From: Planctomycetota bacterium
GTDB lineage: Bacteria; Planctomycetota; MHYJ01; WSZJ01
DNA: 64,000 bases
Assembly (NCBI GenBank): GCA_016190145.1
Contig: JACPRD010000135.1
Location: 1 to 64,000 of the forward strand
Reading direction: 5' to 3'
In this document: positions 1-64,000 of the stretch, piece by piece
Layout of the letters: every line of letters begins with the position of its first letter
How positions within the stretch are numbered: position 1 is the first letter of the stretch
Translations under genes and position numbers: made by a program
The notes under the pieces: model-generated
Databases searched by the model: none
Seen by the model: only the letters and a program-made list of their open reading frames with translations
Told to the model about the DNA's origin: nothing

Positions 1-173
1 ACGGAGCATCCCAGCCCGATTTTTTCACAAACTCTGAGCGTTTCCCGGAGCCCGCTCCCGAAGTCACCCAGGCACCCGCGTCGTCCAGCCCAGGCTCCGG
101 CAGATTCCACTTTCGTTTGTCTCCCCCCCGCCCTCCCCGCTACCCTGCTCGCTTCCCCTCGAGGCCAAATCCC

Positions 174-935
174 ATGCGCACGACGCTGCTCGCAATCGCC
201 CTCCTGTCCGCCGCTTCCAGCGGCCTCGCCGAGCCTCCGGGCGGGATCGCGTGGCAGGCGAGCTTCGACCAGGCGAAGACCCGGGCCGCGGGCGAGGGCA
301 AGCTGCTCTTCGTTGAGTTCCTGACCGACGGCTGAAAAGCGTGCGTGGAAATGGAGACGGACACCTGGCCGCGGGACGAGGTGAAGACGTTCCTGGCCGA
401 CAAGGTGTGCGTCAAGGTCAACCCCGGGAAGGGCAATGACCAGAAGAAGCGGATGGACGACTTCGGCGTGAAAGCGGTGCCGACGATGATCCTGATGTCG
501 CCCGAGGGCAAGGAACTGGTCCGCGCCGCCGGCAAGCCGCCGCCCGGCCAGTTCACCGCGTACTTCGTGAACCAGCGCTGGAACGACATGGTCGACGCGG
601 AGAAGGCTCAGGACTGGAAGGCGGCGGCAGAGCACGCGTTCATCCTCACGACCTGGTTCCCCGGCACGGAGGCGGCCGAGCGCGCCAGGAGCATCCTCGC
701 GGCCCACGCCGAGGACCCGACCTTCAGGGCGGCGCTGGAAGCGGCGAAGACGGCGAACGAGCGCGCGGTTCTTCTTGGCAAGGCCAATCTGCTGCTCCAG
801 GACAAGAAGAAGGCAGAGGCAATCGACGCGTTCAAGGCGGTGATCGCCGCGCACCCTGACAGCAAGGAAGCGGAGGCGGCGAAGGCGGCGCTGAAGAAGC
901 TCGGGGTGAAGCTGGACGTGCCCGCGAAGAAGTAG
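174..935 (+). CDS. Secreted thioredoxin-like protein with C-terminal TPR-like region; probable selenoprotein (Sec at TGA 333-335)
   Basis: ORFs 117-335 and 345-935 are in the same frame, split only by TGA. Joined: MRTTLLAIALLSAASSGLAEPPGGIAWQASFDQAKTRAAGEGKLLFVEFLTDG-U-KACVEMETDTWPRDEVKTFLADKVCVKVNPG...VKAVPTMILMSPEGKE; the TGA lies at the first redox position of the thioredoxin CxxC motif (UKAC). Confidence 0.8.
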
Positions 936-1025
936 CCGCGTAAGGGTCAAAGACGCGCCGCAGCACTGGTCCGCGCCTGGCGCCGCGGAGAGCGTCTTCA
1001 CAATCCCATTCAGGACACTCGCGGC

Positions 1026-1823
1026 ATGACCGAGCCAGAATCGCGGAAGGAATTCAGGGACCTGGGCGAACTCTCCCGGGAGGTCGCAGAGCGCAAACGA
1101 CTCGCCGCGCGAGCCCGCTTTGCCGGGAGTGACCCGGAAAGCGAGAAGCCTCGGGAGGTTTTCGTCGAGGCGTGCCGAAGGATTTCCGCCGCGTTTGAAT
1201 CGAGGGGCTTTTCATTCACGAAGACCAAGGGAATGAAGCGAACGGTCGGTGAGTGGACTCACTGGATCCCATTTCAGTCGAGCCATCAGAACATTTCTGG
1301 CTCGCATGTGGCATTGACGACATTTGCACACGCATTCTGGAAACCCCTGAAAACTTGGCGGCGTGCTCAACCAGTTCACTTGGGACTCAGCGATGACGAC
1401 CGGCTTGGAGGAGGACATGTCGGCAACTTGCGAGAAGACCATTGCTGGATGCAATGGGATGTCGGCGATCAGAGCCGCCGAGCAGGTGTCATCTCGGACG
1501 TTGTTAAGACTCTTGAAGACATCGCGATGCCTTGGCTGAGTCAGTTCGATGAACCAGTTCGTTTGCTCGAACTCATCGAACATCACAAAGTCGAGGAGGT
1601 CGCAATTGGAAGCTGCATCGAGTATCTCCTCTGCCTCCGCGAACCGGACCGAGCGCGACATTGCGGGAGTTCATTTCTGAGGTCGAACGATGAAGTTGCG
1701 AGCAGGTATCGAACGATTCTCGCGCGGCCCGAATCCGAAAATGTCTGGCCGCCAAATCGAGGTGGCGGGTATGCAAACGATCTGGCGTTCTTCACGCTGA
1801 ACTTCGGATTGAAGTTCGGCTAG
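1026..1823 (+). CDS. Hypothetical protein
   Basis: Continuous 265-aa ORF; no family recognised with certainty. Confidence 0.55.
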   Translation: MTEPESRKEFRDLGELSREVAERKRLAARARFAGSDPESEKPREVFVEACRRISAAFESRGFSFTKTKGMKRTVGEWTHWIPFQSSHQNISGSHVALTTFAHAFWKPLKTWRRAQPVHLGLSDDDRLGGGHVGNLREDHCWMQWDVGDQSRRAGVISDVVKTLEDIAMPWLSQFDEPVRLLELIEHHKVEEVAIGSCIEYLLCLREPDRARHCGSSFLRSNDEVASRYRTILARPESENVWPPNRGGGYANDLAFFTLNFGLKFG

Positions 1824-1915
1824 CGCAGCCGACCTGTTCATCCTCGACGGAATTCACTCGGCTTCACTGCGAAGGGGGCTTCTCGCAGGCTCATAAAGGT
1901 CGCTTTAGAATGGTC

Positions 1916-1943
1916 TTGACCACAACAAAGTAGTCTTTATAAT
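1916..1943 (+). promoter_or_regulatory. Sigma70-like promoter TTGACC-16 nt-TATAAT upstream of ATPase gene
   Basis: TTGACC 1916-1921, TATAAT 1938-1943, ATG at 1952 (8 nt later). Confidence 0.6.
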
Positions 1944-1951
1944 GGTCCGGC

Positions 1952-3148
1952 ATGTTCCAACGCCGCCTCTACGAAGGACTTCTGAACGCCCACTTCCGCA
2001 CCCATCGGCAGATGGCGTTCGTCACCGGTCCGCGCCAGGTGGGCAAGACGACGACCTGCCGGTCGCTCGCGGACGTGTACCTGAGCTGGGACGACGCGAA
2101 CCAGCGACAGTCGATCCTGGGCGGGCCGGACGTGGTCGCGAGGCTGCTCGAGCTTGAAAAGCCGCGCGAGAGGCTGCCAGTCGTGGTGTTCGACGAGTTG
2201 CACAAGCACCGGCGGTGGCGCGACTTCCTCAAGGGATTCTTCGACGTCCACGGCGCCAAGGCGCGCGTGCTCGTGACGGGAAGCTCGCGGCTCGGGCTTC
2301 TGAGGCGCGGCGACAGCCTCCTGGGACGCTACTTCCACTACCGGATGCACCCGCTCACGGTCGGCGAGCTGCTCGACCCTTCCCCGCCCGGAAAGGAGCT
2401 GGTCCGAATGCCGCGGGGGCTGCCGGATCCGGACTTCGAAGCCCTCCGGACTCACGGAGGATTTCCGGAGCCGTTCCTGAAGCGCGACGCCGAATTCTCG
2501 ACGCTGTGGCGGCGGCAGAGGCGGGAGCTGGTGCTCCGCGAGGACGCGCGGGAGATGACTCGGGTCGCGGACCTCGGGACGCTCGAAGTTCTGGGGAACA
2601 TGCTGCATGACCGTTCCTCGGGACAACTCGTCCTCAGCAAACTCGCCTCCGACCTCGGCGTCTCCGCGCCGACCGCGAAGTCGTGGGTCGACACGCTCGC
2701 GGCGCTCTACGTCGGATTCCTCGTCCGGCCGTGGTTCCGGAACGTCACGAAGTCGCTTCGCAAGGAACCCAAGTGGTACCTGCGCGACTGGTCGGGGATC
2801 GTGGACGACGGAGCGCGGGCCGAGACGTTCGTGGCGTGCCACCTGCTGAAGGCGGTGGAGACGTGGGAGGACCGCGGGCTCGGCGAATTCGAGCTGAGGT
2901 ACCTGCGCGACAAGGAAAAGCGCGAGGTCGACTTCGTCGTGGTGCGCGATCGGAAACCGTGGTTTCTGGTGGAAGTGAAGCTCTCGGACGAGGCGCTCTC
3001 CCCCGCCCTGGCGCACTTCCAGAGTGAAACCGGCGCGGCGCACGCCTTCCAGATCGTGGTCACTGCGCCGTTCGTCGCGACCGACCCCTTCGCACGAAAG
3101 GACCCGATCGTGCTGCCGGCGCGGACTCTGTTGTCGCAGCTTCCCTGA
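1952..3148 (+). CDS. AAA-family ATPase with DUF4143-type C-terminal region
   Basis: Walker A GPRQVGKTT, Walker B VVVFDELHK, LVTGSSRLGLL, C-terminal REVDFVVVRDRKPWFLVEVK nuclease-like motif. Confidence 0.85.
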   Translation: MFQRRLYEGLLNAHFRTHRQMAFVTGPRQVGKTTTCRSLADVYLSWDDANQRQSILGGPDVVARLLELEKPRERLPVVVFDELHKHRRWRDFLKGFFDVHGAKARVLVTGSSRLGLLRRGDSLLGRYFHYRMHPLTVGELLDPSPPGKELVRMPRGLPDPDFEALRTHGGFPEPFLKRDAEFSTLWRRQRRELVLREDAREMTRVADLGTLEVLGNMLHDRSSGQLVLSKLASDLGVSAPTAKSWVDTLAALYVGFLVRPWFRNVTKSLRKEPKWYLRDWSGIVDDGARAETFVACHLLKAVETWEDRGLGEFELRYLRDKEKREVDFVVVRDRKPWFLVEVKLSDEALSPALAHFQSETGAAHAFQIVVTAPFVATDPFARKDPIVLPARTLLSQLP

Positions 3149-3210
3149 GGCGGCGACGTCCGCGCCATCGCGCTTGAATCACGCGCCGAGCCGCGTCTAC
3201 CATCCCGCGC

Positions 3211-3612
3211 ATGAAGAAGCCGGTCCTGCTCGCGGGCGGCAATCCCCAGATCGCGAAGGCCGATGGCGACGCCCCGGTGCAGGCGTACATTGCGGCAATA
3301 CCGGGGTGGAAGCACGACATGGGGCGCCTGCTGGACGCGCTGATCGTGCGCAGCGTGCCCCACGTGCACAAAGCCGTGAAATGGAACTCGCCCTTTTATG
3401 GCATCAAGGACCGGGGCTGGTTCCTGGCGCTCCACGTCTTCACGCGCGCCGTCAAGGTGACCTTCTTCCGCGGCACGTCGCTGCGGCCCGTTCCTCTCGG
3501 AGGCACGGGAAAGGAGGCGCGCTGGATCGACATCCACGAGAACGATCTCGACGAGGCGCAGTTGGAGGCGTGGATCCGGCAGGCGGCCGAGATCCCCGGC
3601 TGGGGCGCTTAG
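3211..3612 (+). CDS. DUF1801-domain protein
   Basis: VQAYIAAIPGWKHDMGRLLDAL...VKWNSPFYGIKDRGWFLALHVF is typical of the family. Confidence 0.75.
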   Translation: MKKPVLLAGGNPQIAKADGDAPVQAYIAAIPGWKHDMGRLLDALIVRSVPHVHKAVKWNSPFYGIKDRGWFLALHVFTRAVKVTFFRGTSLRPVPLGGTGKEARWIDIHENDLDEAQLEAWIRQAAEIPGWGA

Positions 3613-3630
3613 AGTTCGACGTCCCCCCCG

Positions 3631-4827
3631 TTACTTCCGGTAAATCACCCACACGAAGCCCGTCGAGTCCTGCCGGACGATGCCCTCGCGCTCCTTCCAG
3701 AGCTTCTGGCACTCCTCGTTGTACTTCTCCTGCTGCTCGTCCGTGGGATTCCCTTTCGCCGCCTGGAACTCATCCTGCGCCTTCCGCATCCTCTCGGACC
3801 ACTCGTCGAGCTTCTTCTTCGCCTCCGCCTCTTCGAGTCCTGCGGCCACCCAGGTGAGCGTGACGCAGTCGCCGATCAGGACGTCGAGCTTGCCGTCGCC
3901 GTTGACGTCGTCGACCCAGACGCGCGTGTCCTCCTGGGGACCGTGCACCCAGTCGTCGCCAAAGACATCGTCCGGCGACGATTCCACAGCCGGCAGCAGG
4001 GTGGTCGACGGGCCGAATTTCGGCTCCTTCTTCGATCCGCGATTCAGGAACAGGAGGGCACCGCCGGAGGCGGAGCCGCTCACGAGGTCGAGATCGCCGT
4101 CGGCATCCCAGTCGACGAAGAAAGGGTCGCTGTGGCCTTCGACGGCGAGCGGCGAGCCGTCCTCGTCCATGAGAAACCTGTGCGTAGGCGAGATGCGGCC
4201 CTCTCCCTCGCCCAGGAACACCGCGAACGTGCCGCCGAAATTGCCCGAGACGATGTCGAGCTTGCCGTCACCGTCCAGGTCCACGGCGGTCGGCCGCGTG
4301 CAGATCCTCGGAAGGTCGTCCCTATCCTGGATGATGAGCGGCTGGCCGTCGCTGCCGTTCAGCGCTGCCGGCGCGCGGAACCCGCCGCCCTCGACGCCCC
4401 ACAGCACCTGGAACAGCCCCGCCATCTCCCCCTCATCCCGCGAATACGAGCCCGACAGGATGTCCATTCTGCCGTCGCCGTTGAGATCCACCACCTGTGG
4501 AGTCGCGCTAGTGCATCACCACACCCCCGGGACCTCGGCCGTCTTCCCTTCGGCCTCCAGCCATTTGCCCTCGGCCAGCTTGCCCTCGCCAAGGTTCCGG
4601 TAGACCTTCATCTTCCCCCCGGCGAACTGCCCCACCACCAGGTCCTTCCGGCCGTCGCCGTCCATGTCCGCCCAGCACGGCGAGGCGTAACCCGGGTCTT
4701 CCACCCGGATGATCTCCCGGGCAGCCTTCAGGCGCACCGGCGCAGTGAATTCCGGATTCATGGAAGTGTCTTCCGCCAGTGCGGAGCTCGCGGCCACGAG
4801 GCACAACGGGATGAGGTTCTTGAACAT
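3631..4827 (-). CDS. Secreted FG-GAP/VCBS repeat protein; probable selenoprotein (Sec at TGA, plus-strand 4516-4518)
   Basis: Minus ORFs 4516-4827 and 3631-4494 are in one frame separated by TGA: ...GKTAEVPGVW-U-CTSATPQVVDLNGDGRMDILSGSYS...; multiple DxDGDGxxD repeats and a signal peptide. Confidence 0.75.
4484..4504 (-). promoter_or_regulatory. Candidate SECIS hairpin of the FG-GAP selenoprotein mRNA
   Basis: Minus strand GA(C)TCCAC-AGGTG-GTGGATC: 7-bp stem with one bulged C, loop AGGUG starting at nt 20 after UGA. Confidence 0.5.
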
Positions 4828-5008
4828 GGGAGAGTCCTCCAGGTCGGAGTGGGGAAACGCGCAGCAGAGGATCCTAGTCCTTTGCGATGTCGCGAGTCAA
4901 ACTCGGCGGCGAGATCGGTCCTGGAATGACCTGGCCGGCGGCGCCAGTGGAAGCGTGGCCAGGAGGAACGCGAAGTGACTCCATTCCCATCGCCGGAGGG
5001 CACGAGCC

Positions 5009-5401
5009 ATGACCTCGCTCGACGACTGGCCCGGCGCTTACGCGCGGGCGCTAGCTTCACAGCGCTGGAGCGACGTGGATCCGCTGGTTCACGACGACGT
5101 CTGCGCGACGTTTTCGGACGGCACGAGGCACGAGGGTCGCGCGGCGGTGCGGGCCGCTTTTGAGCGCAATTTCGCCGCGATCCAGGACGAGCGGTACGCG
5201 ATCTCGAATCTGCGGTGGATCCGGAAAGGGGCGGACCACGCGCTCTACGTCTTCGACTTTGCGTGGTCGGGCGTGATCGGCGGCCGTCCGGCGAGCGGGG
5301 CGGGACGAGGGACGACCGCGCTCGTGCGCGAGGGCCACCGCTGGTTGATGGTCGTCGAGCATCTCGGGCCGAAGGCGCCGGCTGGCAAGCAGGCGCGTTG
5401 A
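5009..5401 (+). CDS. SnoaL/DUF4440-like NTF2-fold protein
   Basis: WSDVDPLVHDDVCATFSDGTRHEGRAAVRAAFERNFAAI pattern. Confidence 0.65.
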   Translation: MTSLDDWPGAYARALASQRWSDVDPLVHDDVCATFSDGTRHEGRAAVRAAFERNFAAIQDERYAISNLRWIRKGADHALYVFDFAWSGVIGGRPASGAGRGTTALVREGHRWLMVVEHLGPKAPAGKQAR

Positions 5402-5534
5402 TTCGTCCTGCCGTAGATGGCGGCACGAAGATCTCGACCGCGGAGCTCAAGAGTTGCTCACACGCGCCGGTTGTACTCTTCGCCCCCCCCCTCCCGATCG
5501 ACACCGCAGTCGTCGCCTCACAATGGCGGGACGA

Positions 5535-5969
5535 TCACCCTACGAAGATGATACCCACCAGCGACAGCATGAGGACCAGGGCGAGCACGAGCACGGCACA
5601 CAACCCGCTCAGGGCAACCGCTCCTGCCGTGTTCAGTCGCGGGATCCCAAACGAGGCCGCGTAGAGGACCGCGGCAACCAGAGGAGGGACCCACATCAGC
5701 CCCAACACGTCCATCAGCAGGAGCACGGGAATCGGATGAAGCCCGCCCATCCACCGGATGTCGTCCAGGGTCGGGATGGGAGCCGCTGAGACTTGCCAAA
5801 CGAGGGCAAATACCACAGCCAGGAACAGGTAGCCAAGCCGCCACTGCTCCCAGAAGTGGCACAACCAGTCCCAGGTGCCTTGGGGACGCGGATCCGGACC
5901 AGGGGTTGCGATGGGTTCCCCTGACGAGTCGGCGGGGCTATCGGGGCAGGTCTGGGTCACAACTGTCAA
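5535..5969 (-). CDS. Predicted membrane protein
   Basis: Three or more hydrophobic segments (LGYLFLAVVFALVWQVSA; PVLLLMDVLGLMWVPPLVAAVLYAA; AVALSGLCAVLVLALVLMLSLVGIIFV); start uncertain. Confidence 0.55.
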   Translation of the reverse strand: MTVVTQTCPDSPADSSGEPIATPGPDPRPQGTWDWLCHFWEQWRLGYLFLAVVFALVWQVSAAPIPTLDDIRWMGGLHPIPVLLLMDVLGLMWVPPLVAAVLYAASFGIPRLNTAGAVALSGLCAVLVLALVLMLSLVGIIFVG

Positions 5970-6082
5970 CTGTATGCCTTCGGGCAGACGGATATCAAGC
6001 AAGGCGGCCCCCGGGCGGTCGGAACCGTAAGATGAGCACCGATTGCGAACCCGCCGGCTGAACCGTAAAGGAGGGAGTCGCC

Positions 6083-6325
6083 GTGGCCCGCCCGCCTGCC
6101 CGACTGCCCGCACTCGTCCAGGCCGCGCAGGAGCTCGAAGACGAACTGCACCAGTACGAAAACGCCGTCGCCGAAGCGGCCGGGATGCGCCTGAACTCGG
6201 AGAAGAACCTCGGCCGCACCGCCCGGGCGCTCCAGGCGGCCGCGGAGTTCGACGACGTGGCGCACGACGTCGACGGGCTTCGACAGATGCTGGCCGCGCT
6301 GCGGCGGAGGCTCAAGCCGGGATAA
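6083..6325 (+). CDS. Small hypothetical protein
   Basis: 80-aa ORF rich in predicted helix (QAAQELEDELHQYENAVAEAAG). Confidence 0.45.
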   Translation: MARPPARLPALVQAAQELEDELHQYENAVAEAAGMRLNSEKNLGRTARALQAAAEFDDVAHDVDGLRQMLAALRRRLKPG

Positions 6326-6478
6326 GCATGAGGCGCGCGGGATCGACGTCCGGGGGAAGATGTCGAAGGAGCTGACCTCTTCTCCGCAAATTCCATGAGA
6401 ATCCACCGCGCCGGCCGATATGATGCCGCTACGCACATAAACACGTTTCGGACACTGGGTGCCTTGAAGGAGGAAACG

Positions 6479-7237
6479 ATGAGGACGATGCAGTTCGGGT
6501 TGCTCGCGCTCCTGGCGGTGGTGCTGGTGGACAGCGCTCCCCGCCCTGCCGACGCGGGCTGATGCCGCAAGGCGCGTCCGCGGCTCACGTGGTATGAGCC
6601 TGAAGACGCAAACCTCCGTGAAGAGGTTTTCAAGACGGGCGGCGATGCGACGGAGAAGAAGGTGGAGGGCCGGAACGACTTCGGACTGTCGCTCTGGGCC
6701 AAGGACAACGAGAAGCCGGGGCTGATCTACTTCTACTGGTCCGATACGTCCGATCCGCGCGGCAAGAAGACCCAGCTCTGGAACCGGGACTTCTTCGACA
6801 CCGAGGACGTGGCCCGTGCCTCCAAGCATTTCCTCTGCTACAAGGTCGACGCCTCGAAGCAGGATCCTGGGCTGCTGAAGAAGCGCGGGCTTGACCCGGC
6901 GAAGATGCCGGCGCTTGTGGTGACGAGCCCGACCGGAAAGTTCGTCTGCATCCTTCCCGAGGTCAAGAGCAACGTGGCGCTCAAGGACGCACTCGAGCAG
7001 GCCGTGGCGCAGTACTTCCCGGATCGCTGGAAATCGTACGACCAGGTTTTCCAGGAGCTCGAGAAGCTGCTGGAAGCGGCCCGCGAGGACTACAAGTTGA
7101 AAAAGTACGAGGCCGCGCTCGCGAAGGTGGCGACCATCATCGAGAATCCGGTGCGCACGTCGCTGATCGAGCGCGCGGAAGAGCTGCAGGATGTCGTCAA
7201 GACGAAGCTGGACAACCTGGAGCGGAAAGAGAAGTAG
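6479..7237 (+). CDS. Secreted protein of unknown family; candidate selenoprotein (Sec at TGA 6560-6562)
   Basis: The tracked ORF starts only at 6662, but the frame extends upstream to an ATG with AAGGAGG: MRTMQFGLLALLAVVLVDSAPRPADAG-U-CRKARPRLTWYEPEDANLREEVFKTGGDATEKKVEGRNDFGLSLW...; the TGA follows a signal peptide and precedes Cys. Confidence 0.7.
6582..6600 (+). promoter_or_regulatory. Candidate SECIS hairpin
   Basis: GGCTCA-CGTGGTA-TGAGCC: perfect 6-bp stem, 7-nt loop starting at nt 26 after UGA. Confidence 0.5.
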
Positions 7238-7362
7238 CCGAATCGTGCGGGGCCGGGCCGGCGCTCGCCGGTCCGGCCCGCGCGTTTTCAGAGGCTGCGC
7301 GCGGGAGGATCCGTGCACCCGCAGCGACGACAATCCGCCTTCGTTCATCGAGCCGGAAACAC

Positions 7363-7500
7363 ATGAGTGGGAAGCCCGGGGCCCTGCCCCTTCACCGCGA
7401 GTTGAACGAACGCGGACTCGAAGGCAAGGCGCTGGCGAGCCTCGGGAGGATCTGGACGCGCTCCGGCCGCTTCGAGGAGGCCGCGCGCGCCGGCGGCTCC
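7363..7500 (+). pseudogene. TPR-unit remnant
   Basis: LHRELNERGLEGKALASLGRIWTRSGRFEEAARAG resembles a unit of the TPR arrays at 13.6-15.1 and 21.9-23.5 kb, but the ORF then degenerates. Confidence 0.4.
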
Positions 7501-7575
7501 GCCCGGATCTCACCGCCTCGTCATTTCCCCGGGCGGCAGGCCGGGCCGGAGGATTCCCGGCCCGGCCTGGCCCGG

Positions 7576-7890
7576 TTAGTGCTTCTTCCTGTGATGCTTG
7601 ACCACGCGGCGGACGAAGTGATGGGCCTTTCCGGCGTGGACGTGGCCCTCGACGTGAATGTTCCAGACGCCATGGTGGAAGTGATGTCCGCAGCCCGCGT
7701 GGTGGCGGTGGCCGCCGCCGACGACGACCCAGCGCGTTCCGTCCCAGGCATCGCCGCTGTCCTCGCCGTGCGGTTCGCCGTCGCCCTCTTCGACTTCGTC
7801 GCCGCCGTCGCTCTCGACCGTGGTCGTATTGCAACCGATCGTGAACGGGAGCGCGAACGCCAGAGCCGCGACCAAGAGCATGCTTCGCAT
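7576..7890 (-). CDS. Histidine-rich lipoprotein
   Basis: Lipobox-like FTIGC after hydrophobic N-terminus; HRHHAGCGHHFHHGVWNIHVEGHVHAGKAHHFVRRVVKHHRKKH. Confidence 0.6.
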   Translation of the reverse strand: MRSMLLVAALAFALPFTIGCNTTTVESDGGDEVEEGDGEPHGEDSGDAWDGTRWVVVGGGHRHHAGCGHHFHHGVWNIHVEGHVHAGKAHHFVRRVVKHHRKKH

Positions 7891-8135
7891 CGAGCCGTCT
7901 CCTTTGTGCTCCCTGGAACGCCTGAGCCGGGTTTCCGGCAGTGAGCGGGCCGATCGGGATGCCTCGTCGCTCCACGGGCGTCGCGGGCACGGAGGGTACC
8001 GGTTTCATCTTCGGTCCAGAAGGAATTTCCGGATCCGGGTCATCCGGATTGCATCGGCGGGGACGACAACACGGCGCTGCGGATCAGGCAAGCAGGGTCG
8101 GGCTGAAGTCGCCCGTTGGGAAACGTGAGCGGGTT

Positions 8136-8567
8136 CTACTTCGGCGGGACCTCGACGCCCGCGGCCGCGGACAGTTGTTCGCAGAGATGGCGTTCGAGGT
8201 TATCCGCGAGGTCCTTGTCGATCGCCTCGACGCCCGCGTCGTTCTGGTTTACGCCGCCGTGGCGGAACATCACGTCCTTGCTGTTCGTGGCGGCCAGGGG
8301 AACTCCTCCGAGGAGGCGGGGCGGGTCGCTGAACTCGAACACCTGCGCGTCGCCGACGAAGCCGCCGGGCGTGAATGTCTTGTCGGAGTGCCAGACCGGC
8401 GCGGTACAGGTCGCTGCCAGTGCGTCCAGCCGTTTGATCGCCACGGCGTAGTCCGTCAGGATCTTGTCGGTCATCGCGTTCAGCTCGGCGTCGGTCGCGC
8501 GCTTCTTTCCGCGCGAGGCGAGCGAGATAGCGGCGAGGGCGGCCATGAGCAGGGTTGCCGGGCGCAT
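8136..8567 (-). CDS. Hypothetical exported protein
   Basis: 143-aa ORF with hydrophobic N-terminus. Confidence 0.5.
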   Translation of the reverse strand: MRPATLLMAALAAISLASRGKKRATDAELNAMTDKILTDYAVAIKRLDALAATCTAPVWHSDKTFTPGGFVGDAQVFEFSDPPRLLGGVPLAATNSKDVMFRHGGVNQNDAGVEAIDKDLADNLERHLCEQLSAAAGVEVPPK

Positions 8568-8749
8568 TGAAATGCGGCACTAGCCCTTCGGCAGATTCCC
8601 ATCAATGGAATGAGAGCGTGAAAGAACTCGATCGCAGGGGCGGTCGGGGCCCTTCGACTCGACCAGCGTGAGCGAGCGAGGTCCGGCCGCTCCGGAGATC
8701 GGATTTTTCTCACACTCGCAGGCGTAGAATGTCCTGCGAAGGAGTAACC

Positions 8750-10027
8750 GTGCGATCCGCCGATTCCGACTCCGAACGCGACCCTCTTCTCCACTCGCGC
8801 CGCCTGAACCTCGATGTTCCGGCGCTGTTGCAGGGAGGTTCCTTCCAGCTGGACACCAGGGGCGCGGTCGCGCCGCCGCCGCCCGCCCCCGCGGCGACGC
8901 CGTGGATCGGGCGCGACCTCGGCGGGTACCGCATCCTCGAACTCATCGGCGCCGGGGGATTCTCGATGGTGTTCGTGGCGCGGCGGTCCGGGACGGAGGA
9001 TCTGGTGGCGGTGAAGCTGCCGCGCGCGGCGGGTTTTGTGGATCACCTGAAACGCGAGGCGCTGATCTCCGCGCGGTTCCAGGACCCGGACGTCCCCGGC
9101 ATCCTGGAGGTGAAGCTCGACCACGACCCGCCGTTCCTCGTGATGCCGTTCGTGGCGGGCACGAATCTACCGCTCCCGGCCGCGGCGCCGCGGCCGCGGG
9201 AGATCGTCGAGGCGTTCCGGATCTTCCGCGGGATCGCCGCGGTGGTCGCCCGGCTGCACGATGCCCAGATCGCACACGGGGACCTGAAGCCCGGGAACAT
9301 CCGCCTGGACGCGGTCGGCCGCTGCCGGCTCATGGATCTCGGCCTTGCGCGCCAGCAGGTCGCCGCGCGGCAGCTCTCGACCCTTCGCGCCTCCGTCGTG
9401 AGCATCACCGGAGAACGGATCGAAGGAACGCTCGAGTTCATGGCGCCCGAAGTGACGGCCGGGGAGGAGCCGGGCCGCGCCGCCGACGTCTACGCGCTCG
9501 GCGTGATCCTGCACCACCTGCTCTGCGGCCGCCCGCCGTCGTTCGGCGTGAGCCCCGCGCAGCTGAACCCGTACCTGCCGTCCGGCACGGCCGCGCTGCT
9601 CCGGGAAATGCTCCGTCACGATGTGTCGGCGCGCCTGGGAAGCGCCGGCGAGGTGATCCCGCGCGTCGACCGCCTGATCGCGGCGGAGGAGCGCTGTCTG
9701 CGGCGCAGGAACGGCCATGAGCGCCGGCGGGTTTTCGAGTCGAGAATGAAAACTCTGGCCCGCGGGGCACGCCTGATGTTGTTCGTGCTGGCGGCCGCGG
9801 GGGCCCTGGTCTGGAGCGTGAAGATCGTGCCGGCGCTGTCCGGCATCACGATCTCGGACGACGGCTTTGATGTCCTCGTGGCCCTGTCCTGTGCCGCCGG
9901 TTACCTCCTCGGCTGGCTCTCGATCGTGCTGGGAGTGACCACGATCAACGCCTGGGTCCTCGGCGTTCCCGAACGGGATTACAAGAACCGCCGCGGACAC
10001 CCCTGGTGGAACTTCATGATGCAATGA
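8750..10027 (+). CDS. Membrane-anchored Ser/Thr protein kinase
   Basis: IGAGGFSMVFVARRSGTEDLVAVKLPR, HGDLKPGNIRL, DLGLA, FMAPEV, two C-terminal TM segments; GTG start with GAAGGAG SD. Confidence 0.85.
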   Translation: MRSADSDSERDPLLHSRRLNLDVPALLQGGSFQLDTRGAVAPPPPAPAATPWIGRDLGGYRILELIGAGGFSMVFVARRSGTEDLVAVKLPRAAGFVDHLKREALISARFQDPDVPGILEVKLDHDPPFLVMPFVAGTNLPLPAAAPRPREIVEAFRIFRGIAAVVARLHDAQIAHGDLKPGNIRLDAVGRCRLMDLGLARQQVAARQLSTLRASVVSITGERIEGTLEFMAPEVTAGEEPGRAADVYALGVILHHLLCGRPPSFGVSPAQLNPYLPSGTAALLREMLRHDVSARLGSAGEVIPRVDRLIAAEERCLRRRNGHERRRVFESRMKTLARGARLMLFVLAAAGALVWSVKIVPALSGITISDDGFDVLVALSCAAGYLLGWLSIVLGVTTINAWVLGVPERDYKNRRGHPWWNFMMQ

Positions 10028-11211
10028 CCTCCCCCGCCTCCGGCTTCGCCGTCCACACTTCCGTCCTCGAACCCGAGATCGAGCTCGTGGAGCGGATCTC
10101 GCGCACGAACCTGAGCGAAGTCTGGCGCGGGCGCCGCCGCGCCGACGGGTCGCAGGTCGCGGTGAAATTCGCGCTCACCGAAGCGGCGGCCGCGATGCTG
10201 GAGCCGGAAGCGGCGATCGTGCGGGAGCTGCGCAGGGAAGGGCCCACGATCTCCGTGAAGGTGCCCCCGAGCGAACTGAGGAAGGGCACCCGGGAAATGG
10301 AGGTGCCGGCGCAGCGCGTCAAGGGCGTTGTGCCCGCGGAGTACGCGGCCCGACCCGTCCCGCACCTCGTGATGCCATGGGTGGGAGGCCGGACGTTCCG
10401 CAACCTGATCGAGGAAATCCGGAGCGGCGACGACCGATCGCGCGCCGCCGGCACGCTCTACGACGTGGTGCGGATCGTCGCGAGAGTCCACGGGCGCGGC
10501 TTCATGCACGGAGACCTCAAGCCAGAGAACATCCTCCTCGACGACGCCGGCCGCCCCTGGCTCACGGACTTCGGCATGGCGCGCGCAATCCACGTCGCGC
10601 GACTGGACACCCGCGTGAGCCGATCAGTGGGGGAAGGCGCGGGGGCCTGGGGTGGCACGCTTCACTACCTGCCCCCGGAGGGCATCCAGGGCGACCCTCC
10701 GGCATTCTCGTGGGACGTCTACGCGATCGGCGTCATGCTGCACGAGGTACTGCTCGGGACGCGCCCCGACCGCGCCGCCAGTCCCGAATCGCTTCGCGCC
10801 AGTCTGCCGGATTCGATCCTGGACGTCCTGCTGGCGGCGCTCGCCTGGTCCCCCGCTGACCGCATCCCCAACGTCCCCAGCCTCCTCACCGTTCTCAAAC
10901 CGATTCAGACCGAACTCACCCTGGTCGGACGGGCGCGTCTCGTCCGACGCTTCGGCCGCGCCTCTCTCAATGCGCTCGCGGCGTTCTTCGTCGTGTTTCG
11001 GTATGTCTCGGTCCTTGCGCTGCTCTCCCTGTACGCGATCACGGTGATCTGGGCACTTCGCGGCCCCTGGGGAATGCTGTTCCTGTTCGTGCCCGTGCTC
11101 TACCTGCACTACAAGATCAGCTGGGAGGGCCCTGAGACGGGCGACGAGGCGCAGAGCCGGGTCAGCGGTCGGGTGGTCACAGGTCCCAACGCGCCGCCGC
11201 GCTTGAATTGA
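10024..11211 (+). CDS. Membrane-anchored Ser/Thr protein kinase
   Basis: FMHGDLKPENILLDDAGRPWLTDFGMARA, YLPPEGIQGDPPAFSWDVYAIGVMLHE; ATGA overlap with the upstream kinase. Confidence 0.85.
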   Translation: MTSPASGFAVHTSVLEPEIELVERISRTNLSEVWRGRRRADGSQVAVKFALTEAAAAMLEPEAAIVRELRREGPTISVKVPPSELRKGTREMEVPAQRVKGVVPAEYAARPVPHLVMPWVGGRTFRNLIEEIRSGDDRSRAAGTLYDVVRIVARVHGRGFMHGDLKPENILLDDAGRPWLTDFGMARAIHVARLDTRVSRSVGEGAGAWGGTLHYLPPEGIQGDPPAFSWDVYAIGVMLHEVLLGTRPDRAASPESLRASLPDSILDVLLAALAWSPADRIPNVPSLLTVLKPIQTELTLVGRARLVRRFGRASLNALAAFFVVFRYVSVLALLSLYAITVIWALRGPWGMLFLFVPVLYLHYKISWEGPETGDEAQSRVSGRVVTGPNAPPRLN

Positions 11212-11272
11212 GCCCGCCCGCAGGTCTAATGTGGCCGTCCGTGAACCGCTTTTACTCGTCGCCCGTCGCCGC

Positions 11273-11500
11273 ATGACGGCCGCTCCCACCGGCCAGGTGT
11301 CGCTCGTCTGCACCGACCTCCAGGGCTCGACGGAGCTCTGGGAGAAGCTCGGCTCGAAGTTTCAGCCCGTCCTGGAACAGCACCACCGGATGCTGCGCGC
11401 GAGAACCGCGGATGTGCGGGCGACGAGCCCCGCTGTGTGGGAGACCTTGCGGCCGCTTCTGGAGAAGGCGGAAGCGGACGCCGAACAGAGAAAGCCCTGA
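11273..11500 (+). pseudogene. Fragment of class III adenylate/guanylate cyclase
   Basis: [36 protein letters not shown] is the start of a cyclase catalytic domain, followed by unrelated sequence and an early stop. Confidence 0.6.
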
Positions 11501-11543
11501 GAGCGCGCTTCAAGAAACAGACTCCCGCAAAGGAGAACCTCAC

Positions 11544-11960
11544 ATGGACATCAGGCGAAGCGGTTCCCAGCCCTCGGCCAAAGGCCGCGCCGACTGGTTC
11601 ACCGGCACGGTGCGGATCGATCCGCTCTTCCCGGCGACGGACCCGGCCCGGGCGGCCGGGAACAGCGTGACGTTCGAGCCCGGCGCCCGCACGGCGTGGC
11701 ACACGCATCCGTTGGGGCAGACGCTGATCGTGACGACCGGTTGCGGACGGGCGCAGCGCTGGGGCGGGCCGGTCGAGGAGATCCGGCCGGGAGACGTGGT
11801 CTGGTTCGGGCCGGGGGAGAAGCACTGGCACGGCGCCGCGCCTGCGACGGCGCTGACGCACATCGCCGTCCAGGAGCACGTCGACGGGAAGGCGGTGGAC
11901 TGGCTGGAGAAGGTGAGCGACGAGCAGTACCAGGTCCCGGCGGCGAAAGCAGGTTCATGA
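11544..11960 (+). CDS. Cupin-domain protein
   Basis: [32 protein letters not shown]...[19 protein letters not shown] cupin motifs. Confidence 0.85.
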
Positions 11961-12002
11961 GAGGCCGCTTGCGGTTCTCCTGTCGGTCCAAACGAGGATC
12001 CC

Positions 12003-12725
12003 ATGCCGAAGGAACTCGAAGCGACGAAGCCCCTGCGAAAGCTCGCGCTGAATCTGGATCGCCGGGACTGGCCGAACGAAGTCGGCTACGCGCTTTACAT
12101 GCAGTCGCGCTGCCTTTGTAACTACGTGGAACGGGGTCTGCGGGAGACGCCCTGCAACCTCTGTGGCAGCGCGAAACTCGTGATCACGGGCGCGAAGTGC
12201 CGCGACTTGTCGTTCTCGGTGAACTCCGATGGGATCGCCTGCGTACGACTCCCCTTCGACACCGCCAGGTTCACCAGCCTGGGCGAGGACCAGGGGCGCC
12301 ACAGGCTGTTCATGTCGATGATCGAGAATGGGATCAGCGCGATCGCGCCCGCGCCCGGTGCCAAGGCGAGGGGCGTTCTCCACGGGCTCCTGGCGCGGTT
12401 CGCCGCAGAGGGGTTTCGCAATTCGTGGAGGCATCAACTCCGGCGCTTTCCCCGCTTCGGCCTCACGGCACGGCTCGACTGTGCTCTCACGCCGGCGTCT
12501 TTCGTGCTGTGGCTTACCGTCTCTCGCCGGGACGGCGCGGAAGTTTCGCGCAAGATCCTGCGGACGGATCCCGACGAGCTCGCGTACGACTATCGGTTCA
12601 AGGACATCATGTCAAACGGCAAGACGCTGACCGTGACGAGCAAGAGGTCATTGCCGCTCGTGACGCTCCGGCTCGCGGAGCTATTCTCCGATCCTCCCCC
12701 GGCCCGGCGGGCCCGCTCGAGTTGA
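12003..12725 (+). CDS. Hypothetical protein
   Basis: Continuous 240-aa ORF. Confidence 0.5.
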   Translation: MPKELEATKPLRKLALNLDRRDWPNEVGYALYMQSRCLCNYVERGLRETPCNLCGSAKLVITGAKCRDLSFSVNSDGIACVRLPFDTARFTSLGEDQGRHRLFMSMIENGISAIAPAPGAKARGVLHGLLARFAAEGFRNSWRHQLRRFPRFGLTARLDCALTPASFVLWLTVSRRDGAEVSRKILRTDPDELAYDYRFKDIMSNGKTLTVTSKRSLPLVTLRLAELFSDPPPARRARSS

Positions 12726-12780
12726 CACTCGATTCCAGATTGGGAGGGGGCAAACTCATACGGATCTTCGGAGAACACTC

Positions 12781-13551
12781 TTGTCAGATCACCCGGCGTC
12801 AGCGAGCTCCATTGGCTTCGAAATCCCGAGGCGGCTGGCGCTTCTCGTTGCCGCCGCGGGTTCGCAGGCCTTCGCCGAAGAGAGCCCGGCCGTCGCGATG
12901 CTCCGAAACACAGGCGGCCCGGTCGTCGACGTGGTCACCGACCCGGTGACGCTCGTTCTCCGGTGCCGCGGCGCGTACTTCACGACGGGGGACGTGGACC
13001 GGAACGGTGCGGCCGATGTCGTCTTCCACAGCTTCGACTACGGCGGTTCGTACGAGACCAGCCTCTTCATGCTGAAAGGCCACGGCGACGGAACCGTGGA
13101 TGCGGCGGCGAAGAAGGTTCTTCTGCCCACGAGCCCTTTCGCCGCTTCGAACACGGTCCTCGAGGATCTCGACGGTGACGGGGACCTGGACGAGGAGCGG
13201 ATCGGGGCGCTCGTCCGCGATCTTGACGGCGAGAAGTACGACGTGCGCGAGGAAGCGACGCCAGCCCTGCTCGGGGTGGCCGACGTCGCGGAACCGCTGC
13301 TGAAGGCGGCGCTGGAGAAGGCCAACTCCGCCGAAGTCCGGATGCGGCTCAGGCACATCCTGGATAACCCGCCTTCGGGAAAACTCTCGGACCTGAAGTC
13401 CGACGAGGACGCCCTGATCCGTCTAGTGGCGCTCCTGGAAGTCCTGGACACGCCCGAGGCCCGGCCGGCGGTCGCTCGGCTGGTGCAGCCGAATGTCTCC
13501 CTTGCAATCCGCAAGGCCGCGGCCGACGCCGTCCGCCGCCAAAAACGGTAG
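12781..13551 (+). CDS. Chimeric ORF: FG-GAP-like N-terminus joined to HEAT-like C-terminus
   Basis: DVDRNGAADVVFHSFDYGG...LEDLDGDGDLD then RIGALVRDLDGEKYDVREEATPALLGVADVAEPLLKAALEKANSAEVRMRLRHIL. Confidence 0.5.
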   Translation: MSDHPASASSIGFEIPRRLALLVAAAGSQAFAEESPAVAMLRNTGGPVVDVVTDPVTLVLRCRGAYFTTGDVDRNGAADVVFHSFDYGGSYETSLFMLKGHGDGTVDAAAKKVLLPTSPFAASNTVLEDLDGDGDLDEERIGALVRDLDGEKYDVREEATPALLGVADVAEPLLKAALEKANSAEVRMRLRHILDNPPSGKLSDLKSDEDALIRLVALLEVLDTPEARPAVARLVQPNVSLAIRKAAADAVRRQKR

Positions 13552-13570
13552 GATTCGAGAAGGGGTTCGC

Positions 13571-15103
13571 TTGACCGCCGAGTCCGCATATCTGTTCCGC
13601 CACGCCCTCCTCCGCGACGCCGCGTACCAGCTTCAGCTTCCCGGGGAGAGATCGCGACTGCACGGGGTGGCGCTGGGCGCCATGGAAGCGAACTTCGGAG
13701 GTCGCCCGGAAGGGCTTCCACCGCTCGACGCGAAAGATCGTCCGATCTACCGGCCGCTCCCGATCGATTCGTTTGCGCGGGAGATGTCCGAGCATGCCCG
13801 ACTGGCTCTGCCGGAAGCCGGGGAGGGGCGAGCGGCGCTGGAAGTGAGGGCTCTGTACGTCAGGCGGGCAGCGGAATTCGCCCATCATAGTCATCGGCAT
13901 GAAGAGGCGACTCGGCTCTGGCTCGAACTTGCGAAACTCGCGGGCGATTCGTCGAGAGGGGAGGCCCTGCGACGAGCCGGACTCGCCGAATTCAGCCGGG
14001 GGCAGCCGCGGAATGCGGAGCGGCTCTTCCGCGAGGCCCTGGTCGCACTTCGTAACCGCCCGGATCGCCGAGCGGAGGCCGCGGCGCTGTCGAATCTGGC
14101 GGTCGCCTGCACGCACGTCGGCCGTGTTGAGGAGGGAGAAGGCCTGTTCGAAAAGGCGCTGGAACTCCACCGTGAGGCGGCGGATCGAGGGGGAGAGGGG
14201 ATCACGCTGGGGAATCTCGCCAATGTATACCACGATACTGACCGGCTCGATCTGGCCGAACGCTGCTTCCAGAGATCGCTGGCCACTCGGCGGGAGATCG
14301 GCGATCGGCGGGGTGAGGGGGTCACCCTGGGCAACCTGGCCCTGGTGTACCGGGCCAGGGGACGCCTGGAAGAAGCGGAGGCGATGCAGACGCAGTCGCT
14401 CGCGATCCGACGGGAGGTCGGCGACCGCGCGGGCGAGGGGATCGCGCTGGAAAACCTGGCCACGCTCTACCGGGAGACCGGCCGCATCGAGGAATCAGAG
14501 CGGGCCTGCCGGACCGCGCTCGGAATCCATCGGGAGGTCGGCAGTCGCACCGGCGAAGGCTCGTCGTTGGCCGTACTTGCCGACCTCGCCTATGAACATG
14601 GTAACCTGGACCTTGCGCGACGGACCTACGGGGAAGCGCTCGACATCCACCGCGAAGTCGGCCATCGCCGGGCCGAGGCGTTCGAGCTCGGCAACCTGGC
14701 CTGCGTTCTTCGCGAGTCCGGGCGGACCAGGGAGGCGCGCGAGCTGTGCGAGAGGGCGCTGGCGATCCACAGCGAGATCGGCAACCGTCGCGGTCAGGGC
14801 GTCGCCCTGGGAACTCTGGCCCGTCTCCTCTTCGACGAGGGCCTCCCCGAGCTTGCGGAACGCGAGTATCGGCGCGCCTTGGATCTCGACCGCCTGACCG
14901 GCAGCACGCGCATGGAGGGAGTACATTCCTGCGAATACGCCCTTTGCCTTCTCCTCATCGGTCGAGCCGGCGAAGCTGCCGAAACATGGAAACGGGGATT
15001 CGGCCTCCTCGCGAATCCGCGGGCTGGCCGGGAGGCGAAAAACGCGCGTCTCGCCATGGACGCCGCGTGCGCGCGCGCCGGAATCGTCCCATTCGCGCCC
15101 TGA
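13571..15103 (+). CDS. Orphan TPR tail of a STAND/kinase-type regulator
   Basis: FRHALLRDAAYQLQLPGERSRLHGVALGAME followed by about 40-aa TPR units (AIxREVGDRxGEGIALxNLAxLYRxTGRxEEAE); TTG start tentative. Confidence 0.65.
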   Translation: MTAESAYLFRHALLRDAAYQLQLPGERSRLHGVALGAMEANFGGRPEGLPPLDAKDRPIYRPLPIDSFAREMSEHARLALPEAGEGRAALEVRALYVRRAAEFAHHSHRHEEATRLWLELAKLAGDSSRGEALRRAGLAEFSRGQPRNAERLFREALVALRNRPDRRAEAAALSNLAVACTHVGRVEEGEGLFEKALELHREAADRGGEGITLGNLANVYHDTDRLDLAERCFQRSLATRREIGDRRGEGVTLGNLALVYRARGRLEEAEAMQTQSLAIRREVGDRAGEGIALENLATLYRETGRIEESERACRTALGIHREVGSRTGEGSSLAVLADLAYEHGNLDLARRTYGEALDIHREVGHRRAEAFELGNLACVLRESGRTREARELCERALAIHSEIGNRRGQGVALGTLARLLFDEGLPELAEREYRRALDLDRLTGSTRMEGVHSCEYALCLLLIGRAGEAAETWKRGFGLLANPRAGREAKNARLAMDAACARAGIVPFAP

Positions 15104-15224
15104 CGACGCCTGCCGGGGCTGCGCCGCAGGCCCCATGAGAACAAAGCTTTAGATTTTTCCGGAATTCCCGGGAGGGTCGCCGCGGGCGCCCGTTGGAGGA
15201 GGCCAACTCCAACGGAGATTCCCC

Positions 15225-18200
15225 ATGCGGCGCCCTGTTGCTCATCGGTCCCGGGCCTTTGTCCTCCTCGTGTCCCTGGCCGTCCTCGGCGTCCTCGGCC
15301 TCCTCGCCGCCACCTTCGCCACGCTTTCGAGGGTCGAGCGCGCGGTGTCCAGCAGCTATGTCGACAAGGTGCGGGCGAAGATGCTCGCGCAGTCGGGCGT
15401 CGAGCGCGCCATCGCCGCGCTCCGGGGCCGCACGATGATTCAGGCGTGGGACGACCCGCGGAACGAGTGGTTCTACCGGGAAGCGCTCGACGCGCCGACC
15501 GGAGGACTCAACTACGCGCCGGCCGTGCTCGCCCTCTGGCAGCCATTCGTTCCCGCCCGCCCCTGGGGCGCCGCCCCGCGCTCCCTCGGAGCGGCGCTCG
15601 ATGACGGGATCGTGAATGGCAAGCCCGGAGGGCTCTCCTTCCAGGACGCCCTGTTTCCCGCCGTCTCGGGCCGGCTCCCCGGAACGTACGAGCCCGACGG
15701 CGACGTCTACGGCCTCAAGGTTCTCGACTGCGCCTCGATGCTGAACGTCAACGACGGCCACGCGCAGATCGTGCGCCTGCTCAACAACCTCGGCTCGATT
15801 CTCCGCTGCGCCGACGGCACGCCGGTCTCCGCCGGCGGCTTCCAGCTCGGTACCCAGATCCAGACCCGAGCGGTGGCCCGCGGAAAACCCTTCAATAACA
15901 AGCTGGAACTCCTCCTCGAGGTGTTCCTCAACAACTCGTTCTTCGCGGGGAATGAAGCGGAGGCGCGGAAGCGATTCGCGGCGGTGCGGGATTTCATCAC
16001 GTGCCACGGCTGGGTGGACGGGATGACGACGCGATTCGACAAGACGTGGACGGGCGCGAGCGACTACGTGGGCGGGAGCTACGCTTCGGCGACGTCTTCG
16101 TCGGGGGGCGGGCCTCCCGGAGGGGGCGGAGGCGGCAAGGACCCGGGGGATCCGGGCGAGCCGGGCGAACCGTCGGATCCGAAGGGTGGCGGCAGCGATC
16201 CGGACGGCGGCGGGGACGTCGGGGCCGGCGAGGAAATGAAGGCGGCCCCGGGGATTCCGGGGTATGCCATGAGCCCGCAGTACAGCATCGCGCCGGTGCA
16301 GAATGGGTTCTACGCGTCTCTTCCCCAGACGCGATTCCTCGCTGCCCCTCCCGGTCTGGCGGTGAAGGATCTGAAGCGCGGGGGCGGATTCCGGCAGTAC
16401 GTGACGGGACAGGGCACGAATCCGACGCTGGGCGGCGAGACTTCGGCGGGGAAATTCGGCGGGACGCACTACTACGGCGAGCCGCGGACGCCGGTCAACG
16501 TGAATACGTGCACGCGGGAAGTGCTGGTGGCGACGCTGATGGATCTCGAGGCGGACTTCTGGGACTACGAGACGGTTTCCGAGGGAGCGAGTCCGCGGGA
16601 GTACACGAGCCGGATGGTGCTGCGGAACGTGAAGATCACGAAGGTGCAGGCGGAGGCGGCGGCGGACTTCATCATCAGCGCCCGGTACACGCACGGCACG
16701 CCGGCGGGGGCGTGGAGCTTCAACGACTGGATGCATTTCGAGGACGAGGTGCTGCACGTGCTGCCCGGGCTCGACCGATTCCAGCGCGCGCTGGTGAAGG
16801 CGAACGCGAACCCGAACACGAACGTCCGGAAGCTGAATCCGGACCTGATTCTGGTCACGTCGAATCCGGCGGCGAAGCCGGACGAGCTGGTGCGGCTGGA
16901 CAAGAGCGACGTGAAGACGGGCTCGACGGACTGGACGTTCTCGTCGAACGGGTTCTACGAGATCGAGTGCATCGGGCGGGTGTATTCGTCGGGGCGGATC
17001 GTGGCGGAGGAGCGGATCGAGACGGTGGTGAAGCTGTACGACGTGGTGAAGTTCACGACGCAGGAGCAGTTCGAGCAGGACCGGGTGTGGACGGCCGAGG
17101 ATTCGATGGAAGGGGACCTGCTGGCGGGCGGGTATCCGCCTGTCGTGTCGATGCCCGAGTACGCTTACAACGCGCCGCCGAATCCGGCGAGGTACCGGAG
17201 CGCGACGGGTGACGTGACGTGGGCGGCCGACTACGACGGGTATCTCGTGCTGAACGGTCCGGCGAAAATCACGGCCGGGACGAGTCCCGGGCCGGCGAGC
17301 ACGACGACGGCGTGCGACGGCGTGACCTGCAAGCAGTCGTTCGTCGCGGGGTTCAACCTCGGATCGGTATACCCGCAGCAGGGGCACCGGGCGGCCTGGC
17401 ACGACGCGGCCGGCGGGTGGAACTCCTCCGGCGGAGGCCCGCGGCATCCGGAGTACGCCTATACGACGCCGCACTGCTTCGGAGACGGCGGATCGATGTA
17501 TGGAGCGCCGCTCAACAGCTTCGCCCAGGACACGGGATACAAGAGCGGGAACTCGACGACGACGAGGAAGTCCTTCCAGATCCAGCCCGACGCCGCGGGG
17601 AACGGCGGGTGGTACGGCGGCGGGTCCGGCGCCGGGACGGGGGCGAATTTCTGGGACAACGGCTGCGACCTGCAGAATTTCGGGATCTACCTCAACGGCC
17701 TCCGGCGGAACCGCTTCCATACGTACTGGGCCGACGAGGTTCCGGCGCCGAACGCGACGATCGAAATGGTGGTGAAGCCGGAAGTCGACCTCTGGAACTG
17801 GGCGGTGCAGAGCCGGCTGAAGACGGTGTCGGGCGGGTGGGGGGGCGGGTACCAGGTGGGGCCGTGCAGCCGGCAGTTCCTGTTCGACTGGGGGGTGGGC
17901 GGGACGTACGGGATGAAGTACACGGTGCGGTGCTACGTGCAGCTGTCGCGGGTGTACCTCGAGTTCCATCACACGGCCACGAACCAGTTCTACGTGATCT
18001 ACGCGGACCACCAGTGGAAGCCGCACACGTGGCACCACGTGGAGGTGACGTGGGTGGGGCAGAAGACGGTGTCCTGGGGGACTCCGCCGGCGCCGCTCAC
18101 GGTCCCGGCGAACGCGACGCTGTTCGTAGACGGGGTCCCGGCGGCCTCGGTCCTGGCGGGGCAGGACGTGAACGCTTACCTCGGAAAATCGGTGCTTCCC

Positions 18201-18869
18201 ATCAAGGCCGTGCGCCTGCCGGAGGACGTGAGAGGGACGACGCCCAACAACAACGTCGGGATCGGGCCGCGATTCTGCGTCGGCTCGAAGCTGCAGAGCG
18301 ACGCGAGTTTCGGAATGACGCAGCCTTCCTGGATCGGGACGATCGACAACCTGGTGATGCACCACTGGCGGTCGCACGACGCCGCGTTCACGCCGCGAAA
18401 CCGGTACCACAGCATGACGTACTTCGACGGCACGGCGTACAAGAGCGGGCGCGGAATGAACCAGGAGAAGGCGGGGGTCTACAAGAAGCGGATCAAGTGG
18501 ATGGAGGACCAGGCGATGCAGCGGCGCATGACGGTGGGGACGCTGACCTGCTCGCACTATCACCCGTGGCACGTGCACCTGTACGGGCACGACGGCGCCG
18601 CGCCCACGACATCGTTCGGACACATCACTCCGATGATCCGCGTGCAGTCCGGCGGCACTTTCAATACCAGCTATTACTACGACGGCTGCGCGGGCCTGTC
18701 GGTGAGGACTCCCGTGGCGCCCGGTTCCGAAGTCACCTACGTGGGATGGTTCGAAGTCGCCTCCCTCGTGCCGGTCACGATGTCCCCGATCCTCTGCGAC
18801 ATCACGGTGACGGCGTTCTCCGAACCGGTGACATACTTCAGGCTTTCGAGTTCGGAGGCCCGCCACTGA
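15225..18869 (+). CDS. Large secreted protein: pseudopilin (GspK/PilX-like) N-terminus plus LamG-like C-terminal domain
   Basis: RSRAFVLLVSLAVLGVLGLLAATFATLSRVERAVSSSYVDKVRAKMLAQSGVERAIAAL; C-terminal WKPHTWHHVEVTWVGQKT...NATLFVDGVPA typical of concanavalin/LamG folds. Confidence 0.65.
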   Translation: MRRPVAHRSRAFVLLVSLAVLGVLGLLAATFATLSRVERAVSSSYVDKVRAKMLAQSGVERAIAALRGRTMIQAWDDPRNEWFYREALDAPTGGLNYAPAVLALWQPFVPARPWGAAPRSLGAALDDGIVNGKPGGLSFQDALFPAVSGRLPGTYEPDGDVYGLKVLDCASMLNVNDGHAQIVRLLNNLGSILRCADGTPVSAGGFQLGTQIQTRAVARGKPFNNKLELLLEVFLNNSFFAGNEAEARKRFAAVRDFITCHGWVDGMTTRFDKTWTGASDYVGGSYASATSSSGGGPPGGGGGGKDPGDPGEPGEPSDPKGGGSDPDGGGDVGAGEEMKAAPGIPGYAMSPQYSIAPVQNGFYASLPQTRFLAAPPGLAVKDLKRGGGFRQYVTGQGTNPTLGGETSAGKFGGTHYYGEPRTPVNVNTCTREVLVATLMDLEADFWDYETVSEGASPREYTSRMVLRNVKITKVQAEAAADFIISARYTHGTPAGAWSFNDWMHFEDEVLHVLPGLDRFQRALVKANANPNTNVRKLNPDLILVTSNPAAKPDELVRLDKSDVKTGSTDWTFSSNGFYEIECIGRVYSSGRIVAEERIETVVKLYDVVKFTTQEQFEQDRVWTAEDSMEGDLLAGGYPPVVSMPEYAYNAPPNPARYRSATGDVTWAADYDGYLVLNGPAKITAGTSPGPASTTTACDGVTCKQSFVAGFNLGSVYPQQGHRAAWHDAAGGWNSSGGGPRHPEYAYTTPHCFGDGGSMYGAPLNSFAQDTGYKSGNSTTTRKSFQIQPDAAGNGGWYGGGSGAGTGANFWDNGCDLQNFGIYLNGLRRNRFHTYWADEVPAPNATIEMVVKPEVDLWNWAVQSRLKTVSGGWGGGYQVGPCSRQFLFDWGVGGTYGMKYTVRCYVQLSRVYLEFHHTATNQFYVIYADHQWKPHTWHHVEVTWVGQKTVSWGTPPAPLTVPANATLFVDGVPAASVLAGQDVNAYLGKSVLPIKAVRLPEDVRGTTPNNNVGIGPRFCVGSKLQSDASFGMTQPSWIGTIDNLVMHHWRSHDAAFTPRNRYHSMTYFDGTAYKSGRGMNQEKAGVYKKRIKWMEDQAMQRRMTVGTLTCSHYHPWHVHLYGHDGAAPTTSFGHITPMIRVQSGGTFNTSYYYDGCAGLSVRTPVAPGSEVTYVGWFEVASLVPVTMSPILCDITVTAFSEPVTYFRLSSSEARH

Positions 18870-18988
18870 CCACTGGGACAGGTCTGCTACGATGGCCGCT
18901 CGATGAGGGGCGGCTATACTTCGATCGGCGGGACCGGACGGGGCTGACCGGGCACCGTCTGGTCCGACATCCTCGCGGAGGTGCTCGA

Positions 18989-21568
<2,580 letters not shown>

Positions 21569-21695
21569 GAAAGAGCCGAGCTCCGTTTGAGACGCCCGAG
21601 TGGTGCGTCGCGGTGGCACGGGACGGCGCGACGACGGGTCGATCGTTTTCACGTTCCTCCGGGAGTACACTCCGGCGACTCATCGGAGAACCCCC

Positions 21696-21848
21696 ATGTC
21701 AGAGAATCCGAATTCCGGGAAACCGACCAAACGGGCCAGCCTGCGCCGCGACAGCCGGCCCGCCGCCCGCGCCAAACGCGACAATCTCCGGATCCGCCGC
21801 AGCGAGCAGAAGACGCGCACGAAGGCGCGGCGATCCAGCAAGATGTAG
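21696..21848 (+). CDS. Small highly basic protein (50 aa)
   Basis: MSENPNSGKPTKRASLRRDSRPAARAKRDNLRIRRSEQKTRTKARRSSKM. Confidence 0.4.
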   Translation: MSENPNSGKPTKRASLRRDSRPAARAKRDNLRIRRSEQKTRTKARRSSKM

Positions 21849-21927
21849 GGCGCGGCTCATCTTTTCGAGCGTCGCTTTGTCCGGTCTTCGGGCAGAATCA
21901 CGCCAGATCCTGGAGCGGACAACCTGC

Positions 21928-23466
21928 GTGAATGCCGAGCTGGCCTACACATTCCGCCATGCCCTTCTCCGCGATGCCGCCTATCAGCTTCAGCTTCCCG
22001 GCGATCGCGCGCGGCTGCACGCAGTGGCGATCGCGGTGATGGAAGAGCTGGCCGGCGGGCGGCCGCCGGAGCCGGCGGCGCTGGACGGCGAGGAACCGGT
22101 CCCCCTCCTTCCGCACCCGACGGACCCGTATGCGGAGGAATTGGCCGAGCACGCCCGGATGGCCAGTTTGGGCGCGGACGACGCGGCGATGCCCGCAGCC
22201 CGGAAACTGTATCTGCGCCGCGCGGCGGAACACGCCGAGAGGAACTTTCAGACCGGCGCGGCCGAGCGACTGTGGGAGCAGGCCGCGGAGTGCGTGCAGG
22301 GGGCGGAGAAGGGCGAATCGCTTCGCAGAGCGGCCATCGCGGCGCACCGGGCGGGACGGGTCGCGAGCGCGGAGCGGCTGATGGATCTCGCTCTCGCCCT
22401 CCATCGGGAGGCCGGCCGGCGTCGCCAGGAGGGCATCGCGCTCGAAAACCTGGCCGTCGTCTATCGGGAGACCGGGCGGGTCGAACCGGCCGAGCATCGC
22501 CACGCAGAGGCGCTCGCCATCCACCGGGAAGTCGGGAACCGTCGCCACGAGGGCATCGAGCTAGGAAATCTGGCAGTGCTTTACAGGGAATCCGGCCGGG
22601 TCGAGGCGGCCGAACAGACGTACCTCCAGGCGCTCGGGATTCACCGCGAGGCCGGGAACCGTCGCTACGAGGGCATCACGCTGGGAAACCTGGCCGTCCT
22701 CTACAAGGAAACCGGACGAGTCGAGCCTGCCGAGCGGTGCCACACGGAGGCGCTCGCCATCCATCGCGAAGTCTGCGACCGTCAGTGCGAGGGGATCGAG
22801 CTCGGAAACCTGGCCAACGTGAACCTGGAAACCGGCCGGGTCGAATTGGCCGAAAGCCGCTACACGTCGGCACTCTCTCTCCTCCGCGAAGTCGGCGACC
22901 GCCGATTCGAGGGCTTGACGCTGGGCAACCTGGCCAGCCTGTACCAGGCGACCGGGCGAAATGAACTGGCCGAGCGGACCTACTCGGAGGCGCTCTCCAT
23001 TCACCGCGAAGTCTGCGACCGCCGCACGGAGGGCGTCCTCCTGGGAAACCTGTCCGGTCTGTACCAGCTGATGGGACGATTCGAATTGGCCGAGCGAAGC
23101 GCCGCAGAGGCTCTCGCCATCCACCGCGAAATCGGCAATCGTCGCTCCGTCGGCATCGCACTCGGACACCTGGCCGGCCTGTACGTCGAAACGGGGCGGA
23201 TCGAACTCGCGGAACGGAATTACGCGGAAGCGCTCGCGATTCATCGCGAGGTCGGAAACCGTCGCTTCGAGGGCGCGCACCTGTGCTGCTGGGCCCTGCT
23301 CGAAGTTGCGCGCGGCCGTCCGGTCCGGGCGCGCGAAATCTGGAGACAAGGGGCCTCCATCCTGGGTCAGATCGGGGACAGCGGGGCGCTTCGCACCTGT
23401 TCGGCCGAAATGAAGGAGGCCTGCGCCCGAATTGGCCTTCCCCCATTCGACGCGCCGACCGCATGA
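21928..23466 (+). CDS. Orphan TPR tail of a STAND/kinase-type regulator, paralog of 13571-15103
   Basis: AELAYTFRHALLRDAAYQLQLPGDRARLHAVAIAVMEEL then about eight 40-aa TPR units; GTG start tentative. Confidence 0.7.
   Translation: MNAELAYTFRHALLRDAAYQLQLPGDRARLHAVAIAVMEELAGGRPPEPAALDGEEPVPLLPHPTDPYAEELAEHARMASLGADDAAMPAARKLYLRRAAEHAERNFQTGAAERLWEQAAECVQGAEKGESLRRAAIAAHRAGRVASAERLMDLALALHREAGRRRQEGIALENLAVVYRETGRVEPAEHRHAEALAIHREVGNRRHEGIELGNLAVLYRESGRVEAAEQTYLQALGIHREAGNRRYEGITLGNLAVLYKETGRVEPAERCHTEALAIHREVCDRQCEGIELGNLANVNLETGRVELAESRYTSALSLLREVGDRRFEGLTLGNLASLYQATGRNELAERTYSEALSIHREVCDRRTEGVLLGNLSGLYQLMGRFELAERSAAEALAIHREIGNRRSVGIALGHLAGLYVETGRIELAERNYAEALAIHREVGNRRFEGAHLCCWALLEVARGRPVRAREIWRQGASILGQIGDSGALRTCSAEMKEACARIGLPPFDAPTA
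22390..23280 (+). repeat. 120-bp tandem coding repeats (40-aa TPR units)
   Basis: Recurring (A/S)LxIHREVGxRRxEGIxLGNLAxLYxETGRxExAE at 40-aa period. Confidence 0.7.
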
Positions 23467-23524
23467 ATGCCACGGAGGTCCAGATCCCGATCGGGAGCGA
23501 CGTGATTCCGTGAGCAGGCCCACC

Positions 23525-23977
23525 ATGACGCTGTTCGAGCATCTTGCCGCGCTCGCCGAGGCCCGCAAGTCCCTCGCAGAGAATCCGGATGGCTCCGCGG
23601 CGCACCGGTTCGCCGCCTCCGTCGACGCGCTCGGGTACTTCGACGAGAGCGTTCTCGCCCGTGCAAAGGTGAGGCATGCCGCACTGATCCGCGAGGCCGT
23701 CGCGATCTACGAAGCGCGTCTCGCGCGCCATCCGCGGGATGCCGTGGCGATGAACAACATCGGGGTCTTCCGCTGCAACTCGGGGAAGACGGCAGAAGCG
23801 CGGCGCTGGTTCGCACGGGCGCTCCGGCTCGATTCGACGGATGCGCACATCCGAGAGAACCTCGGAATCGCCGACATCCTGCTGGGGAAGGCGCCGGAAT
23901 CGCGGGGGGCAGCGCCGCGGGGGCTCAAGCGGGGCAAGTGGACGCTTCTCGCCTACTTCGATCCCCACGGCATGTAG
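23525..23977 (+). CDS. TPR protein
   Basis: AVAIYEARLARHPRDAVAMNNIGVFRCNSGKTAEARRWFARALRLDSTDAHIRENLG. Confidence 0.65.
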   Translation: MTLFEHLAALAEARKSLAENPDGSAAHRFAASVDALGYFDESVLARAKVRHAALIREAVAIYEARLARHPRDAVAMNNIGVFRCNSGKTAEARRWFARALRLDSTDAHIRENLGIADILLGKAPESRGAAPRGLKRGKWTLLAYFDPHGM

Positions 23978-23998
23978 ACTCTCTCAGGACACGCTTCG

Positions 23999-25273
23999 CT
24001 ACTCCCCGACCTCCCACCCGTCGTAATCGACGTTTTTCTCCCGCGCAATCCGGGACAGTGCCGCGGACGCGCCGAAGACACTGTCGAGGTCGCGAAGCGT
24101 CATCCGCTTCCTGAGGATCAGCTCGTGGTAGACGTCGCCCTCCTCGCCCTTGTGCTCCTTGATCTCGCCTGGATCGAAACCCTGCTGCTTCGCGCTCGCG
24201 GCGGCGTCCTCCAGCGGTTTCCGGTGATCGGCATAGAGGAAGTACCGGACGGGTTGAGGCTGGGCGAGGTCGACGCCGTTGCGCCGCATCGCGGCCAGGG
24301 TCGCGAGATCCCCTGCTTCCCGCTGGGCCACCTGGTGCGCGTCGAAAACCGACTGGAGTTCATCCGCCTTGAGATCCACGGCCGAGTCCGGCGCCTTCGA
24401 GGCGATTTTTTTCGCGATCAGCTTGTTCACGGGCGTGAGGAGCTGGAAGTGATCCGCGTTCTTCACCTCCAGGATGCGGACGGCGGGGTTTTTGTTCGCG
24501 CTCTTGAGGGAAAGGAGGGGGATGAAATTGCCGCGGGATCCCTCGATCACGAACGTGGGGGTGCGGATGGCACCGAGGAACCGGATGGGCGAGCGGAGGC
24601 GGTTTTCCTTTTCGTCGGCGGGATCGTAGGTGAGGGACTCCGCGCCGTAATCGGCGGGGTTTCCGAGGGGTCCGAAGGCGAACACGGCGCGGATGCGCTC
24701 CGGGTCGGCGGCGGCGGCGACAAGGAGCGCGAGGGTGCCGCCGGTGCTGTGTCCTCCGACGTAGACCTGGGCGGGATCGACGTACGGGACGCCGCGCAGG
24801 TGCTCGGCCGCGGCCAGGACGTCGTCGACCTCGCCGAAGAACGACTCCTGCGCGCCCGGGTTTCCGCCGCTTCCCCGCAGTGCCGGGTACATCATGACGA
24901 TGCCGGCCAGGCGGTAGGCCTTGGCGGACTGGTCGTTGTCGGCCGGCGCAGGCTCCCAGGCGGACTCGTCGATGCCGCCGGGCGGAAGGCCGCCCGTGAT
25001 CCAGACGATGGCGGGAAACTTTTTCCCCGGCTCGGGCGCCTTGCTGAGCCACGCTGCCATGTCGCCGAGCGGCCCGCGGTACTTCACGAGGGAGAAGCGC
25101 GGATCGGCGGGTTCGGGAAGAGGTTCCTTGTCGCGTTCCGTCCGGACGAGGCGGGTCTTGAAATCTCGCCGCGCATCCTGGAGCGAAACCGGTTTTTCGC
25201 CCTCCTGGGCGGATGAGGGTGAAGAGAGGACCGCGACGACGAAGGCGACGAGCAGGGCTCGATCCGGTTTCAT
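23999..25273 (-). CDS. Alpha/beta hydrolase (prolyl-oligopeptidase-like)
   Basis: PAIVWITGGLPPGG, YVGGHSTGGTLALLVAAA nucleophile elbow, NADHFQLLTPV. Confidence 0.75.
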   Translation of the reverse strand: MKPDRALLVAFVVAVLSSPSSAQEGEKPVSLQDARRDFKTRLVRTERDKEPLPEPADPRFSLVKYRGPLGDMAAWLSKAPEPGKKFPAIVWITGGLPPGGIDESAWEPAPADNDQSAKAYRLAGIVMMYPALRGSGGNPGAQESFFGEVDDVLAAAEHLRGVPYVDPAQVYVGGHSTGGTLALLVAAAADPERIRAVFAFGPLGNPADYGAESLTYDPADEKENRLRSPIRFLGAIRTPTFVIEGSRGNFIPLLSLKSANKNPAVRILEVKNADHFQLLTPVNKLIAKKIASKAPDSAVDLKADELQSVFDAHQVAQREAGDLATLAAMRRNGVDLAQPQPVRYFLYADHRKPLEDAAASAKQQGFDPGEIKEHKGEEGDVYHELILRKRMTLRDLDSVFGASAALSRIAREKNVDYDGWEVGE

Positions 25274-25419
25274 ACGGGAGGCCTCGACGGAAGCGTGAGC
25301 CGGGAAGGATAGTCGCGCGCCGCCGGCACTGTCACGGATTCACGATGGGAGCAAGGCGCAGGGCCGATATTGCGGTCTGCCCCACGTGCCCGTGCCTGTG
25401 CCCCTGCCCGCGGGACTTC

Positions 25420-25449
25420 TTGACCCTGAGAAGGTTAATGTGATTAACT
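25420..25449 (+). promoter_or_regulatory. Promoter with palindromic operator candidate GTTAAT-GTG-ATTAAC before TetR gene
   Basis: Perfect inverted repeat 25434-25439 / 25443-25448; TTGACC 25420-25425 and TTAACT 25444-25449 spaced 18 nt. Confidence 0.5.
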
Positions 25450-25455
25450 TAACGA

Positions 25456-26118
25456 ATGTTCGACAGAATGCGATCTCTCGCCTTGAAGCTGAAAACCGCC
25501 GGCCCCGCCGCTGAAACGCGCCGGAGCGACCGCCGGCAGGCGGAGATCCTCGCCGGGTGCTCCCGGGTCATCGCGGAGCATGGATACGGGCGAGCCAGCA
25601 TCCGCAGGATCGCCGCCGAGATGGGAATGAGCATCTCCGCCCTGTACTACTGGTTCTCGTCGAAAGAGGAACTGCTCTTCGCCATCCAGTACCACGCGTT
25701 CCGCGAGCTGGTGGACGGGCTGGAGAAGAAGCTGGCCGCCGCGACGGAGCCAGAGCAAAAGCTGCGCATCCTCGTGGGGAATCACCTCGAGTACTTCCTG
25801 AACCGCCTCGACGCCCTGACCATCTGCTCCCATGAGACCAACACGCTCAAGGGGAAGGCCTGGGAGAGAGTGTGGGAGGTCCGGCGGCGCTACTACAACA
25901 TCGCGCTGGGCATCGTTCGGGAGATCCAGGCCGGCCACAAGACGCCGGCACTCCAGGCTTCGCTCGCGACCCTGAATCTCTTCGGGATGCTGAACTGGGT
26001 CCACATGTGGTTCAACCCGAAGAAGGACCGCTCCCACCGCCAGCTCGCGCAGGAGATCTCGGACCTCTTCCTGCACGGGATCAGCGGTGCGGCACGGACC
26101 GGGGGGGCGCCTTCATGA
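25456..26118 (+). CDS. TetR/AcrR-family transcriptional regulator
   Basis: QAEILAGCSRVIAEHGYGRASIRRIAAEMGMSISALYYWFSSKEELLFAI helix-turn-helix. Confidence 0.9.
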   Translation: MFDRMRSLALKLKTAGPAAETRRSDRRQAEILAGCSRVIAEHGYGRASIRRIAAEMGMSISALYYWFSSKEELLFAIQYHAFRELVDGLEKKLAAATEPEQKLRILVGNHLEYFLNRLDALTICSHETNTLKGKAWERVWEVRRRYYNIALGIVREIQAGHKTPALQASLATLNLFGMLNWVHMWFNPKKDRSHRQLAQEISDLFLHGISGAARTGGAPS

Positions 26119-27206
26119 GACGGCCGACGCGAAACGCCGGGCAGCTGAAGAAGCTCTATGCCACCGAGGACGGAAGACTCCAGGGGCAGGCCGGCTGGGA
26201 GAAGCTCCCCCTGTTCTGGTTCCACCTCTTCCTCTCCTACCAGTGCACGCGGCGATGCAGCTACTGCTACGCCCTGAACCAGGCCGAGGGCGGCGGGACC
26301 ATGGACGAGCGCACGTTCTCGCGGCTACTGGAGTGGATTCCGGAAGTCTGGCGGGCCAACCGCGTCAAGGTCAACGCGATCGGCTTCCTCGGCGGGGAGC
26401 CGCTTCTCCGGACGGATCGGATCCGGCGGGTCATGGACTCCATCTTCCGGAACACCGACGGCATGCAGGGGTTCGTCTACACCGCCGGCGACACCGTCGA
26501 CTCCGTGAACTGGGACGACCTCGAGGACATCCAGTGGATCTCGACGAACGTCACGGATCTCAGCCTCGAAGAGCTGTCGCGCCGGATGCGGGTCGTCGAG
26601 GAGCGCTCGAACGCGATCGGCCAGACGATCGTCGCGACGCTCGACGACGGAAACCTCGAACGCGTGCTGGAGATCACGCGGTTCGGGGTCGAGAAGGGCT
26701 ACCGGCTGCGGCTGTACCGGAACCTGTACCGGGGGCTGGACGACGAGTACAAGCGGCGGCTGCTGCGGAAGTATCACGAGGTCTGCGACCTGCTCGAGAA
26801 CTACGCGAGCCGCGGATTCGCGATCCACACGACGTTCCTGCTCGACACGCTGATCCCGACGTGGAGCCAGGAGACTTCGCCCTACCCCTGCGGCGAGAGA
26901 GCTGCCGTCGTCTTCCCGGACGGCTCGATCGGCCCCTGCATCCGGAACCACACTTCCAAGGTCGGCACGGTGTTCGACCCGGATCCGGTGGCGCGGCTCC
27001 AGTCCCCCGAGTTCCGCTACGACCTGAAGCGGCCGGAACTCCCCGAGGACTGCCGGACGTGCGAGTCGCGCACGGCCTGCCAGGGGGGATGCCCGAACGA
27101 CCGCGTGATCCTGACCGGCACCGCCACGGGCCGGTCTCCGATGTGCGAGATCCACAGGGAAATCATTCCGAGGCTGCGGCGTCTGGAGGCCCTGAAAAGA
27201 GCATGA
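26115..27206 (+). CDS. Radical SAM/SPASM protein, possibly acting on the AOR cofactor
   Basis: LSYQCTRRCSYCYALN (CX3CX2C), GFLGGEPLL, C-terminal CRTCESRTACQGGCPNDR; ATGA overlaps with both neighbours. Confidence 0.85.
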   Translation: MRRPTRNAGQLKKLYATEDGRLQGQAGWEKLPLFWFHLFLSYQCTRRCSYCYALNQAEGGGTMDERTFSRLLEWIPEVWRANRVKVNAIGFLGGEPLLRTDRIRRVMDSIFRNTDGMQGFVYTAGDTVDSVNWDDLEDIQWISTNVTDLSLEELSRRMRVVEERSNAIGQTIVATLDDGNLERVLEITRFGVEKGYRLRLYRNLYRGLDDEYKRRLLRKYHEVCDLLENYASRGFAIHTTFLLDTLIPTWSQETSPYPCGERAAVVFPDGSIGPCIRNHTSKVGTVFDPDPVARLQSPEFRYDLKRPELPEDCRTCESRTACQGGCPNDRVILTGTATGRSPMCEIHREIIPRLRRLEALKRA

Positions 27207-29173
27207 GATACGCAGAGATGGGTTACCACCTCGAGGTCGACCTGGCCACCGGAAACATCGAGCGCGTGGAGACCGACCCGAAGATCACCGAGTTGCATCT
27301 CGGCGGGCTGGGGACGAGCGTCAAGATCCACTGGGACCGCGTCCCCCCGGAGACGAAGCCGTTCGACCCGGAAAACCTGCTCGTTTTCAGCACCGGACTC
27401 TTCAACGGCACGCCCGCCTTCAGCGCGAACCGCACCGTCGTGACGTTCGTGTCGCCGCAGTCGGAGCTGCTCGCCTACCCGATGATGGGCGGGTTCTGGT
27501 CGGCGGAGCTGAAGTACGCCGGGTACGACAAGGTGATTTTCAAGAACAAGTCGCCGAAGTGGGTCTACCTCTGGATCAAGGACGACCACGTCGAGCTGCG
27601 CGACGCTTCGCACCTGAAGGGCACGGGGGCGCTGGAAGTGCAGGACCTGATCCGGGGCGAGCTGCACGAGCCGGACGCGCAGGTGGCGGCGATCGGGCTC
27701 GCGGGCGAGAACCGCTGTTTCACCGCTTCCATCGAGCAGTCCCGCTCCAGCTCCAGCCGGCTCGGCGGCGGCGCGATCATGGGCGACAAGAAGCTCAAGG
27801 CCGTCGCGGTTCGCGGCACGAAGGACGTGCAGCTCGCGCGCGGCGACGAGTTCATGAAGCACATGAAGGACGTGATGGGCTACATCAACTTCCGCAACTC
27901 GAACCCGATCCCCGACGTGATGACGATCATGTCCGGCATCGGCTCGCCGCAGGAGATGGTCCACACCGACGAGAAATGGCACTCCGAGAGCTTCTCGTGG
28001 GGCAACGCCCGCACGCGTCGGAAGAACTTCTGGACCAAGGAAATCGAAGAGAGCTGGACGTCGACGCAGCACGCGGCGATCAAGCGGTTGATCAGCTGCT
28101 TCAACTGTCCGCAGCATTGCGGGGCGCTGATCAGCTACAAGGACGTGCCGCGCTACATGATGAAGTGCTTCTCGAAGCTGACGTACGCCATGGCGGCCAA
28201 CGTGGACGACCTGGGGTTCAGCTTCAGGACCGTCCAGCGCGCGCAGGAGTATGGCGTTGACGGCTTTTCCACCCCGCAGATCCTGGCCTTCGCCATCGAG
28301 CTCAAGGAAGCGGGGATCCTGACGGACAAGGACTTCGAGGGCGCTCCCCCCGACAAGGAGGGCCGCTTCATCTGGCTGCTCGACCGTCTCGTCCGGCGGG
28401 AGGGCATCGGGGACGTGCTGGCGGACGGCACGTACTGGGCGGCGAAGAAGATCGGCAACGGGGCCGAGGAATTCGCGCACAACCTGATCAAGAAGCACGA
28501 GCAGCTGCCGATCAAGCTGAGCATGCTCGATCCGCTCTACTTCCTCATGTATTCGACGAACGAGAAGATCAGCATCACGCAGATCGAGGGGAACTGGCCG
28601 CAGGCGGCGTTCGCCACGAGGGAGCAGCGCGAGCGGTTCGTGAAGGAGTGGCCGCAGCTCCCCGACGAGAAGTTCAAGCAGTACCTGCTCGACTGGGAGC
28701 CGCGGGGCGAAAAGGGAATCCCGTACTTCCCCACTCCCGACATGTGCTGCGAGATCGTCGACTGGATGGAAATGCTGCACAACATCGACGACGCGCTCGG
28801 GGTGTGCGCCGGCATGGCGTCCTTCTGCCTGAAGCCGCCCTACCACATCAACAACTACCCCCAGCTGATTTCGGCCGCGACGGGGATGGACGTGGACCGC
28901 GACGAGCTCAAGCGGAAAGTGAACCGGAGCCGCAACCTGCACCGCGCGTTCAACAACCGCCGGGGGATGGCGCGGGCCGACGAGAAGCCGCCCAAGGACC
29001 ACTGGAAGAACCGCTTCCCCGAGCTCGAGGAAAACCTGCTCACCACCTACTACCGGTACAAGGGCTGGAACGACAACGGCATTCCGACGAGGAAGCGGCT
29101 GGAGGAGCTGGATCTGGGGTACGTCGCCGACGACCTCGAAAAGAGAGGGGTCCTGACCAATGGCCACGGTTAA
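27203..29173 (+). CDS. bamB: Tungsten-dependent AOR-family oxidoreductase, BamB-like
   Basis: 656 aa; MRYAEMGYHLEVDLATGNIERV...LHLGGLGTSVKI...SFSWGNARTRRKNFW...LISCFNCPQHCG...ALGVCAGM; followed by bamC-I-like genes. Confidence 0.75.
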   Translation: MRYAEMGYHLEVDLATGNIERVETDPKITELHLGGLGTSVKIHWDRVPPETKPFDPENLLVFSTGLFNGTPAFSANRTVVTFVSPQSELLAYPMMGGFWSAELKYAGYDKVIFKNKSPKWVYLWIKDDHVELRDASHLKGTGALEVQDLIRGELHEPDAQVAAIGLAGENRCFTASIEQSRSSSSRLGGGAIMGDKKLKAVAVRGTKDVQLARGDEFMKHMKDVMGYINFRNSNPIPDVMTIMSGIGSPQEMVHTDEKWHSESFSWGNARTRRKNFWTKEIEESWTSTQHAAIKRLISCFNCPQHCGALISYKDVPRYMMKCFSKLTYAMAANVDDLGFSFRTVQRAQEYGVDGFSTPQILAFAIELKEAGILTDKDFEGAPPDKEGRFIWLLDRLVRREGIGDVLADGTYWAAKKIGNGAEEFAHNLIKKHEQLPIKLSMLDPLYFLMYSTNEKISITQIEGNWPQAAFATREQRERFVKEWPQLPDEKFKQYLLDWEPRGEKGIPYFPTPDMCCEIVDWMEMLHNIDDALGVCAGMASFCLKPPYHINNYPQLISAATGMDVDRDELKRKVNRSRNLHRAFNNRRGMARADEKPPKDHWKNRFPELEENLLTTYYRYKGWNDNGIPTRKRLEELDLGYVADDLEKRGVLTNGHG

Positions 29174-29693
29174 GAAGCGCATCAGGACGATCAAGGTCGA
29201 CGCGGACAAGTGCAACGGCTGCCGCGGGTGCGAGGTGATCTGCTCCGCGATCCATGCGCAGCCCAAGTACAGCAGCGTCAACCCGGCGCGGTCGCGCATC
29301 CGGGTGATCACGCACCGGCTGCAGGACATCTGGCTGCCGGTGTTCGCGGGCGAGTACGCCCGCTCCGAGTGCGCGGGGCGCGAGGTCTACACGATCGCGG
29401 GCAAGCAATACGACGAGTGCGGCTTCTGCCGGGCTTCGTGCCCTTCACGCGGGCTGTTCAAGGAACCCGACTCCGGGCTGCCGCTGAAATGCGACATGTG
29501 CGAGGGGGAGGACAGGCCGCAGTGCGTGGAGTGGTGCCTGAGCCACGTCCTCACGTACGAGGAGCGGGAAGAGGAAGTAGAGGAGGAGGCGGAGAAGCTG
29601 GAGGACCTGCAGATCGGGCTGGAGGCGCTGGCGGACAAGTTCGGGGTGGAAAAGGTGAAGGATGCGATGGCCCGGCTGAGCAGGAGCGAGTAG
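29160..29693 (+). CDS. bamC: 4Fe-4S ferredoxin-type protein, BamC-like
   Basis: CNGCRGCEVIC, CGFCRASCPS, CDMCEGEDRPQCVEWC; start overlaps the AOR gene. Confidence 0.75.
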   Translation: MATVKKRIRTIKVDADKCNGCRGCEVICSAIHAQPKYSSVNPARSRIRVITHRLQDIWLPVFAGEYARSECAGREVYTIAGKQYDECGFCRASCPSRGLFKEPDSGLPLKCDMCEGEDRPQCVEWCLSHVLTYEEREEEVEEEAEKLEDLQIGLEALADKFGVEKVKDAMARLSRSE

Positions 29694-29697
29694 TGAC

Positions 29698-30852
29698 ATG
29701 GAAACCAAGGCGCCGGTTCCGGAGATCGTCGACGAGGTGAAGGCGGCCGGCGGGCACACGTACCGGCTCTGCTACCAGTGCGGGAAGTGCGACGCGGTCT
29801 GTCCGTGGAACCGCGTCCGGTCGTTCAGCATGCGCAAGACGATCCGGGAGGCGTCGCTGGGCATCCCCGAGATAGAGAGCGACGACCTCTGGCGGTGCAC
29901 GACGTGCGGGACCTGCCCGCAGAAATGTCCGCGGGGGGTCGACCAGATCAAGCTGGGCGTTTCGCTGCGCCGGGTCGCGACGAACTACGACGTGCTCGGC
30001 GCTTCCGCGGGCGCGATCCGCTCGGCGAGGGGCAACCTCGCGACGCGGGGGAATCCTTTCGGGGAGGAGCGGGCCGCGCGGACGGGGTCGGCGGAGGGGC
30101 TGGCCGTGAAGCCGTTCGCCGAGGGGATGGAGATGCTGTTCTTCGGGTGCTGCTACCTCAGCTACGACGCGAGGCTGAAGAAGGTCGCGCGGGCGGCGGT
30201 CGAGATCCTGAACAGGGCCGGGGTCGACTTCGGCGTCCTGGGCTCCGCGGAGAGCTGCTGCGGCGAGAGCATCCGCAAGACGGGCGCGGAGAAGGTGTTC
30301 CGGGACCTGGCGCGGGAGAACATCAAGGCGTTCATCGATCGCGGCGTGAAGAAGATCGTCGTCGCTTCGCCCCACTGCTACGAGGCGTTCCGGAAGGACT
30401 ACGCGGAGTTCATGGTGAACTTCGAGGTCCTCCACATTTCGCAGCTCCTGCTCCCCCTTCTCCGGGAAGGGCGGCTCAAGGTCACGGGCGAGTACCGGAA
30501 GAAGGTGACGTACCACGATCCGTGCTACCTGGGCCGGCACAACGGGATCTACGACGAGCCCCGGGAGGTTCTTCGCCACATCCCCGGCCTGGACCTCGTC
30601 GAGATGCGCGACACGCGCCAGAACAGCCTGTGCTGCGGCGGCGGGGGCGGCGGCGTGTGGATGGAGACGCCGAAGAAGGAGCGCTTCTCCAACCTGCGCG
30701 TGAAACAGGCTGTGGACGCCGGGGCCGCGGTGCTGGCGACGGCGTGCCCTTACTGCATCACGATGTTCGAAGAAAGCCGTCTCGGCCTCGAGGCGGAAGG
30801 CTCCCTGGAAGTCCGGGACATCACCGAGATCGTTCGCGACGTGACCCACTAA
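29698..30852 (+). CDS. bamD: HdrD-like Fe-S protein with CCG domains, BamD-like
   Basis: CYQCGKCDAVCP, CTTCGTCPQKCPRG, YHDPCYLGRHNGIYDEPREVL, NSLCCGGGGGGVWME. Confidence 0.78.
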   Translation: METKAPVPEIVDEVKAAGGHTYRLCYQCGKCDAVCPWNRVRSFSMRKTIREASLGIPEIESDDLWRCTTCGTCPQKCPRGVDQIKLGVSLRRVATNYDVLGASAGAIRSARGNLATRGNPFGEERAARTGSAEGLAVKPFAEGMEMLFFGCCYLSYDARLKKVARAAVEILNRAGVDFGVLGSAESCCGESIRKTGAEKVFRDLARENIKAFIDRGVKKIVVASPHCYEAFRKDYAEFMVNFEVLHISQLLLPLLREGRLKVTGEYRKKVTYHDPCYLGRHNGIYDEPREVLRHIPGLDLVEMRDTRQNSLCCGGGGGGVWMETPKKERFSNLRVKQAVDAGAAVLATACPYCITMFEESRLGLEAEGSLEVRDITEIVRDVTH

Positions 30853-30864
30853 AGGACGAGCCCC

Positions 30865-33800
30865 ATGCAGAAGACTCAGCGCGAAGTCCGCCAGGCAGAC
30901 GTCATGGTGATCGGCGGCGGGATCAGCGGCATCCAGGCCGCGCTCGACGCGGCCGGCGCCGGCTTCAAGGTCACCCTGGTCGAGAAGGGACCGAGCCTGG
31001 GGGGCCACATGGCGCAGCTCGACAAGACCTTCCCGACGAACGACTGCTCCATCTGAATCCTCGCACCAAAAATGGTGGAGGTTCTCCGCCATCCGAACAT
31101 CGAGGTCCTCTCCTACTCGGAAGTCAGCCGGGTGGAGGGATCCGCGGGGGATTTCCGCGTCTCCGTGACCCGCAAGCCGCGCTACATCGACGAGGACATC
31201 TGCACGGGCTGCGGCTCGTGCGTGAAGTACTGCCCCAAGCCGTCGCCCGACCTGTTCAACCGGGAGATCAAGGACGGAAAGGCCGTGCACATCTACTTCT
31301 CCCAGGCCATTCCGCTGGTCGCCTACATCGACGAGAACTGCCTCGAGCTGACCGAGGGCAAGTGCGACATCTGCCGCGGCGTGTGCCAGAACAAGGCCAT
31401 CGACTTCCGGCAGACGGCGGAGACCGTGGAGATCCGGGTCGGGGCGATCATCCTGTCCACCGGGATCGCGCCGTTCGACCCCGCGGCGGTGGAAGACTAC
31501 GGCTACAAACGCTTCCCGAACGTGATCACCGGCATGGATTACGAACGCCTCCTCTCCGCGACCGGGCCGTGGCAGGGGCGCATCCTCCGCGCGTCCGACG
31601 GGAAACATCCCGGGAAGATCGCCTGGATCTCCTGCGTCGGTTCCCGGCGCGTCACCGCGGGAGAGCACAGCTACTGCTCCGGCGTCTGCTGCGCGTACAC
31701 GCAGAAGCAGGTGATCCTGACGAAGGAGCATGAAGCCGACGCGGAATGCACCGTCTTCCACAACGACATCCGCGCGATGGGCAAGGACTTCGAGCGGTAC
31801 TACCAGAGAGCGGCCGAACTCCCCGGCGTCCGCTTTGTCCGGGGCTACCCCGCCATCGCCGGCGAACGCCCCGATACTCACAACGTCGTCCTGAGATACG
31901 CGACTGCGAACGACGGCGTGAAGGAAGAGGAGTTCGACCTTGTCGTGCTTTCCGTCGGCCTGAGCCCCTCCGCCGATTCCCGGAAGATCGCCGGCACGCT
32001 CGGGCTGGAGCTCAACGCGCACGGGTTCGCGCGGACGAGCTACGCGAATCCCCTCGGGACGTCCCGCGCCGGGATCTTCGTGAGCGGCGGCCTGCAGGGG
32101 CCGATCGACATCCCCGAGTCGGTCTTCGGCGCCAGCGGAGCCGGCGCGCAGGTCGGCGAGCTCCTCGACTACCGGCGGGGACTCCTGGCCGAAAAGCGCG
32201 TCTACCCGCCCGAGACGAACTGCGCCGGGAAGGAGCCGCGGATCGGCGTCTTCGTCTGCCACTGCGGCGAGAACATCGCCAGCGTCGTGGACACCCGCTC
32301 CGTCGTCGAGTACGCCCGCAAGCTGCCCAACGTCGTCCATGCCCAGCAACAGCTCTTCTCGTGCGCCAACAACTCCATCAACGAAATCCGGGAACTCGCG
32401 ACGGGAAAGGGGCTCAACCGCGTCGTGATCGCCGCCTGCTCGCCCCGGACCCTCGAAGCCCTCTTCAGGGACACGCTCCGTGAAGCCGGGCTCAACCCGT
32501 ACTTCTGCGAGATGGCGAACATCCGCGAGCAGTGCTCCTGGGTCCATTCGAAGCAGAAGGAAGCGGCGACGCAGAAGGCGAAGGACATCGTCCGGATGTC
32601 CGTCGCGCGCGCGGGACACCTGGAGCCGCTTCAGGGATTCGACCTCCCCGTCCACAAGACGACGCTCGTCGTCGGCGGCGGGATCGCGGGCATGACCTGC
32701 GCGCTGGCGCTCGCCCGGCAGGGATATCCCGTGCATCTCGTGGAGAAGTCGAAGGAGCTGGGCGGGATGGCCCGGCGGATTCACGCGACGCTCGAGGGCA
32801 TGGACGTGCAGGCGTACGTGCAGGAACAGGTCGGGGCGATCTACCGGCATCCGCTCGTCCACGTGTCGCACGGCGCGTCGATCAGGAGCGTGTCCGGCTA
32901 CGTGGGCAACTTCACGACGGTCGTGGAGGCCGAAGGCCGCACCCGGGAGATCCGCCACGGCGCCGCCGTCATCGCCACGGGCGCGGACGTCCATCGCCCC
33001 GCCGAGTACCTCTACGGAGAAAACGAGCGCGTGCTCACCCACCTCGAGCTGGGCGAGCGCCTCGCGCTGAAGGACGCCGCCGTCGCCGGCGCCCGGAGCG
33101 TCGTCATGATCCAGTGCGTCGGCTGCCGGAACGCCGACCGCAACTACTGCAGCCGCGTGTGCTGCAGCCACGCCGTCAAGAACGCGCTGAAACTGAAAGA
33201 GCTCAACCCGAAAACGTCCGTCACGATCCTCTACAGGGACATGCGCACGTACGGGTTCAAGGAGGACTTCTATCGCGAAGCGGCGGACAAAGACGTCGCT
33301 TTCGCCCGGTACGAGCCGGAAAACAAGCCGCAGGTTGAAGCGGCCGTCAACGAGCAGGGGGAGCCCTGCCTCCGGATCCGCGTGGCGGATCCCATCCTGG
33401 GCTGCCAGCTCGAACTGACCGCCGATCTCGTGTCCCTCGCGGCCGCGGTGATCCCCTCCGCCTCCACACGGGAGATCGCTTCCCTGTTCAAGCTGCCGCT
33501 GAGCCCCGACGGATTCTTCAAGGAAGCCCACGTCAAGCTGCGCCCCGTCGAGTTCGCCACGGAAGGCGTGTACCTGTGCGGGATGGCCCATTACCCCAAG
33601 CACATCGAGGAGACGATCAAGCAGGCGTACGGCGCGGCGGGCCGGGCCATGACGCTCCTCGCCCACGACACCGTCGCGGCTTCCGGATCCGTGTGCGAAG
33701 TCAACGAGCCCGAGTGCGTCACGTGCGGCGCGTGCATCACCGCCTGCGCGTACGGGGCCATCGAATTCCACGAGGGCCCGGCCGGTAAGCGCGCCCGCGT

Positions 33801-33927
33801 GAATCCGATCCTCTGCAAGGGGGACGGGCTCTGCTGCACCAAGTGTCCGACGTCCGCCATCAGGATGAAGCACTTCACACAGGAGTCGCTGTTGAGCCAG
33901 ATCGAGGCGGCCGTCGCGCAGGTTTAG
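30865..33927 (+). CDS. bamE: Double HdrA-type flavin/Fe-S protein, BamE-like; selenoprotein (Sec at TGA 31054-31056)
   Basis: ORFs 30865-31056 and 31072-33927 share a frame; joined ...[34 protein letters not shown] matches the HdrA NDCxxCILxPKxVEV motif with Sec for Cys; second FAD module at [36 protein letters not shown]. Confidence 0.85.
31072..31092 (+). promoter_or_regulatory. Candidate SECIS hairpin of bamE-like mRNA
   Basis: ATGGTGGAG-GTT-CTCCGCCAT: 9-bp stem (one U.G), loop GUU starting at nt 25 after UGA. Confidence 0.65.
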
Positions 33928-33941
33928 AGAGGAGAGGACCG

Positions 33942-34721
33942 ATGATCGCGGGCGTCGAATTCAGGCCGAAAATCCTCGGGCTCTTCTGCCACTGGTGAGC
34001 GTACGGAGCGGCGGACACGGCGGGAGTTTCCCGCCTCCAGTACGAGAGCGAGATCCGGGTCATCCGCGTGATGTGTTCGGGTCGGGTCGACCTGGACCTG
34101 ATCCTCAAGGCGTTCGAGGTCGGCCACGACGGGGTGCTGATCGGCGGCTGCATGCTGAACCAGTGCAATTACGTGACGCAGGGAAACTACGACGCGCTGG
34201 GCAACACGTACATCGGCCGAAACCTGCTGGCGCGGATCGGTCTGAATCCCGAGAGGCTGGGCATCGAGTTCATGTCCGGCGGCGACGGCAAGCGGCTGGC
34301 CGACGCCGTCAACGGCTTCTCCGCGAACGTGAAGAAGCTGGGGCCGCTGGGCGAGGCGGAGGGGATCGGGAGGGCGGAGATGGGCGAGGCCCTGGCGGCC
34401 GTCCGGAGCATGACGCCCTGGCTCAAGCTGGTGGAGCGCGAGAAGCTGCGCGTTCCCGAGCGGACGGAGGAGGGATACCACAGGTTTTTCGCGAGCGAGG
34501 AAACGATGCGGCTCATGGACGAGTGGATCGGCGGCACCGTGACCATCGGCCGGATCCTGCACCTGCTCCGCCGGAAACCGCATTCGACGGGCGAGATCGC
34601 CGGATTCCTGAAGCTGAGCCCTTCGGAAGTCGCCCGGCACATGAATACCTCGTCCCGTCAGGGCTGGGTCGCGTACGACATCGACTCCCGCCGTTATTCG
34701 CTTCCCCTGGGCCAGGAGTAG
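33942..34721 (+). CDS. bamF: MvhD-family protein, BamF-like; selenoprotein (Sec at TGA 33996-33998)
   Basis: MIAGVEFRPKILGLFCHW-U-AYGAADTAGVSRLQYESEIRVIRVMCSGRVDLDLILKAFEVGHDGVLIGGCMLNQCNYVTQGNYDA; in-frame TGA replaces the second Cys of the MvhD CxxC. Confidence 0.87.
34019..34035 (+). promoter_or_regulatory. Candidate SECIS hairpin of bamF-like mRNA
   Basis: GGCGGGA-GTT-TCCCGCC: perfect 7-bp stem, loop GUU starting at nt 28 after UGA. Confidence 0.65.
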
Positions 34722-34724
34722 ACC

Positions 34725-35177
34725 ATGGAAATGAAAACCATCGACGGCATCATCGAGCGTCACCAGGTCGAGCCCAGCGCGCTCATCCAGATCCTGCTGG
34801 AGATCCAGAGGGAGTACCACTGGCTTCCCCAGCCGGCGCTGCACGAGGTCGGCCGCCGGCTGCAGGTGCCGATGTCGCGCATCCAGCACGTCGCGACCTT
34901 CTACAAGGCGTTCAGCATGGTCCCGAAAGGGCGCCACCGGGTGAACATCTGCATGGGGACCGCATGCCACGTGCGCGGCGCTTCGCGCATCCTGGAGACC
35001 GTGCAGGAGCACGCGGGCGTCGGGCCGGGGGAGACGGACCTGGAGCACAAGTTCAGCGTCGAGACGGTCAACTGCATCGGCTGCTGCGCGCTGGGACCCG
35101 TGATCGACGTCAACGGGAAGATCCACGGCAGGTTGACCCGGGCGGAGACGGCTGGAGTGCTGGAGAGGTGCGAGTAG
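34725..35177 (+). CDS. bamG: NuoE/HoxE-like 2Fe-2S subunit, BamG-like
   Basis: CMGTACHVRGASRILETV...TVNCIGCCALGPVIDVNGKIHGRL. Confidence 0.8.
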   Translation: MEMKTIDGIIERHQVEPSALIQILLEIQREYHWLPQPALHEVGRRLQVPMSRIQHVATFYKAFSMVPKGRHRVNICMGTACHVRGASRILETVQEHAGVGPGETDLEHKFSVETVNCIGCCALGPVIDVNGKIHGRLTRAETAGVLERCE

Positions 35178-35185
35178 GGGGAACC

Positions 35186-37114
35186 ATGGCGAAATTCCTG
35201 ACGCCCGAAGATCTGGAGCAGTTCCGGCGGACGCTCCTCTCCCAAAGGGACGCGAAGAAGCCCTGCGTTTCCGTCTGCACGGGCACGGCGTGCCTCGCCA
35301 ACAGCGCCGCCGAAGTCATGGAAGCGGTTTCGAGCGAGACCGCCCGGAAGGGACTTGCGGCGAGCGTGGACGTCAGAAGCACGGGGTGCCACGGCTTCTG
35401 CGAGCGGGGCCCGGTCGTGGTCGTCAACCCCGAGGAGACCTGCTATCTCGGCGTGTCGCCGAAGGACGCGACGGAGATCCTCTCGCAGACCATCGAGAAC
35501 GGAAAGGTGGTCGACCGCCTGCTCTACGCGAACCCGGTCACGGGCGAGAAAACCGCCGTCGAGTCGGACATCCCCTTCTACAAGGGCCAGACGCGGACTC
35601 TGCTTTCGAGCAACCTCCGGATCGACCCGAAGAGCCTGGACGACTACGTGTCGATCGGCGGGTACTCCGCGCTCAGCAAGGCGCTGTCCCGGCTGACGCC
35701 GGAGCAGGTCATCGACACGGTCAAGAAGTCGAAGATCCGCGGCCGGGGCGGCGCGGGTTTTCCGACGGGCATCAAGTGGGAAGGCTCGCGCCAGGCTCCG
35801 GGAGAGATCAAGTACGTGATCGTGAACGCCGACGAAGGCGATCCCGGGGCTTCCATGGACCGGACGCTCATGGAGGGAAACCCGCATTCGATTCTCGAGG
35901 GGCTGATCATCGGCGGCTACGCCGTCGGCGCGCAGGAAGGATACGTCTACGTCCGGCAGGAGTACCCGCTCGCGGTGGAGAACATCCTGCTGGCGATCGA
36001 GCAGGCCGAGGCGCACGGCCTTCTCGGAAGGAACATCCTCGGTTCCGGATTCGATTTCGCCGTCAAGGTGCACCGCGGCGGCGGCGCGTTCGTGTGCGGC
36101 GAGTCGACGGCGCTGATGACGGCGCTGGAGGGGCGCGCGGGCGAGCCCCGGCCGAAGTACGTCCGCTCCAACGTCCGCGGCCTCTGGAACCGGCCCAGCG
36201 TGCTCAACAACGTCGAGACGTGGGCCAACATCCCGCTGATCGTCAACAACGGCGCCGACTGGTTCACGCGGATCGGGACCGAGAACAGCACGGGCACCAA
36301 GATCTTCTCGCTCGTCGGCAAGATCGCCCACACCGGCCTCGTCGAGGTCCCGATGGGGATCTCCCTGCGCGACATCATCTTCAAGATCGGGGGCGGCATC
36401 CCCGGCGGGAAGAAATTCAAGGCGGTCCAGACCGGCGGCCCTTCCGGCGGATGCCTCCCGGAAAACCTGCTGGACCTCGGCGTGGATTTCGACGAGCTGG
36501 AAAAGGCCGGCTCCATGATGGGTTCCGGCGGCATGATCGTCATGGACGAGGACACCTGCATGGTGGACGTTGCCCGCTACTTCGTTCATTTCCTCACCGA
36601 CGAGTCCTGCGGCAAGTGCGTCCCCTGCCGCGAGGGCCTCCGGCAGATGGACAGGATCCTGACGCGCATCACCGAGGGTCAGGGGAAGGAAGGCGACCTC
36701 GAGATCCTCGAGGACCTGTCGGTCGTCCTCGAGGAGGCCTCGCTCTGCGCCCTCGGGAAGAGCGCCCCCAACCCGTTCCGGAGCACCCTTCGCTACTTCC
36801 GCCACGAGTACGAGGCGCACATCCGGGAGAAGCGCTGCCCGGCGCTGTTCTGCAAAAAGCTGGTTTCGTTCTACATCGAGCCCGACAAGTGCCGCGCATG
36901 CATGATCTGCATGAAGAAGTGTCCCGTCCACGCCATCGACGGGGCCAAGCGGAAGATCCACATCATCGATCAGAACACCTGCAACCATTGCGGCACGTGC
37001 CTGGAAGTCTGCCCCGCGAGGTTCGACGCGGTGCGGGCGATTTCCGGCCGGCCGGTTCCGCCTCCGATCGCCGAGGAGCGGAGAATGGTCGCCATCATGG
37101 GCAAGGAATCATGA
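35186..37114 (+). CDS. bamH: NuoF/HoxF-like FMN/NAD(H)-binding subunit, BamH-like
   Basis: RGRGGAGFPTGIKWE, VNADEGDPGASMDR, GAFVCGESTALMTALEGRAGEPRPK, SCGKCVPCREG, C-terminal CRACMICMKKCPVHAI / CNHCGTCLEVCPARF. Confidence 0.87.
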   Translation: MAKFLTPEDLEQFRRTLLSQRDAKKPCVSVCTGTACLANSAAEVMEAVSSETARKGLAASVDVRSTGCHGFCERGPVVVVNPEETCYLGVSPKDATEILSQTIENGKVVDRLLYANPVTGEKTAVESDIPFYKGQTRTLLSSNLRIDPKSLDDYVSIGGYSALSKALSRLTPEQVIDTVKKSKIRGRGGAGFPTGIKWEGSRQAPGEIKYVIVNADEGDPGASMDRTLMEGNPHSILEGLIIGGYAVGAQEGYVYVRQEYPLAVENILLAIEQAEAHGLLGRNILGSGFDFAVKVHRGGGAFVCGESTALMTALEGRAGEPRPKYVRSNVRGLWNRPSVLNNVETWANIPLIVNNGADWFTRIGTENSTGTKIFSLVGKIAHTGLVEVPMGISLRDIIFKIGGGIPGGKKFKAVQTGGPSGGCLPENLLDLGVDFDELEKAGSMMGSGGMIVMDEDTCMVDVARYFVHFLTDESCGKCVPCREGLRQMDRILTRITEGQGKEGDLEILEDLSVVLEEASLCALGKSAPNPFRSTLRYFRHEYEAHIREKRCPALFCKKLVSFYIEPDKCRACMICMKKCPVHAIDGAKRKIHIIDQNTCNHCGTCLEVCPARFDAVRAISGRPVPPPIAEERRMVAIMGKES

Positions 37115-37743
37115 GCACAGTCCACCTGACAATCGACGGAAAGGACGTCGAGGCGGAAGAAGGAACGAGCCTGCTGGCGGCGGCCCGGAGCGCGGGAATC
37201 CCGATTCCGACGCTCTGCCACCACGACAAGCTCGAGGCGCTGGGCGGCTGCCGCCTCTGCATGGTGGAAGTGGAATCCCGTGGAAAGACGCGGCTCGTCG
37301 TCTCCTGCGTCTACACGGTCGAGAAAGGACTGACGGTCCGGACGCGGTCCGCGAAGCTGGAGCGGATCCGCAAGGGCATCCTGGAGCTCCTGCTCGCCCA
37401 CGCGCCGGACTCCCCGCAACTCGCCGAGCTGGCGCGCGAGTACGGCGCAGACCGGAACCGCTACGAGCCGGAATCCTTGTTCTGCATCCTCTGCGGTCTC
37501 TGCGTCCGCTACTGCGCCGAAGTCGTCGGAAAGCACGCGGTAGGTTTCATCGACCGCGGCATCCGCAAGGAGATCAGCTTCATTCCGGAAATCGCCGCGA
37601 AGGAGTGCGACGCCTGCAAGGCCTGCTTCCCGCTCTGCCCGACGTCGTATCTGCAGGCGGCTTACGTGCTGACGGGATCGCTCGTGTTTCCCGACGGGTG
37701 CTCCACTGCATTTCAGTCGTCCAGAGGGCCATCCTCGCCATGA
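37111..37743 (+). CDS. bamI: NuoG N-terminal-like Fe-S subunit, BamI-like
   Basis: IPTLCHHDKLEALGGCRLCMVEVE, FCILCGLCVRYC, CDACKACFPLCP; ATGA overlap with NuoF-like gene. Extreme C-terminus looks atypical. Confidence 0.8.
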   Translation: MSTVHLTIDGKDVEAEEGTSLLAAARSAGIPIPTLCHHDKLEALGGCRLCMVEVESRGKTRLVVSCVYTVEKGLTVRTRSAKLERIRKGILELLLAHAPDSPQLAELAREYGADRNRYEPESLFCILCGLCVRYCAEVVGKHAVGFIDRGIRKEISFIPEIAAKECDACKACFPLCPTSYLQAAYVLTGSLVFPDGCSTAFQSSRGPSSP

Positions 37744-38098
37744 ATGCAGCGCAAGGAAAAGAGGCTCATTCGGAAAACGCGTACTTCTCGACGCAAGTCC
37801 TTGAGCACGCTCATCCTGCCCAACGCCCCCCCAACCTGGTGCAGGGCCGTTGGGGAGGGTGAGCGGGTTTCTCCCCATGCTCCTGTGAGCGGAGGTATCC
37901 CCCCCTCAAGCGAGCTTGCCGGCCAGGAGGCACTCGCGGATACCACACGGGCCCCCCGATGCCAGGTTCCCCCCCCTCGGGCAGTACGGGTTTCCCGGAT
38001 GATCCAGAATCATGCGAAGTCTGGCATCGGTCAACTTATTGCTCCCCAGCGCAATCTCCACGAGAAAGGCCTCTGCAGTCGTGCTAGAACAACGGTCC

Positions 38099-39994
38099 AT
38101 GTCAAAGCCCCACTCGCACGATCAGCATGGGTCTCCGGAGGAAGATGCTGCACTGGCCCGCGAGCTTCTTGCCGAGGGGGATCTGCCGCACGCCATGTTC
38201 CACTTGGCCGGGGCGCTCGCCAGCGATCCGGCGAATGTTGAGTGGCTGAAGTTGTTCGATGAAATAGCAGGCGCCAGTCCGGATCCGCCGTCCCTCATTC
38301 CCGACAGTGGGGAGGGATTCTGGCACGGTCTTGCAGCATGCCGCTCACGCCTGCTCTACCGCTCAGGTCGACGGCACGATGCCATGAGCCTGATGTTTCA
38401 GGTGATTGCCGCATTCCCTGCGCAGGATTATCACGTCTGGGCAGAGGAATGGGCGAAGGCGCCGGGTCAACTCCTGGACGCACGACCGGTGTTCACGTTC
38501 TTCGGCGGCCTTTCCCAGCGATATTCGGGTGGCGTCGCAACGGCCGATGAACGAGCCGAACTGGAGCGGTTGCTTCCCCTTGTCGACTTGCTTTGCGAGA
38601 AACTCCCCAATGACGTTCTGCTGCAGGCTCACCGCGGCACGCTTCATAGAAAGGCGGGCCACCTTGGTGAGGGTGTTGAGATCACCGGTCGCGCCTACCG
38701 GCAGGGTCCTTCCTGGCAAACCGCGGTTCTCGCCGCCGGCTCTGCGAAGGCCAACGGAGACCGCGTCGCCGCACGCGCATACTTCGAAAAGGCGCTTGGT
38801 CACGATCCCATGAATCTGTCTGCCCACCTCGACCTCGGGGACATGGCCGCGGAAGAAGGCGATTTCGCTGAAGCGCAGAAGCGATACGGGAAAGTCCTGG
38901 CGAGGGAACCGCACCATCCGTGGGCGGAGCCTTCCGCGGCGTACATCCGTTGGGCGACGGACCGTGACGCGACGTCGCTTGGGAGGCTCCGCGAACTCGC
39001 GAGTCAGCCCGGACCTGCGATGGACCGTGCGGTCGCCCTGATGGCGAATGTGCGGAACAGGACGGTCTTCGAGCGTTTCTTCTTTCCGCAGGAAGCCACG
39101 TTCAACTCCCTCATGCAGCTTGTCGACAGCTACCAGAAACAGGAAAAACCAATTCCGCGCGGGATGGTCTTGAACATCGGAGTGACTGCCTGCGAGCCAC
39201 CCAGCGTCCGCCTCGCCGTCCGGCGGACGCTTCCCGATTGCAAGCTGAACATGTCCATCTCGAGCGTTCAGTCCCCGGATCCCCGCTTGCCTTCTGGCGA
39301 CGTCGACTTCCTGCTCTGGAAATTTGAGGGGACGGATCCCAGTCCCGCCGTGCCCGAGGTCGAAGGTCCGGCTCGGTCAGGTTTGGTTCGCATCGCCGCG
39401 TCCGAATTCGGGGTTGGCGATTGGAAGAGGTATTCCCGATCGCTGGTAGCGGAGATGCGTCCCAGCGATCCAGTTCCGGGAGTCCTCGGTTCCATGGTCC
39501 ATCCACCCGGAGTCCCCGAAGGCTGCACTCACCCCGAATGGATGTGGATCCTCCGTGTCCAGCTTGCGGGCGCCTTCGTGCTCGCAGCGCTCGATGACGG
39601 GTGGAAGGCTTCGCGCCGGCGCAGCGCCCTCCTCTCGTTAGCCCGAGGCCCCCTCGACTGGACCGTTACTGCCGCGGTTGTCGCGCTGACGGAAGTCGCG
39701 CTTGATTGCCCTGAATCAAGGGAAGAGATCCGGGCTGAATTCGTGCGCATGATCGAACGCCCTCCCGAGCCGGGCTGGACTTGCTGGATCCCTGCTCTCA
39801 TCGAAGGTGCTCTCGAGATTCCCGGCCTCTCACCAGAGGAGAGATCGCGGCACCTGGAGGTGCAGCGGCAGCTGGCAGCGGCAGATCTCGATCTGAATAA
39901 TCCGGAATACAGGCGCAAGCTGAAGGAGGCAGCGACTCAGCGCCCGGCAAAGCAGGGTTGCTTCGGCGTCCTACTCGCCCTTCTGGCTCCTTGA
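38099..39994 (+). CDS. TPR-containing protein of unknown function
   Basis: ELLAEGDLPHAMFHLAGALASDPANVEW; AARAYFEKALGHDPMNLSAHLDLGDMAAEEGDFAEAQKRYGKVLAREP. Confidence 0.6.
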   Translation: MSKPHSHDQHGSPEEDAALARELLAEGDLPHAMFHLAGALASDPANVEWLKLFDEIAGASPDPPSLIPDSGEGFWHGLAACRSRLLYRSGRRHDAMSLMFQVIAAFPAQDYHVWAEEWAKAPGQLLDARPVFTFFGGLSQRYSGGVATADERAELERLLPLVDLLCEKLPNDVLLQAHRGTLHRKAGHLGEGVEITGRAYRQGPSWQTAVLAAGSAKANGDRVAARAYFEKALGHDPMNLSAHLDLGDMAAEEGDFAEAQKRYGKVLAREPHHPWAEPSAAYIRWATDRDATSLGRLRELASQPGPAMDRAVALMANVRNRTVFERFFFPQEATFNSLMQLVDSYQKQEKPIPRGMVLNIGVTACEPPSVRLAVRRTLPDCKLNMSISSVQSPDPRLPSGDVDFLLWKFEGTDPSPAVPEVEGPARSGLVRIAASEFGVGDWKRYSRSLVAEMRPSDPVPGVLGSMVHPPGVPEGCTHPEWMWILRVQLAGAFVLAALDDGWKASRRRSALLSLARGPLDWTVTAAVVALTEVALDCPESREEIRAEFVRMIERPPEPGWTCWIPALIEGALEIPGLSPEERSRHLEVQRQLAAADLDLNNPEYRRKLKEAATQRPAKQGCFGVLLALLAP

Positions 39995-40169
39995 GTATTC
40001 CGTGATGACCGAGAAGCCATGCCCGAATCAATGGAGAAATGCTCTGGCTGTTCGTGACGCTCACCCACGCCGCAGAGTTGGCGAGGAGGCTCCGAGGGCA
40101 ATCGATCGTGGCCGATGAACTCGGGCGATCACTTCTGTTAAGATGAAGCCGAACTTAGAGGAAATCGCC

Positions 40170-40430
40170 ATGAGTTCCTTCAACATCGATTGCCCGGACG
40201 ACCTGCTCATCGCGCTCGGCTCGACGCCGCAGCAGTTTGAGCACGAGGCGCGCATGGCCATGGCGGCCAAGCTTTTCGAGCTGGGGCGGCTTTCCAGCGG
40301 GCAGGCGGCGCGGCTGGCCGGGATGGATCGCGCGAATTTTCTCCTGACGCTCTCGCGATTTGGAGTCGCGGCCATCAATCTTGAGGGGCGCGACGTCGAC
40401 GACGAGCTGGCCTACGGCCGCGGTGAGTGA
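40170..40430 (+). CDS. UPF0175-family antitoxin
   Basis: EHEARMAMAAKLFELGRLSSGQAARLAGMDRANFLLTLSRFGV. Confidence 0.8.
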   Translation: MSSFNIDCPDDLLIALGSTPQQFEHEARMAMAAKLFELGRLSSGQAARLAGMDRANFLLTLSRFGVAAINLEGRDVDDELAYGRGE

Positions 40431-40923
40431 GCCCGTCGTCGTCAACACGGGGCCGATTGTCGCGCTGAGCTGTTGCGGGTGTCTTTCGCTGCTGGCATCG
40501 CTTCATGCGCCGGCGATCATCCCCGAGGAAGTCAGCCTGGAAATCCGGCGGCTGGCCGCGAAGCCGGGATTCGCGCACCTCGCTTCAGGAATTCCGGGGC
40601 TTGAACTCCGCTAAGGCACCAGGCCTCCGGGTCCGATTCTCTCCGCATGGTTGGATCCCGGTGAAGCATCGGTCATCGAACTCGCCACCGAGCTCGGCAT
40701 CGGCCTGGTCCTCATCGACGAACGCCGCGGGAGGCTGGCCGCCCGTCGCGCGGGGCTGCGAGTCGGCGGAAGCGTCGGTGTCCTGCTCCGGGCAAAGACG
40801 TTGGGGCTCTTGCCCCTGGTCGGACCCAGAATCGAGGAAATGCGCCGGGCCGGCGTCTGGATCTCGAAGGAGTTGCAGTCGCGAGTGCTGGCGCAGGCCG
40901 GAGAAGGGCCGCAAACGCCGTAG
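40423..40923 (+). pseudogene. PIN-domain toxin (DUF3368/VapC-like) interrupted by in-frame TAA at 40612-40614
   Basis: VVVNTGPIVALSCCGCLSLLASLHAPAIIPEEVSLEIR...LELR-stop-...LDPGEASVIELATELGIGLVLIDERRGRLAARRAGLRVGGSVGVLLRAK in one frame. Confidence 0.75.
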
Positions 40924-41134
40924 CACAGCCTCGCCCCGCAAGAGACTGCAGCGCGCCGGCGCGGAGTTGCATGTCGACAACGCTCAACAGGGACCGGGGG
41001 ATAGGACGGGATACGGGGCGTCGACACAGGGGCGTCTCGGCGCTTGAATCACTGCCCACTCCGACAATAGAGTATGCGGCCAATCGGAGACACAGCCTCC
41101 GATTCCCGAGGTCCACTTCCCGAAGGAGCACACC

Positions 41135-41926
41135 ATGCCCGCAAAGACCAAATCCGCGCCGGCCGCGAAGTCGAAGAAAGCCCCCGCAACGCGCTTGTCG
41201 CTGGCCGAGGTAATGGCCACCCTCGAAAAGGCAGGTTCCGAGCAGACGCGGAAGACGTACGCTCGCCACGGCGCCCCGGAGCCGATGTTCGGCGTGAGCT
41301 TCGCGACGCTCAAGACGCTCTACAAGCGCATCGGCGTCGATCACGAGCTGGCGCTGGCCCTCTGGGAAACGGGCAACTTCGACGCGCGCAACCTGGCGGT
41401 GAAGGTCGTCGACCCGGCGCGGATGTCCCCCGCCGACCTCGACCGGTGGGCGAAGGCCCCGACGGCGCGCATGTGCCACGGCTACGTCGCCGCCATCGCG
41501 TCGGAAGGCCCTCACGCGCGCGCGAAAGCCGACGCGTGGCTCGCCTCGCCGGACGAAGGCCTCCGGAGCGCAGGCTGGCTCCTGGTCGCCGCGATGGCCA
41601 ACCGCGACGAATCCACGCCGGATTCCTGGTTCACCGGCCGGCTCGCCGAGATCGAGAAGTCGATCCGCACCGCCCCGAACGAGCCGAAGGCGGCGATGAA
41701 CCAGGCCGTCATCGGCATCGGCTTCCGGAATGCTTCCCTGCGGAAGGCCGCGACCGCTGCCGCGAAACGGATCGGTCCCGTGGAAGTCGACCACGGCGAC
41801 ACCGCCTGCAAGACCCCGGACGCCGCGGCGTACATCGACAAGGCCTGGGTCCATTCCCTGTCGAAGAAGTTCGAGAGCCCCGCGGCGCACGAGCGGACGC
41901 GCGAGTCCATGCGGACCCGCTGTTGA
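41135..41926 (+). CDS. DNA alkylation repair (AlkD-like) HEAT-repeat protein
   Basis: KTYARHGAPEPMFGVSFATLKTLYKRIGVDHELALALWETGNFDARNLAVKVVDP. Confidence 0.85.
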   Translation: MPAKTKSAPAAKSKKAPATRLSLAEVMATLEKAGSEQTRKTYARHGAPEPMFGVSFATLKTLYKRIGVDHELALALWETGNFDARNLAVKVVDPARMSPADLDRWAKAPTARMCHGYVAAIASEGPHARAKADAWLASPDEGLRSAGWLLVAAMANRDESTPDSWFTGRLAEIEKSIRTAPNEPKAAMNQAVIGIGFRNASLRKAATAAAKRIGPVEVDHGDTACKTPDAAAYIDKAWVHSLSKKFESPAAHERTRESMRTRC

Positions 41927-41941
41927 GAGAGGCTGTCCGCG

Positions 41942-43411
41942 TCACCTCGGTCCGGGCGTGCTCCCGCCGCCCGCCGGACTGGGTCCGCCCCGCCTGGTGT
42001 CCGCCGGCGCCCTCGCCGTCCAGATCGTCGCCGTGCCACCCCCCGCTTCGGCGAGAGCCTCGTGCAGCTTGCGGCTGTTGAAGATCCGGAACCAGGAATT
42101 GACGGTGACGCCTTCGCCCTGGTGCAGGAGCTTTCCGTAGAACACGAGGGCCTCGTCGTCGTTGGAGTTGCCGTTCGCGTAAAGATTGATCGTCTTCTTC
42201 GGAATGCGGCTCCAGTTGAAGTACATCGCGACGAGGAACGCGCGGTCGATCGCGGCGCCGCTCGACTCCGCGCCGGTGTGGTCGCTGGCCTTGTTGAACC
42301 AGCGGCGCGCCTTCTTCATGTCGTAAGAAAGCAGCATCTGGCGCGTCGTGAAGGCATTGCCGAAGTCGCGGTAGAGCACGAATCCCACGCGCTTGTCCGT
42401 GGTCTCGTCCTCCTTCGTCCAGACGTTCTCCATGTCGCCGCGCACGGCGCGCTCCGCGTCCGTCATCGAAAACGTGTCGTCCACGATGTAGACAGTCTCG
42501 CTCCCGCTCTCGTCGCTCTCGAACGCCGGAGGGGAAGGGGTTTCGGCGGAAGTGCCCGCGGCCGGCGCCGCGGGGCGCGGCGCCTGCGCGAGCTTGAGCG
42601 CGCGCGCCGCGAACCGCGCGACGATCGGCTCCTTGTCGCCCGCCGCTCTCCGGAGCGCCGCGATCGCCGGCGCCCCCCCGAATCGGCCGAGCGAGATGAT
42701 CGATTCGATCCGCACGTCGAGATCCTCGTCCTTCGCGGTCCTGAGAAGCGCGTCTACCGCCCGCACATCCCCCGCTTCCCCGAGCGCGCGCGCCGCCGTG
42801 CTGCGAACCTGCCAGTCGCCGTCGCCGAGCGCCGCGAGAAGCGCGTCGACGGCTTTCGGGGTCCGCAGCTCCCCTAGCGCGATCGCCGCGGCCACCTGCG
42901 CCATCGCGTCGTCGATCCGGTTGTTGTCGGGATTCAGGATCGGCGAATTCGCGGGATGCGCGCGGTCGAATCCCTTCTTCAGCGCGTGCGCCAGCGCCTC
43001 CTCCGCCGCCGCATTCCCCAGCTTCCGCACGATCGCCACCGCCCGCTTCCGGTACGCCGGCGGCAGGGCCGAGAGCGCGAGGCGCGCCGCGCAGAGGCCG
43101 GCGCTCGAGTTTTCGTGCGCAATGAGGATCTCGATCGCGCGCAGGCGGACCTCCGGATGGCCGTCGGCGCAGGCGATCACGACGAGGTCGTTGTCGGCGT
43201 CGGGGTCCTGGAGCTTGTCGTAGGCGTCAAGCGCGCGGATGCGCGCCTCTTCATCGGCGACCTGGTAGGGCCGGCGGACTTCGAGGATCCGTTTTTCCTG
43301 CGCGGGGGGCATCTTCGCAGGGAATTCCGGGAAGCGCGCCGGGAGATTGCGGCCGGCCAAGGCGGGAAGTGCCAGAACGAGGAAGAGGAGGAGGGGCCGC
43401 AGGCTTGTCAT
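41942..43411 (-). CDS. Exported HEAT-repeat protein with VWA-like C-terminal domain
   Basis: DGDWQVRSTAARALGEAGDVRAVDALLRTAKDEDLDVRIESIISLGRFGG; SETVYIVDDTFSMTDAE. Confidence 0.7.
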   Translation of the reverse strand: MTSLRPLLLFLVLALPALAGRNLPARFPEFPAKMPPAQEKRILEVRRPYQVADEEARIRALDAYDKLQDPDADNDLVVIACADGHPEVRLRAIEILIAHENSSAGLCAARLALSALPPAYRKRAVAIVRKLGNAAAEEALAHALKKGFDRAHPANSPILNPDNNRIDDAMAQVAAAIALGELRTPKAVDALLAALGDGDWQVRSTAARALGEAGDVRAVDALLRTAKDEDLDVRIESIISLGRFGGAPAIAALRRAAGDKEPIVARFAARALKLAQAPRPAAPAAGTSAETPSPPAFESDESGSETVYIVDDTFSMTDAERAVRGDMENVWTKEDETTDKRVGFVLYRDFGNAFTTRQMLLSYDMKKARRWFNKASDHTGAESSGAAIDRAFLVAMYFNWSRIPKKTINLYANGNSNDDEALVFYGKLLHQGEGVTVNSWFRIFNSRKLHEALAEAGGGTATIWTARAPADTRRGGPSPAGGGSTPGPR

Positions 43412-43610
43412 GATTCTTGACACTCCCGGTAAACATTCGATTCAGCGAACGCTCAGGACCGCCTTTCAGGCCGGTACGCGGAGCTGAATTGCAATCGACG
43501 TGCCGAGCGCCACGGGAATCCGGCGAAGTAAGACCGCCCATGATGCCGCGAAAGAACGATCCGAAAACTCGCGCTTGATCCATCATCGAGGATGCCTTAG
43601 CCTGATACAC

Positions 43611-43838
43611 ATGAAACGCACAAATCTTGTGCTTAGCGAGGATCTGCTGGAAGAAGCAACCCGCCTTTCCGGAGAGAAGACCTATTCGGGCGCGGTCAAT
43701 ATGGCGCTTCGGGAGTTCATCCGGCGCATTCGGGCGCGGCGCATCCTGTCGCTTCAGGGATCCGGGCTCTGGCAAGGCGATCTTCCGGCCATGCGATCGG
43801 ACCGTCCGCGCCGGCGTTCGACGCAGGCGGGCCGGTGA
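43611..43838 (+). CDS. vapB: VapB-type antitoxin
   Basis: MKRTNLVLSEDLLEEATRLSGEKTYSGAVNMALREFIRR. Confidence 0.8.
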   Translation: MKRTNLVLSEDLLEEATRLSGEKTYSGAVNMALREFIRRIRARRILSLQGSGLWQGDLPAMRSDRPRRRSTQAGR

Positions 43839-44224
43839 TCCTCGTCGACACTTCCGTCTGGATCGAGACTCTGCGGGCGCGCAATCCGCTCTCGATCGAG
43901 TCGGTCCTGGATTTCGATGAAATTGTCACCTGCCTTCCCGTCGTTCAGGAGGTCCTGCAGGGCTTTCGGGACGAAAGTGCCTTCCGGGTGGCCCGGGATT
44001 CTTTCCTGGCTCTGCCCATCGTCGAGTCGCCCATTACGGTCGGGTTGGTCGAGGAGGCCGTGGGCCTCTTTCGGGCCGCCCGCCGGCAGGGGCTGACCGT
44101 CCGATCCTCCGTGGACTGCCTCATCGCCGCATGCGCGCTGCGCCATCAGCTGACCGTGTTCCATCGCGACCGGGATTTCCCGCTCCTGGCGCGAGTGTCC
44201 CCCTTGCAGCAGCGGAGCCTCTGA
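43835..44224 (+). CDS. vapC: VapC-type PIN-domain toxin
   Basis: ILVDTSVWIETLR...SSVDCLIAACALRHQLTVFHRDRDFPLLAR. Confidence 0.85.
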   Translation: MILVDTSVWIETLRARNPLSIESVLDFDEIVTCLPVVQEVLQGFRDESAFRVARDSFLALPIVESPITVGLVEEAVGLFRAARRQGLTVRSSVDCLIAACALRHQLTVFHRDRDFPLLARVSPLQQRSL

Positions 44225-44293
44225 AACCAAAGTGGCAGCCGGAGACATGCGCGGCGGGGCAACGGGCCGCAATATCCTTAGAATGTCTCCCGT

Positions 44294-45667
44294 ATGCCTT
44301 CCACCGACCGGTCTGCCGCGGCTGCCGAACTCCGAAACCTGCTGGTCGTGCAGGACGACCCGGACGTCCGCGCGGCGTGGGCTTCCGCGCTGAAGTCTGC
44401 GGGCTTCGCGCCACGCATGATGGATTCCGTCGAAGGACTGTGGAAGGCGCTCGCCGAAGGTCGCGACTGGTGCGGGCTCGTGGTGGACCTCGGTTTCCTT
44501 GACTGGAAGGACACGGAGTTCCTCGACCGGCTGCGCGCGGCGGGGCACGTTCTCCCCACGCTCCTGACCGCCTGGGACCCGGAACTCACGAAATCCAAGT
44601 CCGTGATCGCCTACCCGCAGCTCACATTCCGGCAGGCGCCTCTTCATCCGCGCGATCTCATCGCGGCGGTCCGCGCGCTCCCGGCCCCGAACGGCGCTCC
44701 CGCGAAATCGGGGACGCGGAAGACCTCGCGCCGGGCGGAGGGGCCCGCGGCGAGGGCGCCGGGGCGCGCGGCGGCGAAGGCCCCCGACCCGCTGGTGGCG
44801 CAGGTGGTGGCGCTCGAGGCCCGGGCGGCCGCTGCCGAGGCGCGCGCGAGGGAGGCGGAGGCGCGGGCGGAAGCGGCTGAGGCGCGGGCGGAGGCGGCGG
44901 AGGCGATGCGGGACGAGAGCCGGGGGCTTGAGATGGAGCGGGCGCGCGAGATCCAGGCGCGGCTCCTGCCGGAGAAGATGCCGAGCCCGGTCGGCTTCGA
45001 GATTGCGGCGCAGTATCTGCCCGCGGCGCTGGTGGGCGGCGACTACTACGACGTCCTCGAGCTGCCGGACCGGCGCGTGGCGATGCTCGTGGCCGACGTT
45101 TCGGGCAAAGGGATCAGCTCGGCGATGGTCATGGTGATGGTGCGCACGGTGTTCCACGCGGTGGCGCCATCCGCGCGCAACGCGAAGGCGCTGGTCGTGG
45201 AGGCCGCCCGGCGGATCTCGCGCGTGCTTCCCGGCGGCGTCTTCGTGTCGCTCGCCGTGGCGATCCTCGACCCGAACACCGGCGAGATCTCCGTCGTGAA
45301 CGCGGGGCACCTCCCGCCCAAGCACTGGTCCGTCCTGGACGGCCTGCCGATCGTGTCGGACCTCGCCGTCTCCGGGGGCGCGATCGGGCTCGTCAAGGGT
45401 CCGAATTTCGAGCGGGCGCTGCACGACTTCACCATCATGCTTCAGCAGGACGAGCAGCTCGTCCTCTACACGGACGGCGTGAACGAGGCGATGGACGAAA
45501 AAAACGACGAGTTCGGAGATCGGAACCTGCGCGTGGCGATCCGGAAGAACGGCGGGTCGAGCGCGGAGGAAATGGCGCTGGGAATCCTGGACAGCGTGCT
45601 GTACCACCGTGGCGACGCGCCGGCGAGCGACGACCTCACGATCCTCGTGGTGCGGCGGATCTGGTGA
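44294..45667 (+). CDS. Receiver-like domain plus PP2C/SpoIIE-type phosphatase (RsbU-like)
   Basis: REIQARLLPEKMPSPVGFEIAAQYLPAALVGGDYYDVLELPDRRVAMLVADVSGKGISSAMVM; VLYTDGVNEAMDEKNDEFG. Confidence 0.85.
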   Translation: MPSTDRSAAAAELRNLLVVQDDPDVRAAWASALKSAGFAPRMMDSVEGLWKALAEGRDWCGLVVDLGFLDWKDTEFLDRLRAAGHVLPTLLTAWDPELTKSKSVIAYPQLTFRQAPLHPRDLIAAVRALPAPNGAPAKSGTRKTSRRAEGPAARAPGRAAAKAPDPLVAQVVALEARAAAAEARAREAEARAEAAEARAEAAEAMRDESRGLEMERAREIQARLLPEKMPSPVGFEIAAQYLPAALVGGDYYDVLELPDRRVAMLVADVSGKGISSAMVMVMVRTVFHAVAPSARNAKALVVEAARRISRVLPGGVFVSLAVAILDPNTGEISVVNAGHLPPKHWSVLDGLPIVSDLAVSGGAIGLVKGPNFERALHDFTIMLQQDEQLVLYTDGVNEAMDEKNDEFGDRNLRVAIRKNGGSSAEEMALGILDSVLYHRGDAPASDDLTILVVRRIW

Positions 45668-45686
45668 CCCTGCGGGAGGCCCGTGA

Positions 45687-48599
45687 ATGGCGGCGATCCA
45701 GGAAATCAGCTTCGGACTGCTCGCGCTCGACCGCGGCAAGTGCAGCCGCGGCCAGCTCGTGCAGGCTTTCGTCGACTGGCTGAACGAACGCGACCGCGCC
45801 CGCCTCGTGCCCGAAACCCGGGTCGCCGGCCTGGCCGCGCACCTCGCACGCGTCGCGGAACTCCCGGACGCCACGCGGCACGAGCTCGAAGCCATCGTCT
45901 CCACCGGCGATTCCTGCCCCCCGATCGACGCCGTCACGCGCGCCACCCTGATCGGCCTCCACCCGCCACGCGAAATCGCCGACTGGCTCCTCGCGTACGA
46001 GGGCGGCGCCGGGCCCGAAACCTCGTTCGAGCCGGCGCCTCCGGGAAAACGGTACGAGCTCGGAAGCGAGATCGCGCGCGGGGGACTCGGGCGCGTCCTC
46101 GAGGCCCGCGACCGGGACCTCGACCGCGACATCGCCGTCAAAGTCCTCCTCGAAGGCGCTTCCCGCGAAGTCGTCGAACGGTTCGTGCGCGAAGCGCGGA
46201 TCACGGCGCGGCTGGACCATCCGAACATCGTGCCGGTGCACGATTTCGGCGTGACGGCGGGGGGGCGGAGGTTATTCCTGTGCATGAAGCGCGTGCAGGG
46301 GCGGGATCTGGCGTCGATCCTGCGCGCGATGGCGGGAGGGGACCGGGAGGTCGAGCGAGGCTGGTCGCGCGCGCGCCTGCTGGGAGTTTTTCAGGGGGTG
46401 TGCCAGGGGATGGCGTACGCGCACTCGCAGGGGGTGATTCACCGGGACCTGAAGCCCGCGAACGTGATGATCGGAGACTACGGGGAGACGTACGTGGTGG
46501 ACTGGGGGCTCGCGAAACGGCTCGGGGAGGAGGAGCCGACGCGGGGGGGCGGGCCGCGAAGCCCGCGCGGGTGGGAGGGCGGCGACACGACGTCGCTGAC
46601 GCTGGTCGGGCAGGTGATCGGGACTCCGGCGTACATGTCCCCCGAACAGGCGGAGGGCGACCTGGACGCGGTCGACACGCTGAGCGACCTCTACTCGCTC
46701 GGCGCGATTCTCTACGCGATCCTGACGTGGCACACGCCGTTCAAGGCGGGCGGAAGCCGGTCGGTGCTGGCGCTCGTGAAGGCCGGAGAATTCCGCCCAC
46801 CCTCGGAAGCCGTGGCCGCGCTGCGCGCACAGGGGGCCCCGGCGCCCGATCCGGTCCCGCCCGGACTGGAGGCCATCTGCCTGAAGGCCATGGCCCGCTC
46901 GAAGAAGGACCGGTATGCGTCGGCGTCGGACCTTCACGACGAACTCCAGCAGTTCCTCGAGGGCGTGAAGGACCGGGAGAAGCGAACTCGCGAGGCGATC
47001 GAGCGGGCGGCGGAGGGGCGGGGGGAACTGGAGCGATACCGGGCGCTGGTGAAGGAGGAGACGGAAACGGCGCCCAGACTGCAGGACCGCCTGCTGCGGT
47101 ACGACGTCGCCGAGGAAGAAAAGAAAGTCTCGTGGACGATGGAGGCGCGGCTGGAGGCGATCGAGGAGGAACGGGTGGACGTGTGGGCGCGTGCCTCGCT
47201 CGCCTTCGGCCGCGCGCTCGCGGCGGACCCCGACTGCCCCGAGGCCCTGGACGGGCGGTGCGAACTGATCCTGGAGCGGCTCTACGAGGCGGAAAGGAAG
47301 CGGAACCGGCAGGAGGAGATGATCCAGCGCCACGCGCTCGCCCAGGCGGACCGGGACGGCCGGCACGTCCGGCGGCTGGAAGAGCCGGGGCGGTTGACGG
47401 TCCGGACGCTCGCGTTCGACTGCAGCTGCCTGGCTCCCGTCGCGACCCCGGGCTGGAACGTCGAGTTCGATCTGGAGCGGCTCGTGCCGTTCCGCGCCGG
47501 ACGGCCGCGGCCGGACGCCGCGCTGCAGGATTCGGACATGCCGGTGCCGGTCATCCGGACGAGGGGCGGTCGCTGGGGGCACGGGCAGGGGTGCGTCCGG
47601 CGCGACGTGCGCGGCGTCGAGGTCCTCCTCGCAAAGTACGAGGAAGTCGGGCGCCGCCTCGTGCCTGTCCGCGAATCGTCCGCGGGCGTCACGCCGATCG
47701 AGAACCTGGTGCTTCCCCCGGGCTCGTGGCGCGTCCTCCTCCGCCCCCCTGCGGAATCGGGACTCGCACCGGTCGCGGTGCCCGTCGACATGGCACGGGG
47801 CGGATCGCGGATCGAGGAGGTGACTCTCTACGCGAACGGCCACATCCCCCCGGGATTCGCCCAGGTCCCCGGCGGCCCCTTCATCTACGGCGGCGAGCAC
47901 GCCGGCGGAAACCGCGAGCGGCTCGAGACCACCGAAGACCTCTTCGTCTCCCGATTCGCCACCACCGCGGGCGAGTACATCCTCTTCCTTAATGACCTCT
48001 GCGCGGGCGGGCGAAGCGAGGAGGCCGCCGCGCGCCAGCCGCGCGACTCGTCGGGGCCGCTCTGGATCTCCGAGGGCGCCGGCGCCGGCACGCGCTTCAG
48101 CCTCCCCGAACCCCCGGTCCCCTCCTGGGGCCGCGCCTGGGAACCGTCATGGCCGGTCTTCTGCGTTTCGTGGGCGGACGCGCTCGCCTACGCCGCGTGG
48201 CGCTCGCGCCGGGACGGCCGCATCTACCGGCTCGCGCACGAGTGCGAATACGAGAAATTCACCCGGGGCGTGGACGCGCGGATATTCCCCTTCGGCAACC
48301 GCTTCGATCGCTCGTTCGCCCACACGGGGATCAGCGAGTCGGGGATCGCCTCCCCCCGGCCGGTGGGGCATTACCCGATCGACGAATCTCCCTACGGCGT
48401 GCGCGACACGGCCGGCTGCATCACCGCCTGGTGCCAGTGCGCCGGCTACGGGCCGTTCCGCCGGAGCCGCGCGATCCGGGGAGGTTCCTGGAGCTTCGGC
48501 TGGCAGCGCTGCCGCGTCGCCACGAGAGGCGGGACGGGCAACGGCTCGGTGTCGAACACCATCGGCTTCCGGCTCGTCGCGTCGCCCGTGGAAGGGTGA
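45687..48599 (+). CDS. Ser/Thr protein kinase with C-terminal SUMF1/FGE-sulfatase domain
   Basis: HRDLKPANVMIGDYGETYVVDWGLAK; PGGPFIYGG...PVFCVSWADALAYAAW...FPFGNRFDRSFAHTG...RGGSWSFGWQRCRVATRGG...IGFRLV. Confidence 0.88.
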   Translation: MAAIQEISFGLLALDRGKCSRGQLVQAFVDWLNERDRARLVPETRVAGLAAHLARVAELPDATRHELEAIVSTGDSCPPIDAVTRATLIGLHPPREIADWLLAYEGGAGPETSFEPAPPGKRYELGSEIARGGLGRVLEARDRDLDRDIAVKVLLEGASREVVERFVREARITARLDHPNIVPVHDFGVTAGGRRLFLCMKRVQGRDLASILRAMAGGDREVERGWSRARLLGVFQGVCQGMAYAHSQGVIHRDLKPANVMIGDYGETYVVDWGLAKRLGEEEPTRGGGPRSPRGWEGGDTTSLTLVGQVIGTPAYMSPEQAEGDLDAVDTLSDLYSLGAILYAILTWHTPFKAGGSRSVLALVKAGEFRPPSEAVAALRAQGAPAPDPVPPGLEAICLKAMARSKKDRYASASDLHDELQQFLEGVKDREKRTREAIERAAEGRGELERYRALVKEETETAPRLQDRLLRYDVAEEEKKVSWTMEARLEAIEEERVDVWARASLAFGRALAADPDCPEALDGRCELILERLYEAERKRNRQEEMIQRHALAQADRDGRHVRRLEEPGRLTVRTLAFDCSCLAPVATPGWNVEFDLERLVPFRAGRPRPDAALQDSDMPVPVIRTRGGRWGHGQGCVRRDVRGVEVLLAKYEEVGRRLVPVRESSAGVTPIENLVLPPGSWRVLLRPPAESGLAPVAVPVDMARGGSRIEEVTLYANGHIPPGFAQVPGGPFIYGGEHAGGNRERLETTEDLFVSRFATTAGEYILFLNDLCAGGRSEEAAARQPRDSSGPLWISEGAGAGTRFSLPEPPVPSWGRAWEPSWPVFCVSWADALAYAAWRSRRDGRIYRLAHECEYEKFTRGVDARIFPFGNRFDRSFAHTGISESGIASPRPVGHYPIDESPYGVRDTAGCITAWCQCAGYGPFRRSRAIRGGSWSFGWQRCRVATRGGTGNGSVSNTIGFRLVASPVEG

Positions 48600-48738
48600 G
48601 AGCGCGTGAAGAACTCGAGCGACTGCGGCGGTCGGACCTCGCTTCGCTCGCCCCCGTAACGGAACCGAATCCGAATCGTCCTCCATGACGGAAAGGGCGG
48701 CTCCATCCACTAAGATGGCGGCACTTCCGGAGGAAACC

Positions 48739-49821
48739 ATGAAACGCACCCTGGCCTTCGTACTCGCGGCCGCCGTCGCGGCCATTGCCGAAGACTCGCC
48801 GAAAAAGAACCCGCCGGGCGGCAATGCGAAAGAGAAGCTGTTCTCCGGCAGCGTCAACGCGGGAAGCGCTTCGCCCGCGGGCGCCGAAATCGCGATCGGC
48901 TGGTCGTGGACGCTCGACGCGGACAATTTCTCGGCGAAGGAACCGATCGTGGCGGACGCGAAGGGGCGGTTCGAGAAGTCGATGCCGTGGAAGGACAAGA
49001 AGACGTTTCTCGCGGTGGACAAGGCGCACCGGCTGGGCGCGGGGATGGAGATCAAGGAAGGAGATCTGGCGAAGCCGGTGACGTTCCGGCTGCAGCCGAT
49101 GGTGCGGGTGAAGGTCAGGGTGACGTGCAAGGAGGCCGGGCTGTCGACGGCGGGAATCGCGGTGGGCGTGAAGCTCGACGGGGCGGAGCGGATCGGGACG
49201 GGCACGACGAAGGAGGGGGGGCTGACGCTCCTCCTGCCGCCCGGCGGCTACAAGCTGGAGTTCCGGCAGGAGGGCTGGCAGCCGCGCGAGGCCCGGTTCG
49301 TCGTGCCGCCGAACAAGCCCGAGTTCGCCGCGCCCGACGTGGACCTGACACCGTCGCTGCTCGCGATGAAAATGGGGCAGGAGATGCCCGAGTGGCACAT
49401 CGCCGACGCGATCGGGCTGCCGAAGGACGCGAAGCTCGCGAGCCTGCGCGGGAAACGCCTCCTGATCCTGTTCTGGCGCGACGGCTGTCCGTCGTGCCGC
49501 GGCTGGGGCATCCCGAACCTGGTCAAATTCCACGACGCCCACGCGGCATGGATGGACCGGCTGCAGATCGTCGCGTTTCACAACAAGGACGCAAGCTCTT
49601 CGAAAGACCTGCAGGATTTCCTCGGGAAACAGGACGACATGAAATGGAACGTCCTGAGCCTGCCCTTCCCCGTCGTGATCGACGCGCCGGGACCGAGCAC
49701 CGTGGACGAATGGGGGCCGGGGGTGTTCCCGTACATCGTGCTGCTGGACGCCGAGGGGAAGCTGGAGGCGAAGGGGACGCTGGAGGAGATCGAGAAGCGG
49801 CTGGAGCAGGAACTGAAGTAG
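48739..49821 (+). CDS. Exported thioredoxin-fold (redoxin) protein
   Basis: SLRGKRLLILFWRDGCPSCRGWGIPNLVKFH CxxC site; signal peptide. Confidence 0.75.
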   Translation: MKRTLAFVLAAAVAAIAEDSPKKNPPGGNAKEKLFSGSVNAGSASPAGAEIAIGWSWTLDADNFSAKEPIVADAKGRFEKSMPWKDKKTFLAVDKAHRLGAGMEIKEGDLAKPVTFRLQPMVRVKVRVTCKEAGLSTAGIAVGVKLDGAERIGTGTTKEGGLTLLLPPGGYKLEFRQEGWQPREARFVVPPNKPEFAAPDVDLTPSLLAMKMGQEMPEWHIADAIGLPKDAKLASLRGKRLLILFWRDGCPSCRGWGIPNLVKFHDAHAAWMDRLQIVAFHNKDASSSKDLQDFLGKQDDMKWNVLSLPFPVVIDAPGPSTVDEWGPGVFPYIVLLDAEGKLEAKGTLEEIEKRLEQELK

Positions 49822-49828
49822 AAGCCGG

Positions 49829-51532
49829 CTACTTCCCCACCCTGACCGTCTCGAACGCACGCCGCGCCATCCCGGAGAACTTTTCTACGCTCTCGCGCTT
49901 CCCTCCCATGAACAGCAGAACCACCTTGCCGCGCTTGATGACCGCGTAGAGGTGGAGGACCACCACCGTGCCGTCGTTCTTCGCACCTGCGTAGGAGATG
50001 CCGACGGCGGGTTCGCCGTCGACGGTGATCTTCTCGGCGTCGCCCTGTTTTTCGACGCCGGGGACGGCGTCGGTGACCTGTGCGCGGAGCCACGCCATCG
50101 CCTTCTTCTCGCGCACCGACTTGAATTCGGTCGGCTGGGAGACGACGGCCGCGAAGAAGTCGCCGGCGTCGACGCCCTTCGGGGCGAGCGCGAGCGTGGT
50201 CGAAACCCCGTCCTTCGCGGGAGTCGCGGTCCATGCCTTCGGCGCTTTCAGGGAAAAGTCCGCCGTCGCGGCCTCCTTCGTTTCGTCCTGAGCGAACCGC
50301 ACCGCGAGGAGGATCGCGCGCAGGTCCGCGCCGAACGCGGTGGCCCCTTCCATGGTGCCCAGGGCGATCAGGAAAATCGCGCGGCCGCTCCGGACGGCGT
50401 AGATCGCGTCCGCGCGGACCTGGACGCCGTCGCGGTCGAACGAGCTCGGCACGCGCACCGCGGCGGCTCCGTCGATCTCGAATTCCTCGATCGCGCCCGC
50501 GGAAACGAGTTTCTCCCCCACGAAGGTCGCGACGGCGTCGCGCAGTTCCTTCTCGGCGCCTTCCACCTTGACGCGCGTCGCCGCGTCGACGTCGAGTCCG
50601 ATCGCGAGAATCGCGAGCCCCGCGGAAGCGTCGCCGGGAACGAGAGTATGGACCGTGAATCCTTTCGCCGTCTCCGACGTCGCCTTCCAGCCTTTCGGGA
50701 GCCGCACCTCGAACTGCTCCGCCTTGCAGGTCTCCGCGTCTCCCGGGAACTTGCCGGGGCGGCCCTCGAATCTCACGCGGCCGATGAAGACCCAGGCGGT
50801 GCCGTCGGGGAAGATGTCGTAGACCTGGCCGACGAAGCGTTTCTCGACGTGGCCGTCGTCGAAGGCGAGGGTGAGACCGGTGCCTTTGACGGCGAATTTC
50901 CCCATGCGGCCCCTGGCTTCGGCGCCGTAGAACTGCGTGACCTCGCGCTGCACGGATTCGTACGTCTCGACCTGGGTGCAGGTCGTGCCGGCGCCGGATT
51001 CGAGAACGAACGCGCCGTTCGGGTAGAAGGCGAAGCCGCTCCACGCGGTCGTGGTCATGCCGTACGCGCCGCTCGTGAACGACGTGGTGCTGTCGAATTT
51101 TCCGGCCAGCGGGAACGTGAGCGGATGGATGGGGGTGTAGCGGAGCGCCGAGGCCTCGATGCGCTCGATCCCGCCCTCCTTGCCGTACCTGACCTTGCCG
51201 GTGCCCTTCGAGCCGTCGCGATACGTGAAGTTGAACTTCTCACCGTCGATCGTGTACGTCCCGACACCGTTCTCCTTTTCCCCCGCGGTCAGTTCGCGAC
51301 CGTCGAATTCTTCAATCGCGCCCTCCGGCGCCCCCCACATGAGCGTGCCGTCGCTGCGCAGCGTCCACATGCCCGTGCGCGCGTTCCCCCACATGTCGGT
51401 GACCACCGACCAGCCGTAGAAGACTCCGACGGCATGCCCGTCCTTGACCTTCACGGGAGGCGGGGGGTCCTGCTGGGCGGAAGCGGGGATCGCGCAGGCG
51501 AGGGCGAGCGCGGCGAAGCGGAGAGTTCTCAT
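49829..51532 (-). CDS. Exported hypothetical protein
   Basis: 567-aa ORF with signal peptide MRTLRFAALALACAIPASA. Confidence 0.6.
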   Translation of the reverse strand: MRTLRFAALALACAIPASAQQDPPPPVKVKDGHAVGVFYGWSVVTDMWGNARTGMWTLRSDGTLMWGAPEGAIEEFDGRELTAGEKENGVGTYTIDGEKFNFTYRDGSKGTGKVRYGKEGGIERIEASALRYTPIHPLTFPLAGKFDSTTSFTSGAYGMTTTAWSGFAFYPNGAFVLESGAGTTCTQVETYESVQREVTQFYGAEARGRMGKFAVKGTGLTLAFDDGHVEKRFVGQVYDIFPDGTAWVFIGRVRFEGRPGKFPGDAETCKAEQFEVRLPKGWKATSETAKGFTVHTLVPGDASAGLAILAIGLDVDAATRVKVEGAEKELRDAVATFVGEKLVSAGAIEEFEIDGAAAVRVPSSFDRDGVQVRADAIYAVRSGRAIFLIALGTMEGATAFGADLRAILLAVRFAQDETKEAATADFSLKAPKAWTATPAKDGVSTTLALAPKGVDAGDFFAAVVSQPTEFKSVREKKAMAWLRAQVTDAVPGVEKQGDAEKITVDGEPAVGISYAGAKNDGTVVVLHLYAVIKRGKVVLLFMGGKRESVEKFSGMARRAFETVRVGK

Positions 51533-51589
51533 GGTGGGACGATCATAGCGGAGGCGGCGCCGTCCGGCTCATCCAGTATCATCGCGGCG

Positions 51590-52384
51590 ATGCGACTCCC
51601 GCTCCGACGGCTGCCGGCGGCCTGCTTCGAACGCTACGTCGCGATCGGCGACAGCTCCACCGAGGGGCTCGAGGACGCCGACGGCGCGGGGGGCTACCGC
51701 GGCTGGGCGAACCGGCTGGCGGAACGCATCGCGGAAGCGCAGGGCGGTCTGCTCTATGCGAACCTGGGCGTGCGGGGGCTGCGCGCCCGGGAGATCCGCG
51801 AGGGGCAGCTCGGTCCCGCGCTCGAGATGAAGCCCGACCTCGCGACGGTCTTCGCGGGCTCGAACGACATGCTCGACCGCGACTTCGACCCGCACGTTCT
51901 TCAGGAGGAAGTCGCGCGCATGCAGGGCGCCCTCGTCGCGGCCGGCGCGGTCGTGCTGACGTTCACGCTGCCGGATCTCACCGGCGTGATGCCGATCGGC
52001 CGCCTCCTGGCGCGCCGCGTGAGGGCGATGAACGATGCGCTCAAGCAGGCCTCGGCCCGCACGGGGGCCCGGCTCGTCGACTTCGCCGCCCACCCCGTCG
52101 GCTCGGACCCCCGGCTCTGGACCGAAGACCGCTTCCATGTGAATGCCGAAGGCCACGCCCGGATCGCGGCCGCGCTCGCGCAGGCGCTGGGACTGCCCGG
52201 GACCGACGACGCCTGGAGCCGGCCGCTCCCCGGGACCGACGCGCGCGGGCGCCTGAAGCGCTGGTCGGAGACATGCCGGTGGTTCCGCCGGCACCTGCTC
52301 CGCCGCGTCTTGTCCGGCAACCCTCCGTCGGACGCGTTCCTTCCCAAGCGCCCCCGGCTCGAGCCCGTGATTCCGCGCGGTTGA
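51590..52384 (+). CDS. SGNH/GDSL hydrolase
   Basis: YVAIGDSSTEGLED, VFAGSNDML, DRFHVNAEGHARIA. Confidence 0.85.
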   Translation: MRLPLRRLPAACFERYVAIGDSSTEGLEDADGAGGYRGWANRLAERIAEAQGGLLYANLGVRGLRAREIREGQLGPALEMKPDLATVFAGSNDMLDRDFDPHVLQEEVARMQGALVAAGAVVLTFTLPDLTGVMPIGRLLARRVRAMNDALKQASARTGARLVDFAAHPVGSDPRLWTEDRFHVNAEGHARIAAALAQALGLPGTDDAWSRPLPGTDARGRLKRWSETCRWFRRHLLRRVLSGNPPSDAFLPKRPRLEPVIPRG

Positions 52385-52532
52385 TTCGAGAGCGCCGGCG
52401 GATTTACGATGGGGGTCGGCAGGACACCTGCGACCCGTCCGGGTCGCCCCCGGCCCCTGACGCGATCCGCGCGGGCCGCGGCGCCGAATGACCCTGCCTC
52501 GGACCCATCACCCGCAACTCAGGAGGCCGATC

Positions 52533-53000
52533 ATGAGCGCTCCCATTCCCGATCGCATCGAGAAAACGGCGGTGTTGAACGCGCCGCTCGCGCGCGTCTG
52601 GCGGGCCATCGCCGACGCGAAGGAATTTGGCCAGTGGTTCGGTGCCGCACTGGAAGGCGCCTTCGTCGAAGGCCAGCGCACCCGGGGCCGGATCACCCAC
52701 CGCGGATACGAGCACCTGATGCTCGAAGTCACCGTGGAACGCGTGGAGCCGCAGCGGCTCCTCTCGTTCCGGTGGCATCCCTATGCCGTCGACCTGCGGA
52801 CGGACTATTCCTCCGAGCCCCCCACGCTCGTCGAATTCAGGCTGGAAGAGGCGGGTCGGAACACGACGCTCACGATCGTGGAATCCGGGTTCGACCGGAT
52901 CCCCGCCGAGCGCCGCGCCGAAGCCTGGCGGCAGAACGACGAGGGCTGGACAGCGCAGATGAAGGCGATCGCGGAGCACGTCGGGCGGCAGGCCGCTTGA
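52533..53000 (+). CDS. SRPBCC (AHSA1-like) protein
   Basis: IEKTAVLNAPLARVWRAIADAKEFGQWFGAALEG...LLSFRWHPY. Confidence 0.8.
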   Translation: MSAPIPDRIEKTAVLNAPLARVWRAIADAKEFGQWFGAALEGAFVEGQRTRGRITHRGYEHLMLEVTVERVEPQRLLSFRWHPYAVDLRTDYSSEPPTLVEFRLEEAGRNTTLTIVESGFDRIPAERRAEAWRQNDEGWTAQMKAIAEHVGRQAA

Positions 53001-53082
53001 AGAGCGGCCGGGCCCGAGTCTAGGATGCCGCCGGAAGTGTGCTCCGGAGCGCCCCCCTGCCGTCCAGGACACGAGGTCAGCC

Positions 53083-53589
53083 ATGACCACGAAATCGATC
53101 GCTACGTGGGCAAACTGTTGCGCCGGTTTCGACGTCGACCCTCAGGGCAAGCCGACCGGATCCCAATCCGACGGAGGCCTCGTCGACCTGATCGCCCCGG
53201 GAACAGGGCCGGAGGAGTGGGAGGGATTCTGGGCCGCGCTGCGGCGTGGGCCCTTTGTGCTCAGCGCCTATCGGGACGGTTGTCCCATTCCGATGCCGGA
53301 AACGGCCGCCTGGAGCCTTGCCGAAACTCAGACCGCTACCATGCGTGTGACCGTGCGCACCGGCACGGTCAGCGCCGACTGCCACTTTTTCGGGGGCGAC
53401 TTGGAGATGTCCCTCGACCCGCGCGAAGTGTCCAGCGAACAGGCCTTCCAGTCCCTTCTCGCCCTGATGCGGTCGATCGCGAGCGCGATCAGGCTGCCCG
53501 TTCTGGCCGCGCCGGAGAATGGCGGCGTGGCGAGGGCGTTCCTGCGCGTACGGCCGAACGGGCAGGCGGAGTCCCTGCAGCCGGGATAG
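53083..53589 (+). CDS. Hypothetical protein
   Basis: 168-aa ORF. Confidence 0.5.
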   Translation: MTTKSIATWANCCAGFDVDPQGKPTGSQSDGGLVDLIAPGTGPEEWEGFWAALRRGPFVLSAYRDGCPIPMPETAAWSLAETQTATMRVTVRTGTVSADCHFFGGDLEMSLDPREVSSEQAFQSLLALMRSIASAIRLPVLAAPENGGVARAFLRVRPNGQAESLQPG

Positions 53590-53663
53590 CGCGAGCCCGA
53601 TGGACCATTGGAAACCTCGAGCTTGCACCGCCCGCGACCACCTGACGCACCGGCCAATTCCGC

Positions 53664-54494
53664 CTATCGCGGCATCGCGACCGGCGTCACCTCCACCTTC
53701 GTCTCCGCCCCGTTGCGCATGACCGTGAAGGTGATCGCCTTCCCCGGACGCGCGGGCAGCACACCCTTCGCGTAGTCGAGAAGGCCCTTCACCTCGACGT
53801 CGCCGACCTTCTTGATGAGATCCCCGACCAGCAGACCCGAGGACTTCCCTCCCCCCTTCGGGTGCAGTTGCCCGACCATCAGCCCGTCGATCGAGGCCTT
53901 CATGTTCGGCATGACCCCGATGAACGGGATTTCCTCGGGCTTGAGCGAAACGAGCGCGGGGAGCTTCTCGGGCTTGCTGACGACCTTTGCCGCGACGATC
54001 TTCACTTCCCTGAGCGGCGGCATCCCGTCCCGCTCCGTAGCCGCTTCGTCCTCGATCTTCGTCAGCACGTCCAGCCCCTCGGTCACCTGGCCGAAGACCG
54101 TGTACTGGTTGTCGAGGAACGCCGCCTCCGCGAAGCACAGGAAGAACTGGCTTCCCGCGGAGTTCGGCTCGAACGTGCGAGCCATCGAGAGGGTGCCTTT
54201 CACGTGCTTGCGCGCGTTGAACTCGGCGGGCAGGTAGTACCCGGGTCCGCCGCCGCCGGTCCCCTGCGGATCGCCCCCCTGCGCCATGAATCCCTTCACG
54301 ATCCGGTGGAACTTCACCCCGTCGTAGAACTTCTTGTCGCAGAGCGACAGGAAACTCACGACCGTATTCGGGGCGTCCTGCATGTAGAGTTCGATTTTCA
54401 GCGTCCCGAAGTTCGTCTCCATCGAGACGACGGGGTTGTCGGCGGCGAAGAGCGGCGTCGCGAGCAGCAGGACGGCGGCGAGGAGGCGGGGCAT
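53664..54494 (-). CDS. Cyclophilin-type peptidyl-prolyl isomerase with PDZ-like C-terminus
   Basis: NFGTLKIELYMQDAPNTVVSFLSLCDKKFYDGVKFHRIVKGFMAQGGDPQGTGGGGPGY; SGLLVGDLIKKVGDVEVKGLLDYAKGV. Confidence 0.9.
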   Translation of the reverse strand: MPRLLAAVLLLATPLFAADNPVVSMETNFGTLKIELYMQDAPNTVVSFLSLCDKKFYDGVKFHRIVKGFMAQGGDPQGTGGGGPGYYLPAEFNARKHVKGTLSMARTFEPNSAGSQFFLCFAEAAFLDNQYTVFGQVTEGLDVLTKIEDEAATERDGMPPLREVKIVAAKVVSKPEKLPALVSLKPEEIPFIGVMPNMKASIDGLMVGQLHPKGGGKSSGLLVGDLIKKVGDVEVKGLLDYAKGVLPARPGKAITFTVMRNGAETKVEVTPVAMPR

Positions 54495-54533
54495 CGTGGG
54501 CTCCTGAATCGGGGTGAAACGGAGCCCGCGACT

Positions 54534-55475
54534 CTAACCTGCCTTGCGGAACAGGTCGAGGAAGCGGTCTTCGTAATCCTTGAAGACTCCCAGCCGGTCG
54601 AGTTCCTGCTTGAGTTCGAAAGACCTGGCCGGGTCCTGCGCGGCCTGGCGGAAGAGGCGCTCGACGCGGGCACGGTCGGCGTCGGAAGGGCCGGGTTCAG
54701 GCTCGTCCGGAGATTCGGGCTCCACGACGTTTTCGCAGTCGTCGGTCCGGACTTCCATGGCGCTCTGGATCTTCGAAACGAGTCCGGTGAGCTGCCGGTC
54801 GATGTTCTTCTCGTACCGCACCAGTTCCTCGACGTCGACCTCGATGCCGGAGAGCGCCGAGAAGGATTCCAGGACGGTCCGCGAGGCCTTGGGATAGGGG
54901 ATCTGGGCGGCCATGGCGGGGATCTCTCCCAGCAGGCCGACGCCGCGCAGGCCGCGCTCGGCGGCCGCGAGCAGGAAGACGCCGTTCAGGCCCGAGATGC
55001 GCCCGGACTCGAGCGGCGAAATGTCGTGGCGCTTGAGGGCCGCCAGCCCCTCCGCATCCGTCGCGACTCCGACGACGCGCGACGGACTCGAGGGGAGCAT
55101 GTCCGTCGCCATCGATGCGAACGTGTACACCTCGCCCACGCCGAGCCGGGCGGCGGTGTCGAGGAGGCGCGCGCAGAAGGCGGCGCCGCGGCCGGGCGGG
55201 GGCTGGGATTCGCCGAGGAACAAGGCGACGTCGCGGCCGTCTTTCGGATTTTTCCAAAGGAAGAGGCGTCCTTGTGGCGGCGGGGCCTGGGTGACGAGAC
55301 CGTCCTTCACATCGACTTCCTGCACGTCGAACAGATCGGAGGCCGGAATCGGCGGCACTTCCCGCATCTGAAGCCGGGACATCAGGTAGAAGCCGGCATT
55401 CAGCGCGACGTGGCCCATGCCGGGCCAGACTGCGATGAGAGTGGTGGTCGCTTTCTGGCGGGTCATGTCTGTCAT
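54534..55475 (-). CDS. PAC2-family protein (proteasome assembly chaperone-like)
   Basis: TTTLIAVWPGMGHVALNAGFYLM...GVGEVYTFASMATDML...GVGLLGEIPAMAAQIPYPKASRTVLESF. Confidence 0.7.
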   Translation of the reverse strand: MTDMTRQKATTTLIAVWPGMGHVALNAGFYLMSRLQMREVPPIPASDLFDVQEVDVKDGLVTQAPPPQGRLFLWKNPKDGRDVALFLGESQPPPGRGAAFCARLLDTAARLGVGEVYTFASMATDMLPSSPSRVVGVATDAEGLAALKRHDISPLESGRISGLNGVFLLAAAERGLRGVGLLGEIPAMAAQIPYPKASRTVLESFSALSGIEVDVEELVRYEKNIDRQLTGLVSKIQSAMEVRTDDCENVVEPESPDEPEPGPSDADRARVERLFRQAAQDPARSFELKQELDRLGVFKDYEDRFLDLFRKAG

Positions 55476-55747
55476 GGCAGTCTTCCTCCTGAAGCGGCCG
55501 GGCCCGAAGATCGATCCGGACCGGGTTCGCCGCACCATAGTGCAGATACCGTGCCAGTTCGGAAATTGGAAGAACGGCGCAGGCGATATCGATTCTTCCT
55601 GGAAGTGCCCCCCGGAATCGCCCGAGCCTGCCGGCAGATTTCGGAGTCTGAGAAAAAATCGGTCCGGCCCGCTAAGTCGTTTGATGTGTGATGCACCGTC
55701 TGCCGGCCACGGCAGCCCCGCCAAAAAGCTACACTGCACTTCCCCCC

Positions 55748-56440
55748 ATGCTCAAAGCCGTTACCTTCGACGCCGGCGAAACCCTCGTCCGCCCCCGCGG
55801 CTCCTACGGCGCCGTCTACGAACGCGTCACCGCCACGTTCGGAATGCGCATCCCCGCGCGCATCTTCGACGAGGAAATTCCGCGCGCCTTCCGGGCGCTC
55901 GAATGGCCGCTGCGCACGTCTCCGGAAATCGAGCGGCGGCGCTGGGAAGAAGTGACGCGCAAGGTGCACGAGGCCCTTCCCGCGGATCTGCCGTTCAAGG
56001 AATGGTTCGAGGCGGTCTACCAGGCGTTCGCCGAGCCCGCGGTGTGGGAGCCCCTTCCCGGCGCCGCCGAAACCCTCAGGGCGCTGCGCGCCATGGGCCT
56101 GCGGACCGCGACGATTTCGAACTGGGACGAACGGCTGACCGGCGTGCTCGACGGGCTCGCGCTCGCACCGCTTCTCGACGCCACCTTCATCGCGCCCGAC
56201 GTCGGCTGGCGCAAGCCCGCGAAGGAAATCTTCCTCGCCGCCTGCCGCGCGCTCGGCGCGTTCCCCGACGAGACGCTTCACGTCGGCGACTCCCCCGCCG
56301 AAGACGTCACCGGCGCGCGCGCCGCAGGCCTCCACGCCGTTCTCTTCCGCCCCTCCGACCCCACCGCCCTGCGCCACCTCTCTCACCTGTTGCACAGCGC
56401 CCCCCTCGTCATGCACACTGGCGCGCTTCCCCGGGAATAG
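55748..56440 (+). CDS. HAD-superfamily hydrolase
   Basis: LKAVTFDAGETLVRPRG, ATISNWDERL, HVGDSPAEDVTGARAAG. Confidence 0.85.
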   Translation: MLKAVTFDAGETLVRPRGSYGAVYERVTATFGMRIPARIFDEEIPRAFRALEWPLRTSPEIERRRWEEVTRKVHEALPADLPFKEWFEAVYQAFAEPAVWEPLPGAAETLRALRAMGLRTATISNWDERLTGVLDGLALAPLLDATFIAPDVGWRKPAKEIFLAACRALGAFPDETLHVGDSPAEDVTGARAAGLHAVLFRPSDPTALRHLSHLLHSAPLVMHTGALPRE

Positions 56441-56490
56441 TCCCGCCTTCCGGCCTGTTCTCAATCCCGCAGGGGATCATCGAGGCCTTC

Positions 56491-56889
56491 ATGAAAAAGC
56501 TCTTTGTCGTCCCGCTCGCCCTCTCCGCGGCGCTCGCGATTGCCGACCACAAGGACGGCCAGCCCGCCGAGCCCCAGGTGCTCAAGGGCGAGGTGGTGGC
56601 GCTGACGCTGTACCTGACGGAGGAGATGCACGGGGCCGAGGGCGCGACCGAGGCGCTCGCGGCTCTTCGCGGCGGCTCCCCCGCCGGCCTGCTCGCGGCG
56701 GACGGGACGGTGACGCTGATCCTGGTCACGTCGCAGGAGGGGGGCGAGGCGCTCAAGTACGTGGCGCACAATGTCGAAATCACGGGGACCATCCACGAAC
56801 ACGGGGGGATGCGCGCGATCGTTCCGAAGTCGGTAGTGGACCTGGGTGCGGTGGAAACGAAGCCCGTGGGCGGGCACGAACACAAGTAG
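56491..56889 (+). CDS. Exported protein, Cys-free paralog of 56930-57328
   Basis: LKGEVVALTLYLTEEMHGAEG...GSPAGLLAADGTVTLILV aligns with the downstream gene. Confidence 0.55.
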   Translation: MKKLFVVPLALSAALAIADHKDGQPAEPQVLKGEVVALTLYLTEEMHGAEGATEALAALRGGSPAGLLAADGTVTLILVTSQEGGEALKYVAHNVEITGTIHEHGGMRAIVPKSVVDLGAVETKPVGGHEHK

Positions 56890-56929
56890 TCGGATCCTGA
56901 CGTAAGCGAACCTTTGAGGAGGGCAGGGA

Positions 56930-57328
56930 ATGAAGCTGCGTTGCGTGTTGTGCGTGGGGCTGGCGGCGATGCTGGCCGGGCTGGCGCTGATGGCGCGTGC
57001 GGAGGACAAGAAGGAGGAGGTGACGATCAAGGGCGAGGTCGTGGACATGGCGTGCTGGCTCGAGGAGGGGAAGATGGGGCCGGACCATGCGAAGTGCGCG
57101 AAGGGGTGCGTGAGTGGCGGGACGCCGGCGGGGATCGTGACGGAGGACGGGTCGGTGTATCTCGTGGTGGTTCACGGCAAGGACGGGAAGTCTCCGTTGT
57201 CGCACGTGGCGGAGATGGTGGAGGTGAAGGGTCACGTGGTGGAGCGGGGCGGGATCAAGGGGATCGTTGCGACATCGTGCACGAAGGTCGAGGCCAAGGG
57301 TGAGGGTTCGGAAGGATCGCACAAGTAG
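56930..57328 (+). CDS. Exported Cys-rich protein
   Basis: IKGEVVDMACWLEEGKMGPDHAKCAKGCVSGGTPAGIVTEDGSVYLVV; signal peptide. Confidence 0.6.
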   Translation: MKLRCVLCVGLAAMLAGLALMARAEDKKEEVTIKGEVVDMACWLEEGKMGPDHAKCAKGCVSGGTPAGIVTEDGSVYLVVVHGKDGKSPLSHVAEMVEVKGHVVERGGIKGIVATSCTKVEAKGEGSEGSHK

Positions 57329-57406
57329 AAGAACGGCAACCGCGATTCGAGGGGCCGGCCGCGAGGCCGGCCTCTTTCGTTTGGCGATCGGTCGACCGGC
57401 CGCCGC

Positions 57407-57533
57407 GTTCGGAGTTCGGAGTTCGGCGCCCGGAGTTTATTGCTGAGAACGGCCTGGGCTTGTTGAATCGGATGCCGGGCGCATGCTGCAACGCCGAACT
57501 CAACGCCGAACGCCGAACTCCGAACGCCGAACG
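57407..57533. repeat. Heptamer GTTCGGM tandem repeats in inverted orientation around a roughly 64-nt spacer
   Basis: GTTCGGA GTTCGGA GTTCGGC at 57407-57427; GCCGAAC/TCCGAAC units at about 57492-57533. Confidence 0.75.
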
Positions 57534-57556
57534 CCCGTCGCGCCGTCGATCCCTCG

Positions 57557-59074
57557 ATGACCCCGACCACTCCCGAATCCGCATCCCGCACGTCGGTCCG
57601 CTGGGCGGCCTGGTCGCTCTGCGGCGCGGGCGTCGTCGCCGTGGCCTGGCGCGTGGCCGCGCTCTCGAAGGCGTTCGTGTGGGGGGACAGGTCCGGCTGG
57701 GCCGATCGGCCGATTGCTGAATTCGTCGCGTGGTGGCTCGTCGGCTGGCTGCTCTACGCCGCGGCGCTCCGGCTCGCCATGCCGCTCGCACCGCGCCTGC
57801 GCGCGCTCGGGATGATCCTCCTCGTGGCCGTCGCGGCGCGCGCCGCCTTCTTCGGCACGAACCCCATCCAGGAAGACGACGCCTACCGCTACCTCTGGGA
57901 CGGCCAGCAGGTGCTCGAAGGCGTCAATCCCTACCGCTACGCGCCCCGCGAAGTCCAGGTCGCCGAGGACCCTTCCCCGGACCTGCAGAAGCTCCAGAAG
58001 GTCCTCGAGGATCCGGCCGCGCGCGACAACTTCCGCAAGATCAACAACACTGTCGTCCCGACGGTCTACCCGCCGCTCAACATGGCCGTCTTCGCCGCCT
58101 GCCAGAAGGCAGCGCCCTGGAAACTCGACGGCCTGCGCGCCGCGTTCCTGCTCCTCGAGATCGCGACGATCCTCCTCCTCTGGTTCGCCCTGCGCGCCGC
58201 CGGCGCGAACCCCCACTGGGCCGCCGTCTACGCCTGGTGCCCCATGGTCATCAAGGAGATGTCCAACTCTCCCCACCACGACGCTCTCGTCGGGGCCATG
58301 CTCGCCGCCTTCCTCCTCGCCGCCGTCTGCGAGCGCCCGCGCACCGCCGCCCTCTTCCTCGCCCTCGCCACCGCCGCCAAGCTCTACCCCATCGCCCTCG
58401 CCCCCGTCCTCCTCGCCTGGACCTGGCGCCGCGACCGCCGCGCCGCCCTCGCCGCCGCCGCCGTCCTCGCCGCCACCCTCGCCGCCCTCTGGGCCCCCTT
58501 CTATGAACCCGGCATCTTCCGCGGCACCGGCACCTTCGCCACGGAATGGTCCTCCAACTCCGGCGCCTTCGACCTCCTCGCCCGCGCCTGCCGCCGCTGG
58601 CTCCCCCGCGGCGACCACCCCATGCGATTTCTCGGCGCCCAGGGCCTCCGCGGCGACATCTTCGCCCGCATCGCCGCCGGTGCCGCCGCCGCCGCCTGGA
58701 TCGCCTGGGTCGCCACCCGCCCCCGCTTCCCTAAACCCGCCATCGCCCGCCTCGGCCGCCCCTGGGACCTCCCCTTCCGCTGCTTCCTCGCCCTCGCCCT
58801 CCCGTTCGCCATCGCCCCCGCCCAGCACCCCTGGTACTTCGCCGGCATCCTCCCGTTCGTCGCGCTCTTTCCGTATCGCTCGTGGGTGATGCTCACGGGC
58901 CTCCTGGGCCTCTACTATCTGAAGTTCCATTTCCGGTATCACCCGGAGATGGGGGAAGAGGCGGACCGGTTCGCGGAGGTGCGCGCGCTGGAGTACGCGC
59001 CGTTCTACGCCGCGCTCATCTGGGAGGGTGTGAAGGGGTGGCTGGCGTGGCGGAGGGTTCGGGATGGCGCGTAG
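57557..59074 (+). CDS. Integral membrane glycosyltransferase (GT87/mannosyltransferase-like)
   Basis: Multi-TM; QEDDAYRYLWDGQQVLEGVNPYRYAP; YPPLNMAVFA; HHDALVGAMLAAFLLA. Confidence 0.75.
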   Translation: MTPTTPESASRTSVRWAAWSLCGAGVVAVAWRVAALSKAFVWGDRSGWADRPIAEFVAWWLVGWLLYAAALRLAMPLAPRLRALGMILLVAVAARAAFFGTNPIQEDDAYRYLWDGQQVLEGVNPYRYAPREVQVAEDPSPDLQKLQKVLEDPAARDNFRKINNTVVPTVYPPLNMAVFAACQKAAPWKLDGLRAAFLLLEIATILLLWFALRAAGANPHWAAVYAWCPMVIKEMSNSPHHDALVGAMLAAFLLAAVCERPRTAALFLALATAAKLYPIALAPVLLAWTWRRDRRAALAAAAVLAATLAALWAPFYEPGIFRGTGTFATEWSSNSGAFDLLARACRRWLPRGDHPMRFLGAQGLRGDIFARIAAGAAAAAWIAWVATRPRFPKPAIARLGRPWDLPFRCFLALALPFAIAPAQHPWYFAGILPFVALFPYRSWVMLTGLLGLYYLKFHFRYHPEMGEEADRFAEVRALEYAPFYAALIWEGVKGWLAWRRVRDGA

Positions 59075-59924
59075 GGACCTGGTGGCGGATCTGCGCGACG
59101 TGCGGGTCCGGGTTCGGAAGGAGGCGATCCGGGAGGTAGCGCTGAAGCGTGTCCGGAGCGCGGCGAACGAAGTGGCGCTGCGGCTGCGGGACGATTCGCC
59201 GCGCGTACGCGATCTCGCGTGCTGGGCGCTGGGGACGATGGGAACCCGCGCGCACGCCGCGCGGATCGCGCGTCGGCTGCGGGATCCCGACGGGTGGACC
59301 CGGTGTCACGCCGCGGAGGCGCTCGGGTGGCTGCGCGCCCGGCGGTTCGCGCCGACGATTGCGAGGCTGCTCGCCGACCACAACTGGCTGGTTCGGGGCC
59401 ACGCGGTGCTGGCGCTCGGGGACCTGCGGTCGTTGCGCCACGGGCGGCGGATCGCGGAGATGCTCGACGACCCGCATCCCGGTGTGCGGGCGCCGGCCGC
59501 GATGGCACTCGCGATGCTGGGCCGCCGGCACCGGCTGCCCGAGATCGTCCGGCTGCTCGATTCGCCGCGGAGCCTGACGGGCGCCGTGACGGCCCTCAAT
59601 ATCCTCAGGGATCATCCGCTCTACCGGAAGTTGCGGTCACGGAGAATACGTGCGGCGCAGGGCGACACGCTCCGGAGTTTGCTGGCCCGTGCCGGCGTGA
59701 GGTTCGGCGCGACACGCGCGGGCCGCAGATGGCTCGGCAGGCCGTTCATGAAGTACCGCGCGGTGGCGGGTTACGACATCTACGGGATTCTCTGGGACGT
59801 CGCCGCCGACTTCGGGCCGGGCCGCATGGGTTACGTGGTTCGCAAAGGACGATTCGTGATCGCGGACATGGATGAGGCCGTCGCGGAACTCTCGAGGGAC
59901 GCCTATTCGAGCCGCTCGATGTAG
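59064..59924 (+). CDS. HEAT-repeat protein
   Basis: DDSPRVRDLACWALGTMGTRAHAARIARRLRDPDGWTRCHAAEALGWL. Confidence 0.7.
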   Translation: MARRDLVADLRDVRVRVRKEAIREVALKRVRSAANEVALRLRDDSPRVRDLACWALGTMGTRAHAARIARRLRDPDGWTRCHAAEALGWLRARRFAPTIARLLADHNWLVRGHAVLALGDLRSLRHGRRIAEMLDDPHPGVRAPAAMALAMLGRRHRLPEIVRLLDSPRSLTGAVTALNILRDHPLYRKLRSRRIRAAQGDTLRSLLARAGVRFGATRAGRRWLGRPFMKYRAVAGYDIYGILWDVAADFGPGRMGYVVRKGRFVIADMDEAVAELSRDAYSSRSM

Positions 59925-61276
59925 GAGATCCACTTCTTCTCGTACTCGTCCAGCTTCCCGTCCGGAAACACCGCCTTCACCGCGTCGGCCCACGCGGTCC
60001 CCTTCACAATTTCCGCGAACAGCTTCCTGAAATCCTTCCGGAAAGCCTCGTTGTCGCCTCGCAGGGCGTAGTAGACGACGGCCCAGGCCTGGGCGTAATG
60101 GGCGAGGACGTCGCCCGCTTCCCATTTGTCCCCGTCGCAGCGGAAGAAGTCGCGGAAGGGGACGTGGCGGAGCGCGGTGACGACTTCCTTGATGCGTTCG
60201 TAGCGCGTGACGAAGTCGCCGCGCGATTTCACGAGGGTGCCGAGGGTGAGGCGGGAGCCGTCCTCGGAGACGTCGCCCTTGCCGACGAATTCGGCGAGGC
60301 CTTCGTTGATCCAGTCGGGGCGCTGGGTGGTGAGGACGTCGAAGAACTGGTGCCAGCCCTCGTGCCAGAAGGTGTCGAGGGTTTCGGTGCCGATGCCGCA
60401 GACCCAGCCGCCGCCCTCGCGGTTGTAGAGCTGGATGTACTTGAAGTTGGGGTCGAAGAACCCGAGGGTGCTTTCGTGCGTGTCGTCGTCGCCGGCGGCC
60501 TTGGCGAAGTCGAGGAACTCCTGCTGGTTGCCGAGGAAAAAGACGCGGCAGACCTTGCCTTTGGGCCACTGGGCCTCGGTCATGCCGGAGAGCTTCATGT
60601 ATTCCTTCCGCGTGAGCTCGAGCATGTTGTAGACGTTCACGAGGTCGGCGGAGGGCTTGCAGAGCTGCTCCAGTTTGAACTTCTGAACGCCGTCGGCGGG
60701 GTTGATCTTCGCGGCCTCGGCCTCGATTTTGTCCATCCCGGCGGCCGTCACGCCCACGTCCGAGATGACCTGGTAGTGGCCCAGCTTCCCGGTGTACTCC
60801 AGCTTCTTCCAGGCGTGCGGCCAGCGTTTCCGGTACGGTCCCTCGATCACCGCCCGCAGCCGCTTCGCGCGGTCGGCATAGTCGGGGTCGATGGGCCCGT
60901 CGAGCAGCGCGAGGGCCTCTTCCCAGCGCCCGAACTCATGGAGCAGGTTCGCGTAATGGACTCGGAACCAGCAGTCCTTCTTGAGTTCCACGGCTTTCGC
61001 GAACGCCTCGAGCGCCTTCGTGTCCTGCCGCAGGTCCCAGTGGGCGTGGCCCTTGTTGCCCCACCAGACCCACTCGTCGTCGGGCTTCATCGTGCCTTTC
61101 GCGGCTTCGAGGACCGCGAGCGCCTCGGCCGGCTTGTCCTGGTCGATGAGGTCGATGGCCTTGTTGCAGGCTTTGATTCCCTGAAGCGGCGGGTCCTCCG
61201 CGAGGGCGGCGAGGGAGGAGAGGAGCAGGACTGCCGGGAGGAAGAGGCGGATCATGGGCCGCTGAGAGTGTTGCAT
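59903..61276 (-). CDS. Exported TPR protein with gluzincin-like (DUF1570-type) domain
   Basis: ETLDTFWHEGWHQFFDVLTTQRPDWINEGLAEFVG: HExxH-like HEGWH plus downstream E. Confidence 0.65.
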   Translation of the reverse strand: MQHSQRPMIRLFLPAVLLLSSLAALAEDPPLQGIKACNKAIDLIDQDKPAEALAVLEAAKGTMKPDDEWVWWGNKGHAHWDLRQDTKALEAFAKAVELKKDCWFRVHYANLLHEFGRWEEALALLDGPIDPDYADRAKRLRAVIEGPYRKRWPHAWKKLEYTGKLGHYQVISDVGVTAAGMDKIEAEAAKINPADGVQKFKLEQLCKPSADLVNVYNMLELTRKEYMKLSGMTEAQWPKGKVCRVFFLGNQQEFLDFAKAAGDDDTHESTLGFFDPNFKYIQLYNREGGGWVCGIGTETLDTFWHEGWHQFFDVLTTQRPDWINEGLAEFVGKGDVSEDGSRLTLGTLVKSRGDFVTRYERIKEVVTALRHVPFRDFFRCDGDKWEAGDVLAHYAQAWAVVYYALRGDNEAFRKDFRKLFAEIVKGTAWADAVKAVFPDGKLDEYEKKWISYIERLE

Positions 61277-61303
61277 GTTGAACGGGGGCGGATCAACCGG
61301 CGG

Positions 61304-61334
61304 GTTCGGCGTTCGGCGTTCGGAGTTCGGCGTT
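61304..61334 (+). repeat. GTTCGGM heptamer repeat, second locus
   Basis: GTTCGGC GTTCGGC GTTCGGA GTTCGGC GTT. Confidence 0.75.
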
Positions 61335-61367
61335 GAAGCTTTGCGATGTCGGAATCCGATAACTCGC

Positions 61368-61395
61368 TTGACATCCGTTAGTCTTGTGATATCAT
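61368..61395 (+). promoter_or_regulatory. Sigma70-like promoter TTGACA-16-TATCAT
   Basis: TTGACA 61368-61373, TATCAT 61390-61395. Confidence 0.45.
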
Positions 61396-61513
61396 TTGCT
61401 GCGGTTGATGCCTGTGATTCCAACTTGTCGCCGGGCGTCCCCTCCCGCAGCGGTCCCGCCGCCCGGCGCAAAACCGCCACTCACACGAGGGGACCTCCTG
61501 CTATGTTGAGGGT

Positions 61514-61873
61514 ATGCCCATGCTCCAGCCCAACCGCAAAACCGTCGCCGACTACATGGCGCTCCCGGAATTCCCCCGCGTCGAACTCATCGACAAGGAT
61601 CGCCTCGAAAAGCTGGTCAACGGCCCCCCCGACCTCGCCATCGAAGTGCTCTCCCCCCCGCACACCGAGCGGGACCGGATCGAAAAACGCGATCTCTATT
61701 TTGAGTCAGGCGTCGCGGAGTACTGGATCGCCGACCCCGAAACACACACGATCGAAGTTCGCCGAAGAGGCGAAAACGACTGGGCGATCCAGGGGGTCTA
61801 CCCCTGCGCAGAGGAGATTCCCTCGGCCCAGTTGCCGGGCGTCCGCATCCCCGTCGCGGAGATCTTCAGGTAG
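61514..61873 (+). pseudogene. Uma2/DUF820-family protein with apparent internal deletion
   Basis: KTVADYMALPEFPRVELID joins directly to KDRLEKLVNGPPDLAIEVLSPPHTERDRIEKRDLYFESGVAEYWIADPE. Confidence 0.6.
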
Positions 61874-61959
61874 CCCCGGTTCCGCGCCCGAGGAGGCACG
61901 AATCGCGGCCGCCCGAATCACGGAACGAGAAACGAGGAACGGGACGATCGTCCGCTTCT

Positions 61960-63141
61960 CTAGCGCATCACCCCCCTCGTCTTCACCTCATGCCCCGGGA
62001 ACACCGCGGCAAGATTAGCCTGCGCCTGCCGCTTCGACAGCACCTCCGCAAGAACGTCGCGATAGTCGATCGTCACGCGCAGATCCCCAGGGTCTTCGAG
62101 CTGGCCCTCCTCCATCCCCGGCCAGTCCGTCACGACGCGGCCGCCGTTCACCGCCCCGCCCATCACGTACATCACGCTCGCACGCCCGTGGTCCGTGCCG
62201 AACGCCGTGTTTTCGTACGCGCGCCGGCCGAACTCCGTCATCACGACGACCGTCGTGTGCGAGAGGTGGTCGCCCAGGTCCCGGCGGAACGCCGCCAGAC
62301 CCGAGGCAAGATCCGACTGCAGCCTGTCGAACTGCACCGCCTGCCCGAAATGCGTGTCCCAGCCCCCCAGGTCCACGCACGCCGCCTCGAGCCCCACACC
62401 CGCCTTGATCAGCCGCGCGACCGAAAGCAGCGACTCGCCGTACTCCCCTTCCGGATACTTCGCTCCCCCGGCCGGCACGTACGTCTCGCCGCGCATCCTC
62501 TCCAGCGTTCCCAGCACCTCCAGGCTCTGCTTCCCCGCCCGCGACAGGTCCGCGTCCGCCTGCCCGTAGAGCCGGTCGAGCGCGGCGGACAGCGCCGCCT
62601 GCGACGTCGCGTTCCGCCCGAGGTGGAATTCGTCGAACGACTCCAGCGCCATCGCGACGGGCGCGCCGCGAAGAGACTCCGGCAGCGTCGGCCCGAGCCC
62701 GACCGCCATGAGCGGCGTCCGCGCCTCCGCCGGACGCAGCTGCAGGTGCCGCGCCAGCCAGCCGCCCGAAACCCCCGTCTCGAGCGACACGGCCCGCTCC
62801 ATCAGGTCCTGCGCCTCAAAATGCGACCGCGTCTGGTCGTCGCTTCCCACCGCGTGCACCACCGCCAGCACTTTCTCGTCCCACAGCTCCTTCATCGGCG
62901 CGAGCGCCGGGTTCAGCGCGAACTTCCCGTCGAGGTTGATCGTCTTCCCGCCCGGCTGGTCCGGCCGCGCGACGCCGAGCGTCGGGCGCAGCCGGTAGTA
63001 GGGTTTCTCGAGGAAGGGCACGACCATGTTCAGCCCGTCGGCGCCGCCGCGGAGGAAAATGCAGACGAGCGTGTCCTTCGCGGGACGGGCGGCGTTCGTG
63101 TCGAACACGACGCGAAGGAAGTTTCTGCGGGTCAGGATCAT
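61960..63141 (-). CDS. DUF1501-family protein
   Basis: RRNFLRVVFDTNAARPAKDTLVCIFLRGGADGLNMVVPF; VVVMTEFGRRAYEN...DHGRASVMYVMGG. Confidence 0.9.
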   Translation of the reverse strand: MILTRRNFLRVVFDTNAARPAKDTLVCIFLRGGADGLNMVVPFLEKPYYRLRPTLGVARPDQPGGKTINLDGKFALNPALAPMKELWDEKVLAVVHAVGSDDQTRSHFEAQDLMERAVSLETGVSGGWLARHLQLRPAEARTPLMAVGLGPTLPESLRGAPVAMALESFDEFHLGRNATSQAALSAALDRLYGQADADLSRAGKQSLEVLGTLERMRGETYVPAGGAKYPEGEYGESLLSVARLIKAGVGLEAACVDLGGWDTHFGQAVQFDRLQSDLASGLAAFRRDLGDHLSHTTVVVMTEFGRRAYENTAFGTDHGRASVMYVMGGAVNGGRVVTDWPGMEEGQLEDPGDLRVTIDYRDVLAEVLSKRQAQANLAAVFPGHEVKTRGVMR

Positions 63142-63142
63142 C

Positions 63143-64000
63143 TCAACACCTCTGAAATCCGGGCGACGCCAGGATCAGGCCGACGGCTTCCTGCTTCTTG
63201 TTCCAGTCGGCGAGCGGCGAAGCGGCCAGGTACGCGGCCACCGCTTCCTTTTCCACCGGAAGCCCCTCCCGGCCCATCAGGTGTCGAAGGAAGAACGGCG
63301 TGGGATCGCCCGCCGGAGCGCCCATGGCCTTCGCGAGTTCGGCGAGCTTGACCGACGTGCCGCCGATCGATCCCGTGAGGAGGGCGAGGGCGAAGTTCCA
63401 GCGCCAGAGAAGGGTTCCGAGCCAGGGCATGGCCTCGTCGGGGTAGCCGTCGGGCGTGGGGTGCTGGAACGGCGCCTGTCCCATCGCGCCGAGGTAGCGG
63501 AGCAGTCCCGGGCTCGCATTCGTGTCGGCGCCCACGGCGCGGAGGGCGGAAACGACGAACCGGAAGGGGCGCTTGAGTTTCCGGCCTTTGGACGCCTTGA
63601 ACTCGTCGCTCTTCAGGAGCGCGCGGAGCACGTCCCTGATGTCCCCGTTGCTTCCGGCGAACGCCTGCGCGACCTTTTCGACGGCCGACTTCGGCGGGTC
63701 GTCGCTCACGAACCGCCGGCAGAGCTTCTCCGCGATGTACCGCGCCGTGCTCGCGTGGCCGCAGACGATGTCGAGCACGCGCTCGAGATCCTGCTCCTTC
63801 AGCCCGGCGGGAATCCGGTGGCCGAGCACGGTCTTCTCGCCGTCGTCGTGTTCGCCCGGGTGGAATTCGACCTTCGCCTTCATCCACTGCCCCTTGTGCC
63901 GGCACCCCCATCCGGTGAGGCAGCGCGCCACCTCCATCACGTCCCTCTGCGTGTATCCCCCGCGCACGCCCAGCGTGTGCAGCTCGAGCAGCTCCCGCGC
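63143..64000 (-). CDS. DUF1800-family protein, 5' end outside the window
   Basis: ARELLELHTLGVRGGYTQRDVMEVARCLTGW; frame open to window end. Confidence 0.88.
   Translation of the reverse strand, partial: ARELLELHTLGVRGGYTQRDVMEVARCLTGWGCRHKGQWMKAKVEFHPGEHDDGEKTVLGHRIPAGLKEQDLERVLDIVCGHASTARYIAEKLCRRFVSDDPPKSAVEKVAQAFAGSNGDIRDVLRALLKSDEFKASKGRKLKRPFRFVVSALRAVGADTNASPGLLRYLGAMGQAPFQHPTPDGYPDEAMPWLGTLLWRWNFALALLTGSIGGTSVKLAELAKAMGAPAGDPTPFFLRHLMGREGLPVEKEAVAAYLAASPLADWNKKQEAVGLILASPGFQRC

Follow-up and report, generated by a model that had tools for sequence, protein, structure and literature searches.

The question raised by this locus is why a radical SAM protein should be encoded inside the operon of a tungsten enzyme, and on what it would act. 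Class II benzoyl-CoA reductase, a tungsten enzyme sensitive to oxygen, catalyzes the reduction of aromatic rings, which is among the lowest-potential biological reductions known, and annotation already recognizes a class of radical SAM maturases associated with tungsten oxidoreductases. The locus lies on a 64,000-nucleotide stretch of DNA from a Planctomycetota bacterium (contig JACPRD010000135.1), here called the window. A radical SAM/SPASM gene had been predicted between a regulator and the catalytic subunit of an AOR/BamB-like enzyme, joined to both by ATGA overlaps, and the coordinates and the matches to PF04055 and TIGR04085 bear this out. We suggest that the product of this gene (rSAM) probably serves one clade (clade A) of BamB, the catalytic subunit of class II aryl-CoA reductase, as a dedicated maturation factor. 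The features of the operon are the following.

25456..26118, + strand: TetR-family regulator (TetR_N and TetR_C_24 by Pfam), first gene of the operon, also upstream of rSAM in L033 and L034
26115..27206, + strand: rSAM, radical SAM/SPASM protein of 363 aa, PF04055 and TIGR04085 above cut-off
26244..26267, + strand: CxxxCxxC radical SAM cluster motif, Cys44-Cys51, invariant in the alignment
26889..27146, + strand: seven-Cys SPASM motif (Cys259, 275, 313, 316, 322, 326, 344) by TIGR04085, in 17/17 aligned relatives
27203..29173, + strand: bamB, tungsten-containing catalytic subunit, placed in clade A, from Pfam, the match to 4z3w and the tree
29160..29693, + strand: bamC-like polyferredoxin, from profile searches
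29698..30852, + strand: bamD-like gene (HdrC/HdrB-type, CCG domains), from profile searches
30865..33927, + strand: bamE (HdrA-like), from a profile search, with an in-frame TGA (31054-31056), probably selenocysteine
33942..34721, + strand: bamF (MvhD/FlpD-like), from Pfam, with an in-frame TGA (33996-33998), probably selenocysteine
34725..35177, + strand: bamG (NuoE-like), from profile searches
35186..37114, + strand: bamH (NuoF-like), assigned by inspecting the sequence and by its place in the operon rather than by a profile search
37111..37743, + strand: bamI (NuoG-like N-terminal part), from sequence inspection and operon position

The stop codon of tetR (TGA, 26116-26118) overlaps the ATG of rSAM at 26115, and the stop codon of rSAM (TGA, 27204-27206) overlaps the ATG of bamB at 27203, each as a 4-nt ATGA. 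The tetR/rSAM overlap recurs with the same length in the relatives L033 and L034, and the rSAM/bamB overlap in L035. The protein scores 35.2 bits with PF04055 Radical_SAM (cut-off, 29.5) and 40 bits with TIGR04085 SPASM (cut-off, 27), and it stays below the cut-off of the Pfam SPASM profile PF13186 (18.5 versus 21.5 bits). The SPASM motif C-x9-15-G-x4-C ... C-x2-C-x5-C-x3-C ... C is complete in the protein and in all 17 aligned relatives, in which Cys44, Cys48, and Cys51 are invariant; Cys224 is also invariant in this 17-row alignment. Only about 40 residues stand ahead of the radical SAM motif. None of the NCBIfam equivalog models searched with rSAM was passed, and the NCBIfam and Pfam profile searches gave no match to PqqD/RRE profiles.

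Judged by its sequence, the gene 3' of rSAM encodes a genuine catalytic subunit of class II benzoyl-CoA reductase, BamB itself and not merely an AOR/BamB-like protein. It matches 4z3w, the solved enzyme from Geobacter metallireducens, over its full length with 1001 bits and aligns with Geobacter BamB at 64.3% identity. The operon is complete (bamBCDEFGHI), with bamB at its head downstream of tetR-rSAM. One in-frame TGA lies in the BamE HdrA motif (NDCSI-U-IL) and the other in the BamF CHW-U motif, both at the position of a motif cysteine, so both proteins are best read as putative selenoproteins. The order tetR-rSAM-bamBCDEFG is kept in a second Planctomycetota genome, the nearest relative, with 77% identity for rSAM and 88% for BamB. 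The genes around the operon encode unrelated proteins (TPR, HEAT, SpoIIE, and the like) and thus give no clue to the substrate. Although a tungsten-pterin enzyme is encoded, the genome of the window (G000, 85% complete) gave no match to MoeA_N, which may reflect missing sequence.

The rSAM set comprised 23 genomes: 17 loci from a scan of 85,000 species, two Desulfobacterota-type and three Bacillota loci from genome searches, and the window. The carriers thus belong to three phyla, namely, Planctomycetota, Desulfobacterota-type bacteria, and Bacillota, and the family members share 59 to 77% identity with the window copy. A family profile search of 29 genomes found rSAM in single copy wherever it is present, including that of Desulfosarcina cetonica, a draft copy with a frameshift, and no other match at an E value of 1e-6. 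The family is therefore isolated, with no intermediate homologues found, and it appears never to have been named. In the draft genome of D. cetonica, the rSAM coding sequence (L048:729-1819) is divided between two frames, by either a sequencing error or gene decay.

That the family might lack any association with AOR-family genes in other genomes is decisively contradicted, since a bam gene lies within about 2 kb of rSAM in 20 of the 23 genomes and MoeA, the Mo/W insertase, is the immediate neighbor in seven (L041, L042, L043, L044, L048, L049, and L188; identity confirmed by Pfam in representative cases). The placement of rSAM varies: it may precede bamB, follow bamC, or follow bamI (Desulfosporosinus lacus, L036), and at some loci a gene for MoeA, FdhD, or a xylose-isomerase-like TIM barrel stands between it and bamB or bamC. 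Two different MoeA genes flank rSAM in L042, L043, and L044, and FdhD lies inside the bam operon in Desulfosporosinus. In L048 and L188, rSAM stands beside MoeA with no bamB on the contig. D. cetonica has MoeA-rSAM on one contig and a MoeA fragment beside bamB on another, which looks like a MoeA-flanked arrangement broken over contigs. The sole locus with neither a bam nor a MoeA neighbor is on a 5-kb Syntrophus contig (L047).

BamB was found in 16 of the 17 scanned rSAM genomes. In the exception, L043, the genes adjacent to rSAM are bamE and bamF, which reach the end of the contig; G1088 (L188) was outside the BamB search. Because these loci were found through rSAM, they are uninformative on how often BamB lacks it, but the phylum samples do inform on this point. 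Among 297 Desulfobacterota genomes, 78 encode BamB, 12 encode clade-A BamB, and three encode rSAM; all three belong to the clade-A group (hypergeometric p = 5e-5), the other nine members of which lack rSAM. BamB occurs in 13 of 392 genomes of the window's own phylum and rSAM in two of those 13. In the sampled genomes with canonical BamB only, no rSAM was found. These counts indicate that rSAM implies clade-A BamB and that the reverse does not hold. A general requirement of BamB for rSAM is rejected by the 11 BamB genomes of the phylum that lack it. The distances of rSAM and of the linked BamB covary (Mantel r of 0.53, rising to 0.76 when the long-branch Desulfosporosinus pair is left out; p = 1e-4), and most subgroups of the two proteins match across phyla. 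MoeA was found in the flanks of 11 of 27 clade-A BamB loci versus 1 of 30 canonical loci (p = 7e-4), counts that are approximate because flank lengths are unequal between loci and often limited by contig ends.

In a tree of 70 BamB sequences, every rSAM-linked BamB falls in clade A (32 members, support of 1.0), the sister of the Geobacter BamB clade. Clade-A proteins share 58 to 67% identity with Geobacter BamB, and canonical members share 68 to 82%. About 18 differences between the groups are nearly fixed, and many of them lie at positions 442 to 464 and 521 to 541 of Geobacter BamB (for example, N442D, G452N, F464W, Q521M, Y526N, and P541C). Cys542 is invariant in clade A and corresponds to Pro541 of Geobacter BamB; canonical BamB has Pro at this position. 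The tungsten ligand Cys322, whose role in BamB has been described (PMC12096430), is conserved in all clade-A members, and His260 is likewise retained in clade A. The window BamB keeps His260, Glu251, and Glu257 and has Thr in place of His255, a position that varies in some canonical sequences too. From these sequence differences we infer a remodelled substrate pocket in clade A. A BamB residue diagnostic for the presence of rSAM was sought and rejected, as only position 585 (R versus L, Geobacter numbering) loosely separates the groups.

The clade-A residues, Cys542 included, are also present in clade-A BamBs of genomes that lack rSAM. The existence of such genomes means that the rSAM step is dispensable, optional, or replaceable. 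One of these genomes, G569, matches Desulfococcus multivorans DSM 2059: it has two bamB copies at 2.74 to 2.75 Mb and the ring hydrolase at 2.80 Mb, and its BamB identities (64, 79, and 66%) equal those published for D. multivorans (PMC5109826). BamB1 of this organism, which belongs to clade A by this match, is made during growth on aromatics (PMC5109826), indicating that cells without rSAM produce a clade-A BamB that is probably functional.

The AF2 model of rSAM obtained with a deeper alignment (pLDDT of 74 and pTM of 0.80, replacing a first model with a pLDDT of 60) has a SPASM region that is partly of low confidence. Its best Foldseek matches are the SPASM maturases CteB (E value of 6e-12) and anSME. 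The resemblance to anSME (TIGR03942; PDB 4k39) covers the whole length (TM of 0.69 to 0.70) and includes a similar size, a full SPASM fold, and the lack of a leader-recognition domain. However, rSAM has only 16% identity and 41 bits against the 349-bit cut-off of TIGR03942, and its partner is no sulfatase. CteB and related RiPP maturases (PDB 5wgg/5why; NCBIfam PapB and Nif11 types) share the radical SAM core and the SPASM auxiliary-cluster domain with rSAM, which, unlike them, has no N-terminal recognition domain and in whose operon no precursor peptide was found. MoaA (PDB 1tv7 and 2fb2), which acts in Mo/W cofactor biosynthesis, is also a radical SAM enzyme; the auxiliary cluster at its C terminus is the only one it has (PMC9012708), whereas rSAM has the full seven-Cys SPASM motif and a TM of only 0.44 to 0.47 to MoaA. 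WorX and AorD-AorE are, like rSAM, products of non-subunit genes in AOR/WOR operons, and as ThiS/MoaD-like putative tungsten cofactor factors they have been proposed to act in cofactor maturation (PMC13328260 and PMC6365974), but they are small proteins and not radical SAM enzymes.

The closest annotated counterpart is TIGR04317 (W_rSAM_matur, tungsten cofactor oxidoreductase radical SAM maturase), which we take to correspond to Cmo of the archaeal AOR operons. It is SPASM-type as well, and its gene stands beside an AOR-family tungsten enzyme, as that of rSAM does. The profile scores, however, reject the identity of rSAM with this maturase. Its cut-off of 380 bits was exceeded in none of 11 genomes, and the window rSAM was absent among the matches listed. 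The bam-linked rSAM of Desulfosporosinus nitroreducens scores about 22 bits, and a separate near-member in the same genome scores 361 bits; two such near-members share only 21 to 22% identity with the window rSAM. By profile score, the rSAM family is thus separate from the TIGR04317 class. The recent reviews of tungsten oxidoreductases that were consulted do not mention a radical SAM protein for BamB, and the one paper found to name both a radical SAM protein and BamB is about a different activase.

It had been proposed that the protein may mature a tungstopterin cofactor or install a peptide modification. The bam and MoeA associations strengthen the link to tungstopterin maturation, a function that is itself inferred, and the target may be the cofactor, one of the residues of BamB or BamC, or another molecule. 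In the mechanism that we favor, rSAM would be translated in step with BamB from an operon headed by the TetR regulator, and the 5'-deoxyadenosyl radical together with the SPASM auxiliary clusters would make one modification at the tungsten site. The favored target would be the W-bis-pyranopterin cofactor, at around the time of tungsten insertion by MoeA, and the main alternative a residue of BamB or BamC. The neighboring MoeA and FdhD genes point to the making of the tungsten site, and for this reason we lean toward cofactor tailoring, which within a dedicated maturation role we hold to be somewhat short of an even chance; residue modification within that role is possible but rather doubtful. 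Still more specifically, this unnamed family might install a clade-specific modification in the pterin or protein ligand sphere of the tungsten site that tunes it for another aromatic substrate or a lower potential, an idea we offer only tentatively.

The CteB/anSME-like fold points instead to a protein or peptide substrate. An anSME-like maturase that acts not on the cofactor but on BamB or BamC, oxidizing or cross-linking one residue, would agree with these being the best full-length structural matches and with an N terminus too short for a leader-recognition domain, and Cys542, with its clade-A-specific conservation, would be a candidate residue. As this cysteine and the other clade-A residues occur without rSAM too, and as the recurrent MoeA and FdhD neighbors point to the cofactor, we regard such a maturase as a possibility on the doubtful side. 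If the protein-directed fold is followed further, rSAM could be a RiPP maturase whose precursor is encoded elsewhere, linked to bam through shared transfer of a mobile operon. The patchy, phylum-crossing distribution and the best subthreshold NCBIfam matches, to PapB and Nif11-type maturases, would fit this. The scores are nevertheless far under every RiPP cut-off. A leader-dependent RiPP maturase has a precursor gene nearby and a peptide-recognition element, and neither was found here: no precursor gene was found in the operon or has room between the overlapping genes of the window, and most other rSAM junctions are 4-nt overlaps or gaps of only tens of bases. The short N terminus and the missing space for a peptide gene make a leader-dependent role unlikely, and since the BamB or MoeA linkage persists through varied gene orders and the rSAM and BamB trees covary, a RiPP maturase of any kind is very improbable.

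A role in catabolism itself would make rSAM a radical SAM dehydrogenase or mutase of the aromatic-acid pathway that acts on an aryl-CoA-derived small molecule. The operon is a catabolic one with a TetR regulator, and the weaker Foldseek matches include the small-molecule enzymes DesII, SpeY, and BtrN. The canonical 6-oxocyclohexenecarbonyl-CoA hydrolase (TIGR03200) was not found in the window's whole genome (best score of 195 bits versus a cut-off of 464), above cut-off in the rSAM carriers G016 and G393, or at an E value of 1e-30 in D. nitroreducens, so the downstream pathway may differ. Against such an enzyme stand the nearest folds, which are those of peptide and protein maturases, and the two contigs with rSAM beside MoeA and no bamB, and we consider it unlikely. 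The reading of rSAM as a dedicated maturation factor for clade-A BamB is therefore retained, and in this role it would act on BamB or the cofactor of BamB.

This analysis goes beyond the original prediction in narrowing the partner to one particular BamB clade and in finding that most BamB enzymes are without rSAM and that rSAM lies outside TIGR04317. If a clade-specific maturase does travel with one BamB subtype across phyla, it would offer a concrete starting point for understanding the assembly and tuning of the tungsten site. It could also supply a component that heterologous production has lacked, and its sequence could serve to recognize an uncharacterized BamB subtype, including BamB1 of D. 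multivorans, in anaerobic degraders of aromatic compounds.

It is also of interest that other genes of a maturation type occur around these loci. In several genomes (L025, L157, and L168), FdhD is encoded no more than 2 kb away from canonical bamB, which suggests a sulfur-transfer step for BamB more generally. The xylose-isomerase-like TIM barrel gene (L117:10570-11412, L121:9584-10462, and L114:7022-7915) occupies the gap between bamC and rSAM in two genomes and stands a short distance 5' of clade-A bamB in one genome that lacks rSAM, and is possibly another maturation or pathway gene. At one locus (L039:6440-8699), genes for YqeC and a MobA-like NTP transferase, of the type involved in maturation of selenium-dependent Mo hydroxylases, lie on the opposite strand at least about 1.2 kb from rSAM; this pair was not seen at the other rSAM loci. 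A protein of about 1130 aa and an EgtD-like protein are encoded side by side upstream of clade-A bamB in two cases (L112:3221-6616 and L119:4816-8211). According to Pfam, the L112 protein combines a molybdopterin oxidoreductase and a class V aminotransferase/desulfurase domain in one fused chain, and the pair resembles a Mo-dependent ergothioneine pathway.
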